64,000 nucleotides of DNA from Leptospiraceae bacterium (GCA_947458405.1 CANGZW010000007.1:1-64000); one strand, 5' to 3'; positions 1 to 64,000 are shown, numbered from the stretch's first letter. Notes: a model not told the origin generated them from the sequence alone. Numbers and translations: made by a program.

Positions 1-548
1 ATTAAAATTATAAACATAGCTTTTTTTTCGGATCCTTTTGTTATCACAACTTTCCAGATTACCACTACAACAGGTATGAGAATCAATAAAACGAGGAATC
101 TACCGAGGTTTGTAAAATATTGAGGAATATTTAAATCATAAGCCTGACCGTTGATATCAAAAACAGCATCTGCTTTTAATGCCTGAGATAAGAAATACCC
201 ATCAAAGAGGATGGTTGCGAAAAGGGTTACAAATAGAATGATTCTAGTGAGTTTTGGTTTATTATTGTTTGGAAATCGAAGCAGAAATTGCGAGAGAAAA
301 ACGAAACGAAAGGGGACTCCCAGAAGGGTTACAATACGGGGGATCTTGGAAGAATCATAGGCTCCATTAGAGAAAATATACCCCATTCCACAAATGAAAA
401 TTGTTACAAATACCATTGCCAAGTAGCGCGTCGCCTTTGATTTTTTGGGCAAAAGAAGGAGAAAAGTTCCTGCACCAAATGCAATTAAGGTAGTTAATAG
501 AGATCCGATGGTAGAATAGTTAATATAAATAGAATTAAAATAAGTCAT
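1..548 (-). CDS. Multi-pass membrane protein, N-terminal part only (runs off the window start)
   Basis: Open minus-strand frame from ATG at 548 (MTYFNSIYINYSTIGSLLTTLIAFGAGTFLLLLPKKSKATRYLAMVFVTIFICGMGYIFSN...) to the window edge; strongly hydrophobic segments. Truncated, so absent from the ORF track. Confidence 0.65.
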   Translation of the reverse strand, partial: MTYFNSIYINYSTIGSLLTTLIAFGAGTFLLLLPKKSKATRYLAMVFVTIFICGMGYIFSNGAYDSSKIPRIVTLLGVPFRFVFLSQFLLRFPNNNKPKLTRIILFVTLFATILFDGYFLSQALKADAVFDINGQAYDLNIPQYFTNLGRFLVLLILIPVVVVIWKVVITKGSEKKAMFIIL

Positions 549-638
549 TTTTGTTATCCCGGCTAGAAGATAATCTTGAATAATTTTAGAATTTCAAGAA
601 AAAAAATAATAAGGATTAAAAAATTTTAATGGAGAATA

Positions 639-671
639 GCAATAAAAGCCAGCTTTAAGATAAAAGCTGGC
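639..671 (-). terminator. Rho-independent terminator downstream of the MaoC-like gene
   Basis: 9-bp stem GCCAGCTTT/AAAGCTGGC with 6-nt loop; on the minus strand followed by TTTTATTG. Confidence 0.75.
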
Positions 672-679
672 AGTACGGG

Positions 680-1870
680 TTAGATCGGTTTCTTTTTAAT
701 AACTAGCTTTCTTTCAATTTCAAAAATTTTGTCAGAAATTTTTTCTTTGCCAAATTTCTTTTTATCATTTTCTTTAATAAACAAGTCATCCCCATGTTTT
801 TCATAGGCTTCTATGGCTTTGATGTTTTTTAAACCAATAAATTGAATATGAACTTCCCCGGAGGGTATTCCATATTTATTCCCCACATCTTCTGTGTGTA
901 TAATTCTGGAAATTGAAGTCACTGTATCTCCACTAACTGCTGGTTGTGTATGATAGCCCTCTGTGTAACCCAATTCCCAAATCATATTTTCAGAAATATC
1001 TCTACTTGCAAGACCAATTAGCCACGCAAAAACTAATCCTCCATAAACAATTGGCTCCCCACTCATAGGACCACTTAAGCCTTTGGAGTACAATTTATCG
1101 TAATGCAAAGGGTGTGTATTTCCCATTCTGTAAGTCCATGGGTAATGCTCATCTGTAATTGTCCTTCCGTTAGGGTGAAGATAAATATCACCTGCTGAAA
1201 AACTTTCAAAATAAGTATTTTCCCAGGTGCCGTCTCTGAATTCGGTGGGGAATTTCAGATTGGGAAGCTCTATGTTTGGAGTTTCTTTTTCGGGGAAAAA
1301 TGCAGATGGATTTCCAGGTTTTGAGTTTCCTTTTGGCTTACCATTGGACTGATTTATCATTATCTTTCTTTCATATTGTAGTACAACTTCATTGGATTGA
1401 TTTAAGCATAATGTTCTAACATGAACGATTCCTGGTTTATCAGCTCCTTTGTCATCTATATTCAATATTTTAGTTCTAGATGTTAGGGTATCTCCAGGGT
1501 AAACAGGTTTTAAGAATTGAACATTGTAGTACCCTAAATTTGCAACGGCTTTTTCTGAATTATTTTGAACTCCTAGGGATAGGGCAATATTAAAAACTTG
1601 TAATGGTGATACAAGCATATCCTTAAAACCATGGGCGACTGCATAAGGTTGGGATAGAAATAAAGGATTTGCTTCCATAAAAACTGTTGCAAATTCTTGA
1701 GCAAAAGTTCTATCAATTGTGAAACCCCGTGGGTGAACATAAATATCCCCTTTATTAAATTCTTCGAGGTATCTACCATAAGTATTTTTTATTATTTTAC
1801 CTTTATTTTGAAAAGAAGGTGCAGATTCTTTAAAAGGAGCGGATTCTATTTTTGTCATAAGTGTCCTCAT
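680..1870 (-). CDS. MaoC-like double hot-dog acyl dehydratase
   Basis: 396 aa; two repeated modules ([21 protein letters not shown]..., [32 protein letters not shown]). Start may be the internal Met (MTKIES). Confidence 0.8.
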
Positions 1871-2017
1871 TTGTTTTATATCAATAGGATAAAAAATCCT
1901 GAATAATACTATCTACCAAAATGCTTAAATCTATAAAAAAATTCAAGATAATTAATTATAAGCCAAGATTGGGTTTTGAAAAAGTACAACTAGAAGGCTT
2001 AAATAATTTGCTTTCTC

Positions 2018-3733
2018 TTAGAGTGTAATTAAAATAATTTCATGATATATAATTGTATAGTAGAAATAAATAACCATTCCAATATAAATTGAATATTTAA
2101 TAATTCTAAAATAATTTAATTCTTTAGTGAGAACTAATTCTATAAAAACATAAGTAAAATAGGAAAAAAATAAAGTTGATAATATAGGTATAAGGGAAAG
2201 ATAAAAAGAGATTAGTTGAAAATTATCTGTATCTATATTTATATAATTTAAAAATGTAAAAATTAATACTATATATAAACTAATAATAATAGATCCCGAG
2301 AGAATCAAATTTTTGAAATATATTAATTTTTTCGAATTATTTTTAGGATGAAATATTAATTTAGATTTTTCTAATATATTGATTAAAATTATAAATATGA
2401 AGTAATATATAATAAAAGTAAGAGACTGAAAAATATCTATATTTTGGTTTAAATTAATTTTTTCATAAGATTGTAAATTACCCATTGATAGGTCAAAACC
2501 ATTTATTTTTCCAAAATTATCAGTAGTAAACTGAATTCTAACGGAAGGAATATCACGGTTTATGAATTCGAGGTTTCGTAAATTTTCAAAAAAAATATCA
2601 GAGGAATCAAGACCCTTCACAGATAAGCCTTTTGAAAAAGATTCGATTTTAATACAATTTATAGTGTTATATAAATAAAAAAGACCTTTTTTGGGAGATG
2701 AAGTGGACAAATATTCTCCTGAAAATTCTGTAAAATCAGAAATATTTTCTGATAAAGTAATTTCTGAGTTCTGATAAATATGATTAATAAAAAGATTAAT
2801 ATATTTTAATAAATTAAGAGAGCTGTTTCTTTTAGTATTTAAATATAGGATAATTTGATAATCAGGTATTACATATAATAATTCAGAAGTTAAACTGTCA
2901 TTATAGATTGAAATAAACCCTTCCATATTATTAAATTTATATTCAGAAAAACCATATCCGGTTGCTGGAAAATGTTCAGAAATTGAAAAATTTTTATCTG
3001 ATAATTTATTGTATAAAATATCATTCATTAAAGAATCAGATTGAAGATTTTCTAATATCGAAGTTATAGTATTATCAGTAATATTGTAAAAAAAAATATT
3101 TTCATTAATTGGAATATTATATTTATTTTCATTATTAGTAATATTTTTTATAAGATTTTTATTTAATATATTATAAAAAATATATTTTTTTAATATAATC
3201 ATCGATGTTGAATGATTGAACTCAGGTCTTTCATCATTAGATGATATTAAAGACTTACTCTTTAATTCTTCGAATAATATTTTTTTATCTATATTTAAAT
3301 TAAATGGGGTTTGTGTTATATTTAAAGAATTGCTTAAAATTCTATCTAATGTAATTTTATTATTGTAATTTACTTGAAATCCATTTTTCCTTAAAACTCT
3401 CTCTAAATTTTCATAGATATTTAATTTATTATTTTCTTCTTCTATCTGAAATATAGAAAGGTTCTCAATTAAATCTTTAAAAATAAATGTTCTAAAATTA
3501 TTACTCGTGTCGAATTCGGAAAATATATTTTGATTTTTCCCCTGATATAGTACAATCAATGATTTTTGAGTATTAATTGAGGATATTTTTTCTGTTACTG
3601 ATTTAAAACAATCATTATCGCAAATTAGTTCTTCAGCATATACATTTAAATTAAAAGAATAGAGAGCTATAAAAAGATAAAATAACTTTTCAATCCTACC
3701 AATTATTAAAAAAATTGTATTATGATCATTCAT
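2018..3733 (-). CDS. Degenerate serine beta-lactamase/PBP4-fold protein with C-terminal TM segments
   Basis: 571 aa; signal-like N-terminus; pattern of class C beta-lactamase family (FRTFIFKDLIENLS at the SxxK position, ITLDRILSNSLNI, FPATGYGFSEYKF..., EFSGEYLSTSS) followed by hydrophobic helices. Catalytic motifs appear lost. Confidence 0.5.
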   Translation of the reverse strand: MNDHNTIFLIIGRIEKLFYLFIALYSFNLNVYAEELICDNDCFKSVTEKISSINTQKSLIVLYQGKNQNIFSEFDTSNNFRTFIFKDLIENLSIFQIEEENNKLNIYENLERVLRKNGFQVNYNNKITLDRILSNSLNITQTPFNLNIDKKILFEELKSKSLISSNDERPEFNHSTSMIILKKYIFYNILNKNLIKNITNNENKYNIPINENIFFYNITDNTITSILENLQSDSLMNDILYNKLSDKNFSISEHFPATGYGFSEYKFNNMEGFISIYNDSLTSELLYVIPDYQIILYLNTKRNSSLNLLKYINLFINHIYQNSEITLSENISDFTEFSGEYLSTSSPKKGLFYLYNTINCIKIESFSKGLSVKGLDSSDIFFENLRNLEFINRDIPSVRIQFTTDNFGKINGFDLSMGNLQSYEKINLNQNIDIFQSLTFIIYYFIFIILINILEKSKLIFHPKNNSKKLIYFKNLILSGSIIISLYIVLIFTFLNYINIDTDNFQLISFYLSLIPILSTLFFSYFTYVFIELVLTKELNYFRIIKYSIYIGMVIYFYYTIIYHEIILITL

Positions 3734-4750
3734 AAATATGAATCAATTCCTGAGATAGAAAAAATAGGCAAAAACATCTATAAAACAACTATTCCACAAC
3801 CATTTTATGCTCCAAATAATATTTATATAATTTTATCTGACGAGCCTGCAATGATAGATTCAGGTTATATTCAAAATTTAGGATTACTACAAAGAGCTCT
3901 CAAGAAGATAGGATTGAATTTTTCCAAAATAAGGCATATATTTTATACACATAATCATATTGATCATATTAGTGCCGCCTTAACCATTCGAAATTATTCG
4001 GGGGCTAAATTATATGGTAAAGAAAATATGGCCGCTAAGATTGGAAATTATTTAGATCATATGCAATACTTTCAAAGAGGGGAGAATAGATTAATCTATA
4101 AAGCCATATCTAATTTTGAATTAAGAAAGTCTTACATAGATATAGCGGATAAAGAAAGAAAAAAACTAAATCAGGCCTATGCAAAAACTCATAAAGTGAA
4201 TCCTATTCTAAAAATGGATATTGAGTTAGTAGAGGGGGATGTCATAGATATCGGTGATAAACTGATTGGATTTTTACATACACCCGGTCATAATTTATGG
4301 CATCTAACTCCATACATAGTAGGGGAAGGTATATATTTTACAGGAGATCTTGTCTTGAGTAATATTTCTTCTATTTATGCGGAAATTGATGGAAATCTTG
4401 CCGATTATTTAAAATCGCTTGAAAGACTAAGTCATTTGCCTATTAAAAGATTGCTACCCGCCCATGGACAAGAACCCAATGATCCTCATAAAGCTATTAA
4501 AACACTTCATAAAACATTACTAATATTAGAGCGTGGTGTAATACGAAGACTAAAAAATTCCCAGTATGACCTAAATGATTTAGCACTTGAAGCAATGGGA
4601 GATAAAGTTAAAAATAGCCCGTATTTTGTTGTTGCTCTTGCTATTATCCATTCAATTCTCTTGAAACTGAAAGAACAAAATATGATTAAAATAATTGAAG
4701 TAGATCCACCGTATGAAAAATATGAGTGGATAGGCGAAATGGATGCTTAA
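3722..4750 (+). CDS. MBL-fold metallo-hydrolase
   Basis: 342 aa; THNHIDHIS (HxHxDH), FLHTPGHNLWHL, YFTGDLVL, LLPAHG. Confidence 0.88.
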   Translation: MIIHKYESIPEIEKIGKNIYKTTIPQPFYAPNNIYIILSDEPAMIDSGYIQNLGLLQRALKKIGLNFSKIRHIFYTHNHIDHISAALTIRNYSGAKLYGKENMAAKIGNYLDHMQYFQRGENRLIYKAISNFELRKSYIDIADKERKKLNQAYAKTHKVNPILKMDIELVEGDVIDIGDKLIGFLHTPGHNLWHLTPYIVGEGIYFTGDLVLSNISSIYAEIDGNLADYLKSLERLSHLPIKRLLPAHGQEPNDPHKAIKTLHKTLLILERGVIRRLKNSQYDLNDLALEAMGDKVKNSPYFVVALAIIHSILLKLKEQNMIKIIEVDPPYEKYEWIGEMDA

Positions 4751-4798
4751 GATTATTTCTACAAAGATCATTTATTTTATAAGGAAATTAAATTAAAA

Positions 4799-5536
4799 AT
4801 GAAAGATAATGGATTATTTCTTGATTTAGATAATACAATTTTAGATTCAAAGGGAGCATACAATTATTCATTATCTAAGATTTCAAAATTTTGGAAAAAA
4901 GAGTTTAGGGAGGATGATTTTTTAGAGCAATTTGAAGAAGTAAAAAAAGAAGTAAAAAAAAGATTACATTCTCTGCCTTATCATAGGTCTAGACTTCTTG
5001 TTTTTAAAGAAATGATTGATAAAAAACAATATAAATTAAATTCAAAATTATTATTAAAATTAGATTATATGTATTTTTATAATTTTAAAAAATATATAAA
5101 TATTTATAAAAAAGATAATAAAAAAAATTATAAAAATTTATTTAAAATATTAAATGAATTAGAAAAAAATACTAAAATATTTCTGCTAACAAATGAATCT
5201 TTAAGAACTCAGCTAATAAAAACTCATGAAATTATTCCTTTAGATTTCAATTTAAATTTAATCACTTCTGAAGAAGTTGGAAAAGAAAAACCTTCTAAAG
5301 ATTACTTTACCTATGCAATCCAAAAATCTCAAATTAACTCAGAAAATCTTACAATGATAGGAGATTCTTTAGAGGATGATATTTACGGGGCAATAAACTC
5401 AAATATAAAAGCCATTCAAGTAAAATCTGTATTTGGTGATAGTAAATACGAAGAGGGAAACTTGAATGGAATTATATTTCCAATTTATGGTAATACTATA
5501 CAAGCATTGGAGTCTTATATTGCTATTAAAAATTAA
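4799..5536 (+). CDS. HAD-superfamily hydrolase
   Basis: 245 aa; [10 protein letters not shown] motif I, LLTNES motif [10 protein letters not shown] and [21 protein letters not shown] motif IV. Confidence 0.88.
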
Positions 5537-7626
5537 TATTCTATATTTAATTCTTTGATACGCTTATCTAATGTATTACGATTGATTCCGAGATATTTTG
5601 CTACTCTGGTTTTTGTATATCTATACTTTTTTAGGGAATATTGAATTAATCTCGATTCAACTTCTCCAATAATTACTTCTAAAGCCTTGCCATCAAGAGA
5701 ATCTAAATATGTATTAGAATAGAAATTAGATCCCTCAATTGTCATACCAGTTTCGTCACTGTGAACATCCTCTTTATGAAATTCACCAGCACTATTTTTT
5801 GATTTAATATCTGAAAAATCATCTACATCTAAACTGGTATTTTGTGTCAAAACAACCGATCTTTCTATAATATTTTCTAACTCTCTTACATTACCGGGCC
5901 AATTATAGGATGTTAAAATTTTATGTGCATCCCTTGTAATACCCTTTACTTCTTTATTATTTTCTTTGGTATACCTTTCTAAAAAATGAAAAATTAATAA
6001 AGGGATATCTTCCGGTCTATCTCTGAGAGGCGGCATGATTAAATTCACGACATTTAAACGGTAATACAAATCACTTCTAAATTTTTTCTCTGAAATCAGA
6101 GATTCTAAATTAGCGTTAGTAGCGGCTAATATTCTTACGTCAACTTTCTTAACTTTTAAAGATCCAACTGCCTCAATTTCTTTTTCTTGTAAAACTCTCA
6201 ATAATTTGGACTGTAAATTTAAATCCATTTCACCAATTTCATCTAGAAAAATGGTTCCACCATCTGCAATTTCAAACTTTCCTTTTTTGTCAGAATATGC
6301 TCCCGTAAAAGAGCCCTTTGTATGACCGAATAATTCACTTTCCAGTAAATGTTCTGGTATTGCGGCACAATTAATTTTAATGAAGGGTTTATCACTTCTA
6401 TTGCTATTATAATGAATTGCAGAGGCTATCATTTCTTTTCCAGTCCCTGATTCTCCAGTAATAAGAACACTTGCTCTTGAGTCGGAGACAAGTCTAACTT
6501 TCTCAAAAAGTTTTTCCATTACTTTGGAACGACCAATCAAGGCTCCAAATTTGTATTTCTCTCGAAGCTCTCTTTTTAATAAAATATTTTCTCTAGAAAT
6601 TTCTTTCTTGGCATCTTCTACCAAATTATGTATTTTGATTGCTTGAGAAATCATGGATGCAACAACTTGAAGAAAGTCTAAATAAGTTTGTGAATCAATA
6701 TTTTTTTGATTTAAAATGAAAACGCTCAACACACCAATTATGGAATGCTCACTTTTTACGGGAGCAGATAGTAAACTTACATCCCCAGTGTTAGTACTAA
6801 AGTAATTCAAATATCCAACTCTATTTAAGAAAACAGGGTCATTTTGAACTGAGGGAATAAAAACAGGTTGTCCATTTTCATACACCTTCCCTGTGATACC
6901 TTCTCCCGGTTGATAGGTTCCCCTTTCAATCTCCTCAGTAGATAAACCAATCGCAGCTACTAATCGTAAAGATCCAGTCTGAGGTTCATATAGAACTAGA
7001 CTCCCTTTTTCTAGTTTTAGAGTTTTTTCCATGATAGTCATGATATTTTGAAAAACTTCATCGAGATCAAGACTTGAAGTTACAACTCGTGAAATGTCTA
7101 TTAAAACTTGTTGGATTTTATTTTTTTGTTCTAGTTTTCGAAAGTTTTGGAGGTTTTTAAAAATTTGTCCCGCTTGATTGGCTAAAATTCCTACAGTAGA
7201 AAGATGTTCATTTGTAAAAGCATCATTTCTATTGGAGTCTAAAGAAATTACACCTATTACCACATCTTCTACGATCATAGGAACAGCTAATTCCGAACGT
7301 AAATCATTTCTGATAGATACATAATCGGGATCCTTGCTGACATCATTGACTAGCTTGCCTATGCCTGTCGAAGCAACCCTTCCCGTGATACCTTCTCCAA
7401 TTTTTAAACGAACTTCTTTTTTTATTTCCGGTTTGTGTCCTCTGTAAGAAACGATATCCAATACATTTTCTTTGTTATTTAATAACATGAGGGATCCGGA
7501 TTCGACTTTGCAAATTTTGATACAATTATCTAAAATTAATTCTAGCAATTCCTCCGGATCTAGAGTAGAGTTCATTGCTAAAGAAACCTCGGATATAGAA
7601 AGAAAGGGATTGATTGTAGAAGACAT
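5533..7626 (-). CDS. Sigma-54-dependent transcriptional activator with two GAF domains, AAA+ and Fis-type HTH
   Basis: 697 aa; two GAF-like segments, GESGTGKE Walker A, GSFTGA loop, [12 protein letters not shown] Walker B, C-terminal HTH ([23 protein letters not shown]). Confidence 0.93.
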
Positions 7627-7742
7627 GCTTAACCATATAGCAAGCTGCTATTGATTTAGTCAAGTAAATATGTAAAAGGTATTCTTTTGGTGGGGGTAGG
7701 ATTTAATCTTATTCCAATAAAAAAGTAAGTAACTTCAGTTAT

Positions 7743-7922
7743 CTATCTTGCGTAATGAGAGTTGCCCATGTCTCCTCTTAATTCCCTGTTAAATAGAGAG
7801 GTTTCCACAATATTTTGCAAAATTTTTTGCATATCCTTCTTTTCAGAGGGAGAAATTGATTGGATTTTTTTTTCAATAGATTCCTGGTAATCATGATTAG
7901 TGATAAAAAAATTAGAACTCAT
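7743..7922 (-). CDS. Small 59-aa protein of unknown function
   Basis: ATG at 7922 preceded by AAGGAGT: MSSNFFITNHDYQESIEKKIQSISPSEKKDMQKILQNIVETSLFNRELRGDMGNSHYAR*. Just below the ORF-track length cutoff. Confidence 0.55.
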   Translation of the reverse strand: MSSNFFITNHDYQESIEKKIQSISPSEKKDMQKILQNIVETSLFNRELRGDMGNSHYAR

Positions 7923-7977
7923 ATAAACTCCTTGTTAAATTTTAAACTATTATAATAAAACTAATTATAGAATAGTT

Positions 7978-9885
7978 ATGTCTAAAGTATTTTTAATATA
8001 TATCAGTCTTTTCACGTTACTTTTTTCAATTGTTAGATTGTCTTATATATATTTATATCATTCGACAACTAGAGTCAATCTAAAAATAAATTATTTATTT
8101 GTTTTTTTTAATGGTCTTCGATTTGACTTCTCTTCCATTTTTTTCCTACTCTTTCCATTTATACTCTTAAGTTTTTATTCCTTGTTCAACAAAAATAGAA
8201 CTTATAAAAAACTTTGGACATATCCCCTCGGTATAATTTTACCTTACACGTTATTTCATCTGATAGGAGATTTTATCTATTTCCAAAATGCTCAAAAACA
8301 TTTAGGATACGAAGGGTTTGTTTTTTTTGGAAAAGACTTTATAGTTTTATTGGAGTCTGCATTTGAAAGTCATTTTTGGTTACTAACTTTTGGATTTCCT
8401 TTTGGTTTTGTATTATCCTATATATTAATAAAATTTATAGATTCTATTGAAATTAAACAACATAAAAATCTCAAAAGAAAAGTAATCGAAATATTAATAT
8501 GGATAACTGTATCTATTTTATTTATTAGAGGAGGAATTCAAAAAAGTTTTATCAGTCCGAGCAATGCTATTGTTACGGAAGATCCATTGTTAAATCAGTT
8601 TGTATTAAATGGTGTATTTACTACAATTCATGAAATTAGAACAGAACAATTTCCTAGAGTACAGGAGATGAAATTATTGGAGTCCATTAGTGTAGTACGA
8701 AATGTAATTAATTATGATGGAGCTACTTTTGTTAATGATGCATATCCAATCTATAGAAAAACAAATGCATTAGAAAAAGATAAAAAACCAAATATATTGA
8801 TGATACTTTTGGAAAGCTGGCCTGCAAAGTACGTACTACAGGATTATAAAGGAAGGGAAATTACCCCTAATTTTAATAAAATTGTAAAAGAGGGAATCTA
8901 TTTATCAAAATTTTTTTCAAACGGGGGTAGAACCTCCAATGGTTTGGTTTCCATTTTTTCTGGAGTCCCCGATAGATCAGGGAAAAGCTTAATTCATTCT
9001 AAATATTCTCTTAATCACTTTACATCCCTTCCAAAATTACTGAATTCAAAGGGTTATGAAACTTATTTTTATTATGGGGGAGAATTAGCTTTTGAAAATT
9101 TAACTCCCGTGATACGTCATTGGGGATTTCAAAAATTGTACGATTTTAATTCTTTTGAGAGAGATGGTAAATTTAAGCAAGGTGTTTGGGGTTACAATGA
9201 TAGTGATGTACTTACAAAAATATTGGAAGATATAAATAATGATAAAAATGAAGATCCAAAATTTAGAGTTTGTCTTACGCTCTCCACTCATCATCCATTT
9301 CAAGTTCCCAGTAATGATTTTAATATTTTTTCTCCAGAAGAAGATGATGATAAATTTATTAACTCCTTGCACTATGCAGATTGGTCTTTGGGGAATTTTA
9401 TCAATGAATTTAAAAAGTCCGATAAGTACAAAGATACTATTATAATTATTGTTTCCGATCATACATCCCATAGAAATCTGAACTATTTTGAGGATAGAAA
9501 TATACCTTTTTTGATTTTAAACTATGAAAATAAGGGTGAGTCTAAAAGGATATCATCTCAGTTGGATATCTTACCTACTGTTTTAGGTATGGTTGGGGGA
9601 GAGTTTTATTTTTCCAGTTTTGGTAAGGATATTTTTCGAGATACATCATCAGGAAATGCTTATATAGCATTTGGAAATATTTATGGGTGGGCAGAAGACA
9701 ATACACTTTTTATGGATACAGTCGAGGAGTATAAAGGGATTCATTTTTCTATTTTTGAGCCTTATATAAGTAAGGGAGCCTGCAAAGAAAATCCTCTTGA
9801 ATGTGAGCCATACCACATTAAAGCAAAGGCATTTTTAAATTTAAATGAAGCACTTCTAATGAAAAATATAGTTGCACCATTTTGA
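7978..9885 (+). CDS. LTA synthase-like membrane sulfatase-fold phosphoglycerol transferase
   Basis: 635 aa; N-terminal TM helices, NILMILLESWPAKY (metal/nucleophile region), SNGGRTSNGL, IIVSDHTSH. Confidence 0.85.
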   Translation: MSKVFLIYISLFTLLFSIVRLSYIYLYHSTTRVNLKINYLFVFFNGLRFDFSSIFFLLFPFILLSFYSLFNKNRTYKKLWTYPLGIILPYTLFHLIGDFIYFQNAQKHLGYEGFVFFGKDFIVLLESAFESHFWLLTFGFPFGFVLSYILIKFIDSIEIKQHKNLKRKVIEILIWITVSILFIRGGIQKSFISPSNAIVTEDPLLNQFVLNGVFTTIHEIRTEQFPRVQEMKLLESISVVRNVINYDGATFVNDAYPIYRKTNALEKDKKPNILMILLESWPAKYVLQDYKGREITPNFNKIVKEGIYLSKFFSNGGRTSNGLVSIFSGVPDRSGKSLIHSKYSLNHFTSLPKLLNSKGYETYFYYGGELAFENLTPVIRHWGFQKLYDFNSFERDGKFKQGVWGYNDSDVLTKILEDINNDKNEDPKFRVCLTLSTHHPFQVPSNDFNIFSPEEDDDKFINSLHYADWSLGNFINEFKKSDKYKDTIIIIVSDHTSHRNLNYFEDRNIPFLILNYENKGESKRISSQLDILPTVLGMVGGEFYFSSFGKDIFRDTSSGNAYIAFGNIYGWAEDNTLFMDTVEEYKGIHFSIFEPYISKGACKENPLECEPYHIKAKAFLNLNEALLMKNIVAPF

Positions 9886-9886
9886 T

Positions 9887-10162
9887 TTATTCTACAGATA
9901 CAGTAAGCCCTTTTTCTCCCATTTTTTCGGCAATAAGTTCACAAACTTCCATACTACCCGTATAACAAACAGCTCTACCCTTATCGTGTGCCTCTTTTGC
10001 GATTTTTTTAGCCTTAGATTTTTCATGTTTACATATTTTTATTAAACAATCTTCTACATGATCAAATGTATTTACACTATCATTAAACAAAATTACCCTA
10101 TTAGAATAAATATTATCATTTCTAAGATTTGTTTTTTGTTCTTCTTCTGTAATAGTTGGCAT
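9887..10162 (-). CDS. clpS: ATP-dependent Clp protease adaptor ClpS
   Basis: 91 aa; VILFNDSVNTFDHVEDCLIKICKHEKSKAKKIAKEAHDKGRAVCYTGSMEVCELIAEKM matches the ClpS core. Confidence 0.92.
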   Translation of the reverse strand: MPTITEEEQKTNLRNDNIYSNRVILFNDSVNTFDHVEDCLIKICKHEKSKAKKIAKEAHDKGRAVCYTGSMEVCELIAEKMGEKGLTVSVE

Positions 10163-10172
10163 AATTTAATCC

Positions 10173-11135
10173 TTACTTTATTCTATTTAGTAAATATTCG
10201 TATACTTCTTTTGCCTGCACGAATTTTTCATTCATGACTTTGTATAATTCTGGATCAGAATTGTGATACTTATCAGGATGATAAAGAAGTGCCATTTTTT
10301 TCCAGGCTTTATCAAGATCTTCTTTAGAATAACTTTCTTTTAAATTAAATAATTCAAGGGCAGAGGATAGTTTTTTTTCTGAATTAATAGGAGCATATCT
10401 TTTTTTATTATTTTTAATATTATAATTATAATGTGCAGTTCTTTTTATTAAATCCTGATATTCTAGTGGTATTCCAAAATGAATATAGAGTGCTTGAAAA
10501 ATTTTCTCTTCTGGGTAATTTAAAACTCCCTCATCAGCTAAGGCAACCTCATAAAGCATAGTAAATAAAGTTATAAAAAACTCACCCCGTTCTTCCGCAG
10601 GGAGATATTTTATGAGATCTGTGTAGATTTGAAATACTTCTAGAATAGAGGGTAATATATTTCCCAAACCAATAGCATTCAAATGCTCTTTTGTGATACT
10701 TACTACCTCAGCTATAAAATTATGATTAACTTTTCCATTAAATATCCTATCCACGGAGTATCGAATCGATTCAATCTCCTTATCAGTAATGTATCCATCT
10801 GATTTTGCAATATGTATACTTATACTTGCCATTACAGAAGCTAAAATATCAACACCGCTTCTTCCTTCAAAAAGCTCTTTTAGTTTTAGAATATAAAAGT
10901 AAGTATTTCTAGCAATCTTTGATGTGTTTTCAGTTGGATTGGGTTTGGAATCTTTATTTTTTAAAAAATTAAAAAATCTTCCCTGTCTTTTTTCTTGTAA
11001 TCCTTCTCCAATTTTTTGGAGACCATATAGACTTAATAACATGATAAATAGACTTTCAATAAAACTTGAGGTATGAAAGAACATATATACTCCGAAAATA
11101 TATATAATCCCACCTGTTATTATTTTAAACATCAA
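10173..11135 (-). CDS. TerB/DjlA-like protein with C-terminal J domain
   Basis: 320 aa; N-terminal TM, TerB-like helical core (IHIAKSDGYITDKEIESIRY), C-terminal DnaJ motif LYHPDKYHN. Confidence 0.8.
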   Translation of the reverse strand: MMFKIITGGIIYIFGVYMFFHTSSFIESLFIMLLSLYGLQKIGEGLQEKRQGRFFNFLKNKDSKPNPTENTSKIARNTYFYILKLKELFEGRSGVDILASVMASISIHIAKSDGYITDKEIESIRYSVDRIFNGKVNHNFIAEVVSITKEHLNAIGLGNILPSILEVFQIYTDLIKYLPAEERGEFFITLFTMLYEVALADEGVLNYPEEKIFQALYIHFGIPLEYQDLIKRTAHYNYNIKNNKKRYAPINSEKKLSSALELFNLKESYSKEDLDKAWKKMALLYHPDKYHNSDPELYKVMNEKFVQAKEVYEYLLNRIK

Positions 11136-11149
11136 TAGTTCCGAAGAAT

Positions 11150-11899
11150 TTATTTTTTTCTAGGTTCTTTAGGCATATTTTCATACTTTAAGTGCATTCT
11201 TTTCCATACTTTTAGATAGTATTGGTATCTCTTTCTTTTCCTATCGAGGTCATCTCCAAAGCTTCTATCATCTGTGATATAAATTCTATCAACATTTAAT
11301 TCTTTAATTCGCAAAGAAAAATGAAAAATATAGCTCCATAACTCTAAGGGAGACGCATATCCTGTTTCTGTAAAATTATGATTACGAAAAGCATTTACCC
11401 TGTACCTTTTAAATCCACAAAAAGAGTCTGTGATTCCGAGCTTATAATGATCATTTATTTTAGCTGTAATTCGTCTATTAATTTCAATTCGATCTTTTGG
11501 AGGCTCAATACCTTGGACACCTGAATCGGGTAAATATCTACTGCCACTCACTAAATCAATTGAAGAATCAAAGTTCATAAATCGGGGGATATCACTGGGT
11601 TGATGCTGATCGTCACAATCCATCGTAATACAATACTCATACTTTTTTTCAATAGCAAAATTTAATCCTGAAATTAGACTTGCGCCATAGCCTTCATTTT
11701 TTGTTTTTTGAATAATATTAATTTCTTTAAACTTATTTGAAATAGTAGTTAATTTATGAGAAGTTAAATCGGTTGAACCATCATTTACGAAAAGTATGTC
11801 CGCATATTTTTCTGTGAATTGAATCGTTCTTTCTAATACCTTTTCTATAACATTTTCTTCATTGAAAACGGGTATGACAATTAAAGTATTTCTATCCAA
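11150..11899 (-). CDS. Family 2 glycosyltransferase
   Basis: 249 aa; VIPVFNEENVIEKVL, LFVNDGSTD, TMDCDDQHQPSDI. Confidence 0.88.
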   Translation of the reverse strand: MDRNTLIVIPVFNEENVIEKVLERTIQFTEKYADILFVNDGSTDLTSHKLTTISNKFKEINIIQKTKNEGYGASLISGLNFAIEKKYEYCITMDCDDQHQPSDIPRFMNFDSSIDLVSGSRYLPDSGVQGIEPPKDRIEINRRITAKINDHYKLGITDSFCGFKRYRVNAFRNHNFTETGYASPLELWSYIFHFSLRIKELNVDRIYITDDRSFGDDLDRKRKRYQYYLKVWKRMHLKYENMPKEPRKK

Positions 11900-11903
11900 A
11901 TTC

Positions 11904-13610
11904 TTAATTTACTCTTCCTCTGAATTTTAGTTTTACAGAGTATGTTCCTGTTGATGTGCCGCTGTTTACAACAGTTAATGTCCATGTTCCAGATGTTGAT
12001 TCTCGTAGATGCCTCGCCGTACCAAATCTAATAGCAGAGGAAGAACTCGAGAAGGTAGAACAATTACTGATAGCATTCCCAGAAGATGTATAACAAGTAT
12101 GCGGTTCCAAGAGGATACTATCCGTAGAAGTTAGCCCACTTGAATTGGCAGGTATATTGGAGTGAGTCAGTGTTATTTTTAATTTTCCCATTTGACTGAA
12201 GGTGGTCGTGAAATATATCTCTATAAATTCAATTTTTGTGATTTGGTTAGAAGTTGAGGTTATTGTTGTATTAGTAGTCCCATTGGCAGTAATTTGTTGA
12301 TTTGATATTGTATCGGAATCAATGCTTATATAAGGATTGGTAATTCTCGACCAAGAGGAGGCGGTTTGAATTGCATTGTATGCATGAATTGTTCCAAAAC
12401 CATATTTGTGATTTATATTGAGATTGGCTCCATTTGTTGTCCAACCTGTTTCACTACTATCATTTTTGCGGGCACTGAATGCTAAGATTTCTCGCACGTC
12501 TCTCCAACTTAAATCGGAATATTTACTCATTAATAGGGCAATGACTCCAGCGGCTAAGGGAGCGGAGGAAGAGGTACCATTGAAATCATTTCTGTAGGAT
12601 CTATTTGAATAATTGGTGGACTTAGTAGAATTATTGCTCCCTGATTCGCCTGTTCGGTCTGTAGTACTGATTCCTAAATAGTCGTCTCCCATTGTATGAG
12701 CACATACCCATAAATTAGCACCATTCTCAGAGTAAAAGGCTTTTTTATCATCACTTCCTACTCCACAAATAGATAACACTCCGTGAAAATTTGCCTGTCC
12801 ATCATAATTGGAATTATCGATAATTTCTTTCTTACTATTAGTGGCACCATTGCCTGCTGCCCAAGTATAAATAGTCCCTAAGCCGTTTCTTCCTGTTGTG
12901 ATACCAGACTCTATTGCTGATTGCCAAAGAGAACTGGCAAACTCATCCGAGTACAATCCCGTTCCGTCACTTGCCCCCCAACTATTATTGGAAACATAGA
13001 TGGAAGCAATATCTTTTGTCATAGCATCTGCAACCACAGAGCTACCTATAGTAGTTAATTCCAAAATATTTCTAGCGGTTAGTTTTGCTTTGGGAGAGGC
13101 TCCCCGCAGACCTACATTGTTATTACTTTGAGCAGCAATCACTCCTGCCACAGAAGTTCCATGTCCGCTATCAGAATAGTAATGCCCTGGATCCAATGAG
13201 TTTTTTAGGTAATTATAACTTTTTACAGTAGAAATATTTCCACAAAGATCTTCATGACCCGTTTCCATTCCATCATCGATAACAGCGACAGTGACACCCT
13301 CTCCCAAAATTCCATCATTCCAGGGAGTTATCACTCCAGCATCAAAACCACTTGTTTGTGAGAGATGCCATTGGGATGAAAAAAGGGGATCGGTACCGCC
13401 AGATACAGATCCATATCTACAGGTGGTATTTAGGAATGAATTTAAAATTAGTAGCATAGCTAAATTGTCTAAGGATGTATCTTTTTTGACCTGACAATTA
13501 CTAACAAAGAATAGTAAAATTATCATAAGTAAAGCAATTATACGTTTATGAAGTATATTTTTTTTACTTATATATAATTTTTTATTTTTTATAATATCTT
13601 TCATATTCAT
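11904..13610 (-). CDS. S8 subtilisin/kexin-like serine protease lipoprotein with C-terminal P-like domain
   Basis: 568 aa; lipobox-like FVSNC; DPLFSSQWHL mature-start motif; catalytic VAVIDDG / GHGTSVAG / NGTSSSAPLAAG; P-domain-like end (LKITLTHSNIP...GTWTLTVVNSGTSTGT). Confidence 0.9.
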   Translation of the reverse strand: MNMKDIIKNKKLYISKKNILHKRIIALLMIILLFFVSNCQVKKDTSLDNLAMLLILNSFLNTTCRYGSVSGGTDPLFSSQWHLSQTSGFDAGVITPWNDGILGEGVTVAVIDDGMETGHEDLCGNISTVKSYNYLKNSLDPGHYYSDSGHGTSVAGVIAAQSNNNVGLRGASPKAKLTARNILELTTIGSSVVADAMTKDIASIYVSNNSWGASDGTGLYSDEFASSLWQSAIESGITTGRNGLGTIYTWAAGNGATNSKKEIIDNSNYDGQANFHGVLSICGVGSDDKKAFYSENGANLWVCAHTMGDDYLGISTTDRTGESGSNNSTKSTNYSNRSYRNDFNGTSSSAPLAAGVIALLMSKYSDLSWRDVREILAFSARKNDSSETGWTTNGANLNINHKYGFGTIHAYNAIQTASSWSRITNPYISIDSDTISNQQITANGTTNTTITSTSNQITKIEFIEIYFTTTFSQMGKLKITLTHSNIPANSSGLTSTDSILLEPHTCYTSSGNAISNCSTFSSSSSAIRFGTARHLRESTSGTWTLTVVNSGTSTGTYSVKLKFRGRVN

Positions 13611-13780
13611 TTTAGTAAGGTAATCATATTAAAAAAGAGTAAGTAATTTAATTTTTTATTGAAATCTTTAGTCATTCCATAGTAAATTGCAGTACGTATT
13701 TTAATATGATTAAATAATATTTTTACATATTATATTAATTAGACTTTAAAAATATGAATAATATTACAGGTTTTTTTATT

Positions 13781-14422
13781 TTATCGGGGGAATGCCTTTT
13801 GATACCATTCAGGGCTAGATGATATTACACCAGATTTTGTTCTAAGTTCATTGGCTTTATCTAAACAGGAAAATCCGGGTTGGGTATCAAAAACATAAAA
13901 AAATCCATTGGTGAGTGGAAGTTTTTTTTGAAATTTAATTTTATTTTCTTTTGCCCAATTTTCAGCATCTTGTGAGGATAAGTCCTTATCCATTTCAATT
14001 ATAATGCTACCGGGGAGGGTCATCAGACTCGAATCATTTCCATTTGAGGAAAATACCGGAGAATAGTCACCATTGTTTTGAAGGGTCGAAGGCACAGATC
14101 CTCTTGACAAAAAGGACTTAATTCCTGCGCTTCCTACCTTGTGAATTTTCACTCTATTTCCATCGACAACAGTCTGTGCTCCTTTGTCGAGCTCCCTATA
14201 TTTAGACTTTCCAGTGGAAAATTCTGCTACATAGTCGGGGAGTAGGGTGACCCGTTTTTGTTCTTTTCCATCGTAGTACATGTGAATAACACCTCTATCT
14301 TTGGTATCGATAATTTTTTTATCTTCCGCGACTAACTCTTCTTTCATGCAGGAAGATAAAAAAAGTATGGGAAGGATGACTACTATTTTTATCTTGTATA
14401 TGTTAAGCCTATTATTTTTCAT
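13781..14422 (-). CDS. Lipoprotein resembling a stand-alone S8 protease propeptide
   Basis: 213 aa; lipobox FLSSC; segments resembling propeptides of bacterial kexin-like proteases (YYDGKEQKRVTLLPDYVAEF...; SIIIEMDKDLSSQDAENWAKENKIKFQKKLPLTNGFFYVFDTQPGFSCLDKANELRTKSGVISSSPEWY). No protease domain. Confidence 0.65.
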   Translation of the reverse strand: MKNNRLNIYKIKIVVILPILFLSSCMKEELVAEDKKIIDTKDRGVIHMYYDGKEQKRVTLLPDYVAEFSTGKSKYRELDKGAQTVVDGNRVKIHKVGSAGIKSFLSRGSVPSTLQNNGDYSPVFSSNGNDSSLMTLPGSIIIEMDKDLSSQDAENWAKENKIKFQKKLPLTNGFFYVFDTQPGFSCLDKANELRTKSGVISSSPEWYQKAFPR

Positions 14423-14436
14423 TTTGTCCTCTATAA

Positions 14437-16095
14437 TTAATTAATTCTTCCATAAAATTTTAAACTGGCTGTAAAAGTTACAGATGTGCTAGTAGCTTTT
14501 AAAATCCATGTACTACCAACAGACTCTCCTAGGTGACGACTTGTCCCCATTCGAATGGTTCCCATGTTTGAACCGGTTTGGCAAAAAACATAGCTATTTC
14601 CAGAAGCACAATAGTGAGACTCAATTAAAATGCTTTTTGTTCCGGATGTATTACTTCTATAAAGTTCTATAGTTATTGTTCCTGTGTCACTTGCTGTAGT
14701 ACTAAAGTTAATCTCTATAAATTCTATTTTTGATATATTGTTACAGGCAGATGTAGTAAAACTAATTTGACCTGTGCTACTTGTCGCGCTTGCTATATCA
14801 CATGTAATTTGAGGATTTGTAATACTCGACCAGGTGGATGCAGTAGACATTGCACGAGTTGCGTCTATAGTTCCAAATCCATAATTATGATTGATATTAT
14901 AACCAGCAGTATTCGTAGTCCAATCCGAATTTGAGCTATCATTCTTTCGGGCACTTTTAGCTAAAATTTCCCTAACATCCCTCCAAGAAAAAGCAGGATA
15001 TTTACCCACTAAGAGTGCTGTTACCCCAGCCGCTAGGGGTGCCGCAGAAGATGTCCCATTGAACTTTTTAGTATAATTTTTATTGCTTAGGTCAGAACTA
15101 CTTGAAGAAGTATTTAGTCCTTTGCCTCCTGACGCATCCGTTGTTGTTATAGCCCTTGTGTAACCTGTATTAGTACCTTGGGTGTGTGCACAAACCCAAA
15201 GATTGGCACCCTTTTCTGAATAACTTGCCCTTTTGCCATCTTCTCCCACTCCACAGATGGCCAGAACACCGTAGTAGTTAGCCTGCCCATCAAAATTAGA
15301 ATTATCAAATGGAAGTGTAGTATTATTGATTATACCGCTATACCCTCCATTTCCAGCAGCCCAAAAATAGAGAGTTCCCTTCCCACTTCTACCTGTTGTG
15401 ATACCACTTATGATTGCATTTTTCCAGAGGCTTGTCGCAAGAGTGGAGTTATAGTTTCCTGTTCCATCTGCGGCTCCCCAGCTATTATTGGATATGGAGA
15501 TAAGGTCAGTTTGGCTGGTGAGAGCCTCCGCAACATTAGAATCAGTTGCACCCTCCAGGATATTTCTACCCACTAATTTTGCATCATAAGCAACACCTTT
15601 TCCTCCCAGACTGTTTCCTGAAATGGAGGCAATCACTCCTGCCACAGAACTCCCATGGTGACTGGTAAAGACAGAATGTGTGGGATCGGTGCTTTTGGTT
15701 GCATAATTATAACCAGTCACAGAGGAAGAAACATTTGAGCAAAGATCTTCATGGAGAATTTCTAACCCATCATCCACAACTGAGACAACCACACCGGAGC
15801 CCGTACTACCTGAGGACCAAACAGAAGATACATTGGCATCTTCCCCGGAAGTAATTGAATTATTTAAATGCCACTGATCTGTAAATAGAGGATCGCTTCC
15901 TCCACTTACGGATACAGAACCTGTTGGACAATTATTTTTAGAAGCAATTTGTCCCAAGAGATACAACAGTATTAAATCATTTTTAGGATCGGAAGAACTG
16001 GTTTTGCAGGAGGCCAAGTTAAGGATTAAAACACACTGGGTACAGATTATAAACAAGTATGGGAGAATTGAATGTTTTAGCTTTGTTATACTCAT
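14437..16095 (-). CDS. S8 subtilisin/kexin-like serine protease lipoprotein with C-terminal P-like domain (paralogue)
   Basis: 552 aa; lipobox LASC; DPLFTDQWHL; VVSVVDDG / HHGSSVAG / NGTSSAAPLAAG; similar C-terminal domain to the 568-aa paralogue. Confidence 0.9.
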   Translation of the reverse strand: MSITKLKHSILPYLFIICTQCVLILNLASCKTSSSDPKNDLILLYLLGQIASKNNCPTGSVSVSGGSDPLFTDQWHLNNSITSGEDANVSSVWSSGSTGSGVVVSVVDDGLEILHEDLCSNVSSSVTGYNYATKSTDPTHSVFTSHHGSSVAGVIASISGNSLGGKGVAYDAKLVGRNILEGATDSNVAEALTSQTDLISISNNSWGAADGTGNYNSTLATSLWKNAIISGITTGRSGKGTLYFWAAGNGGYSGIINNTTLPFDNSNFDGQANYYGVLAICGVGEDGKRASYSEKGANLWVCAHTQGTNTGYTRAITTTDASGGKGLNTSSSSSDLSNKNYTKKFNGTSSAAPLAAGVTALLVGKYPAFSWRDVREILAKSARKNDSSNSDWTTNTAGYNINHNYGFGTIDATRAMSTASTWSSITNPQITCDIASATSSTGQISFTTSACNNISKIEFIEINFSTTASDTGTITIELYRSNTSGTKSILIESHYCASGNSYVFCQTGSNMGTIRMGTSRHLGESVGSTWILKATSTSVTFTASLKFYGRIN

Positions 16096-16238
16096 AATTA
16101 GGATTTTTTCTTAATTCAATTCATCTTTTTATAAATTTTTTTTTTAGCAACAGAATTTAGACCAGTTCTTTAAAATAAAAACGCTTAATTTTAATTTTTT
16201 TTATTGGAAAGAGTAAAATAAAATAATTTTATGCCTAT

Positions 16239-17423
16239 ATGTCCAGTCAAAAAGGTGTTATGCTTAATTATTTTATCCCTAAATTTAGCTCTCAATTGAG
16301 AGCGTTCTTCTTTTATCTATTCTTATTTTTGTTTTCCATTTCCTGTGCCTCTACATCGACGAGAGATGCTGAGGGTTATATTTATGTTTATAATGTTGAG
16401 GGTGTTAACAAGGATGATTTAGAGCTCAATGCCAAACGTAAAATTTTGGAAAATGGACTCGGGGATTTGATCGAGGGAAGTTCCCAAGCAATTGATGGAC
16501 AGTTAAAAGAAAAAATCATCAATTCCAGCGTGGAGGGTTTTGTAACCAATTATACTCAAATTGGGGAATCAAGAAAGAAAGGTATCATGTTTGAAATAGA
16601 TGCCAAAGGAAAAGTCAATAAAAAAGCTGTGGGGGATGCCCTCAAAGAAAGATACAGAGATCTCGGAAAGCCCAGTTTTTTAATGTTAATTGATGAGAAA
16701 GTCTTCGGAAAATCCACCTCGGGAGGAGCCGTTACTATCACCGAAAATGCAATCGCTGGAAAATTTACCGAATTTGACTTTTTAGATAGAAATCAATTTA
16801 CACGAATTTTAGCCAAAGAAGGCGGGAAAACCATCGGAGTCTATGGAAACCCCAGCAATGAAGAGAAAGTTTTAGCCGCGGCGGCTGAGATGGAAGCCCA
16901 AATTTTATTAGTCGGTCAAACCGATGTAGTCAATGCGGGAGAAATCGAGGGATCTGGATTAAAATCTTTCCAAGCGGTTCTTAAATTTAAAATTTTTGAT
17001 GTGAACAGTGCAAGAATTTTAGCGGCTGACAATGCTTCGGGAGCCTATCCCCACATAAATCCTGATACGGGAGCCCAAAAAGCAATCTCCAAGGCAGTAG
17101 ATGAAGCCTATCCAAAAATCAGAGATCAGGTCGCTTCCAAGTGGAAACCGGGTACAATCGTTCGATTGAAAATTGAAGGTTTAACGTATGATGAATTTAT
17201 TGATAAAGATGTAAGAACTGTAATACGAAATATCAAGGGTGTAAATGGAGTCAATGACAAGAGCAGTGGGAATGTAAACAACATGATTGTTGTGGAAGTG
17301 GAAGCTCTGTTTAACGGAAATGCTCTGTATCAAAAAATGAGAGATAGAAAGAGTGACTTCGGGTTTGATTTTTCAAGTAAGGAAGTAAAGCCATCCACGA
17401 TACACATCGTAGTGAAGAAATAA
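16239..17423 (+). CDS. Lipoprotein of unknown function, FlgT/LPP20-like architecture suspected
   Basis: 394 aa; lipobox FSISC; early segment resembles secretion/flagellar LPP20-type modules (NAKRKILENGLGDLIEGSSQAIDGQ...). Confidence 0.55.
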   Translation: MSSQKGVMLNYFIPKFSSQLRAFFFYLFLFLFSISCASTSTRDAEGYIYVYNVEGVNKDDLELNAKRKILENGLGDLIEGSSQAIDGQLKEKIINSSVEGFVTNYTQIGESRKKGIMFEIDAKGKVNKKAVGDALKERYRDLGKPSFLMLIDEKVFGKSTSGGAVTITENAIAGKFTEFDFLDRNQFTRILAKEGGKTIGVYGNPSNEEKVLAAAAEMEAQILLVGQTDVVNAGEIEGSGLKSFQAVLKFKIFDVNSARILAADNASGAYPHINPDTGAQKAISKAVDEAYPKIRDQVASKWKPGTIVRLKIEGLTYDEFIDKDVRTVIRNIKGVNGVNDKSSGNVNNMIVVEVEALFNGNALYQKMRDRKSDFGFDFSSKEVKPSTIHIVVKK

Positions 17424-17450
17424 AAAAAGCCGCCTCTCGACGGCTTTTTT
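17422..17450 (+). terminator. Rho-independent terminator
   Basis: AAAAAAGCCG-cctctcga-CGGCTTTTTT immediately after the stop codon. Confidence 0.9.
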
Positions 17451-17479
17451 ATGTTGTTTAAACAAAAGTTACTTAAATA

Positions 17480-18343
17480 CTATCTCCAGCCATCATTACA
17501 CAATTCACTGTGATTTTCATAAAGTCCTTCTGTTGGTACGGAAGGAGCACGCACGTGACCAATGTATTGAGCATATGTTACATTACTATTGAAAGGCCAA
17601 ATTCCTTCGCTCTGAGTAATTGAGCTCTGGCATTTTGATAGACCTCCTGCTGTACTGTATCCACAGGATGAATGATATGATACTGCATAATCATCCTCTC
17701 CGGGAAGAATTGCTGATGCACCTGCCATTCCCTTATAACCGGGAACATGGCTTACTGTGATACCACCAGTATTGTTATGGTTAAAAGATGATCTAGCTGT
17801 AGAAACGATCAACGCTTTATCCATAGCATTTCCGGCATACCCAAAAGTAACACCATTGAGAGCAGATGCGAGTTCAGAACCACCAGAAGCCGCCGCTAGT
17901 GCAGTAACTCCACTGATTTTGTAACCCTTTGCAGAAGCAGTTCCACCGAGATTAGATAACCAATACTCAGAAGCATAACAACCAGCACTGTGACATACGA
18001 TTTTACATGTATCAACACCCTTGCATCTTGCGACCATTACTGTGCTTAAACTAGTTTGAGCACGGCATGTTCCATAAGTGCGAGGATCGCTTGTTCCATC
18101 ATAACCAACGAAGTACTTAGTTCCAGAAACGCTAGCTGTGTTAGTACCCCAATAACTATTCACATCAGTAGTAGTTGTTCCACAATGATTGCTACCAGAT
18201 TTACCATGAACAAAGATAGTGATTGTTCCGGCACTTAAAGAAGCAATAGACATTAGAAATGCCCCGACTGAAATGATTGTAAAATTTTTTAGCATATTTT
18301 TTTTCTCCATTTTTTTTGAATACCAATCTCGAAATCCAAACAC
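17480..18343 (-). CDS. Secreted cysteine-rich putative alpha/beta hydrolase
   Basis: Signal peptide (MLKNFTIISVGAFLMSIASLSAG), oxyanion-like TIFVHGKSG, nucleophile-elbow-like VCHSAGCYASEY, late conserved-looking Asp and His. Likely start is an internal Met. Confidence 0.6.
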   Translation of the reverse strand: MFGFRDWYSKKMEKKNMLKNFTIISVGAFLMSIASLSAGTITIFVHGKSGSNHCGTTTTDVNSYWGTNTASVSGTKYFVGYDGTSDPRTYGTCRAQTSLSTVMVARCKGVDTCKIVCHSAGCYASEYWLSNLGGTASAKGYKISGVTALAAASGGSELASALNGVTFGYAGNAMDKALIVSTARSSFNHNNTGGITVSHVPGYKGMAGASAILPGEDDYAVSYHSSCGYSTAGGLSKCQSSITQSEGIWPFNSNVTYAQYIGHVRAPSVPTEGLYENHSELCNDGWR

Positions 18344-18715
18344 TCCCTTTCTATTTGATAAAAGAGGAACTCTTTGAGTAGCGGGGGAGGTATCAGAGAA
18401 ATTATATCTTAAATGGAAAAGGAATCAATCAATTTATTAAAACTAATAACCTATTTTAGCAAATAGGAAGAGATTGAAAATTGAATGAGTTTAGTTTTTT
18501 AGAAGTCATAAATTTTTTGAAATAAAAAATAGGATATGTTCCGCTTAACTAATTTAGAAAAAAAATGATAACTAATGAATATAAAAGTTAAATATGGTAT
18601 GTTTATTTTCACGCAATCACTAAAAATAACTTAATTTAAAAAATACAGAAATTCTGTTTCTCATTTTAGCTATATTTAAGTAATAAAAGTCTTATAAAAG
18701 TAAATAGTAGATCCT

Positions 18716-21514
18716 CTAGTGAGCCTCATCCCAATTTTTTCCAAATTTCCCTTTCACTTCCAGGGGAATGAGTAATTTTTCCACATTTTCCATGGCGTTC
18801 TTAGCTAATTTTAGAACCTTGTCTTTTTCGGACTTATGAACTTCAAAGACCAATTCATCGTGAACCTGAAGGATCATTTTGGAATTCAGTTTGTTTTTCT
18901 TGATCGAAGAGTGGATGTCGAGCATTGCTTTTTTTATAAGATCGGCGGAGGTACCCTGGATGGGGCTATTGATTGCGATACGCTTTGCCGCTTCCACTTC
19001 TTGCCTTCTAGAAGATTTGATGAGGGGAATGTACCTTCTGCGACCCGAAAGTGTTTCGACATAGCCTTTTTCAAAACATTCAGAAGAAACAGTTTCCATA
19101 TAGGTTTTGACTCCCGGGTATTGATAAAAATATTTATCAATAAACATTCCCGCTTCTGTTCTCGAAATCTTTAAATTCTCTGCCAGACCAAAAGCTGTAG
19201 TACCATATATCACCGAAAAGTTGACCACTTTGGCTTTGTTTCTCATTTCGGGAGTGACCTCGGATTCGGGAACGCTGAAGAGGGCAGAGGCAGTTCTCGC
19301 GTGAATATCGAGCCCTTTTTCATAGGCTTCGAGCATGTTTTTATCTTTGGAGAAATGAGCCATGATACGTAATTCAATTTGAGAATAATCCAGACTCAGG
19401 AGCTCATAGTCTTCGTTTACGGGAATAAATCCCGCCCGAATCATTCTTCCTTCGGGGTCTTTTATGGGAATATTTTGTAAATTGGGGTCGGTGGAGGAGA
19501 GCCTACCAGTCGCCGCTATGGTTTGGTTGTAGCTAGTGTGAATTCGGTGTGTTACAGGATTACTGATTTCAGGAAGGGAGTCCACATAGGTACTGATTAG
19601 TTTGCTATATTTTCGATGGTCTAAAAGGTAGTCGATAATTTCATGTTTTCCCTGTAGGGTTTCTAAAACCCGATGGTCTGTGGAAAATCCTGTTTTATTT
19701 TTTTTGACTGTATCGAGTTTTAACTCTTCAAACAAAACTTTTTGGAGTTCTTTTGTGGAATTGATATTAAAATCCCTACCTGCTGATTTGAAGATCTTCC
19801 CTTCGATTTTTTTGAGTTCTTTTTTGAACTCTTTTGATAGCTTATTAAAATAAGGAATATCAATAGAGACTCCATTTTTTTCCATTTCTGCCAAAACTTC
19901 GATGAGAGGAATTTCTAATTTATGTAATACGTCCATAGGATCTTGTTTTTTAATATCTTCTTTTAAAATACCATACAGTCGAAAGGTAATATCTGCATCT
20001 TCCGCTGCATAGTCTGTGACTTTATCTAAATCAATTTCAAAGAGATTCTGTCTTTTTTTTCCTGTCTTTGTAAGCTCATCGTAGGTGATAGTTTTATAGT
20101 TGAGATAATCGAGTGCTAAATCATCCATATTATGCCGTCTTTCATCGGGTCGTAGTACGTAACCGGCTATCATTGTATCAAAGAATATAGGACCGAGTGA
20201 TACATCATATTTATTTAGCACTAAAAAATCATATTTAATATTTTGACCGATCTTTTGAATGTTCTTGTTTTCGAGGAATTTTTTTAAAGTTGAAATGACT
20301 TCTTCCAAATCCAGTGCTTCTTTTTGTACTTCGTTACTCGAATCAAATCCGAGGGAACTGGAATCTTTTGATTGGGGTATATATTTCACGGGGATATAAA
20401 CACCTTCGCCCTCTTTCCATGAGAGTGAAATTCCCAAGAGGTTAGCCTGCATTGGTAGGGGAGAAGTTGTTTCTGTATCTACACTGATTTCGGTACATTT
20501 ATTCAAGGAATCTAAGAGTGTTTTTAGTTCTTTGATGGATTTGATTCGCCTGTAGGCTCCCTTTTTTATTTCTTCAGTGGGTTTCAACACAGCTTCTTCT
20601 GTCTTATCCTTTGTGACTCCAACACCAATTTCTTTAGCCAGATCTCTATGTATTACGTTATATCCTCTGTTTAAGAAAACTGCTATTCTCTCAGAGTCTA
20701 GTGCTGGAGTTTGAAAATCTTCCCAGGATTGTTTGATTTTTAGGTCTGAATTTAGAGTGGCTAATTCTCTAGATAAAAAGGCCATTTCCTTGGATTTAAT
20801 TAGCTTTTCTTTGAGTGAGGGATTTTTTACAGAATCAATGTTTGCATAAATACTGTCTAATGAACTAAATTCTTTGATTAGAGTGGAGGCTCCCTTGTCC
20901 CCGATTCCCTTGACTCCCGGAATATTGTCAGACGTATCACCAACAATCCCCATATAATCCGTAATTTGTTCGGGTTTAACGCCCAGTTCGTTTACCACCC
21001 ATTCGGAGTCGATGATTATAAAATCCGAAGTGCCTTTTTTTCCCCTGAGCATTTTTATATTGTTTCTGAGGAGTAATTGATAGAGATCCTTATCCCCCGA
21101 ACAAATTACGATTTCGTTTTTATCGCCAAATTTTTTACAAAGACTTCCAATGATGTCATCTGCTTCCTGACCATCTTCCACCAGTAGGGGGTAGCCAAGT
21201 TCTCTGACAATATCCATCACTTCTCTGATTTGGGGTTTGAGTTCTTCGGGCATTGGTTTGCGTGTGGCTTTGTACTCAGAAAAAATCTTTGATCTTTCCA
21301 GGGGAGTTCCCGGATCAAAGGTAAAGGCAATGTGTGACGAAGGATAGTCATGCAAAAGTTTAAAGAACATTCTAAAGAATCCAAAAACTGCCCCACTCGG
21401 TTCGCCTGTTTTGGAGTTTTTCATGTTTGTAGTTTGAAATGCAAAATAGGCTCTAAAGACCAAAGCATGTCCATCAATAATTAATAACTGTGAAGGTGAA
21501 TTTTTTATTCCCAA
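18716..21514 (-). CDS. polA: DNA polymerase I
   Basis: 932 aa; 5'-nuclease domain start, 3'-5' exonuclease motif SVDTETTS, polymerase motifs LSLDYSQIELRIMAHFS, RNKAKVVNFSVIYG, QVHDELVFEV. Confidence 0.97.
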   Translation of the reverse strand: MGIKNSPSQLLIIDGHALVFRAYFAFQTTNMKNSKTGEPSGAVFGFFRMFFKLLHDYPSSHIAFTFDPGTPLERSKIFSEYKATRKPMPEELKPQIREVMDIVRELGYPLLVEDGQEADDIIGSLCKKFGDKNEIVICSGDKDLYQLLLRNNIKMLRGKKGTSDFIIIDSEWVVNELGVKPEQITDYMGIVGDTSDNIPGVKGIGDKGASTLIKEFSSLDSIYANIDSVKNPSLKEKLIKSKEMAFLSRELATLNSDLKIKQSWEDFQTPALDSERIAVFLNRGYNVIHRDLAKEIGVGVTKDKTEEAVLKPTEEIKKGAYRRIKSIKELKTLLDSLNKCTEISVDTETTSPLPMQANLLGISLSWKEGEGVYIPVKYIPQSKDSSSLGFDSSNEVQKEALDLEEVISTLKKFLENKNIQKIGQNIKYDFLVLNKYDVSLGPIFFDTMIAGYVLRPDERRHNMDDLALDYLNYKTITYDELTKTGKKRQNLFEIDLDKVTDYAAEDADITFRLYGILKEDIKKQDPMDVLHKLEIPLIEVLAEMEKNGVSIDIPYFNKLSKEFKKELKKIEGKIFKSAGRDFNINSTKELQKVLFEELKLDTVKKNKTGFSTDHRVLETLQGKHEIIDYLLDHRKYSKLISTYVDSLPEISNPVTHRIHTSYNQTIAATGRLSSTDPNLQNIPIKDPEGRMIRAGFIPVNEDYELLSLDYSQIELRIMAHFSKDKNMLEAYEKGLDIHARTASALFSVPESEVTPEMRNKAKVVNFSVIYGTTAFGLAENLKISRTEAGMFIDKYFYQYPGVKTYMETVSSECFEKGYVETLSGRRRYIPLIKSSRRQEVEAAKRIAINSPIQGTSADLIKKAMLDIHSSIKKNKLNSKMILQVHDELVFEVHKSEKDKVLKLAKNAMENVEKLLIPLEVKGKFGKNWDEAH

Positions 21515-22599
21515 AACCTTTCTCCTAGAAGGGATGAATATGCATAAACTGTCTTATTAATAGTGGAATCAATGAAAAATCGTTTTACTTCTTTTCCGTT
21601 GTACATTCCAAATTCTTTTCGTAACGAAGGGTTATTTATTAATTCAAGTAAATATTCATAAATTTGAATCACATTTTTTACATCTGCTACAAATCCACCC
21701 TTGTTATGCTCAATCATTTCTGGAATACCACCCCCATTGGTCACTACTAAGGGGAGCTGATTTATCATGGCATCCAAAATAGATGTGCCCAATCCTTCTT
21801 CTTTGGAAGTCATAGTAAATATATCTAATAAATTTAATATTTCAGGAATATCATTTCTAAATCCCGTAAAGATTATTTTATCCTGTAGCCGTAAGTCAGT
21901 AGAAAGTTGTTTTAATTTGGACTCGAGCTCTCCCTCTCCCACAATCAATAATTTGAATTTTAGGTTTCCCGGAAGAAGTGCAATTGCCTTAATTAATGTT
22001 TCTTGATCTTTGTGATCTACCAATGCTGCAATGTTACCTAACACAATTGTTTTTGGTGCAATACCAAATTCTTTTTTTAAATAGGAGATGCTTTTCCTTC
22101 CCGAAAATCGTTTGGGATCGATACCGCTATAAACTGTGACGATTTTTTCGGGATTAATTCCATCTTCAATCAATATTTCTTTGATTTTATTAGAAACTGT
22201 CAAGAACATATCAATCAATGGAGATGTGTACTTTTTTTTACTAAATATATTATTACCTATATGAAAATCAACTCTTCGTGATACTGTTAAATAAAAATTA
22301 GGATAGATAAATTTAGCCAATAAAGCAATGGTATGTGCTTTGGCTGTATGTGCATGCAAAAGACGGATATTATACTTTTTAATAATTTCAATTAATCCAA
22401 ATACTGACTTTAAATCCCACTCCCCTCGCATTTTCAGAGGAATAAAAAAATGATTTTCAGATGCTCTTTTTTCTAATTCTGAGTTGGGTTGTCCTACAAT
22501 AATTTGTGGGATACTTTTTGCTTTTAGGCCATCCGCTAAATATAAGGTTTGTCTCTCCCCGCCCCTCCAGGTGTCAGCTGTATTTAAATGTAGTATCAT
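21505..22599 (-). CDS. Family 4 (group 1) glycosyltransferase
   Basis: 364 aa; HAHTAKAHTIALLA, VYSGIDPKRF, GEGELESKLK, TSKEEGLGTSILDAM. Confidence 0.9.
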   Translation of the reverse strand: MILHLNTADTWRGGERQTLYLADGLKAKSIPQIIVGQPNSELEKRASENHFFIPLKMRGEWDLKSVFGLIEIIKKYNIRLLHAHTAKAHTIALLAKFIYPNFYLTVSRRVDFHIGNNIFSKKKYTSPLIDMFLTVSNKIKEILIEDGINPEKIVTVYSGIDPKRFSGRKSISYLKKEFGIAPKTIVLGNIAALVDHKDQETLIKAIALLPGNLKFKLLIVGEGELESKLKQLSTDLRLQDKIIFTGFRNDIPEILNLLDIFTMTSKEEGLGTSILDAMINQLPLVVTNGGGIPEMIEHNKGGFVADVKNVIQIYEYLLELINNPSLRKEFGMYNGKEVKRFFIDSTINKTVYAYSSLLGERFWE

Positions 22600-22601
22600 G
22601 A

Positions 22602-23654
22602 TTATGTTGTCTCAAATAATAGGCTTTCGCTTGTAAATCCGGGACCCATTGCTCCAATGATTCCTTTTTCACCCGATTGAAAATTTTTAGATTCTATGAA
22701 TTCATCGATAACAAATAAAACTGTTGGGGATGACATATTCCCATGATTTTTTAAGATAGTCGTTGAGTAGGAAAGTTTCTCTTCTTTAATATTTAATGCA
22801 CTCTGAAATGCATCTAAGACTTTTTTTCCACCAGGGTGATACAAAAAATGAATTATATCATCATTATTTAATTTAAATAAATTTATAAAATTTGAGAATA
22901 TTTCTAAATAGTTTTTATTGATTAGAGAAGGAATACTTTTATCAAAAATAACCTGTAACCCATCCTGTTCCACATCCCAGCCCATTACATTTAAGCTATC
23001 CTTCCATTTATAACTATGACTTCCCAGCAATTGTATGGAATTTGCTTTGGGCTTTGAATTTAAAACCAAGGCACAAGCACCATCACTAAACAAGGAGAGT
23101 GCGATTAGGTTGGCTTTTCTTTTATCATCGGGGCGAAAGGTAAGAGTGCAGGTCTCCACAGCTAAAAGTAAGATATTTTTATCAGGATAGATCTTTGCCA
23201 ATTCATTGGCTCTTGCGAGTCCAAACGCTCCTCCCGCACATCCCAAACCTGTGAGGGGCATTCTAAGAATGTCTTCCCTAAGATTTAAAATATCAATCAA
23301 TCGAGCATCTAAGGTAGGTGTCACAAAACCCGAAGAGGTGACCACGATAAACCCATCAATATCCTTTGGGCTTAAGTTTGCTTTTAGAATCGCCCGCTCG
23401 CAGGCTAATTTTCCGAGCACCAAAGAATTTTCCAAAAATTCTTGATTTTTCTCTTTGAATGACTTAGATTTTGAATACCACTCTATATCTTTTAATACAG
23501 GACGTTTTTCTATAATTGAGTTTTTAAATACAGGAAGAAGCCTATTTAAATCTAGATTTGAACTCTCAAAAACTGATCTTGCAAATTCTTGGATTTGATT
23601 CTGCTGAATCGAAAACTCGGGGAGAGCTCTTGCAAGCGAATGAATATAAGCCAT
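22602..23654 (-). CDS. Type III polyketide synthase (chalcone/stilbene synthase-like)
   Basis: 350 aa; thiolase fold with LTGLGCAGGAFGLARA (Cys), FLYHPGGKKVLDAF (His), LKNHGNMSSPTVLF (Asn). Confidence 0.85.
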   Translation of the reverse strand: MAYIHSLARALPEFSIQQNQIQEFARSVFESSNLDLNRLLPVFKNSIIEKRPVLKDIEWYSKSKSFKEKNQEFLENSLVLGKLACERAILKANLSPKDIDGFIVVTSSGFVTPTLDARLIDILNLREDILRMPLTGLGCAGGAFGLARANELAKIYPDKNILLLAVETCTLTFRPDDKRKANLIALSLFSDGACALVLNSKPKANSIQLLGSHSYKWKDSLNVMGWDVEQDGLQVIFDKSIPSLINKNYLEIFSNFINLFKLNNDDIIHFLYHPGGKKVLDAFQSALNIKEEKLSYSTTILKNHGNMSSPTVLFVIDEFIESKNFQSGEKGIIGAMGPGFTSESLLFETT

Positions 23655-23703
23655 GTAGCAAGTTCAAGTGATAGAAAAACATAAGCAACTGAAAAAAGGT
23701 TAC

Positions 23704-24276
23704 TTATCTTTTTTTACAGGAAAATTCTAGCTCCAAAAGGGATCCATCTACTGATTCCACAAGAGAATCAATAATAGCATCATTTTTATGGTAGTGAATA
23801 TTAACTTTATCCATGATTTTACGAATAAGATTTAAACCCTGACCCATATTCTTATGGACTTTGGGTACTCCCGAAAAGGGTAAAATGTTTTTGCAGTCCA
23901 ATTCTAGTTTACTAAAGTTTTCAATCAATTCAGTTAGGGATTTAGGCTTTTCAATACATGTACTTTTATCTGAGGGAATCCCCTTTCCATAGTCTAGTAG
24001 TAGAAGGGTAAAGGTAAATGCCTCAATTTTCCACTTGCAAATTATTGTTTCTTGGCTGTAATTATTAATATTTGCTGTAATAGAATTGGTGAGAGCCTCA
24101 TCACAGGCCAGTTCTATTTGTTGAATATCTTCCTCAGGAAAATTATTGACTCGAAGAGATTTTTGGAGCTCTCTCCGGAATCTTTTTACCGCTATCATAT
24201 CAGCCGGTAAAAACATAACATAGAGAGGATTTTTTTCGACCAAAATTACGTTATCTAACGCATCAATCTTATTCAT
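23704..24276 (-). CDS. RsbW-like ATP-binding (HATPase) anti-sigma/regulatory kinase
   Basis: 190 aa; IELACDEALTNSI (N-box), LLDYGKGIP (G1), GQGLNLIRKIMDKV. Confidence 0.8.
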   Translation of the reverse strand: MNKIDALDNVILVEKNPLYVMFLPADMIAVKRFRRELQKSLRVNNFPEEDIQQIELACDEALTNSITANINNYSQETIICKWKIEAFTFTLLLLDYGKGIPSDKSTCIEKPKSLTELIENFSKLELDCKNILPFSGVPKVHKNMGQGLNLIRKIMDKVNIHYHKNDAIIDSLVESVDGSLLELEFSCKKR

Positions 24277-24549
24277 ATTATGCCTCTAGAGTCCAACGTA
24301 TTGTATTTTCTTTGTAAAATCTTCTTACTCTTTGGTAATTATGTTTTATTAACGAATAATTATTATATTTTACTTCCTAAAAAAAGAAAGCATAATTTTA
24401 TAATAATTAAAAAATTATATAAAAATTTATACATTTTGGATTTTCCTCATCCATCAAAATAATTTAAAATTAGAAAAAGTTTCAAAATCGTTATTTGGGA
24501 AAGGAAATTAATTGTGTTCAAAAAGTGAAAAATTTATTAATAAAAGGAA

Positions 24550-25899
24550 TTATAAATTCAAGATTCTTTCCGCTTCCCTGATTCCGGATAAATAAGCTCC
24601 ATGGACATAAGAAAAATATTTCTCATGAGTGCCTTCCCCCGCAAAGAAAATCTTCCCATAGGGCTGAGCATATTCTTTTACTAGGCTTTCCATCTCCCTA
24701 CTCGGATAAGTATATGCACCTAAGGAAAAGGGATCGACAGACCAATCTGTTTGAAAAGTCTTCAGAGGGGAGGGGATGTTTACGTCGAAGATTTTTTTTA
24801 ATTCAGAGATTGCCTTGGGAAGGAGATTCTTGTCTTTCTCTACTGCTTTAGCCCTCTCTCCCGAAGATAGAAATCCCAAAACAGGTTTATTGGTATAAGG
24901 CTCCAAGTTTAATAACAATTCATACCATTGATTTTTCATGCCTTTCAATTGGACATAAGCATCTTCATCCGTCCAAAATTTCTCTGGAAATTCAAGAATG
25001 TACTTACTATAGAAACCAAACGGAATTTTTGAAATAGCATTCGATTTTTCTAAAGGAAGAGGGGGATCAAATACAATAGAATTTTTTTGTAGTACAGAAA
25101 CTGGAACTGTTATAATAACAAAATCAGCAGAAAACACATTAGTTTGAGTTTCTACTTTGACACTATCTGCTGATTGTCTTACAGAAATAACCTTTTGGTT
25201 AAAATTAATATTAATATTTTTTAATAATCCGTAGAGAATTGTATCAAATCCTGAAAGAATTAATTCATCTCCTCCCTCAATTTTTTCTCCAATATGAAAA
25301 ATCCCATATCCGGATAATTTTGAAAGTTCAGCTCCTAATTCATTTTCTATTCCCCTTTCGAAATAGATAAAAAGCTTTTTATCTATTTCCTCAAGAGTTT
25401 CTTTCTTATAATTTATATCTAAAAGATCTCTTAGGTTTTGATCTTTAATGGAATTTTCAGTCTGAGCTTTTATCTTATCTAAGAGAGCTTGAAACTTTTG
25501 GTAAGAATTGAATAAAATTTCAGGAGTAATCTCTGAATCTCCATCAAGTAATACAACATTTTCATAATCAGTTTCTTTCGATTTTACACCGAATTGTTTA
25601 ATGACGGGTTCTAGGGGATTTTGTTTATTACCATGCATCCAGGATGCACCTAAGTCTATAGGATAACCCCTTTCTCTATTTGTATATATTCTTCCGCCAA
25701 CTCTAGTCCTAGCTTCTAAAATTTGTACATCATAACCTTCGTTTTTTAGTTGGTATGCCACACTGCTACCCGCCATCCCTGCTCCGATAACAATTACTTT
25801 TTTATTATAAGTATTTTTGGATAATCTAGTTACATTTGTTGAACAAGATAAGTTTAGTAAATAAAAAAGGGATGTTTTTAAAAAAAGTTTACGATTCAT
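24550..25899 (-). CDS. Flavin-containing amine oxidase
   Basis: 449 aa; KVIVIGAGMAGSSVAYQLKNEGYDVQILEARTRVGGRIYT, IDLGASWMHG, FFAGEGTH C-terminal motif. Confidence 0.9.
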   Translation of the reverse strand: MNRKLFLKTSLFYLLNLSCSTNVTRLSKNTYNKKVIVIGAGMAGSSVAYQLKNEGYDVQILEARTRVGGRIYTNRERGYPIDLGASWMHGNKQNPLEPVIKQFGVKSKETDYENVVLLDGDSEITPEILFNSYQKFQALLDKIKAQTENSIKDQNLRDLLDINYKKETLEEIDKKLFIYFERGIENELGAELSKLSGYGIFHIGEKIEGGDELILSGFDTILYGLLKNININFNQKVISVRQSADSVKVETQTNVFSADFVIITVPVSVLQKNSIVFDPPLPLEKSNAISKIPFGFYSKYILEFPEKFWTDEDAYVQLKGMKNQWYELLLNLEPYTNKPVLGFLSSGERAKAVEKDKNLLPKAISELKKIFDVNIPSPLKTFQTDWSVDPFSLGAYTYPSREMESLVKEYAQPYGKIFFAGEGTHEKYFSYVHGAYLSGIREAERILNL

Positions 25900-26080
25900 A
25901 TTTTAAGATAATTTATTTTGTAATCTTTCTTATAATAATAACTATTTAAAAACTTAGATTCTGTCAAGGCGTTGTTTTAAGAAAAAATTAAAAACTTATA
26001 AATTTTTTAATGCAAAAATAATTTGCACTAAATTTCTAAAACTCAAAAAAAATAAAATAAATGATAATAAATAATAATAT

Positions 26081-27160
26081 TTAATTTTCTGAACCTACCA
26101 ATTCATCAATGCCTGCTATACCTTCTGAGATCATCTTATTATCTAAATATTCTAATATTTTGTAAGGTAAAAAGGGACCTTTATATATGTAAGCTGTATA
26201 AATTTGAATTAAATTAGCTCCTGCTCTGATTTTTTCTAAAGCTGACTCACCATCATAGATTCCTCCAACCCCAATGATTGGAATTCTTTTTTGTAATTTT
26301 TTATATGCTATCCTTATAAAATGGGTTGATTTTTCTCTGAGAACTCTTCCTGAAATTCCCCCAGTCTCTAAAGTAGAGTAATTTGGTAATACGGAAGGAT
26401 TTATAGTCGTGTTAGTTAGTATTACGCCATCTAATTTAATATCTAGAATTATATCTAATAATTCTTCTAATGCTGAAATCTCCAAGTCCGGTGCTAATTT
26501 AACAAACATAGGCAAAGGAAAATTACCACCTAAGCCTTTTTTAATTCCATTTACAAGGGAGATAAAGGATTCTTTTTCTTGAAAACCACGTAATCCTGGG
26601 GTATTCGGAGAACTTATATTGATTACACCATAATCGGCGAGGGGGGTGAGTATCTTAAAGGTTTTAACATAATCATCAATTGCATTTTCAGGAGAAACTA
26701 GTTTTGTCTTACCAGCATTGATACCCCTGATGATTGTCTTTTTTTGCCTGGAAATGGTATTGAAGGCATTTTCAGCACCGGGGTTATTGAAACCCATACG
26801 ATTGATTAAAACCTCTTCCTTTTCCAAACGAAAAATTCTCGGTTTGGGGTTACCCGGTTGGGATTCCCCTGTAATCGTACCAACTTCCACATGACCGAAA
26901 CCTAATTGTCCCAAAAAAGGATACAATTCTCCCGTTTTATCGAATCCCGCCGCCATACCCAGTGGATTTGAAAAATGAATACCGGCAACTTTTGTTTGGA
27001 GTCTCGTGCTTTTATAGGAAGTTATATTATCAATCCCTTTAAATAAGCCGGGAAGTGAATTGGCAATGCTTAACAGCTTGAATGACAGATTATGAGCAGA
27101 TTCCGGATTCAGTTTAAAAAAAAGTGGTTTTAGGGTTAATTCATAGATCCAGTCACGCAT
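26081..27160 (-). CDS. pyrD: Dihydroorotate dehydrogenase (quinone)
   Basis: 359 aa; NPLGMAAGFDKTGE, NISSPNTPGLRGFQ, VILTNTT, IIGVGGIYDGESALEKIRAGANLIQIYTA. Confidence 0.95.
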   Translation of the reverse strand: MRDWIYELTLKPLFFKLNPESAHNLSFKLLSIANSLPGLFKGIDNITSYKSTRLQTKVAGIHFSNPLGMAAGFDKTGELYPFLGQLGFGHVEVGTITGESQPGNPKPRIFRLEKEEVLINRMGFNNPGAENAFNTISRQKKTIIRGINAGKTKLVSPENAIDDYVKTFKILTPLADYGVINISSPNTPGLRGFQEKESFISLVNGIKKGLGGNFPLPMFVKLAPDLEISALEELLDIILDIKLDGVILTNTTINPSVLPNYSTLETGGISGRVLREKSTHFIRIAYKKLQKRIPIIGVGGIYDGESALEKIRAGANLIQIYTAYIYKGPFLPYKILEYLDNKMISEGIAGIDELVGSEN

Positions 27161-27241
27161 AGGGATAGATTTTAAGTCTTGGTTTCGGTCTCAAGCAAGA
27201 AATCTTCTTGAAAAAATCTTATTTTTAATCGAAGATGGTTA

Positions 27242-27826
27242 ATGGTGATAAAGACTTTAATTATAACCTTAACCCTTGTATTATTATCTTTCTTCTTATT
27301 TAATGCAGATCTCAAAAGTGCATTAAATTTATCTTATGGGCTTAAAGTATCTAAAAAGTTAACCGATGAAAAATTCTTAAGTACTGACGGAAATAGTTAT
27401 AAAATTTCTAATTTTAAAGATAATTATTTATTTATATATGCCGGCTATACAAGATGTAGTACGATATGTGGTAAATCTATGCAAACCCTAAAAAGACTTT
27501 CTCGTTTGACAAATGTTAATACGAAGTATATTTTTTTAAGTATAGATAAAAAAAACGACAATCTGGATATTATAAAAAGTTATCTAAAACCATTTGGGAA
27601 TCAATTTTATGGATTTACAAAACAAGATGGAAATCTTGGTAATTTGGGAGTAGAGCTTGCAATACAATTTTCAGAGATTTATTTTTCAAATGAATATATG
27701 AATCATACAGATAATATATATTTAATAAACAAAGAAGGGATTTTAAAAATGATCTACCCTTCCAATTTAAGAAATGAAGTAAAAATACTAGAAGATCTAA
27801 ATCGTTTGGAGAATAAAGATGGATGA
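27242..27826 (+). CDS. SCO1/SenC-family thioredoxin-fold protein
   Basis: 194 aa; [16 protein letters not shown] (CxxxC) and a downstream His ([11 protein letters not shown]) as in SCO family. Confidence 0.85.
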
Positions 27827-29372
27827 GCAAAATGGAAAAATACTTAAATTACATGAAATAGAAAATAAAAAGAATGATGTTATTATACTTTTTATACTAT
27901 TAGCTCACTTACCTCTTACAATATTATTTTCAATTGGCTATGGAACCTGGTTAATTGTTTTAATTTTGTCTACAATATTATCTATCTTTTCATATAGTAT
28001 TTTTGCACTCTGGAGAGGACAAAAAATATTAAGATACTTGAATGGAGCCATACTGATGCTTTTCAGTGCTGTAATGATACAGGCACAGTTAGGACGAATC
28101 GAAATGCACTTTCATGTATTCTCTGCTCTGGCATTTCTTATAATTTACAGAGATCCATTTGTAATACTCTCAGCTGCTATTACTATAGCTGTTCATCATG
28201 CTGTCTTTAATTTATTACAAGAATTTTCATTAAGTATTGGTTCAATACCCCTTATGGTTTTTAATTATGGACACGGATGGGATATTGTAATACTTCATGC
28301 ATTTTTTGTTATTTTTGAAAGTGGAATTTTGATATACTTAGCAATACTTCAAAAAAAAGTAATAGAGGAGAGCTGGATTCAGGCGTTTACTGCACGTGGG
28401 CTAATACTTCAAAATCTAAATTTAAAACCAAGGCTAAAAATAGCCTCAGATTCAACAGTTTCTTTGGTAGATTCTGTAATTAAAAAGTCTGATTCTATAC
28501 ATATAAATTCTACAAAGCAATTAAGCTCCATTGAAAATATTTCTCAATCAATTGAGGATATTTCTGAAAGCGTAAAAAGTATTGTTCGTAATACTTCTAA
28601 TCAATTTGAAAGTACAAATAAGATATCTGCAACAAGAGATAGTATTTTAGAATTAAGTTCTTCGGGAGTTGAAAAAATTGCTCAATCAAATAGTAAATTA
28701 ATTTTTGCTAAAGAGAAAGCACATGCAGGAACAGAGCAATTATCAAAATTATCTGCATCAATGGAAGAGATACAAGCATCTTATAATGATATGCTAAATG
28801 TTATTAGTGGGATTTATGAAATTGCTGATAGAATAAATTTACTCTCATTAAATGCATCTATTGAGTCAGCTAGAGCAGGGGAATTTGGGAGAGGATTTTC
28901 TGTAGTAGCCCAGGAGATTTCAAAATTAGCAGATCAGACTGCAAGTAACCTAAAAACAAGTGATAAATTAATTAAAAATGTTAGAAATCAGATTGCCCTA
29001 TCTAAAGTAAATGTTGGAGATACATCAGAATTATTTAATTCAATTAAGGAAGAAGTTACAGGACTTGAGGGAGTTTTTAAAGAATTCCAAAGCTCATTAA
29101 CACATCAGTCTGAAACATTTGAATCACTTTCTAATGATTTAGATAATTTAAAAAATGAATCTCAGGATACAACAAGTAGTACTAAATTATTAAATTCATC
29201 CATTTCTGATATGAAAATTGAAGTGAAAGAGTTTATAAATAGAACAAGACTTTTTTCTGAAGAAGCATCTGAGCTAAAGAAAATATCAGAAAATTCTGAG
29301 GAGTCAATAAAACTCTTAGTATCTAGTGTTGATGAGCTCCAATTTGATTCAAAATTGAAAAGTGAAAACTAA
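27819..29372 (+). CDS. Methyl-accepting chemotaxis protein with His-rich multi-TM sensor
   Basis: 517 aa; hydrophobic N-terminus with [26 protein letters not shown]-terminal MCP hairpin ([37 protein letters not shown]). Confidence 0.9.
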
Positions 29373-29476
29373 ACAGAATTAATTTATTTCATAATTCTAT
29401 AAAAAAAATCTTTGAATTTTTATAGTTTTGAAAGATAGTCTTTATTCATAAGTGCGATGCAAAATGAAAAATTTGT

Positions 29477-29965
29477 ATTCTGTGTGTAGATGACGAACCT
29501 TCTATTATCTTAACAAACAATGGGAAGAGATTGATCTATTCATGACCATTAAAGCAGGATCGAATCGTGATATTTCTAAGGCTTTAGAAATGCAAAGTGG
29601 TCAACTCATGAAAGAAACTATATCATTGAACCAATAATAAAAGCAAATCCTGATTCATTATCTCAAGTATAGACGAATATTTTACATAATGCTCTTTATG
29701 CAATGAAACATCAAGGTAAAATAAAAATTAGTATTACATCCAAAGAGGATAAGTTTATTATTGGAATTGGAAATAATGATCCTATGATTCCAAAGGAAGT
29801 TAAGAATAAGATATTTGATCCTTTTTTTACAACTAAACCAACTGGCGAGTGACAGGATTGGGGTTGGATATTTGTAAAATGAAAATTACTGAGCATGGTG
29901 GAGATATAATTGTAAATTCTGATGAATCATGGACAGAATTTTTTATCTCCATGCCCTTAAATTAG
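29477..29965 (+). pseudogene. Decayed response regulator/histidine kinase
   Basis: Fragments in broken frames: LCVDDEPSIILTN (REC start), then NILHNALYAMKHQGKIKISITS...NKIFDPFFTTKPTGE, stop/frameshift, GLGLDICKMKITEHGGDIIVNSDESWTEFFISMPLN*. Confidence 0.8.
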
Positions 29966-29969
29966 TAAT

Positions 29970-31916
29970 CTATAATGACTCTTTGATTTTTGGAAATTGT
30001 AGTATTATAGATGTACCTTTTCCTAAAACACTAATTGCATCAATTTTTGCCTGGTGTAAATCAATTATTCGTTTAGCTATAAATAAACCTACACCAACAC
30101 CACTGACATTATAAGTTATTGAACTATCTACACGGTAGAATTTATCAAATATTTTAACTAAATCATCGGAAGAAATTCCAGGTCCACTATCCTCTATATA
30201 TATTACCATGGAATCTAGATAATCATCTGAATATATTTTAATTTTTCCTTTGCTAAAATTGTATATAATAGCATTTTTGATAATAATTATAAATACTTTA
30301 ATTAATAAACTTTTATCACAAATAATTTTCAATTCTTTTGATATGGATACTTCAATTTGAATATTTTTTTCAAAAATCATATTCTCTAAGTATTTAATTG
30401 CTTCGAGTATCATTTCATTGACTTCAATTATTTCTTCTCTGATTTTAAATTTAGTTTCAAGATCAGTTACTAGCATTAAGTCATTTATATTTTCAGATAA
30501 ATTATTAGCTTCTCTATGAATATCCATTCCATATGATTTAATTGAATCTTCATCGGGACCTGAGTAATCCTTTAGTAGTTCTGAATAAGCATAAATTAAT
30601 GAAAGAGGGGTTCTAATTTCATGTGATAAATTAGACATAAATTCATCCTTAACTTTTCCCATTTTCTCTAATTGAATACTTAAAGTTTCCGCATGTTGTA
30701 GTGCAAAATTAAATCGTCTAGATAATATGTACGATTGAATAAATATTAAACAAGTAATACCATATGGAAGCAATCTATCTGAAGAAATAAAACTAATGGA
30801 AAGGAGTAGATCATTTATAATACAATAATATACTATCGAAAAACCAAATAGAAATAAGATACTACTATCTCGTTTATTTATTAATGCCTGTATCAAAACG
30901 TATAAATAATATAGGGAGAGTAAAGGTATCGAAATTTTGGAAAATTCTTCAAAATATAATAATTGATTAAGAGGAGAAAAAATTAAAAGTGTAGCCATGA
31001 TAAAATGACTTAATGCAGCAATCCTTATTACTATTTTGCTAGTATCTTTAGGAAATAAAGATTTCATATAGTATGCAAAAAATGTAATTGATAAAAATAG
31101 AAAAAAGTTATCAAATTTTATCCAATATTTAAAATCAATCTCTGAAAAAATTCTATTGAATCCCCTCTCTATTATAAAAAACTCACGAATTGATGATAAT
31201 ATACAATAAAATCCAAAATATAGGGGAGATAAATCTTTCATTCTTAAAAAATAAATTCCTAAATGGTATAATCCCATAATTAAAATCATACCGGTAAACA
31301 ACCAATGGAAAGCGTCATCCCTAGTTTGTAAGTTCGTTATAGAAGTATTAGATCCTATTTGAATCGATCTCAAAATTCCTGAATTACTAAGTTGAAAATT
31401 TGATACATGTAGTACTAAATCAATAACTCCCTCTTCATTATTAAAAATTGTGGATTCTTCGATTGAGATAGAAGGTATTGAGATTTCTAATGTGCTTCCA
31501 GGTACTCCTGAATTTTGATATTCTTTTCCATTACAAAAAATTCTATATGCGGAACTGATAAACTGCAATCTCAACGTTGGAAATTCAGATTTATTTCCTA
31601 ACAAAATTTTTAATCTATAGGAACCATAAGAAAATTTAGGATATGAAACATAGCTTTTTGGTTGAGAATTCCATGCAAAAGGTACCTTAATATATTTTGG
31701 TGAACTACTAATGTTATTTGTATTTGAAATAAATTCATTTGGATAAAATTCCCATTCACCATCTAGGGTAAAATAATTCTCCTTATCAAAGTCATTATTT
31801 CTTAAGTCAATTACTCCTTTTTTAGCTATTGGGTTATATGATTTTACTTCATTACAACTTAAATTAAAATATATAACTATAAAAAATAAAGCTAAAGTAT
31901 TAATTAAATTTATCAT
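29970..31916 (-). CDS. 7TMR-DISM sensor histidine kinase
   Basis: 648 aa; lipobox-like FNLSC; extracellular jelly-roll-like domain (LDGEWEFYPNEF), 7 TM, HEIRTPLSLIYAYSE H-box, YIEDSGPGIS, GVGVGLFIAKRI. Confidence 0.9.
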   Translation of the reverse strand: MINLINTLALFFIVIYFNLSCNEVKSYNPIAKKGVIDLRNNDFDKENYFTLDGEWEFYPNEFISNTNNISSSPKYIKVPFAWNSQPKSYVSYPKFSYGSYRLKILLGNKSEFPTLRLQFISSAYRIFCNGKEYQNSGVPGSTLEISIPSISIEESTIFNNEEGVIDLVLHVSNFQLSNSGILRSIQIGSNTSITNLQTRDDAFHWLFTGMILIMGLYHLGIYFLRMKDLSPLYFGFYCILSSIREFFIIERGFNRIFSEIDFKYWIKFDNFFLFLSITFFAYYMKSLFPKDTSKIVIRIAALSHFIMATLLIFSPLNQLLYFEEFSKISIPLLSLYYLYVLIQALINKRDSSILFLFGFSIVYYCIINDLLLSISFISSDRLLPYGITCLIFIQSYILSRRFNFALQHAETLSIQLEKMGKVKDEFMSNLSHEIRTPLSLIYAYSELLKDYSGPDEDSIKSYGMDIHREANNLSENINDLMLVTDLETKFKIREEIIEVNEMILEAIKYLENMIFEKNIQIEVSISKELKIICDKSLLIKVFIIIIKNAIIYNFSKGKIKIYSDDYLDSMVIYIEDSGPGISSDDLVKIFDKFYRVDSSITYNVSGVGVGLFIAKRIIDLHQAKIDAISVLGKGTSIILQFPKIKESL

Positions 31917-33958
31917 TATTTTATTTCCCTAGTAATTGGAATTTTTAAAAAAAATGTAGTACCTTTTTCAGAGCTTTCAAAAGTTACAGTTCCATTATGA
32001 GCTTCAATTATACCTTTAACCTGAGCCATTCCTAAGCCGGTACCATTATACTTCCCATACGTTGCAAATGGTTGGAATAATGATTTAATAATTTGAGGTG
32101 AAATACCAGGTCCATTATCTCCTAACTGCATTATAATAAAATTATTTTCTTCAAGTGTTTTAATTGAAAAAGTAGGGGAATCTTTCCCGCTATTTATGAG
32201 TGCATCTACAGAATTGGAGAATATATTCAAAATCACCCTTCTCATTCTATCTGTGTCTAAATATGCTATACCATAATACTTTATATCTATAATTAAATTT
32301 ATATTAAATTGTTTTATATCTGGATAAATAAATTTTTGAATTTCCTCTAAAAAACTCTTTACGAGGACCATTTCCTTTTTGATCTTAAATTCACCTTTAA
32401 CAAAATCTAAAATGTCATGTGACATATCTGATAATCTATATGCTTCAATTTCTATTGTCTTAAGATAACTTGATCTAGTTTCTTTACCAATATCAGAATC
32501 ATCTGCTAGTTCAGCAAAACCTATAATAGAAGAAATTGGATTTTTTAAGTCATGAACAATCATAGATGTCATACGTCCTACTAATTCAATGCGTGAACTT
32601 TTCTCTTTTAATTCTTTCGTTCTTTCCTCAACTTTAGATTCAAGATTCTTTTTTAGAGATATTAGTTTTCTATTTGAAATTTTTAAATAACCTGATAATT
32701 TTTCGACGGAAGAAAAAGATTTAGAAATTTTAACAGAAAGAAGATAAGATTGAGAAAGTATGAAAATAATTAAGCCATAGTGAGTAACATTTTCGACAAC
32801 AATATAATTATGTGATACCATAATGTCGTTTAAAATAGTAATAAAAAAAATAATAAATCCTATTAATCCAATTAATGTAGTACTTCTAGAATTTCCTCGA
32901 ATAAAGAATTTTTTTATTAGTACATAAAGTATATAAATACATTGAATAATCAATAATAATTCAAAAAGATTTAATAGTCTTGAAAAAATATATGTTTTAA
33001 GTATTATTATAAAGAATATTAATATGGATATAATAAATGTAGGAATCAGAATTAATAATTTATTTATTTCTCGTCTATTCATGACAAGAAAGAATAAATT
33101 AAATAAAATTGATGATATAAACAAACTTAAGTATTCAATTTTATTTAATAATTCCCAATTTGAATTTGATAATATTCTATATAATAATCTATCTTCTGTA
33201 GTTAATGGACGAAACATCACTGTAAAACAGAATAATCCAAAAAATAAAGCCGCATAATCTTTTTTTCTTATTGAAAATAATGTTAAATGATAAATACTCA
33301 TTACAAATAAAGCACCCACAGAAAAAAAGTTAGGCATTAATGAAAACTCTTTTTTTCTGATGATCTCATTTCTTGTTCCGAATTCTATCGAAGAAATTAT
33401 ACCAGCCTTTGAATGACTAAAATTTGAAACTTCAATTATTAATTCATTTGAATCATTAATTTCTTGAATGTCTGCAACTATTGAATCGTATTTCGGTATA
33501 TGATCTTGTTCATTTTTACCAATATGACCATTTTCTAATATAAACCTACCATTCCAAAAAATTCTATATGCTGTACTTATATTATTAAGTTTCAAGCTAT
33601 ATAATTGTTTTTTCATATATGGATTCATCAATATAGTTAATTTATATGATGCAAATCCTAAGGGAGATAATGTTTTATTTTCTATCTTGTAATCTGTCCA
33701 TGAAGAAGGAACGTCAATAAGTAAATCGTTATTTTTAGATGTTTTATCATTATGAATAAAGGTATTAAAAAAAAATTCCCATTCACCATTCAGATAAATG
33801 GTAGGTAATTTATTGAAATCATGTTTTATTAAATTAATATGACCATGGATAATATCATTTTGAATGGAGAAACTAGGATTATTACTACATTTAATTACAA
33901 AAAAAAATATAAAAAATATAGAGAGTATATATTTAATATATTTTTTTAATATATCCAT
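31916..33958 (-). CDS. 7TMR-DISM sensor histidine kinase (paralogue)
   Basis: 680 aa; lipobox-like FVIKC; LNGEWEFFFNTF, 7 TM, IVHDLKNPISSIIGFAE H-box, LGDNGPGIS, GTGLGMAQVKGIIE. Confidence 0.9.
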   Translation of the reverse strand: MDILKKYIKYILSIFFIFFFVIKCSNNPSFSIQNDIIHGHINLIKHDFNKLPTIYLNGEWEFFFNTFIHNDKTSKNNDLLIDVPSSWTDYKIENKTLSPLGFASYKLTILMNPYMKKQLYSLKLNNISTAYRIFWNGRFILENGHIGKNEQDHIPKYDSIVADIQEINDSNELIIEVSNFSHSKAGIISSIEFGTRNEIIRKKEFSLMPNFFSVGALFVMSIYHLTLFSIRKKDYAALFFGLFCFTVMFRPLTTEDRLLYRILSNSNWELLNKIEYLSLFISSILFNLFFLVMNRREINKLLILIPTFIISILIFFIIILKTYIFSRLLNLFELLLIIQCIYILYVLIKKFFIRGNSRSTTLIGLIGFIIFFITILNDIMVSHNYIVVENVTHYGLIIFILSQSYLLSVKISKSFSSVEKLSGYLKISNRKLISLKKNLESKVEERTKELKEKSSRIELVGRMTSMIVHDLKNPISSIIGFAELADDSDIGKETRSSYLKTIEIEAYRLSDMSHDILDFVKGEFKIKKEMVLVKSFLEEIQKFIYPDIKQFNINLIIDIKYYGIAYLDTDRMRRVILNIFSNSVDALINSGKDSPTFSIKTLEENNFIIMQLGDNGPGISPQIIKSLFQPFATYGKYNGTGLGMAQVKGIIEAHNGTVTFESSEKGTTFFLKIPITREIK

Positions 33959-33963
33959 AAAAA

Positions 33964-35841
33964 TTAAAAATTCTTCTTATCCTGTAAGTAAATTAGCAAT
34001 AAATCAATATCAGAAGGATCTACTCCTGAAATTTGAAGTGCTTTTTCAAGGTTTGGAGGTTGGTGTTTGGAAAGTTTTTGTATGGCCTCTTTTTTTATTC
34101 CATTTACTGCTTCATAATTAAAATTAGGTGGAATTAAAATTTGTAAATTTTTTATTCGATAATCTATTGTTTCCTGCTCTCTTTTTATATATCCTTCATA
34201 TTTTATTTCCATCTCAATAATTTTTAAGTCTTTATCATTGAGAGTATTTAATTCAGGAAAAATCGTAATACAGTCAGTTAGTTCAATTTCAGGTCGTTTT
34301 ACAAAAGAGGCTAAATCTCCACCATATTTTATAGAGTTTATATTCCTTTTTTGCAAAATCTCATTTAATTCTGAACTTGGTTTTAAGTTCATATTATAAA
34401 TTTTACTTTTAATAATTTCCATTGATTCATATTTAATTTTCATTTTATTAAAATCATCAGGAGAGATTAATCCTAAGTCTTTCCCATATTTCATCAGTCT
34501 CTTATCAGCATTATCCTGACGGAGTAGGAGTCTATGTTCAGCCCTACTTGTGAACATTCTATATGGATCTTCCACTCCTTTAAAGACTAAATCATCTACA
34601 AGTACTCCAATATAACTCTCTCCCCTTGAAAACAACATCGGAGCTTGTTTTTTTAAACTACAAATAACTGAAATACCAGCAACAAGTCCCTGTGCCGCGG
34701 CTTCCTCATATCCTGTAGTACCATTTATTTGTCCAGCGTGGTACAACCCACCTATCTTTTTTGTTTCTAAGTTAGTCTTTAACTCAGTAGGATCAACATA
34801 ATCATACTCAACAGCATAGCCCGGTCTGATTATGTCTGCATCTTCTAGGCCTTTAATGGATCTTACAATCTTCCACTGAACATCCTCAGGAAGGCTGGTT
34901 GAGATTCCGTTCACATAAATTTCTTTTGTATCATACCCTTCGGGTTCTAAAAAGATTTGATGCCGATCTCTATCTGAAAATCTTACTATTTTATCTTCAA
35001 TAGAGGGGCAGTACCTCGGTCCAATTGATTTAATTTGACCGGAGTACATTGGTGATAAATCTAAATTTTCATTAATTATCGAATGTGTTTTTTCATTAGT
35101 ATATGTTATGTGACAGGGAATTTGTCTCTGACTTAATTTTTCTGTTGAATATGAAAAAGGAGAGGGATCTTCATCTCCATCCTGAATGGCTAACCCTTCA
35201 AAATTGATAGAGTTTGCATGTAGTCTCGGAGGGGTGCCCGTTTTTAGTCTTCCTAGACGAAAGTTATACTTAATTAAGGATTTGGATAAACCCTTTACGG
35301 TCGAATCTCCCAATCGACCAGCTTCACTTTTATATTGTCCTATGTGTATTAAACTTGTTAGAAACGTTCCAGTGGTTAAAATCAAATGATTGGTGTAGTA
35401 CGTAAAATTCCTACCGGTAATAATGCCTTCTATTTTATCATTTTCAACAATGATATCTTCCACAGAATCCTGACGAATTGAAAGATTTTTTTCATTTTCT
35501 AAAGTATGTTTTATAAATAATTGATAGGCTTTTTTATCTGCCTGTGCACGAGGTGCCCATACTGAGGGACCCTTGGAAGTATTTAACATTTTGAATTGAA
35601 TACCAGTTGTATCAATTGCTTTTGCCATTAGTCCACCAAGAGCGTCAATCTCTCTAACCATATGACCTTTGGCAATTCCACCAATGGCGGGATTACAGCT
35701 CATCTGGCCGATAGTATCCACATTCATTGTAATTAAAAGGGTCTTAAAACCACCCCTACTGACCGCATACGAAGCCTCGGCTCCTGCGTGTCCTCCTCCA
35801 ACTACGATACAATCAAATTTATTGGGAAAAAATGAACTCAT
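33964..35841 (-). CDS. mnmG: tRNA uridine-5-carboxymethylaminomethyl(34) synthesis enzyme MnmG
   Basis: [80 protein letters not shown]. Start taken as MSSFFPNKF (the ORF track extends to 35925). Confidence 0.96.
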
Positions 35842-35949
35842 ATTCCCATAAATCTCTTCTAAAAACAATTGCAAATAAAAAAAGGAACTTTTTAGGAAAT
35901 ACTTTCCAACTAAAAGAATAGGCAAAGATTGGAAAAGAGATAATATTTA

Positions 35950-36213
35950 ATGATTAGACATCTTTATATTTTAGTTGTATTATTTTTTGTTTTTTGTTCA
36001 AAGACTGTCACGAAATCACCTTCGGGGGGATGTTTTAGTCAATGTAATCAAAATTATTTTCTCTGTCTTTATATAGTGAGCGAGAGTTTACCCAAGAATA
36101 AGCCTAGTTCAATTAATAACGAAGCCATAGTTTCCGCCTCCTGTGATCCGGGTGCTTGTAGAGCAAGATGCACGGGGCAGGCATTGGCTACCTATCAACA
36201 AAACCAAAGGTGA
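35950..36213 (+). CDS. Small Cys-rich lipoprotein of unknown function
   Basis: 87 aa; signal/lipobox VVLFFVFCSK; several further Cys residues (GGCFSQCNQNYFLC...SCDPGACRARC). Confidence 0.6.
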   Translation: MIRHLYILVVLFFVFCSKTVTKSPSGGCFSQCNQNYFLCLYIVSESLPKNKPSSINNEAIVSASCDPGACRARCTGQALATYQQNQR

Positions 36214-36277
36214 AGCATCTGTGTTACTAAAGTTTTCTAAATATTCCAAAATTAAATATAACAAAGGATTAAATAGC

Positions 36278-37270
36278 ATGAAGTTTCTTTATATTCTAAA
36301 TCTTATCTTTTTTATTCAGCTCCCCTTAATTTCTGGAGGCTGGAAGCCAGAGGTAGTAATAAAAAATGGAACCTTAAATCAAGCTGGTAAGGTGGATAGT
36401 TTAAAGTTAATCGCTATCTCATCAGGGATGCAACCAATCGCTGAGTTGGGTGGATTTGATACTAAAATGATAATTGATAAAATTGATATTCCTGATGAGT
36501 CACCAATTTTATTTCAAGCAAAGTACAAAGGTGCCACATATAATAAAATGGTTCCTCCAGCACCAAATTTTAGAAATAAGCCTATAGAAATAATAGTTTA
36601 CGAAACAACTACAAACATTAATGATATTGATATTAAGAGCGTAATACAAATAAATAGAGAAGAAGATTCTTTGCGGTTTATAAAGGTTTATATCTTTGAT
36701 AACTCAACTAATCCTCCTAAATCTTTTTTACCACAACAGGCAATAGAAGTATTCATACCTGATTCAGCTCAAAATCTAAGAGGACAATATACACAGGCAG
36801 ACTCAAAAATGGGTATACCTCTCTCTTTAGAAAAAGGGAATATAGGTAGAAAATTTGATAGAGCAATCTTGCCCGGCCAATCGGATCTCGTAATTTCATA
36901 CAATATTCAGTCAAATCCCGGCGAAATAACAGAATATGAAGATCGAATCTTGTTTGAAAAAGAAAATGGCAAAGTATATCTTTTAAATCCACCCGAAATG
37001 AAAATAAAAAATAAAAACTCCTCAGGCCTTCCCGAAAAAATAACAGATTCCGGTCCCGATGGAATGGCAGGTTTGAAAGTAATGTATAACAATGGTATTG
37101 CAACTATTGAAGTATCGGGAGGAAAACCTTTAGTCAAAGAAATTCCATCCGAAAGAAAAGTTGTGAACGGAACTATATTTATAAATTGGATAAATTCAAC
37201 CTATGGAGTTTTAGCAATCATGGGTATATTATTCAGTTTATCATTTATATTTGTATATAATAAAAAATAA
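36278..37270 (+). CDS. Secreted protein of unknown function with C-terminal TM anchor
   Basis: Start chosen at MKFLYILNLIFFIQLPLISGG (signal peptide) rather than the ORF-track start 36143; C-terminal hydrophobic helix YGVLAIMGILFSLSFIFVY then KK. Confidence 0.65.
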   Translation: MKFLYILNLIFFIQLPLISGGWKPEVVIKNGTLNQAGKVDSLKLIAISSGMQPIAELGGFDTKMIIDKIDIPDESPILFQAKYKGATYNKMVPPAPNFRNKPIEIIVYETTTNINDIDIKSVIQINREEDSLRFIKVYIFDNSTNPPKSFLPQQAIEVFIPDSAQNLRGQYTQADSKMGIPLSLEKGNIGRKFDRAILPGQSDLVISYNIQSNPGEITEYEDRILFEKENGKVYLLNPPEMKIKNKNSSGLPEKITDSGPDGMAGLKVMYNNGIATIEVSGGKPLVKEIPSERKVVNGTIFINWINSTYGVLAIMGILFSLSFIFVYNKK

Positions 37271-37302
37271 TATGATAAGTAATTATACTAATGGATTAAA
37301 CA

Positions 37303-39165
37303 ATGAATTTATTTAACGTAAAGAATATTTCAAAAATCAGGGGAGATAAGAAATTATTTTCTGATACAACTTTTGGCCTTCAGTCCGGTGAAAAAATGGG
37401 CATAATTGGGATAAATGGATCGGGAAAATCTACTTTATTAGGAATGATTCAGGGAATGGAGGAGCCTGACACTGGGGAAATTACCAAAAATAGAGAGTTA
37501 AAAATATCTAGTTTAAGACAATCTCCAGAGTTTTCACAGGATGATTCTGTTAGAGATCATATTTTTAAGAGCGATAGTAAGATTATAAAATTAATTAAAG
37601 ATTATGAAATTATATGTGAAAAGTATGAGAAAGATGAGGTCGCTCACGAGAAAGAATTTAATCAACTGCATTCCGAGATGGATCGTTTAAATGGTTGGGA
37701 TTATGAATCTACGGTTAGATCGATTCTCATTGAACTAGGTTTGGAAGATTTAAATAAAAAAATGGGAGAATTTTCCGGTGGCACATTAAAAAAAATAGAG
37801 CTAGTAAAAGCACTAATTGAAGAGTCAAATCTTTTAATTTTAGATGAGCCCACAAATCATCTTGATGTGGAGACAATTCTCTGGTTAGAAAATTTTTTAA
37901 TCGAAACAGACAAAGCATTAATTTTAATCACTCATGATAGATACTTTTTAGATAGAGTAGTGGATACAATTCTTGAAATTGATAGTGAGAAAGTTCAAAT
38001 TTATAAAGGAAATTATAATTATTACCTACAAAGAAAAGTTGAACTTCAGATGGTTCGCGAGAAAGAAGAAGACAAGAGAAGAAGCTTTTTAAGAAGAGAA
38101 TTAGAATGGTTGGGTAGACAACCAAAAGCAAGATCTACAAAACAAAAAGCAAGAACCGATAGAGCAGAAAATACAATTCAATTAGGTTTTAGAAAAGAAG
38201 AAGAAAAATTAGAATTAAGTGTCATTGGTAAAAGACAGGGAAAAATGATTTTAGAAATAAATAATTTAACGAAATCGTTTGGAACTCAAAAAATTATTGA
38301 TAATTTTACTTATTACTTTAAGAAAAATGAAAAATTAGGGATTGTAGGACGAAATGGTATAGGAAAATCAACCTTATTAAATTTACTATCAGGAAAATTA
38401 GAACCTGATTCTGGATTTATAAAACCGGGAGTAAATACTTCTATTGGATATTTTGATCAGGTTGGTAAAAACCTAGTGGGTGAAATGCGTGTTTTGGATT
38501 ATATTCGAAAAAATGTAGCAGAGTATATTACAATGGAAGATGGAAGTAAGATTAGCGCATCACAAATGCTAGAAAGATTTCTTTTTACAGGGGGGCTTCA
38601 GGCACTTCAGGTAAATAAGTTATCAGGAGGTGAGAAGAGGAGGTTGTATTTAGTGGAGATTCTAATGAAAAATCCAAATTTTTTAATTTTAGACGAACCA
38701 ACTAATGATCTAGATATAAAAACCCTCTCGATTTTAGAAGAATTTGTCATGGATTTTCCTGGAACGGTTATAGTCGTATCACATGATAGATATTTTATGG
38801 ATAGGGTAACCGAAACTCTAGTCGTATTTAGAGGGAAAGGTGTTATTGAAACTTATGTAGGAACCTATTCCTCTTTTTTAGATATAAATTCTAAGACAAA
38901 GAATGAAAAAGTACAAAATAAGCCTCTTTCTATTGTAGAGGAAAAAGAAAAAACACCACCAAAGTTATCTAACAAAGAAAAAAAAGAATTAGATAGTATA
39001 GAATCAGAAATTAGTAAACTCGAAGAACAAAAAAGCACCTTAACTGAAAAAATATCAAGTAATTCTAACTATCAGGAAATTTCTATATTAACAAAAGATT
39101 TAGAAATTTTAGAAGTCAGTATTCAAAAAAAAATAGAAAGGTGGGAATACCTATCATCAAAATAA
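37303..39165 (+). CDS. ABC-F family ATPase (Uup/EttA-like)
   Basis: 620 aa; two ABC domains (GINGSGKST, GRNGIGKST), two signatures (FSGGTLKKIELVKAL, LSGGEKRRLYLVEIL), C-terminal coiled coil. Confidence 0.93.
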   Translation: MNLFNVKNISKIRGDKKLFSDTTFGLQSGEKMGIIGINGSGKSTLLGMIQGMEEPDTGEITKNRELKISSLRQSPEFSQDDSVRDHIFKSDSKIIKLIKDYEIICEKYEKDEVAHEKEFNQLHSEMDRLNGWDYESTVRSILIELGLEDLNKKMGEFSGGTLKKIELVKALIEESNLLILDEPTNHLDVETILWLENFLIETDKALILITHDRYFLDRVVDTILEIDSEKVQIYKGNYNYYLQRKVELQMVREKEEDKRRSFLRRELEWLGRQPKARSTKQKARTDRAENTIQLGFRKEEEKLELSVIGKRQGKMILEINNLTKSFGTQKIIDNFTYYFKKNEKLGIVGRNGIGKSTLLNLLSGKLEPDSGFIKPGVNTSIGYFDQVGKNLVGEMRVLDYIRKNVAEYITMEDGSKISASQMLERFLFTGGLQALQVNKLSGGEKRRLYLVEILMKNPNFLILDEPTNDLDIKTLSILEEFVMDFPGTVIVVSHDRYFMDRVTETLVVFRGKGVIETYVGTYSSFLDINSKTKNEKVQNKPLSIVEEKEKTPPKLSNKEKKELDSIESEISKLEEQKSTLTEKISSNSNYQEISILTKDLEILEVSIQKKIERWEYLSSK

Positions 39166-41148
39166 TATAAATGGTTCTATACTATTTTTAGTATCCGATT
39201 GAGTTTCTAACATTAGCTTAGATTTTTTTAGATAAATTTTTGTTATTTCATCTTCAGGATTTTTTTCCATGACATCTTCAAATATTTTTATAGCTGATTT
39301 ATAATTATTTTCTTTATAAAGAATCATTCCTTTGTTATAAATTTCAAAATAATTGATATAATCTTTCTCAAAAAATTGTATTTCCCATAATTCTTTGGAT
39401 TCCTGTATCTCATTTTTTAAGATACCTATAAATCTACTTGTATGAAGATTAGTCTTGTTTTGAGTAATATCAGAGAATGACAAAATTCCCAACCTTAAAC
39501 TAGCCGAAATTTCTGATAAATTCATTGATGATTCAAGCTGAGTCATAGAGATTTTAGCTGAATTATCTTTGAGATTTAACTCAGTTAAAAAAGTATTACT
39601 GAAAAAACTAAATCCTATATTAGGTTCTTCTTCAAAAAATTTATTTGATATATTAAAATTATAAATATCATATAAAATTGAAGTAACATTATCGAAATCT
39701 TCAAAGAAAATAAATATATTAAATCCATTTACTAATTGAGTGTATAGATTAGATTTTGTGTATTTTTCATTTATATAGTCTTTTAAAATCGTAAAAGGTT
39801 TATCTAATAATAAAAATTCATTATTGTATAAATATGAAATACAGATTACATTTAATTTTTTCTCAGATACTTCATTTGTGAGGAGTTTAATTTCATTATC
39901 ATTAAATATTTTCTTTAAATCATTAATAATCAGGTCTTTATCTTTAACTGATTCTGGGATATATTCACTTGGGTCAAATGTATATTTAGATTCAAGTGAA
40001 TCCTGAAAATGTATTGTTAGATAAATTAAACTTGTCTCTATAATTATAAAAAAGATTGTGATTGGAATACTTGTTGAATAATTATATTTTTTGTAGTACC
40101 AAATCAGTTCAATAATATTTTTGAGAATGAATATTATCCAAAATGTAAATAATAATGAATTAAAGTTTTGATAAATTCTGCTTCTATAAAGCATATATCC
40201 AATTACACCCAGACCAATTAAAATGGTTTCAATTTCAAGAAAATAAAAATTAAAACTGTTTAATCCAAAAATATTAAATAAAATACCTAAATTAATTACA
40301 AAAAATGATATGAAATAAATTCTTTTTGGAATACTATCCAAAAGAAAGTAAGTATAAATCAGTACAAGTGATAACTTTAAATAATCCAAACCAAAATCAA
40401 AAAAAGACGTATCTAAATTATAAGAGCCCGATAACTCCGGGAAAATCATCCATCTTTCTGAATATATAAAACTATTTATAAGAATATAGAGAGCAATTAT
40501 TAATAAAAAGATTTGTCTTTTGATAATATATATTATAAATATATTTAATAAAAAGAAAATTATTACTCCTAAAAATATTCCTATTTGAATATTGGCATAT
40601 AAGTTTTCATTGATAACCTGTTTTGAATTTAAAAGATTAATTTTAACAGAAATAGGTGTGTCTGATTTAATTCGAATGTAGTACAGTAAATCTTTATCTG
40701 GTTCAATTGTAAAAATAGGATTTCTATAAGATAGATCTTTATATTTGGATGATATATATCTTCCATTAAATTTTTCTTCAGCCAAAGATTCTTTTGTTTT
40801 GTATGTATAAAATGTGATTTCATTTAAATTAGGATTATCGAGTTCTAAATGATTAATATTTTTGGGTACATCCTCTCCATTTAATTTTATCCATACGGCA
40901 CCACTATAATATCCCTGAAAAAAATGATTTGGAGTCTTTTTGATAAAATCTTGAGAGTGATTTTGTACAATTTCTGTGATTGTAATAGTTGAGCTATTAT
41001 CTAAAAAGACTTCATAAGGTGGGCTACTAAATTTGATGTTACATGAAAATAATAAAAAGATAATTATTAAATATACAAATCTATATAAAATTTTTATAGA
41101 ATGTATATTTAATAAAATAGATAGAGGTGAAAAAAAATATTTTTTCAA
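39157..41148 (-). CDS. 7TMR-DISM receptor with degenerate class III cyclase-like domain and C-terminal TPR
   Basis: 663 aa; lipobox LLFSC; extracellular domain (YSGAVWIKLNG), TM block, cyclase-like residues (ISMTQLESSMNLSEISASLRLGILSFSDI...), TPR-like tail FEIYNKGMILYKENNYKSAIKIFEDVMEKNPEDEITKIYLKKSK. Confidence 0.65.
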   Translation of the reverse strand: MKKYFFSPLSILLNIHSIKILYRFVYLIIIFLLFSCNIKFSSPPYEVFLDNSSTITITEIVQNHSQDFIKKTPNHFFQGYYSGAVWIKLNGEDVPKNINHLELDNPNLNEITFYTYKTKESLAEEKFNGRYISSKYKDLSYRNPIFTIEPDKDLLYYIRIKSDTPISVKINLLNSKQVINENLYANIQIGIFLGVIIFFLLNIFIIYIIKRQIFLLIIALYILINSFIYSERWMIFPELSGSYNLDTSFFDFGLDYLKLSLVLIYTYFLLDSIPKRIYFISFFVINLGILFNIFGLNSFNFYFLEIETILIGLGVIGYMLYRSRIYQNFNSLLFTFWIIFILKNIIELIWYYKKYNYSTSIPITIFFIIIETSLIYLTIHFQDSLESKYTFDPSEYIPESVKDKDLIINDLKKIFNDNEIKLLTNEVSEKKLNVICISYLYNNEFLLLDKPFTILKDYINEKYTKSNLYTQLVNGFNIFIFFEDFDNVTSILYDIYNFNISNKFFEEEPNIGFSFFSNTFLTELNLKDNSAKISMTQLESSMNLSEISASLRLGILSFSDITQNKTNLHTSRFIGILKNEIQESKELWEIQFFEKDYINYFEIYNKGMILYKENNYKSAIKIFEDVMEKNPEDEITKIYLKKSKLMLETQSDTKNSIEPFILF

Positions 41149-41167
41149 CTCAGTTTAGTTCCTTATA

Positions 41168-42181
41168 TTATCTGAGGGCTTTTGTGAAGATCATCTTTCC
41201 TGCGGCTGTCTGGATTATAGAAGTTACACTCACTTTAACATCCTTACCAACCAGATGACCACCATTCTCTATAACAACCATAGTTCCATCTTCCAAATAA
41301 CCAATTCCCTGATTTTCGTCTTTCCCTTCTTTTATCACTTGAATAGTTAGCTCTTCACCGGGCAATACAACTGGTTTTAAGGCGTTGGCAAGATTATTTA
41401 AATTGAGAACTTTTACGCCCTGTAACTCGGCAACTTTATTCAAATTAAAATCATTGGTTACTAATTTTCCACCCGTATCCCTAGCTAATTTAATTAACTT
41501 TGCATCTACTTCTCGGGTGTCGGTATAATCTGTATAAGTTATTTTGACTTCAATTGAGCCTTTCCTTTGGAGTTTGTTTAACATATCCAAACCACGTCTT
41601 CCACGTGCTCTTTTGATTGGATCAGAAGAATCACTGATTAATTGAATTTCTCGAAGTACAAAGTTTGGAAGAATCAGAGGTCCATCGATAAAATGAGTAT
41701 CAGCTATATCTAAGATTCGACCATCAATTACAACGGAAGTATCTAGAATTTTATCTCGAACTTCTTCTTGTTTTTCAGCACCCAGGCTAAATGTTCTCAT
41801 ATCACCACCCCCACCTCCAAAGATGGAAAGTCCCGGTTTTATAGAAAATTTTAACCCTGATTTAAAGCCAAGGTAGCCAAATATAAGTGCTAGAAGAAGT
41901 GGAATTCCGGAGATATTTAGAGGAGTAAATAGGTATGCCAAATAATGTGCAATCGACAGTCCAATTAATGTTCCTACTCCGGTAGTAAAAGCAGTTTCTC
42001 CGTCTATGGCAGTGGAAATTTCTTTATCTTTATAGGAAAAAATAAGTGTTAAGAAAAATGCAATGAGAGAGAATGCTATGGGTTGAATAATATCTTCACT
42101 TTTTTGAAGATATAAAGAGGTAAAGGTGACTACTGCAATAAAAAGACCACCAAGAACCCTGTACAAATGGTTCATGCTCAA
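41168..42181 (-). CDS. Membrane PIN/TRAM domain protein (YacL-like)
   Basis: 337 aa; N-terminal TMs; [19 protein letters not shown] start; [46 protein letters not shown]-like tail. Confidence 0.92.
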
Positions 42182-42210
42182 ATCCTTATTTGATATTGAG
42201 TTTTTCGGGA

Positions 42211-42789
42211 TTAAGGATTCTCTTCAGAAAGTTCAGATTCTACTTCAGGAATTTTGTTTTCAGGAGGTTGTCCAATGGAGTTAGCCAAGATATCAGATAC
42301 TATATTTCCTGCTTCTTCTTGGGGAACCCCTTTGCTAAGAGCAATCTCAGTTTTTACGAGATTGTAGGCACTCTCGTAAAGTTTTCTTTCCATTATTGAT
42401 AATTCCTTACCATTCGCTCTTCTAAACAAATTACGACAAACATCAGCAACTTCAAAGATAGATCCTGACTTAATCTTATTCATATTATTTTGATATCGGA
42501 TTTTCCAGTCTTCTTCGGTATCAACCTCATCTTTACTTAAAAGGGTTAGTACTTTTTTTATGTCCTTTTTGGGAATTATTCCTCTGATACCGACCTGTTT
42601 TGCTTTATCAACAGGTATCATAACCTTCATTTTTGTGGTTTGGATCTCGAGGCTATAGCAATCTCGCTTTTTTCCAAGAATAAGTTTCTTGCCAATTTCA
42701 GTGACGGCTCCCACTCCATGCATAGGGTATACTACATAGTCTCCGACCTTGAATTCTGTTTCTGAACTTTTTTTAGCTCCCAATTTCAA
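42211..42789 (-). CDS. CarD family transcriptional regulator
   Basis: 192 aa; [39 protein letters not shown]. Confidence 0.93.
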
Positions 42790-42920
42790 TCTTACAATAT
42801 AATCCGTTAAACTCGTTCTAAAGATAGAAGAGAAATTTTAGATTGTCAACTAAAATTTGATTTATAATATAAAAAATCATTTTTTTAAAGAGGGAAGGGA
42901 ATTATTGAGGGTGGTATTTG

Positions 42921-43580
42921 CTAGAATTGGATATTTTTTATAGAAGCTTCTGAAAATGTTCCTTCCTGAAACTTTTTTAATTTTTTTAACATGGATTTTG
43001 CTTCTTTGAAATTATAAAAATATCCAGCGTAAAGTTTTCCCGTTGTTGTTCGAAAGATTTTTCCCTGAAATTCTTGCTTCTCTCGGATTAAGCCGGAAAC
43101 TGCTTTACCGGCATCTTCCTTTGAAAAAGTTCCCATTTGGATAATATAATTAATTTGGTTAGGACGAGGAGGGAATTGAAGATTTCTCGGTAAAGATGCA
43201 TTTTGTTTAATCTCGTCCGAATTTTTTTCAGTATTTTTTGTGGTTTCAAATTCTGAATCATCTTGTTTCTTTGAATCATTCTGTTCAATTTCAGAATCTA
43301 TATTTCGAAAAGATGCAGTTTCATTGCTAGAAAATAGGGTTTCCTTTTGGTCAGTTTTCATCCCTAAAATGAATCCTGCAGTAAATAATAAAATACCTCC
43401 CACTAACAAGTACATACCGGGGATGGATTGATTTCTCTGTTGCAAAAGATCAAACAAAGATTTATTTGAGGATGTTTTGGGGCTCCTGATTTCAACCTTT
43501 GGTGGAGGTGAGGATGGTAAAACTTTCCTACTTGTAGGGGCGTTTTTCAGCTTCCTTTTTGAAAAATCAACATTTTGCAT
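42921..43580 (-). CDS. SPOR domain membrane protein
   Basis: 219 aa; one TM helix and C-terminal NYIIQMGTFSKEDAGKAVSGLIREKQEFQGKIFRTTTGKLYAGYFYNFKEAKSMLKKL. Confidence 0.85.
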   Translation of the reverse strand: MQNVDFSKRKLKNAPTSRKVLPSSPPPKVEIRSPKTSSNKSLFDLLQQRNQSIPGMYLLVGGILLFTAGFILGMKTDQKETLFSSNETASFRNIDSEIEQNDSKKQDDSEFETTKNTEKNSDEIKQNASLPRNLQFPPRPNQINYIIQMGTFSKEDAGKAVSGLIREKQEFQGKIFRTTTGKLYAGYFYNFKEAKSMLKKLKKFQEGTFSEASIKNIQF

Positions 43581-43779
43581 TTACTGGGTTAACTCTTTGT
43601 TACCATGTATCGGAATACCCCTTTAGAATCCGAACATTTTTTGATTTTATGAGAAATCTGTACAATATAATTTTATAAAATCCCGATATATTCTTTAGAT
43701 ATTTTTTTAGTTCCCAATTTAAAAATTATTTCTTTTCATAAATATGAATTAAAGGCAAATTAAAAGTAATTTAATAAAT

Positions 43780-45339
43780 ATGAGTCTGACATTAATAGCT
43801 ATCCTAATCCTTGCATTATTGATATCAATTGGATGGTATATTTATTTTGTGGGGGGTAAATTTGGCTTTGATGAAAAAATTCTCGCCTTAGCTAAAGCTG
43901 GTAAGTTCAAAGAAGCTAAAACTCTCGTAAAGGATAAAATAGATTTAAAGCCTGGTGATCCAATCATGCACAATCTATTAGCGTCAATTTTTAAAATTGA
44001 AGGTAATCTAGAAGAAGAGGCTCAAGAGTTAGAAAGAATTGTAGCTAACGGAAAATATACAAAAGAAATATCTTCAATCACAGTTGCCAATCGTCTGGCA
44101 AGCATATATTACCAAATTGATAAATACGAAGAATCTTTTTTTTATTATCTTGAGTTGATTGAAAATGATCCTGGCAATCTTGAAGCAATCATTAGATTAT
44201 CATTTTTAGCAATCGGGCAGAGAGAGTTTGAAGTAGCAGATAAGTTTTTGAAAACACTTCCTGACTCACAAATTAAACTCTCTGCTTTTTTTGTGGCAAA
44301 AGGTGTTATATCAACCATGTTGGGAAAGGATGATGACTTTGATTATTATAAAAAAGCCTACGATTTAGATAAAAATTCAATGGTTGCGAAGTTTTTATAT
44401 GCTTTCGCGTACTACCAAAGACGTAATTTTAAAGAAGCCTTAAAGTTAGTAGATAGTCTTGTAGATTTATCTATTGAAGAATACATTAAATTAACTTTTA
44501 TTAAGTTTTTAATGGTCCAATACTTATGCCTGAATGACTATTCTTCTGCTATGCTTAACGCTCGTGTTGCAATTGATATTGCCAAAAAAAATAATTGGGA
44601 AAATGACCTTTCGGATCTTAGTATGTACTACGGAATGTTTTGTGTTGCTTCTAACGATTTAGAAAAATCCTCTGAATATTTAATAGAAGCAGAGTATTTA
44701 AAGCCAAATGATAAAGATATAATTGATCTTGCTAATTATAAATATGATTTAGAGGAAGGGACTGCTTTTCCGGGAGCAGTTAGTCCGAGAGGTTTTAATT
44801 TTGCAGGTTTTATTGCAAATATTCCCGAAAAACTATTTCCCCCCGAAAAAGCCTATGAGATTTCTGGATTAAGTATGCCAGTTAGTGTCAATATTAGGGG
44901 CATTGTAAATAAAGAAGGTAATCGACTGATTACTAAAATAACACAACTCAGTCCTGATAAGATAATAAAATTTAATTCATTACGTGGACTGCAATACAAA
45001 AATGCCTGCACTAAAATTTTAAATAATATGAATTACAAACTCAAAAAAGAGCTACCTGGTTTGGAATCTGAGGGTTCGAATATATTAGCAGTAAATCGAG
45101 ATGATGAAAATGAAATCGCTCTATTTCGATTTAGAAGATGGAAAAATACAAATTTATCTGATATATTTTTAAATGATCTTTTTTCCTCTATGAAAGAAAA
45201 TGGAGCACAAAAAGCTTATTTGGTTGCTTCCTGCGAGTTGACAACAGGTGCAAAAAAACTTTTAAAAACAAATGATGGTGTATTAAATGTTATTAATGAA
45301 AGAATACTAGATAAACTTCTTGAAGGTGCTATAAAATAA
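43780..45339 (+). CDS. Membrane-anchored TPR protein with degenerate Mrr-like nuclease-fold C-terminus
   Basis: 519 aa; N-terminal TM, TPR-like helices, C-terminal LRGLQYKNACTKILNNMNYKLK...ILAVNRDDENEIALFRFRRWKNTNLSDIFLNDLFSSMKENGAQKAYLVASCELTTGAKKLL. Confidence 0.65.
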   Translation: MSLTLIAILILALLISIGWYIYFVGGKFGFDEKILALAKAGKFKEAKTLVKDKIDLKPGDPIMHNLLASIFKIEGNLEEEAQELERIVANGKYTKEISSITVANRLASIYYQIDKYEESFFYYLELIENDPGNLEAIIRLSFLAIGQREFEVADKFLKTLPDSQIKLSAFFVAKGVISTMLGKDDDFDYYKKAYDLDKNSMVAKFLYAFAYYQRRNFKEALKLVDSLVDLSIEEYIKLTFIKFLMVQYLCLNDYSSAMLNARVAIDIAKKNNWENDLSDLSMYYGMFCVASNDLEKSSEYLIEAEYLKPNDKDIIDLANYKYDLEEGTAFPGAVSPRGFNFAGFIANIPEKLFPPEKAYEISGLSMPVSVNIRGIVNKEGNRLITKITQLSPDKIIKFNSLRGLQYKNACTKILNNMNYKLKKELPGLESEGSNILAVNRDDENEIALFRFRRWKNTNLSDIFLNDLFSSMKENGAQKAYLVASCELTTGAKKLLKTNDGVLNVINERILDKLLEGAIK

Positions 45340-45914
45340 TATTCTTTTTTACTAAATTAAAAAAACTAATTTTTATAATATTAATTTTAATTATAATAAT
45401 AAATTGTAAATATTTACCTATAAGGGATATTACTAATACAACAAATTCAGTGACTTTAATAAAGGGAACTGTTTATGTTGATCCCAAGGTTTCTAAAGAT
45501 GAAAGTGAAAAAATTATTTTTGATCTTACTAATTTATTAATAAAATATACAGTTCAAAAAGATTATTCCAGACTTCCCGAGTTGGTTTCCACAGAACGAG
45601 GTTTATTTATCGATCTTAAAGGATATCTAGGAATCGAGGATTTAAAAAAAGAGTTACAAAACAAAAACTCATATTTTGAAATATTTTTCTTCCATAGAAA
45701 TCTATTGGCAAAAGAGAAAAATAGTTCAGATGTAAGAACGGTGAGAGACCTTCTATTTTTGGCTGGAGAATTAAGAATGGATTATTATTATGAAAGTGAG
45801 TTGTCTGTGGAGGTGAAATTAAAATTCAGAGATAATAAAAAATATGAAAATGAACTAAATAATTTATATTTTATAAAATCAGGAAATAAATGGTTTGTTC
45901 ATAGATTATTTTAA
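45336..45914 (+). CDS. Lipoprotein of unknown function, apparently with a non-canonical start
   Basis: The ORF track begins at GTG 45450, but the same frame upstream encodes FFFTKLKKLIFIILILIIIINCKYLP (signal peptide plus lipobox) back to ~45336 with no ATG/GTG/TTG. Confidence 0.5.
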   Translation: MIFFFTKLKKLIFIILILIIIINCKYLPIRDITNTTNSVTLIKGTVYVDPKVSKDESEKIIFDLTNLLIKYTVQKDYSRLPELVSTERGLFIDLKGYLGIEDLKKELQNKNSYFEIFFFHRNLLAKEKNSSDVRTVRDLLFLAGELRMDYYYESELSVEVKLKFRDNKKYENELNNLYFIKSGNKWFVHRLF

Positions 45915-46259
45915 GGCTTGTTCCACATTTTCATGAATCATTACGAAATCGGTGAGTCCAACAATATCCATCACTTTTCGAAAGTGGGAATTTAAACCAC
46001 AAAATTCAATTTTTCCGTTTATCTCAGAGGCTTTTGTTATTAAACTGATCAATGTAGCTATACCTGCAGAATTTATATAGGCAGTTTTTGAAAAATCAAT
46101 CAATACTCTGCTTTTTTTTTCATTTGGTATGGAAGCATAGGAGTTTACAATCTCTTCATCAGCCTCAGAAGTAATTTCTCCTGTAATAAAAATAACAGGA
46201 ACAGCTGAATCTTTTTCATAATCTACGTGAATTTTAAATTCCTCTACCATACTTCCCAA
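45906..46259 (-). CDS. STAS domain anti-sigma factor antagonist
   Basis: 117 aa; PVIFITGEITSEADEEI, RVLIDFSKTAYINSAGIATLISLI. Confidence 0.93.
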   Translation of the reverse strand: MGSMVEEFKIHVDYEKDSAVPVIFITGEITSEADEEIVNSYASIPNEKKSRVLIDFSKTAYINSAGIATLISLITKASEINGKIEFCGLNSHFRKVMDIVGLTDFVMIHENVEQALK

Positions 46260-46388
46260 CTAAATAAATAAAGAGTGTTTTCAGTCAAACAAAATTCGAT
46301 GCTGTTTTTATTGAAATTCTACTAATTCTTTATTTCTAAAAATACTTTTCAGGAAATCTAAGAAAATCAAAGATGTGCATTAGGAGAT

Positions 46389-46775
46389 TTGACCATGAAA
46401 AAAAATATAGTAATACCTTTCTTCTTTTCTGTCCTAGCAGTATCATTGCTACTTAATTGCGGAAAAAAAGAAGAAAAAGTAGAAGAAACAGCAGCAACAC
46501 AAGCGAGTGCAGTCGATGCAAAAGAGTTATATGTAACATGTGCTTCCTGCCATGGAGATACAGGAGAAGGAAATGGAGCAGCAGCGGCCAATTTAAATCC
46601 AAAACCAAGAAATTTTAAAGCTCCTGAGACAGAATGGAAAAACGGTAAAACAGTTGCCGGAATTACAAAAACTCTCAAAGAAGGAATTGCTCCGGGAATG
46701 GCTAAATACGATTACATGAAAGACGAAGAAATAGCGGCTTTAGCAAATTATGTAATTGAATTAGGTTCAAAATAA
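46389..46775 (+). CDS. c-type cytochrome lipoprotein
   Basis: 128 aa; lipobox LLLNC; CASCHG haem motif; distal Met (GMAKYDYMKDEEIAALANYV). Confidence 0.92.
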   Translation: MTMKKNIVIPFFFSVLAVSLLLNCGKKEEKVEETAATQASAVDAKELYVTCASCHGDTGEGNGAAAANLNPKPRNFKAPETEWKNGKTVAGITKTLKEGIAPGMAKYDYMKDEEIAALANYVIELGSK

Positions 46776-46790
46776 TTCAAGGTAATATAC

Positions 46791-46822
46791 AAACCTCAGA
46801 CATTCTTCTGAGGTTTTTTTTA
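46791..46822 (+). terminator. Rho-independent terminator
   Basis: AACCTCAGA-cattct-TCTGAGGTT followed by a T tract. Confidence 0.88.
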
Positions 46823-46826
46823 AAAG

Positions 46827-47735
46827 TTAAGTAAGTAAGTTTTTCAGACACTCCCCTAAATCTCTAAATTTAAACTTAAATCCTGTTTCCTCTAATCTTT
46901 TTGGGTAAACCTTTTGTCCTAGTAATACAACATTCGCCCCTTCCCCATAGAGTGCTTCAATTGCAAAGGAGGGAACTTTCATGAAACAGGGTCTATTGAT
47001 AGTTTTGGCTAATTTTTGAGAAAATTCTTCATTTGTAACAGGTTCTGGGGCAGTTATATTGAAAACGCCCTTTACTGCTGAATTATCTATTAAAAATAGA
47101 ATGGAGTTAACCATATCTTGGATGTGAATCCAACTCATAACTTGTTTACCTGAACCAATCGGTCCTCCAACAAATGCCCGGAAGGGAGGTAGCATTTGAG
47201 CAAGTGCACCACTTTCGGGGGATAATACAATTCCCGTTCTTAGGATACAGGTTCGTATTCCTAGGGTTTCTGCCACTAAGGATTCTTTTTCCCATTCCAC
47301 ACAGAGCCCCGAGAGAAAGTCTTCCCCCGGATTAGAGTTCTCATAAAAACTAAGATTCCCATCATTATGCATTCCGTAGAATCCTATGGCTGATCCAGCT
47401 ATAAAGGTAGTGGGTAGTTTCGTCGTTAACTTTAAATTATTAAGTAATTCACGGGTATATTCAATTCTTGATTGACTTAATAGTTCTTTTCTAGCTCCGG
47501 ACCATCTTCCGCCCATCACAGGTTCTCCGGATAAATTGATGAGGACATCCAAATTTTCTAAATCTTTTTGTGTAGGAATTTTTCCTGAAACCAAGGATAT
47601 ATCTTTTTGGCTTTTTAATAAAGGAGGTAGGTTAGATTTTCTGGAAAATATAATTACCGAGTCTCCTCTAGAAGCCAAAGCTAAAGAAAGATAACCTCCG
47701 ATAAAGCCACTCCCACCTGTTATTCCTATTTTCAT
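46827..47735 (-). CDS. TIGR01777-type SDR epimerase
   Basis: 302 aa; MKIGITGGSGFIGGYLSLAL, NLSGEPVMGGRWSGARKELLSQSRIEYTREL, GSAIGFYG. Confidence 0.93.
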   Translation of the reverse strand: MKIGITGGSGFIGGYLSLALASRGDSVIIFSRKSNLPPLLKSQKDISLVSGKIPTQKDLENLDVLINLSGEPVMGGRWSGARKELLSQSRIEYTRELLNNLKLTTKLPTTFIAGSAIGFYGMHNDGNLSFYENSNPGEDFLSGLCVEWEKESLVAETLGIRTCILRTGIVLSPESGALAQMLPPFRAFVGGPIGSGKQVMSWIHIQDMVNSILFLIDNSAVKGVFNITAPEPVTNEEFSQKLAKTINRPCFMKVPSFAIEALYGEGANVVLLGQKVYPKRLEETGFKFKFRDLGECLKNLLT

Positions 47736-47781
47736 TGCTTCTATTCCTCCCGATTAGTCTTTTGGTTATTATAGAAAAATT

Positions 47782-48357
47782 ATGAATCAACTCCTGCCTA
47801 CATTATTTTGTATCTTCCTTTTGGTATTCAATTGGATAATTTATTCTTCCACAAATCAAAAAATAAATATGTACAAACATATTCCACCCTTTCCGTCCTA
47901 TGATTTCACATCTTCAAGGGATAATATTTTTAATCTTAAGGATGGTGATCATACAACATACTGGAGAAAGGGTAAGGATGGTGAAAAATGGGATATAGAC
48001 TTAGAGCTCAGGTTTTCCCATCAATTTAAATCTAATGTATATATACCTATATCATATAGAGAATTATCGATTGTACCCTGCGAAGGTTATCCTCCTGTTT
48101 CTTTAATCATCGAATTTTTTAAACGAGAAGGAATCAATGTAGATAAAGAATTGAGAATGCCTTCCGATTTTTTGATAGAAAAAATAATAATTACAGATTT
48201 AAAGAGTCCTAACTTGTACGACATTTCAAAGCATTTTAAAAATCAGGAAGAACTTAAATCCTTTGATGGTAACAAAATGTTTATATTGGGAGTAAAATCT
48301 AGATTGATGTCAGAGAGTGGAAGTCCCTGTTTGGCTGAAATTGAATTAAAAGAATAA
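47782..48357 (+). CDS. Secreted/anchored protein, possibly galactose-binding-like fold
   Basis: 191 aa; N-terminal hydrophobic segment; TSSRDNIFNLKDGDHTTYWRKG... and CLAEIELKE ending resemble discoidin-like domains. Confidence 0.5.
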   Translation: MNQLLPTLFCIFLLVFNWIIYSSTNQKINMYKHIPPFPSYDFTSSRDNIFNLKDGDHTTYWRKGKDGEKWDIDLELRFSHQFKSNVYIPISYRELSIVPCEGYPPVSLIIEFFKREGINVDKELRMPSDFLIEKIIITDLKSPNLYDISKHFKNQEELKSFDGNKMFILGVKSRLMSESGSPCLAEIELKE

Positions 48358-48361
48358 AAAA

Positions 48362-48832
48362 TTGATAAAGATAGTTTCACCTAAAATTGAAGAATATGAA
48401 TTAATATCAAAATTTTTAATAAAGATATTTAATAAAAATGTATCTCACCTCTATAATGAAATGGGAAATCATGAATTTATAAATCACGTTCATCCATATA
48501 AATTATATGAGAGGGGAATTGATATAACATGTTATACACAGTTCTTATTGAAAATTAAAGAAGAAATTTTAGGATTTATGGAAACTAGGGAGTCATCTCA
48601 TATAACGCTACTTTTTGTAAAAATAGAAGAACAAAGGAAAGGCTATGGAAAATCATTATTTTTACATGCTGAAGAAATTGCAAAGTCAACGGGATTTAAT
48701 TTTATAACCTTAAATTCCTCTCCAAATTCATTGGAAGCATATGAAAAGTGGGGATTTTTAAGGGAGAGTGACGAAAATTCTATAAATGGTATTCGATATT
48801 TTCAAATGAGAAAGAGAATTGAAAGAAACTAG
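48362..48832 (+). CDS. GNAT-family N-acetyltransferase
   Basis: 156 aa (TTG start); LLFVKIEEQRKGYGKSLFLHAEEIAKSTGFNFITLNSSPNSLEAYEKWGF. Confidence 0.88.
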   Translation: MIKIVSPKIEEYELISKFLIKIFNKNVSHLYNEMGNHEFINHVHPYKLYERGIDITCYTQFLLKIKEEILGFMETRESSHITLLFVKIEEQRKGYGKSLFLHAEEIAKSTGFNFITLNSSPNSLEAYEKWGFLRESDENSINGIRYFQMRKRIERN

Positions 48833-48855
48833 GAAGTGATACGTATCACTTCCTA
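48830..48855. repeat. 26-bp perfect palindrome between convergent genes
   Basis: TAGGAAGTGATACGTATCACTTCCTA, reverse complement identical; overlaps the stop of the GNAT gene. Confidence 0.9.
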
Positions 48856-48864
48856 TGAAATAAC

Positions 48865-51800
48865 TTAGTAAATAAATTTAACCTCATCTAACCAGCAAGT
48901 ATCTGAACCATTTGTTACAGATCCATCTTTTGTGTAAGCCCATTTGAAAACATGACTTCCAGGAGTGATTGGTTTTTTAATCTCTTGGTAGTTTACCTCT
49001 CCAGAAATATTGTTTTGGTTAGCACCATCAATATAGAATCTACAAAAATCATAATTGCTTTCGGAACTTACTTTCCATTGGTAAGAAATGTATCCATTAG
49101 TAGGCACATTAGTAGCATATGTTATATAAGTTTGTGTACTATTAGCACCACCTGTAGGACCTGATCCCAAGCAACTTCCTGAATAACATCCAGCAGATAT
49201 TATCCTAAAAAACCAAGTGGAGTTTGGGCTTTCCAATGTCCATCCTGAGGGAATGATACCATCGTCAAAATTAAACACGATCTCTGTTAACTGTTGAATG
49301 GTCATTGTTATATTCGCAACTGAACTGTTTGCATACGGCGTTGTGAAATAGATAGAGATGTTTCCATTAAAAGAAGAAGATGGAGTTCCCTGAATCAAAA
49401 GAGTGGTATTTGATTTTTGAGTGTACAAACCATTTGGAAGCGAGCCAGTGATTATCCAATTGGAAACGGGGTAATTAGAACTACATGTAAATGAGTTTAA
49501 TGCACTCCCTTGTGTTCCTGTAATGATATTTGTTGAACAAGTCATCTGTAAATTGATTTCACTAATTGTATAGGGAACGGCTAAAACTGGACTTTCTCCG
49601 TAGGCTGTTGTGAAAGAAATATCTAAACTACCCGTAGAAATGCTACTTGGAGTTCCCTGTATTTCCATATAGGTTTGGTATTTTACAACACTTAATCCCT
49701 GAGGCAATGTTCCAATTACTTTCCAATCAGAAGCTATATGAGGAGTTGTTGTTCCTGGACGATTACTTGTACTACATCTAAATGTAGTCAGAGCAGTCCC
49801 CTGGCTTCCACTCAACTGTGATCTACTACATGATACAGAGTATGGATTTCTCATATTTAAAGTAATGGTGGTCTTTTCGGAAGTCCCACCCTCTCCAGTT
49901 CCAGTGACTTCATATGTGGTAGAAGTAAGACCGATTCCTACTTTTCCTGAAATTACACCTGTAAACCTATTAAAAGATAACCATGAGGGGAGTGATGGAT
50001 TTATGAAAAATTCTGTAATACCAGATACATTTGCCGGTGGAATAACAATATCTTCTTCTAAATCTAGGCTGAATGTATTTCCTGAAAATCCAACTGTCGG
50101 TTTTGGAATAAAACGAATGGTTGAGAGTGCAACCCCTCCCGTTCCAATTCCATTGATCTGATAATTGCTTGCAGTCAGACTTGATTGTAGCGTTCCGGAT
50201 ATAATTCCTGTTCTTGAGTCTAGGATTAAACCCGAGGGAAGTGTTGAACTTGTAAAGGATGTAATTGCAGATTTACTGGAAGGAATTATTTCTATTCTCT
50301 CTCCAGCACTTCCTATGTATTTATCAGGATAGGAAAGAACCGGCCTTTGAATCAGTTTTATTGTGGTAGCAGTGCTAAGTTCCTCTGTGCCGACCATTTC
50401 TCCACGTGCAGTAACAGTATATATTGTTTCATATGCGGAATTGGATCCAACTGCTGGCAAGGAACCTGTTACCTCTCCCGTTGTGGTATTCAATGTTAAT
50501 CCAGAAGGTAAATTAGGAAAAACTGCATAAGTTTTAACACCTGCAGATGCACTGGGTTTAAAGTTAAAAGATTCCCCTGAAGTATAGATAAAGTCAGAAG
50601 AAGCAAAGTTAAAGGAAGGTTTTCGTAAAAATACTACTGGAATTACAGTCGATCCACCAATACCCGAGGCTTTTATACGTGTATTTGTCACCACTGAATT
50701 TGTGGCGAGGGGTGAGCCTGTTATAACTCCTGTATTTGTATCCAATCGTAAACCAAGTGGTAAACTGGAGTCGGCATCTATAGCAAATGAGTTCGTAGCT
50801 CTGATGCTTTGGGCTTGAACACTAATTTCATCTCCGGGGAGATAGGTATAGACAGCTGAGGGATAAGTAAAGGAGGGAGTTTCTATGAATTGAATGGTTA
50901 CACTTGTGCTTCCCCCTTTACCTGTTCCATTTAATGTATATGTACAGTCTCCCGGCGTACAGGTTCTAGAAGTTCTTCCAATAATGCTACCTGCTTCAAA
51001 AACAACTCCGACTGGCAAAGATCCCGTTCCAGTCAACGAATCGATTCCTACTACTTGAGGAGTTATATTTATCCCTGCTGTGGAATATTTACAAGTTATC
51101 ATTTCTCTTGAATTCCCATTGCAATAGGCTGGTGCGTTGATATTAATTGTAGGAACTGGAACTATCTCTATATTGAGAGTAGCAACCTTTTCGCCCCCTA
51201 CGCCTGAAGCCTTGATCTTTAGATTTGTTGCAACTAGTTCCTCCGGAACTCCTGAAATCTCACCTGTAGTTCCATTGATACTCAAACCTTTGGGTAGAAT
51301 ACCTTCATTTTTATTTTCTTTTAGCATAAAAAAACTAACATTGGAGTAGGAAGGATTAAGAGAGACTTTGCTTCCTAAAGTAAAAATAAAACTATCTCCT
51401 CCATAAGTAATAGTAGGGGAGGGAGCACTTTGGGAAGCAGTAGCTGTAGGACCAAAAGCAGGTTTATCCTGAACAACAATTTGTGCAGAAATGGATGCTA
51501 CTGACTCGGGAGAGATTCCCAATTCTGCCGCTTTGTCCGCCACGAAGGAATTCACTGCCGCGGCAACTTGGGAGGATAAACTATTCCCCTCGGAGAGAGG
51601 CTTTCCCGAACCACCATTGGCTGGTTGATCCTTAGGAAGAAGAATTGGTTTTCCATCCTCACCAACCGAGTTTCCTGTTCCTGAGGAGAGATATTCGGAC
51701 ACTACTTTCACCACATCATTGTAAGTATCAGGTTTTTCCGGAATGGCCATTTTATGTAAACCCCCTATCATTACTGTAAATTTAAGGGTTGTGGGGTCGC

Positions 51801-52458
51801 TGGGGTTCGAAAAATCAATTGGTATAGAAGTCAGTTCCGGAGTTGCTAATTCAAGGGAGGATGGTCTTGAGAGACCTTTTGATAAGCCCCGAGAAAGACC
51901 AAATTGAGAAACTATTTGTCTATTGGCTGTTTTTAAATGCTCTGCCGTTTTTGAAGGATCTGTATTTCCTTTTGCGAGTCTTTCTAATCTTCGAGAAGCC
52001 ATTCTATTGAATGGAGTGGAAATTACACTAAATGCCGATCTGCTTGTTGAGCTAGGTTCGGGCATAATCAAAACCTGAAAATTATTTTGACCTACCCAAT
52101 TGATTTCTTTTTGCTGATCAACCGCAAAAAATCGGCTGCTTCCATCTTCCTTAGGATATGTTATCAAACATACATTTCCCTGCGAGTCGGAGAATCTCTT
52201 ATAGCTCAAACTAAATTTTCCTTTTGAATCGGTATCGCTTGATCCATTCCCTGTTGAAAGTTGATCGCATTTGCCATCAACTCCCAGTGCAACTGCCTTA
52301 ATATTAGCGTTATAAATTCCATAAAAGGAACCTTCTATTGTAACATTGCCTCTATAGTTCAAAAGACCTAAAGAGAGAAGTGCGTCTTGGCTTAGGTCTC
52401 CTACTTTTGTACAGGATATAGTACTAAAAAGAAGAATGATCCAAAATATCTTTTTCAT
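48865..52458 (-). CDS. Giant lipoprotein with putative-Ig (He_PIG-like) repeats
   Basis: 1197 aa; lipobox FSTISC; repeated LPSGLTLNTTTGEVTG-type units; C-terminal segment beginning FNFDDGIIPSGW with a jelly-roll-like look. Confidence 0.85.
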   Translation of the reverse strand: MKKIFWIILLFSTISCTKVGDLSQDALLSLGLLNYRGNVTIEGSFYGIYNANIKAVALGVDGKCDQLSTGNGSSDTDSKGKFSLSYKRFSDSQGNVCLITYPKEDGSSRFFAVDQQKEINWVGQNNFQVLIMPEPSSTSRSAFSVISTPFNRMASRRLERLAKGNTDPSKTAEHLKTANRQIVSQFGLSRGLSKGLSRPSSLELATPELTSIPIDFSNPSDPTTLKFTVMIGGLHKMAIPEKPDTYNDVVKVVSEYLSSGTGNSVGEDGKPILLPKDQPANGGSGKPLSEGNSLSSQVAAAVNSFVADKAAELGISPESVASISAQIVVQDKPAFGPTATASQSAPSPTITYGGDSFIFTLGSKVSLNPSYSNVSFFMLKENKNEGILPKGLSINGTTGEISGVPEELVATNLKIKASGVGGEKVATLNIEIVPVPTININAPAYCNGNSREMITCKYSTAGINITPQVVGIDSLTGTGSLPVGVVFEAGSIIGRTSRTCTPGDCTYTLNGTGKGGSTSVTIQFIETPSFTYPSAVYTYLPGDEISVQAQSIRATNSFAIDADSSLPLGLRLDTNTGVITGSPLATNSVVTNTRIKASGIGGSTVIPVVFLRKPSFNFASSDFIYTSGESFNFKPSASAGVKTYAVFPNLPSGLTLNTTTGEVTGSLPAVGSNSAYETIYTVTARGEMVGTEELSTATTIKLIQRPVLSYPDKYIGSAGERIEIIPSSKSAITSFTSSTLPSGLILDSRTGIISGTLQSSLTASNYQINGIGTGGVALSTIRFIPKPTVGFSGNTFSLDLEEDIVIPPANVSGITEFFINPSLPSWLSFNRFTGVISGKVGIGLTSTTYEVTGTGEGGTSEKTTITLNMRNPYSVSCSRSQLSGSQGTALTTFRCSTSNRPGTTTPHIASDWKVIGTLPQGLSVVKYQTYMEIQGTPSSISTGSLDISFTTAYGESPVLAVPYTISEINLQMTCSTNIITGTQGSALNSFTCSSNYPVSNWIITGSLPNGLYTQKSNTTLLIQGTPSSSFNGNISIYFTTPYANSSVANITMTIQQLTEIVFNFDDGIIPSGWTLESPNSTWFFRIISAGCYSGSCLGSGPTGGANSTQTYITYATNVPTNGYISYQWKVSSESNYDFCRFYIDGANQNNISGEVNYQEIKKPITPGSHVFKWAYTKDGSVTNGSDTCWLDEVKFIY

Positions 52459-52697
52459 ATATTAATTTGACCTTATTTTTATGCTTAACCTTACAAGCTT
52501 TTTTTATATTTACTATAATTTTCGGATATTTTAAAATTCTTGAAAAAGTTTAAATTTGGAATTTTTGGGTTTTTAATTGGAAAAGACAAATTTTTGCCCT
52601 AAAGAAGGAATAAGGAATATATAATTATCAAAAATTTATTATATAAAATGACTTCTTATTGGTTTGTCTAAAAGTTTAAATACCTAGAATAAATGGT

Positions 52698-55600
52698 TTA
52701 TCTTCCTAGCTCTTCTGTATTTATATCCCAGTTTGATCGACTTGGAGTTTTCCAGACGATTCTTAGACCATCACCACCGGCAATTTCTTGCATTCTAGCT
52801 TGAAAGCTATATTGTTTACCTGATTCTAGATAGATGCTTCCTGTGCGTAATCCATCTCCTTCAAATCCATGTGCTCCATAGAAACTACATATATTTGAGT
52901 TATTGATATACAAATCTACTGCATCATCCCCATCGCAACTAAATGTATAGGTACCCGTTTCAAGGGGAACAAAAATACCATAAGCCTTTACGCTATAACG
53001 ATCTCCAGAGTTAGGTATGGGAATTCCATTATTTACTAGAGTCGAAAACGTTGTAAAATTCAATAGAATATTTCCTGCAGAGTGTCCTGCAGAATGCGTT
53101 AAGTTACTGGTTTGAAAAATATTTACAAAATCATCAGGAGTATTAGCATACGTTGAAATTGAGCTATTGTTATAAACTGTGTAGTTCAGATACCCCTTAT
53201 TAAATGTAGTTAAGGTTAAATTGAAGGTAGAGGAGAAAGAACCTCCCTCACCAGTTCCCGTGACAGTATAACTAACATTAGATTGGGCTACAGAAGTTGA
53301 TCCTGTGATACTTCCATTCGTAGCATTGAAGGTTAACCCGGTTGGCAGGCTGGGAGTGATGGAAAAACTCGAGATTCCAGTAGTAGAATTTGGTGTAATA
53401 CTCAAACTTCTATTTGTTAAAAATGTATAAGAAGTAGAATAAGCAAGGCTTGGTGCAGGAACGATTCTAATCGGAAACTCAACTGAACTACCTCCCGGAC
53501 CATTCGCTATAACTGATATGGAGTAAGATTGAGTAGTATTTGCTGGTGTTAAGGATAGTAATCCATTTGAATTAATTGAAATATTGCTATTAGTATTATT
53601 TAATATGCTAAAGGTTGTACTTGCACGTAGTGATACTGCTTGGGGGGTATCCACAAAACCACTTGCAGTATAGGTGTATAATGATTTTGGATAGGTGAAT
53701 GAAGGGGCTTCTATAAACGATATTGTAATACTAGTCGTTCCACCAGCTCCCTGTCCAGTAATAATAAATGAGCATAAGTTTGAAACAGTTCCGCAAGTTC
53801 TTTCAGTAGTAGGGCTACCCGAAATGGTTCCGAGATTTGAGTTAAAATTTAATCCCGGAGGAAGTACTCCTGTTCCACTGAAAGAAGTTAATCCATAGGT
53901 ACTTGGCGAAAGAGAGAAATTAACAGAAGGGAAATAAGAACATGTAACCTGTGAATTAGAAACGGTACATTTACTTGGAGGATTGTTAATATTTAGTTTT
54001 GGAATTGGATTTAAAACTAAATTAACCGGGGCTGAATTTCCTCCTGGCCCTGTGCCAATTATCGATATTGTGTATGAACCATCACTTTGTCCCGAGTAGG
54101 AGATTGCACCAGTAGTGGTGTTAATTGATAATCCACTGGGATTTGTGTTTGAACTGGTAATACTAAAAGAGGATACTGCCCGTTTTGAATTTGGTATAGG
54201 TTGCGTTGCAAGACCCTGACTTGAGAAAGAATAAATCTGCGAGGGATATGTAAAAGTTGGTCTTTCTATGAATACAATCGTTAGACTAGTATTTGCACCG
54301 CTTTTACTAGTGCCCGTGATACTATAACTACATTCTTTAGATAAACAAGAGGTTGAAGAACTGGGTATAATTCCAGTAATTGAACCATCTACTGAATTAA
54401 AACTCAATCCTGTAGGAAGGGAGCCATTTCCAGAGAGAGTAACAATACTTCCTGTGAGAGGTGTGATACTAATTCCCTGATTTATATTGTAAAGACAAGT
54501 ATAAGTTGAACTTGATCCCACCTTAGTGCAATCCTGTGGATTTGACAAGCTGATTGTAGGGTCGGAAATTACTTCTATTTTGATACTGGTAATTTTATCA
54601 CCACCCGCGCCTGAGGCAATAATTTGAATCGAAGATGTGCCTAATGTATTTACAGTTCCTGAAATTTCCCCTGTATTTTTATCTAAGCTGAGACCTTTCG
54701 GGAGTGCTCCTTTCGAAAAGAAGTATTTTACATCTGAATAAGTTGGAAAGATTGATATTTTTGAATTTAATGTAAAATAATATTCAGTTTGTCCAAAAGT
54801 GATAGTGGGAGGAGGGAGAACAGGCTCGTTGGATGTAACAGGGGCAGAGGGTCCAAATGTGGGTTTATCCTGAACGGCAACCTGGCTAGTAATTTGTTGG
54901 ACTGATGCCAAAGGAATACCTAATTCAGAAGCTTTATCTACTACAAAAGATTGGACTGCGGCTGAAACTTGAGTGGATAAACTATTTGCCGCGGAAAGGG
55001 GCAGACCACTCCCTCCATTGGCAGGTTCATCTTTGGGTAACAACAATGGTTTTCCATCCTCACTCAAACTGCTCCCTGTTCCCGAAGAAATATACTCTGC
55101 TACTACCTTTACTACATCGTTATATGTGTCCGGTTTCTCAGGGATAGCTAATTTGTGTAGTCCCCCGATCATAATCGTAAATTTTAAAGCAGTAGGGTCA
55201 TCTGCTTTTGAAAAATCTATAGGTATATCATTCAAATCAGGTGTACCTGCCTCCAAGGAAGAAACTCTGCTAAATGATCTGGATATCCCTTTGGAAAGTC
55301 CGAACTGAGATACTATTTGACGATTGGCTGTTTTTAAGTTGGAAAGAGTCTTGGATGGATCGGTATTTCCTCTGGAAAGTCTTTCCAGTCTTCTTGCTGC
55401 CATTCTGTTAAAGGGTGTAGAAATTACACTGAAGGCAGAACGGGTAGTTGTGGATGGTTCGGGCATAATTAAGACTTGGAATTTATCATCACCTGTCCAA
55501 TTGATAGTCTTTTGTTGGTCTACTGCAAAAAACCGACTGGTTCCATCGGCCTTGGGGTAGGCTAGGAGGCATACAATTCCATTGGAGGAAGAAACTCGGG

Positions 55601-55853
55601 GGTATGAAATTTGGAAGGAACCTTCATTGCTTGTAGTCGATGTTCCTCGTGACTCAGAATCACATTTTCCATCTAGACCTAATTTAGCAGCTTTGACATT
55701 TGCATTGTAAATTCCAAAAAAGGATCCATCTATTGTTACATTCTGTCTATAACCAAGTAGTAATAGAGAACTTAATTCCTCTGTGTTATATTTACCAACT
55801 TGATTACAATTAATAGAAAGTAGAATGAATACCACCCCAAAAATCTTTCTCAT
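52698..55853 (-). CDS. Giant lipoprotein with putative-Ig repeats and C-terminal PA14-like domain
   Basis: Start taken as MRKIFGVVFILLSINC (track ORF to 55931); head near-identical in pattern to the 1197-aa paralogue; C-terminus YGIFVPLETGTYTFSCDGDDAVDLYINNS...GLRIVWKTP. Confidence 0.87.
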   Translation of the reverse strand: MRKIFGVVFILLSINCNQVGKYNTEELSSLLLLGYRQNVTIDGSFFGIYNANVKAAKLGLDGKCDSESRGTSTTSNEGSFQISYPRVSSSNGIVCLLAYPKADGTSRFFAVDQQKTINWTGDDKFQVLIMPEPSTTTRSAFSVISTPFNRMAARRLERLSRGNTDPSKTLSNLKTANRQIVSQFGLSKGISRSFSRVSSLEAGTPDLNDIPIDFSKADDPTALKFTIMIGGLHKLAIPEKPDTYNDVVKVVAEYISSGTGSSLSEDGKPLLLPKDEPANGGSGLPLSAANSLSTQVSAAVQSFVVDKASELGIPLASVQQITSQVAVQDKPTFGPSAPVTSNEPVLPPPTITFGQTEYYFTLNSKISIFPTYSDVKYFFSKGALPKGLSLDKNTGEISGTVNTLGTSSIQIIASGAGGDKITSIKIEVISDPTISLSNPQDCTKVGSSSTYTCLYNINQGISITPLTGSIVTLSGNGSLPTGLSFNSVDGSITGIIPSSSTSCLSKECSYSITGTSKSGANTSLTIVFIERPTFTYPSQIYSFSSQGLATQPIPNSKRAVSSFSITSSNTNPSGLSINTTTGAISYSGQSDGSYTISIIGTGPGGNSAPVNLVLNPIPKLNINNPPSKCTVSNSQVTCSYFPSVNFSLSPSTYGLTSFSGTGVLPPGLNFNSNLGTISGSPTTERTCGTVSNLCSFIITGQGAGGTTSITISFIEAPSFTYPKSLYTYTASGFVDTPQAVSLRASTTFSILNNTNSNISINSNGLLSLTPANTTQSYSISVIANGPGGSSVEFPIRIVPAPSLAYSTSYTFLTNRSLSITPNSTTGISSFSITPSLPTGLTFNATNGSITGSTSVAQSNVSYTVTGTGEGGSFSSTFNLTLTTFNKGYLNYTVYNNSSISTYANTPDDFVNIFQTSNLTHSAGHSAGNILLNFTTFSTLVNNGIPIPNSGDRYSVKAYGIFVPLETGTYTFSCDGDDAVDLYINNSNICSFYGAHGFEGDGLRTGSIYLESGKQYSFQARMQEIAGGDGLRIVWKTPSRSNWDINTEELGR

Positions 55854-56097
55854 ACTATTAATAGACCCCATATTTTCAATTAACTTATCAAAAAAAAAGA
55901 GAATTAAGCAAATTTTGTTTAGGAAAATCAATAAATAAAGATTTGTTGGTACATAAATAAATTTTCACTTAAATCAAAATCTAGCTTAAAATTATAAACA
56001 AACTATCTCTTATTATTATCTACTTTTAATGTTATAAAAGATGATAATTTTGTGCAATAAATTTAAATATCTTATAAAATTTTAGATTTAAAGTAAT

Positions 56098-57930
56098 TTA
56101 CTCAACAGTTACTGCTTTTGCTAGATTACGGGGTTGATCGGGCTCACATCCTTTTGCTATAGCAACATAATAGGCAAGAAGCTGTAATGGAATAACTGAT
56201 AGGATGGGTACTATATATTCACTACATTCTGGGATTGAGAATGAGTAATTAGAAAGAGAGGGGACGTGAGTGTCACCTTCGGTATAAATTGAAAAAATAA
56301 TTCCATTTCTAGCTCTCACTTCTTCTAGATTGGAAACCATTTTTATATAAACCTCATTTTTAGGACAAATACAGATCACGGGCACTTCTTTGGATACGAG
56401 AGCAATCGGTCCATGTTTAAATTCTCCACCGGCATACCCAGAGGCATGAGCATAGGAAATTTCTTTTAGTTTTAGTGCTCCTTCAAGTGCGGTGGGATGC
56501 TCAAAGGATCTACCCAAAAATATAAAATCTCTCTTTTCTCGCATTTCGACGGCTATTTTTCGAATATCTTCCGCCTTGGAAAGAATGGATTCTATCTGGG
56601 AGGGTAGCTTTTTGATTTCTTCTAAGATAAGACCGATTTCTTCATCACTCACTATCCACTTTAATTTACCCAAGTAAAGGGAATAGAGTAATAGATTTAC
56701 TAGCTCGGCAACATAGGCTTTTGTGGATGCTACTCCGATTTCTGTTCCGGCAAATAGATTAACAATTCCAGTGGATTCTCTTCCTATCGAAGAGTTTAGA
56801 TGATTCACAAAGGAGAGAACTTTTAAAAATTTAGCTTTTGCGCTATGTATGCTAGCTAAAGTATCTGCTGTTTCTCCACTTTGAGAGATGGCTACCACAA
56901 GTGTATCCCCCTCTAATATTGGGTTACGATATCTAAATTCAGAGGAAAACTCAACTTCTGTCATGATTTTTGCGAATCTTTCAATATATAATTTGCCTAT
57001 CATGGCGGCATGTAGGGAGGTTCCAGCACTTGTGAAAACGACTCGGAATAATTTAGCCTGAAAGTCATTACTCAATGCTAATTCTGGGAAATGGATTTTT
57101 CCCTCTGCCGTTATCCTGTTGTCAATTATTTTTTGAACCACACTCGGTTGCTCAAAAATCTCTTTCAACATAAAGTGATCAAAACCGTTTTTCTCGTATT
57201 GAGTTAGGTCATGATCAACGGAAGTTAGGATAGGGACGATTTTATTTCCTTCTTGGTCAAAAATCTCTATTCCAGCTTTACTAATCCATCCCCATTCCCC
57301 GTCTTTGATAAAATATTGCTCTTTTACCGAAGCAATAAAAGCAGAGCTATCACTTACTAAAAAACCCTCACCCTCTGAGCGACCATATACTAAAGGAGAG
57401 CCATTTCTGCTAAAAAAGATTTTATCTGGCTTGTTTTCCATGATAACCAAAAATGCAAATCGTCCATGTAAGGATTCTATGGTCTTTTTTAATAATTCAT
57501 AATCGTTTTTTATCTCTTTTCCAAAGAAATTTAGGAGTTGAGGAATGACTTCAGTATCAGTCTCTGACACAAAAATAACATTTTTTTTCTGGAGGTCTCT
57601 TCTTATAGTGTCAAAATTTTCGATTATACCATTATGTACAACAGCAATACTCTTGGTTGTGTCAAATTGAGGGTGTGCATTCACAGAGTTTGGTTCCCCA
57701 TGAGTAGCCCATCGTGTGTGTCCAATGCCAAGATTTCCTTCAACAGGATGTTCTTTTAGGAGTTTTTCGAGGTTACGAATTTTGCCTTGGTCTTTCCTTA
57801 CTTCAATTTCCCCTTCGTCAATTACAGCGACCCCAGCAGAATCATACCCTCTGTATTCTAATCTATACAATCCAAATAAAAGAACGGAGTCAGCTAATTT
57901 TGAGCCAACATATCCAACAATTCCACACAT
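56098..57930 (-). CDS. glmS: Glutamine--fructose-6-phosphate aminotransferase (isomerizing)
   Basis: 610 aa; MCGIVGYVG N-terminal nucleophile Cys, GHTRWATHG, two SIS domains, C-terminal DQPRNLAKAVTVE. Confidence 0.97.
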   Translation of the reverse strand: MCGIVGYVGSKLADSVLLFGLYRLEYRGYDSAGVAVIDEGEIEVRKDQGKIRNLEKLLKEHPVEGNLGIGHTRWATHGEPNSVNAHPQFDTTKSIAVVHNGIIENFDTIRRDLQKKNVIFVSETDTEVIPQLLNFFGKEIKNDYELLKKTIESLHGRFAFLVIMENKPDKIFFSRNGSPLVYGRSEGEGFLVSDSSAFIASVKEQYFIKDGEWGWISKAGIEIFDQEGNKIVPILTSVDHDLTQYEKNGFDHFMLKEIFEQPSVVQKIIDNRITAEGKIHFPELALSNDFQAKLFRVVFTSAGTSLHAAMIGKLYIERFAKIMTEVEFSSEFRYRNPILEGDTLVVAISQSGETADTLASIHSAKAKFLKVLSFVNHLNSSIGRESTGIVNLFAGTEIGVASTKAYVAELVNLLLYSLYLGKLKWIVSDEEIGLILEEIKKLPSQIESILSKAEDIRKIAVEMREKRDFIFLGRSFEHPTALEGALKLKEISYAHASGYAGGEFKHGPIALVSKEVPVICICPKNEVYIKMVSNLEEVRARNGIIFSIYTEGDTHVPSLSNYSFSIPECSEYIVPILSVIPLQLLAYYVAIAKGCEPDQPRNLAKAVTVE

Positions 57931-58090
57931 ACGTTACTTACTTTCTTACAGGGAAGAATAAGGGAAAGTATTTTTTTTGTCGGATTATGTAGCTAAAAAA
58001 ATGTAATCACAAAAAGTAAATTTTCAAATTAAGAAGAGATTACATATTTTCATACTTGAATTATTTACCTAATTTATAAAGTTCGTTATA

Positions 58091-59494
58091 ATGATTTTCA
58101 CATCTCCAGAATTTATATATATATATTGCCCATTTGTTTTTCTATTATATTTCATTCTCAATTATTACAAAAAGTGGAATTATTCAAAATGGTTTTTGAT
58201 TATTTCTTCACTTTGTTTTTATGCTTATGGAAGTCTTGATTTTGCCCCCCTTTTTATACTGAGTATTACTATAAATTATCTTTTTGGTCGTTATATCAGT
58301 TCAACTCATGAAAATAAGTATGACGTTAAGTATCGAAAATTGGTATTATTTTCTGGGATTTTTCTGAATATATTTTTTTTAGGGTATTACAAGTATACAA
58401 ATTTCTTTTTGGAAAATATAAATTTAATTTTATCTAATCAAGTAAGTATAGTTGAAATAATATTACCAATTGGTATCTCATTTTTCACCTTTCAACTTTT
58501 AGCCTATTTATTAGATTCATACCAGGGAAAAACAAAGGATTATAAATTTTTGGATTATCTTTTATTTATAACTTTTTTTCCTCAACTTATTGTTGGACCA
58601 ATAGTTCATCACTCAGAGGTAGTTGATCAATTTGAAAGTGAAGATAAAAAGAAGCTCGATTATAATAATATTTCTTTGGGAATTTTTTTGTTTTTTATGG
58701 GAGCGGCAAAAAAACTCATCCTAGCTGATTCTTTAACTGATGCAAGTCAGGATGGCTTTAATCATTCTGCAGTTTTAGGTTTTTATGATGCATGGACCTG
58801 TGCCTTAGGGTATACAATTTCCTATTATTTTGATCTATCGGGATATTCAGATATGGCAGTTGGTTTAGGATTATTTTTTAATATTAAGCTCCCTGGCAAT
58901 TTTGATTCACCTTACAAGGCCAGTAATTTTGCAGACTATTGGAGAAGATGGCATATTACACTTTCAAGATTTTTGGGGGATTATATATTTAGATCCATAT
59001 TTAAAAAAGGAGATAGTTCACAAAAATTTTATACAGCTGTAATGATAACTTTTTTTGTTTCAGGATTTTGGCATGGAGCAGGATATAATTTTATTATCTG
59101 GGGAATTTTGAATGGTGTTTTAGTCTGTATTTCGCATTTTTTTATTAGAAGTCAAATTAAATTTCCATATTTATTTTCTTGGGGTATCACTTTTATATTT
59201 ATAATATTAGCAAGAGTTATGTTTGTATCTGTAGATTTGAATACAGCTTTTTTATATTATCGAAATATGTTTTCATTTACTAATTTGAATTCATTTGAAC
59301 TTACTTATTTATCATCTTGGGATTTATTTTTTTTATTTATAGGAACTATAATTTGTTTATTTTTCCCAAATTCAAATTCAATATCAGAGAAATTTAGAAA
59401 TAATAAAACTTATTTGTTTTACACATTCGTACTTATGTTATTAGTTTTAGCTAATATTGGAACCCCTCATAGCTTTTTATATTTTCAATTTTAA
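58091..59494 (+). CDS. MBOAT family O-acyltransferase (AlgI-like)
   Basis: 467 aa; polytopic; LPIGISFFTFQ, YFDLSGYSDMAVGLG, NFADYWRRWHITLSRFLGDYI, FWHGAGYNFIIWG. Confidence 0.94.
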   Translation: MIFTSPEFIYIYCPFVFLLYFILNYYKKWNYSKWFLIISSLCFYAYGSLDFAPLFILSITINYLFGRYISSTHENKYDVKYRKLVLFSGIFLNIFFLGYYKYTNFFLENINLILSNQVSIVEIILPIGISFFTFQLLAYLLDSYQGKTKDYKFLDYLLFITFFPQLIVGPIVHHSEVVDQFESEDKKKLDYNNISLGIFLFFMGAAKKLILADSLTDASQDGFNHSAVLGFYDAWTCALGYTISYYFDLSGYSDMAVGLGLFFNIKLPGNFDSPYKASNFADYWRRWHITLSRFLGDYIFRSIFKKGDSSQKFYTAVMITFFVSGFWHGAGYNFIIWGILNGVLVCISHFFIRSQIKFPYLFSWGITFIFIILARVMFVSVDLNTAFLYYRNMFSFTNLNSFELTYLSSWDLFFLFIGTIICLFFPNSNSISEKFRNNKTYLFYTFVLMLLVLANIGTPHSFLYFQF

Positions 59495-59506
59495 GGATAA
59501 ATAATA

Positions 59507-60511
59507 GTGATCGAAATTAAGAAATTTACATTCTATCAGTTTATATCTTTTATATTTATTACTATACTATTAATTTTTTTAAATTTAAAGTATGATACTT
59601 ATGGAGTATTCTCTGATAAAATAATACCATATCCTATCTTTGATACAATTAATCTCCGTATAAATAAATTTAACTATTTAGAAAAAAATTATAATAAGTA
59701 TGACTCTTATTTAATTGGAGGATCAAGAGCACTAGTTTTTAAAGAAAGTGATTTAAATCGTTATACAAAAAATAATTTTTATAATTATGCAGGTATTAGA
59801 TCGGATATGTATGATACATTAATTACTATTAGATATTTACTAGAGAGACAAAAAGTAAAAATGATAATTGTTCAAATAGGTATTGATGACTTGTATTTAT
59901 ATTCTGAAAATAATGAAAATTTACTCCAAAGATCACATTATAAACTAATTCAAGAAAATAAATATACATATTATTTTAAATATACTTTTAGCTTTGATTT
60001 AATTAAAACAATAACAAACTACATGTCATTAAAATATATGGATATGAAAAATATTAAAATATCTTCTGATGAATTTTATTTGTACACTAAATATGAAGAG
60101 TTAATAAAAGAAGACCCAAGCACATTTTTTAATGGACAATTTTCTAAAAATCTATATATTAAATTACCAGATTATAAAAAAAATAAAATTAAACAGAATA
60201 TTGATGCATTGAAAGAAATTAAGAAACTCACAGACCAGAGTAATACAAATTTGATTGTTATAACAGCTCCCTTAAATCATTTCATATACCATAAAATCAA
60301 AAAGGAAGATTTAGAGTTATATTTAAGTCAAATTAAGGAAATCACTCCCTTTTGGAATTTCACAACTATAAATTCAATCACAGCAGATAATACAAACTAT
60401 TATGATTATTCTCACTTTAGAATTAAGGTAGGACAACTGATGCTGGCTAAAATATTTAAAGACGAAACTATTATAGTTCCAGAAGACTTTGGAATTTATA
60501 CTGAAAAATAA
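59507..60511 (+). CDS. SGNH/AlgJ-like membrane-anchored partner of the MBOAT protein
   Basis: 334 aa (GTG start); N-terminal TM; YLIGGSRALVFK and YYDYSHFRIKVGQLMLAKIF resemble GDS-like and DxxH-like motifs; 12 bp downstream of the MBOAT gene. Confidence 0.65.
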   Translation: MIEIKKFTFYQFISFIFITILLIFLNLKYDTYGVFSDKIIPYPIFDTINLRINKFNYLEKNYNKYDSYLIGGSRALVFKESDLNRYTKNNFYNYAGIRSDMYDTLITIRYLLERQKVKMIIVQIGIDDLYLYSENNENLLQRSHYKLIQENKYTYYFKYTFSFDLIKTITNYMSLKYMDMKNIKISSDEFYLYTKYEELIKEDPSTFFNGQFSKNLYIKLPDYKKNKIKQNIDALKEIKKLTDQSNTNLIVITAPLNHFIYHKIKKEDLELYLSQIKEITPFWNFTTINSITADNTNYYDYSHFRIKVGQLMLAKIFKDETIIVPEDFGIYTEK

Positions 60512-60515
60512 ATAT

Positions 60516-61151
60516 TTAAATTAGTTTTTGTAAACCTATTTTGATTTTTTCCATTAATTCATCTGTCAATCTGTCAGAAGCATCCTGTCTCAATAGAAAA
60601 CTATCTCTTATTTGTCCATCTTCGGATTTAGCAGTAACTGATACTATATCTATATCAAAGAGATACAATAATTGGGAAATTTCAAAGAGAAGACCCGGTC
60701 TGTCAGTTGTTCTAATATCTAGAACTGTTGAGTCTATTGATGAGGGATTGAAAATTTGTATGGAAGGAGGCCGCTCTGAAGGCTCAAGTAAAGGTAAATC
60801 GGGGAAGGTCTCTAAATAGTCAATAACCGCTAAATCTTTCTCAAACAACCTATGTAAGTCATTTTCTATTTTAGATAAATTCAAATTATCCATGCTTGTA
60901 TTACGAAAGCTCCTAATTAAAAAAACATCTTTTACAGTGCCACCGGAAAGTATTTCAAAATTAGCTTCTAAAATATCCCAGCCATGAGCGAATAATACAG
61001 CTGTAACACGATAAATTATTCCTTTTCTATTCTCATGAAGAGTTAGTTTAAGTAGATAGTCACTTCCTTTTTCAACACAGGTTAATTCAAACATATATTT
61101 TAGACCAGGTAATATCATCATTTTACACCCCTTTTGCAATATGTTATGCAA
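60516..61151 (-). CDS. ACT domain regulatory protein (GlnD C-terminus-like)
   Basis: 211 aa; LTLHENRKGIIYRVTAVLFAHGWDILEANFE and LDIRTTDRPGLLFEISQLLYLFDIDIVSVTAKSEDGQIRDSFLL. Confidence 0.85.
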   Translation of the reverse strand: MHNILQKGCKMMILPGLKYMFELTCVEKGSDYLLKLTLHENRKGIIYRVTAVLFAHGWDILEANFEILSGGTVKDVFLIRSFRNTSMDNLNLSKIENDLHRLFEKDLAVIDYLETFPDLPLLEPSERPPSIQIFNPSSIDSTVLDIRTTDRPGLLFEISQLLYLFDIDIVSVTAKSEDGQIRDSFLLRQDASDRLTDELMEKIKIGLQKLI

Positions 61152-61173
61152 AAATGATGCCAGTTAAAAATAT

Positions 61174-62325
61174 TTATAAATCTATCTTCACTCCCACACT
61201 CGCCGCTTGAATTTTATCCATCATGTAGCCTTCCGCTATAATTTTTAATTTCCAGACATCAATTTCAAACCCTACTAGGGCATAACTTTGACTGTAACTC
61301 TTTTTAGATGATTCTGAAAGGCTCATATTTAAATTACCAGCCAGTTTGTCTGCTGTTGTTACGGTTGAAGTAGTTAATGTTGAATAAAGAGCGGTAGAGG
61401 AGGTATCTGTACTAAATTTAACGGGACCATCTCTATTGATACTCATCGTACTTTCTGCAGTGCTCTTGGTTACACCCATTCCTCCAAAAATACTGATAAA
61501 TCTAAAAATTTGAAAACCAGTTCGAAAGTCCATGGGAACAGAGTAGGCTTTTGTCGAGTAATCAAATTGGGTTTGAGAAATCCAAGTTCCTGTTTGAGTT
61601 CCTAAAGTAAATTTTGCATTCGAGGACTTAGTGTCATCCAATTCAAATGCAAAATTTTGTTTACGAATTCCAATGCCTGCATTTATTCCCAAAAATCTTA
61701 TAAAAATACCATCTCCCGGTTGCACCAAGTCCACTCTAACACCCATCCCTGCTTGTGACATGGATACCTTTCCAGTGTATTCAAAAGAGCTCGGCACACT
61801 TCCTTTTGAGTCGGCAGTATTGGTATTTACGTTGAAGCCGGAGAAATAAAAATTAATTCTATGCAATATGCTTCTATCATTTACATCATCAGCATCTCTC
61901 GGTCCCTGTCCCAATAACCAGCCCAAGTTGAATCCTAGCATTAAATTGGGACTCACACCAAACCCTACATTGGGAAGATCTTTAAAGGTAAGATCCCTAT
62001 ATTTGAAATTTATGTTCTCTTGTTGAGAGCCGGAAGCACTCATCCCCAATCCAATTTGAAATTTGTTGATAGAACCCATTCCTTGCAAACTAGAAATAGA
62101 ATTCACAGCCGCTGAGGATTGATTCATGTTTTCAATTACTTTGGATAAGTATTGACTTTGAAATTGAGAAGGTAGCTCATTTATTTGGGTTTTATATGAG
62201 TCGGATAAAGTGGCACAAGCAGTTCCCGTGCAGGTTATCGAGGATGATGAATCACCATGAACTTCCATATTTAAAATAATAAAGCCTATAAAAAATATAT
62301 TTCCGAAAAATTTATACATAATCAT
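61174..62325 (-). CDS. Outer-surface/beta-barrel-like protein, Lsa36-like
   Basis: 383 aa; signal peptide, TCTGTACATLS, INKFQIGLGMSASG, NLMLGFNLGWLLGQGP; alternating amphipathic segments. Family assignment from memory. Confidence 0.45.
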   Translation of the reverse strand: MIMYKFFGNIFFIGFIILNMEVHGDSSSSITCTGTACATLSDSYKTQINELPSQFQSQYLSKVIENMNQSSAAVNSISSLQGMGSINKFQIGLGMSASGSQQENINFKYRDLTFKDLPNVGFGVSPNLMLGFNLGWLLGQGPRDADDVNDRSILHRINFYFSGFNVNTNTADSKGSVPSSFEYTGKVSMSQAGMGVRVDLVQPGDGIFIRFLGINAGIGIRKQNFAFELDDTKSSNAKFTLGTQTGTWISQTQFDYSTKAYSVPMDFRTGFQIFRFISIFGGMGVTKSTAESTMSINRDGPVKFSTDTSSTALYSTLTTSTVTTADKLAGNLNMSLSESSKKSYSQSYALVGFEIDVWKLKIIAEGYMMDKIQAASVGVKIDL

Positions 62326-62361
62326 TCCTCTATCTTTATTAGACGAAAGAAATTTACCAAA

Positions 62362-63696
62362 TCAATTATCTTTATTTTTTTTAAATAAAAAATAAATTGG
62401 AATCCCGGATAAACTAATCCCCAATCCCCAAATAGTATTTTCCCAGGATTCGTAGGTTAAATAAAAAATTAAGATAAGATTTCCTATTGAGAATAGAATG
62501 GGCGGAAGAGGGTAAAGAGGAATTTTATAGGAAACATCTGCTTGTTTTTTATTCAATTTGAATACTGTTAAGGCAGTTATTGTGGATAAGAGAAAAACTG
62601 CACAGGTGATCATAAAAATTAAAGACTTAATATTTCCAAATATTAACAAAAGACTGGCATAACCGCCTTGAAAGAGAATAGATTTATAAGGTGTATGATA
62701 AACTGGATGGAGATCTGCAAGGGAGCGAAAGAAAAGACCATCCTTTGCCATTGCATAATAAACTCTTGAAGCTCCCATTAAAATTGAAGAGAGAGAGCCT
62801 GCAACCATCCATAGAATAAAGATTGTAAAAATGGGTTTTATCCAGTCTCCAAATAGAAAAGTGGCAGATACAACTCCAATCCCTTCTTCCCCTTTTAGAG
62901 AGGAAACGGGAGCGCTCACCAAATATAATAAATTAATGGATAAATAGATAAAAATTGTAAAAACACAACTCACCACAATAGATAGCGGTATATTTTTTTC
63001 GGGATCCTTTACCTCTCCTGCTAAATAGGTAATCATATTCCATCCCAAATAGGAAAAAGTAACGGGAACCATACCTAAGGCAATTCCTTTCGGGGTTATC
63101 TCCCCGCTACCTAGGTTTGAAAAATCCTTATTACCAAAAGTAAATCCCAAAAAAATAAAGAGTAAAAGTCCTCCAATCTTTATAAATGTTATAAAATTCT
63201 GTACTTTAACTGCCTGTTTAATTCCCCTAATATTTAAAATCGTGAAAAATAGAATCAAGCAAAACCCAATCAATTGTTTCGAGCCAAATTCTAGATTAAA
63301 TCCCAAAAAAGTATAATGAAAATTAATGATCTCTTTCCAACCGGGAAAAAGGAGCAAAATATGGTCACTAAAGGCAATTGCTAAGACCGCAATATTCGCT
63401 GATAGATTTGCTAAGAGAGCTGACCAACCACTCATAAAAGCCAAAACGGGAGAAAAGGCCTCCTTGAGATAAATATAATCCCCCCCGGCTCGAGGAAAAA
63501 GAACCGCTGGATAAGAAAATGTAAGTGCCCCGGAAAGTGCAAAAATACCCCCTAAAATCCAACATATTAATACTCCAATGGGGGAAGATAAATCATTGAG
63601 TAAAAATCCGGTAGTGAAAAAAATTCCCGATCCAATGATAGAAGTCACCATTAAGGAGGCGGAATCTACCCAAGAAAGTGTTCGCTTTAAATCCAT
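62362..63696 (-). CDS. APC-superfamily amino acid permease
   Basis: 444 aa; 12-TM pattern, MVTSIIGSGIFFTTGFLL, PRAGGDYIYLKEAF. Confidence 0.93.
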   Translation of the reverse strand: MDLKRTLSWVDSASLMVTSIIGSGIFFTTGFLLNDLSSPIGVLICWILGGIFALSGALTFSYPAVLFPRAGGDYIYLKEAFSPVLAFMSGWSALLANLSANIAVLAIAFSDHILLLFPGWKEIINFHYTFLGFNLEFGSKQLIGFCLILFFTILNIRGIKQAVKVQNFITFIKIGGLLLFIFLGFTFGNKDFSNLGSGEITPKGIALGMVPVTFSYLGWNMITYLAGEVKDPEKNIPLSIVVSCVFTIFIYLSINLLYLVSAPVSSLKGEEGIGVVSATFLFGDWIKPIFTIFILWMVAGSLSSILMGASRVYYAMAKDGLFFRSLADLHPVYHTPYKSILFQGGYASLLLIFGNIKSLIFMITCAVFLLSTITALTVFKLNKKQADVSYKIPLYPLPPILFSIGNLILIFYLTYESWENTIWGLGISLSGIPIYFLFKKNKDN

Positions 63697-63729
63697 AATA
63701 TTTTTGTAGTGTTCTTACGCTCTGTACTT

Positions 63730-64000
63730 ATGACTACTCGTATTTTTTATGTTTTATTAATTCTTCCAGCTCTTTTTTTCGAGGGTTGTAAGGATGAGTC
63801 AATGATTGCTCTTGGAGAGAATTATCCCAAGCAGATAATTATTCCTACCAATAGAGAAAAAAAACCAGATTTAGTTCTTCCTGAACCAGAAAAACCGATT
63901 GTTACAGAAACGAATTATGATCCCCTAAAAATTTCTAATTTTTTGAGTGGTAAATGGGTAGAAGATAGGCAGGACACCCTAAATGATTTTACGAAATCTA
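63730..64000 (+). CDS. Lipoprotein, truncated by the window end
   Basis: Open frame from ATG 63730: MTTRIFYVLLILPALFFEGCKDESMIALGENYPKQ... with lipobox FEGC. Confidence 0.7.
   Translation, partial: MTTRIFYVLLILPALFFEGCKDESMIALGENYPKQIIIPTNREKKPDLVLPEPEKPIVTETNYDPLKISNFLSGKWVEDRQDTLNDFTKS

Follow-up and report, generated by a model that had tools for sequence, protein, structure and literature searches.

We analysed a stretch of 64,000 nucleotides from an uncultured genome of the Leptospirales (family Leptospiraceae; hereafter the window), in which three intact ORFs, all on the minus strand, have the transcription order protB, partner, protA (Table 1). Two S8 protease lipoproteins had been predicted to surround a propeptide-like lipoprotein, and this layout is what we found: both outer products match PF00082, and the middle gene starts 14 bp after the end of protB on the same strand. 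The further claim was that all three proteins carry lipoboxes; each has a putative, lipobox-like cysteine (LASC in protB, C30; LSSC in the partner, C25; VSNC in protA, C39), with protA the weaker match. In a genome search the partner gene was found as a single copy, and protB and protA are the sole S8 proteases of the source genome. Promoter and terminator scans at the locus gave nothing above shuffled sequence, and a promoter-like match at 13758-13729, in the spacer between partner and protA, is at chance level. The named relatives come from uncultured Leptospiraceae and Leptospirales genomes.

Table 1. Coordinates of the genes, motifs and spacer of the locus, counted from the first letter of the window
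Feature	Position	Strand	Remarks
protB	14437..16095	-	552-aa S8 lipoprotease of kexin/furin type, lacking a propeptide; transcribed first
protB triad	D108 15772-15774, H147 15655-15657, S349 15049-15051	-	
protB mature-start motif DPLF, residues 68-71	15883..15894	-	Aligned to the mature furin/kexin N-terminus
Partner	13781..14422	-	Stand-alone prodomain (supported), 213-aa lipoprotein, putative lipobox Cys25
Partner prodomain proper, residues 139-213	13784..14008	-	AF2 model, Foldseek, PF22148 region of relatives
Partner C-terminal Pro-Arg	13784..13789	-	Predicted P2-P1 equivalent of the maturation site of fused relatives
Spacer between partner and protA	13611..13780	-	170 bp
protA	11904..13610	-	568 aa, sister of protB; likewise a kexin/furin-like S8 lipoprotease that lacks a propeptide
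protA triad	D112 13275-13277, H150 13161-13163, S347 12570-12572	-	
protA mature-start motif DPLF, residues 74-77	13380..13391	-	

Both proteases match the Pfam model Peptidase_S8 (PF00082) over its full length and have an intact Asp-His-Ser triad. The best solved-structure matches of protB are furin and kexin (E-value ∼1e-49), followed by ASP of Aeromonas sobria (5.5e-41). The furin and kexin alignment extends into the P domain, for which the Pfam model gives 15.9 bits with protA (cut-off 21) and no match with protB. The mature N-terminus of furin, DPKFPQQWYL, aligns with DPLF..QWHL of protB at residue 68; in protA this motif starts at residue 74. Only 38 (protB) and 35 (protA) residues lie between the putative lipid-accepting cysteine and the mature-start motif, a linker shorter than the ∼50-60 aa originally estimated, which leaves no space for a propeptide in either enzyme, as had been claimed. 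Furin residues D258, D301, D306 and E331, which we take to be the lining of the S1 pocket and Ca2+-binding residues (furin numbering), align with D210, D264, D269 and E294 of protB, and their equivalents are invariant in 11 aligned proteases including protA; on this conservation, both enzymes are expected to cleave after Arg or Lys.

A spirochaetal operon with an S8 lipoprotease and a small lipoprotein recalls dentilisin of Treponema denticola (PrcB-PrcA-PrtP), where PrcB is required for the expression of PrtP (PMC8167434), and protA weakly matches the NCBIfam model PrtP. The trio could thus be a Leptospirales counterpart of dentilisin, with the small protein as a structural subunit. This explanation is largely refuted and we consider it very improbable: protA scores 51.9 bits with the PrtP model, whose cut-off is 300, and the match is confined to the S8 domain, the nearest solved relatives are furin and kexin, and PrtP is activated by cleavage of its own N-terminal propeptide (PMC8167434), for which protB and protA have no room.

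The 213-aa middle protein had been proposed to be the missing propeptide, and its identification as an S8 prodomain in stand-alone form is supported by PF22148 matches of its relatives, its modelled fold, fused homologues, a basic C-terminus and its co-occurrence with the protease. The protein itself matches no Pfam model, PF22148 (the fervidolysin-type S8 prodomain) included, and has no notable NCBIfam match; searches of PDB sequences with the single sequence and with a profile gave nothing meaningful, a first scan of genome contigs with the single sequence gave no matches, and an alignment of partners proved too weakly conserved for such a scan. Relatives of the partner exceed the PF22148 cut-off of 21 bits (29.8, 24.3 and 21.5 bits), the matches fall on their last 75 residues, and at E ≤ 0.01 the model is found in 18 of 57 aligned family members. 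In an AF2 model of the partner built on a 20-sequence alignment (pLDDT 86), residues 139-204 are arranged as strand-helix-strand-strand-helix-strand, which is the topology of S8 prodomains (PMC6993865). The comparison with known S8 propeptides, suggested as a check in the original prediction, returned this prodomain fold: Foldseek matched the model to the PC1/3 prodomain bound to furin (9fid_D; probability 1.00, TMt 0.80, rmsd 2.3), to ORF2, the chaperone of ASP (3wqb_B; probability 1.00, TMt 0.63, E-value 0.019), to pro-subtilisin E (probability 1.00) and to POIA1 (probability 0.99). Since ferredoxin-like folds are abundant, the E-values of these Foldseek matches are weak (0.015-0.06). That the N-terminal subdomain might be a second prodomain copy was considered and dropped after a negative profile comparison. 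Of 63 partners, 13 have a lipobox-like sequence by a simple pattern, with some doubtful cases among the 13, and most others resemble ordinary signal peptides; a lipidated partner is thus uncommon and a local variant.

One-piece relatives place the partner with respect to the protease. A scan with the protease alignment yielded 80 named loci, which were checked with the partner profile; fusions were found in eight of them (L151, L152, L155, L160, L169, L172, L174 and L176), from Desulfobacterales, Pseudomonadota, Hydrogenedentota, Actinomycetota, Acidobacteriota and Lentisphaerota. In all eight fused proteases the N-terminal part is recognised by the partner profile, with domain E-values of 6e-9 to 7e-23. 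In L172, profile positions 2-206 fall on residues 2-227, and the protease follows from residue 230. At the joins an Arg precedes the mature start (YPNWLRKRTTR/AVPNDPLF, RRRTKR/ALPDDPLF, ERTKR/NDPLY and VKR/AIPDD), and the stand-alone partners have C-termini such as PDWWREVSRR, PDWWQEVTTR and SPEWYQKAFPR; the window partner ends in Phe-Pro-Arg. When the stand-alone partners were clustered at 50% identity, a C-terminal Arg or Lys was present in 37 of 40 clusters; among the remaining 384 ORFs of these loci the share was 16% (binomial tail 5e-26, a figure that overstates independence); the three exceptional clusters have a basic residue near the same place, followed by an extension. The stand-alone partners therefore end where the fused forms carry the P1 Arg, and by this computation the gene boundary coincides with the predicted self-cleavage (maturation) site of the one-piece enzymes.

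A ‘786-aa open frame’ in the closest homologue (L004) was rejected as a further fusion: since an in-frame TAG separates protease and partner, it represents two genes. The AF2 model of a fused homologue (pLDDT 73) matches furin, kexin and ASP; with a pLDDT of <50 at the junction it was not accepted as a stand-in for the complex, and docking was not read from it. The protease tree is unrooted, and the direction of the split, by fission or by fusion, is not readable from it; for six Verrucomicrobiota fusions and a few cases at contig ends, its labels were assigned by eye.

To our knowledge, ASP with ORF2 is the only studied case of such a split enzyme, and it was reported from five proteobacterial genera. 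Our survey widens it beyond Proteobacteria: the two-gene arrangement is found in at least Spirochaetota, Nitrospirota, Bdellovibrionota, Myxococcota, Planctomycetota and Chloroflexota as well as Pseudomonadota. Because the protease-partner pair recurs in more than 50 loci, the pairing is more than chance. Among 150 searched genomes, 17 (the source genome included) have partner homologues and 21 have the protease; all 17 partner carriers also carry the protease (hypergeometric probability 6e-19, with relatedness ignored), so that co-occurrence in related genomes, a check suggested beforehand for the trio, is seen for the pair. Weak profile matches in two other genomes (G031 and G159) were judged chance; G031 has no S8 protease, and its ORF overlaps an ORF on the opposite strand. 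With the window left out, the partner lies directly downstream of a propeptide-less kexin-like protease in 13 of 16 relatives. In three genomes (G008, G009 and G020, the protease of the last being read in two pieces with an interrupted frame) a kexin-like protease is the only S8 protease and the partner is on another contig; such a pair can only work in trans, because the sole S8 protease and the partner are unlinked.

Where the partner has been lost, the catalytic triad is usually gone as well. This is so for the partnerless proteases of G018, G021 and G038, in which triad residues are missing, and G034 is the sole genome that has an intact-triad protease and no detected partner; in all, an intact triad is found 17 times with the partner and once without it, and a lost triad three times, never with the partner (p = 0.003). 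The numbers of proteases and partners vary between loci: like the window, G010 combines two proteases with a single partner; in L156 (Burkholderiales) the order is protease-protease-partner; and in L133 and L153 the protease-partner pair occurs twice in tandem.

In the protease tree, protA and protB are sister branches (SH-aLRT 95), and the other members of their clade all have a downstream partner, which points either to a tandem duplication of the protease alone within this lineage or to the loss of a second partner. The partner may serve protB only, with protA as a tandem duplicate that needs no help in folding or has drifted into another role. Since the partner usually stands directly behind its protease in the relatives, its cognate is expected to be protB; a gap of 170 bp separates it from protA, which could have a promoter of its own, and the identity of the two proteases is just 52-56%. 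We hold this reading to be less likely than not: protA retains the triad and the furin-type S1 residues in a genome with no second partner, it deviates at 4 of the 64 positions best conserved in the family, compared with 5 for protB, and partner-less relatives have mostly lost catalysis, whereas protA has kept its triad. From the sister origin of the two enzymes and the comparable conservation of protA, one partner for two working proteases therefore appears likely. We lean slightly towards a partner that is shared by protB and protA, with gene order and relatives tying it first to protB.

We read the locus as a two-part, trans-acting zymogen system, with a probability of roughly 0.85. The computed support for this reading comprises the identity and fold of the prodomain, the fused homologues, the split at the maturation site, the S1 and Ca2+ residues and the co-occurrence. 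Propeptides of subtilases are textbook intramolecular chaperones. Here protB, and probably protA too, would be exported as a lipoprotein already without a propeptide, and the partner would be that propeptide made as a separate product, binding the catalytic domain and templating its folding. Its C-terminal Arg would enter the Arg/Lys-specific S1 pocket as a ready-made cleavage product; because the C-terminus already corresponds to that product, the self-cleavage step of ordinary zymogens would be unnecessary. The partner would then inhibit the enzyme until displaced, removed or degraded, and the three proteins would be kept at one membrane by their putative lipid anchors. We infer the docking, the combined chaperone and inhibitor activity and the membrane side; by analogy with ASP and ORF2, the partner should act both as folding template and as block of the active site.

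A basic C-terminal residue is equally compatible with product inhibition, and stand-alone I9-type inhibitors have the same fold as the partner, which could make it a free inhibitor (similar to POIA1 or SUB1-ProM) that shields the envelope from the proteases and is not a folding chaperone. This is unlikely, since the partner-bearing proteases are without a propeptide of their own while the targets of I9 inhibitors have one, the partner domain takes the place of the propeptide in fused homologues, and ORF2, in the same arrangement, is required for the maturation of ASP (PMC5638518).

For the trans-acting zymogen reading in its widest form, the odds appear to us about evenly balanced: two different surface proteases would both depend on a single lipid-anchored prodomain as their obligate chaperone and inhibitor in trans, its supply would set both activities, and the system would belong to a cross-phylum class of split zymogens that arose through fission of the gene at the very site of self-cleavage. 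One-piece and two-piece forms of the same enzyme coexist across phyla, divided at the maturation site, and thus make a natural split experiment; with them it can be asked what self-cleavage is for, how a prodomain acting in trans locates its client and whether a single one suffices for two clients.

Among known systems, furin and kexin (S8B) share with the window proteins the catalytic domain, the S1 and Ca2+ residues, the expected cleavage after basic residues and the prodomain fold, but they are eukaryotic one-piece zymogens that cleave themselves. In one-piece bacterial subtilases, PF22148 describes the same domain (by profile, through the relatives of the partner) at the same place before the mature start; there it is fused to the subtilase, whereas its counterpart in the window is an exported lipoprotein of its own. 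Inhibitors of the I9 type (POIA1, yeast IB2, Arabidopsis SPI-1 and Plasmodium SUB1-ProM; PMC6993865) are also free-standing and propeptide-like, but the proteases they target have their own propeptide. The lipase-specific foldase Lif is likewise a separate, membrane-bound steric chaperone for an exported hydrolase (PMC7046727, PMC3352829), with a protein family and a client unrelated to those of the window system. Dentilisin has in common with the window a spirochaetal S8 lipoprotease with a small lipoprotein partner, PrcB, which is reported to lack homologues outside oral treponemes, and is set apart because PrtP keeps its own propeptide (PMC8167434).

The nearest precedent, rightly named in the original prediction, is ASP with ORF2 (A. 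sobria, PDB 3wqb, PMC5638518): a kexin-like, propeptide-deficient protease with a chaperone gene directly downstream, the chaperone having a prodomain fold and a C-terminal Pro-basic pair (Gln-Pro-Lys in ORF2, Phe-Pro-Arg in the partner). Maturation of ASP depends on ORF2, whose C-terminal Lys is located at the catalytic centre of the protease (PMC5638518). The Pfam model ORF_2_N (PF18492) is not matched by the window partner, which places it outside that family; one distant relative, from Burkholderiales, forms a weak bridge at 20.3 bits (cut-off 29.2). The identity in the structural match is only 20%. The window partner has an extra N-terminal subdomain, ASP is a secreted enzyme whereas the window proteins are lipoproteins, and in the window one partner lies between two proteases. 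By analogy the partner would work like ORF2 with ASP, and that arrangement is already known; what is new is its occurrence in spirochaetes in a partly lipidated form, the fused proteins as links, the range of phyla and a single partner for, as seems likely, two proteases.

The stretch between the lipobox and the catalytic domain has two conserved features in the Leptospirales members (alignment A2): a second invariant Cys, which is Cys56 in protB and Cys64 in protA, the two proteases of the window, and a hydrophobic stretch. Two further genes of the window, encoding a secreted and a lipoprotein-like protein, have no Pfam match.

Four protease relatives, all with no partner (stand-alone prodomain) gene, have undergone loss of catalytic residues; these are likely pseudoproteases, retained at full length. 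A protease of the same family in genome G034 (L069/L125) has an intact triad and no detectable partner; upstream of it, as of the dead relative in genome G038, lies a shared gene whose product is an exported protein of 254-257 aa. The sole S8 protease of genome G020 (L066/L143) reads as two pieces, the result of a frameshift or an assembly error; its partner is intact and unlinked to it.

Coordinates of the genes discussed
Feature	Location	Strand	Remark
protA	window 11904-13610	-	
protB	window 14437-16095	-	
Lipoprotein-like protein	window 16239-17423	+	
Secreted protein	window 17480-18343	-	hydrolase-like motifs HGKSGSNHCG, CHSAGC
Partnerless relative	L065 4859-6373		
Partnerless relative	L067 897-2528		
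Partnerless relative	L068 4537-6168		
Partnerless relative	L070 922-2643		
Two-piece protease	G020:C5:170213-171497		

The order of protease and partner genes also varies. Tandem protease-partner-protease-partner arrangements occur at two loci (L133 and L153), and at a third (L156) the order is protease-protease-partner, the two copies of the protease being recent. At four loci (L166, L170, L171 and L175), which come from three Chloroflexi and an unclassified bacterium, a giant protease (>2300 aa) has the prodomain gene on its upstream side, overlapping its start, instead of downstream.
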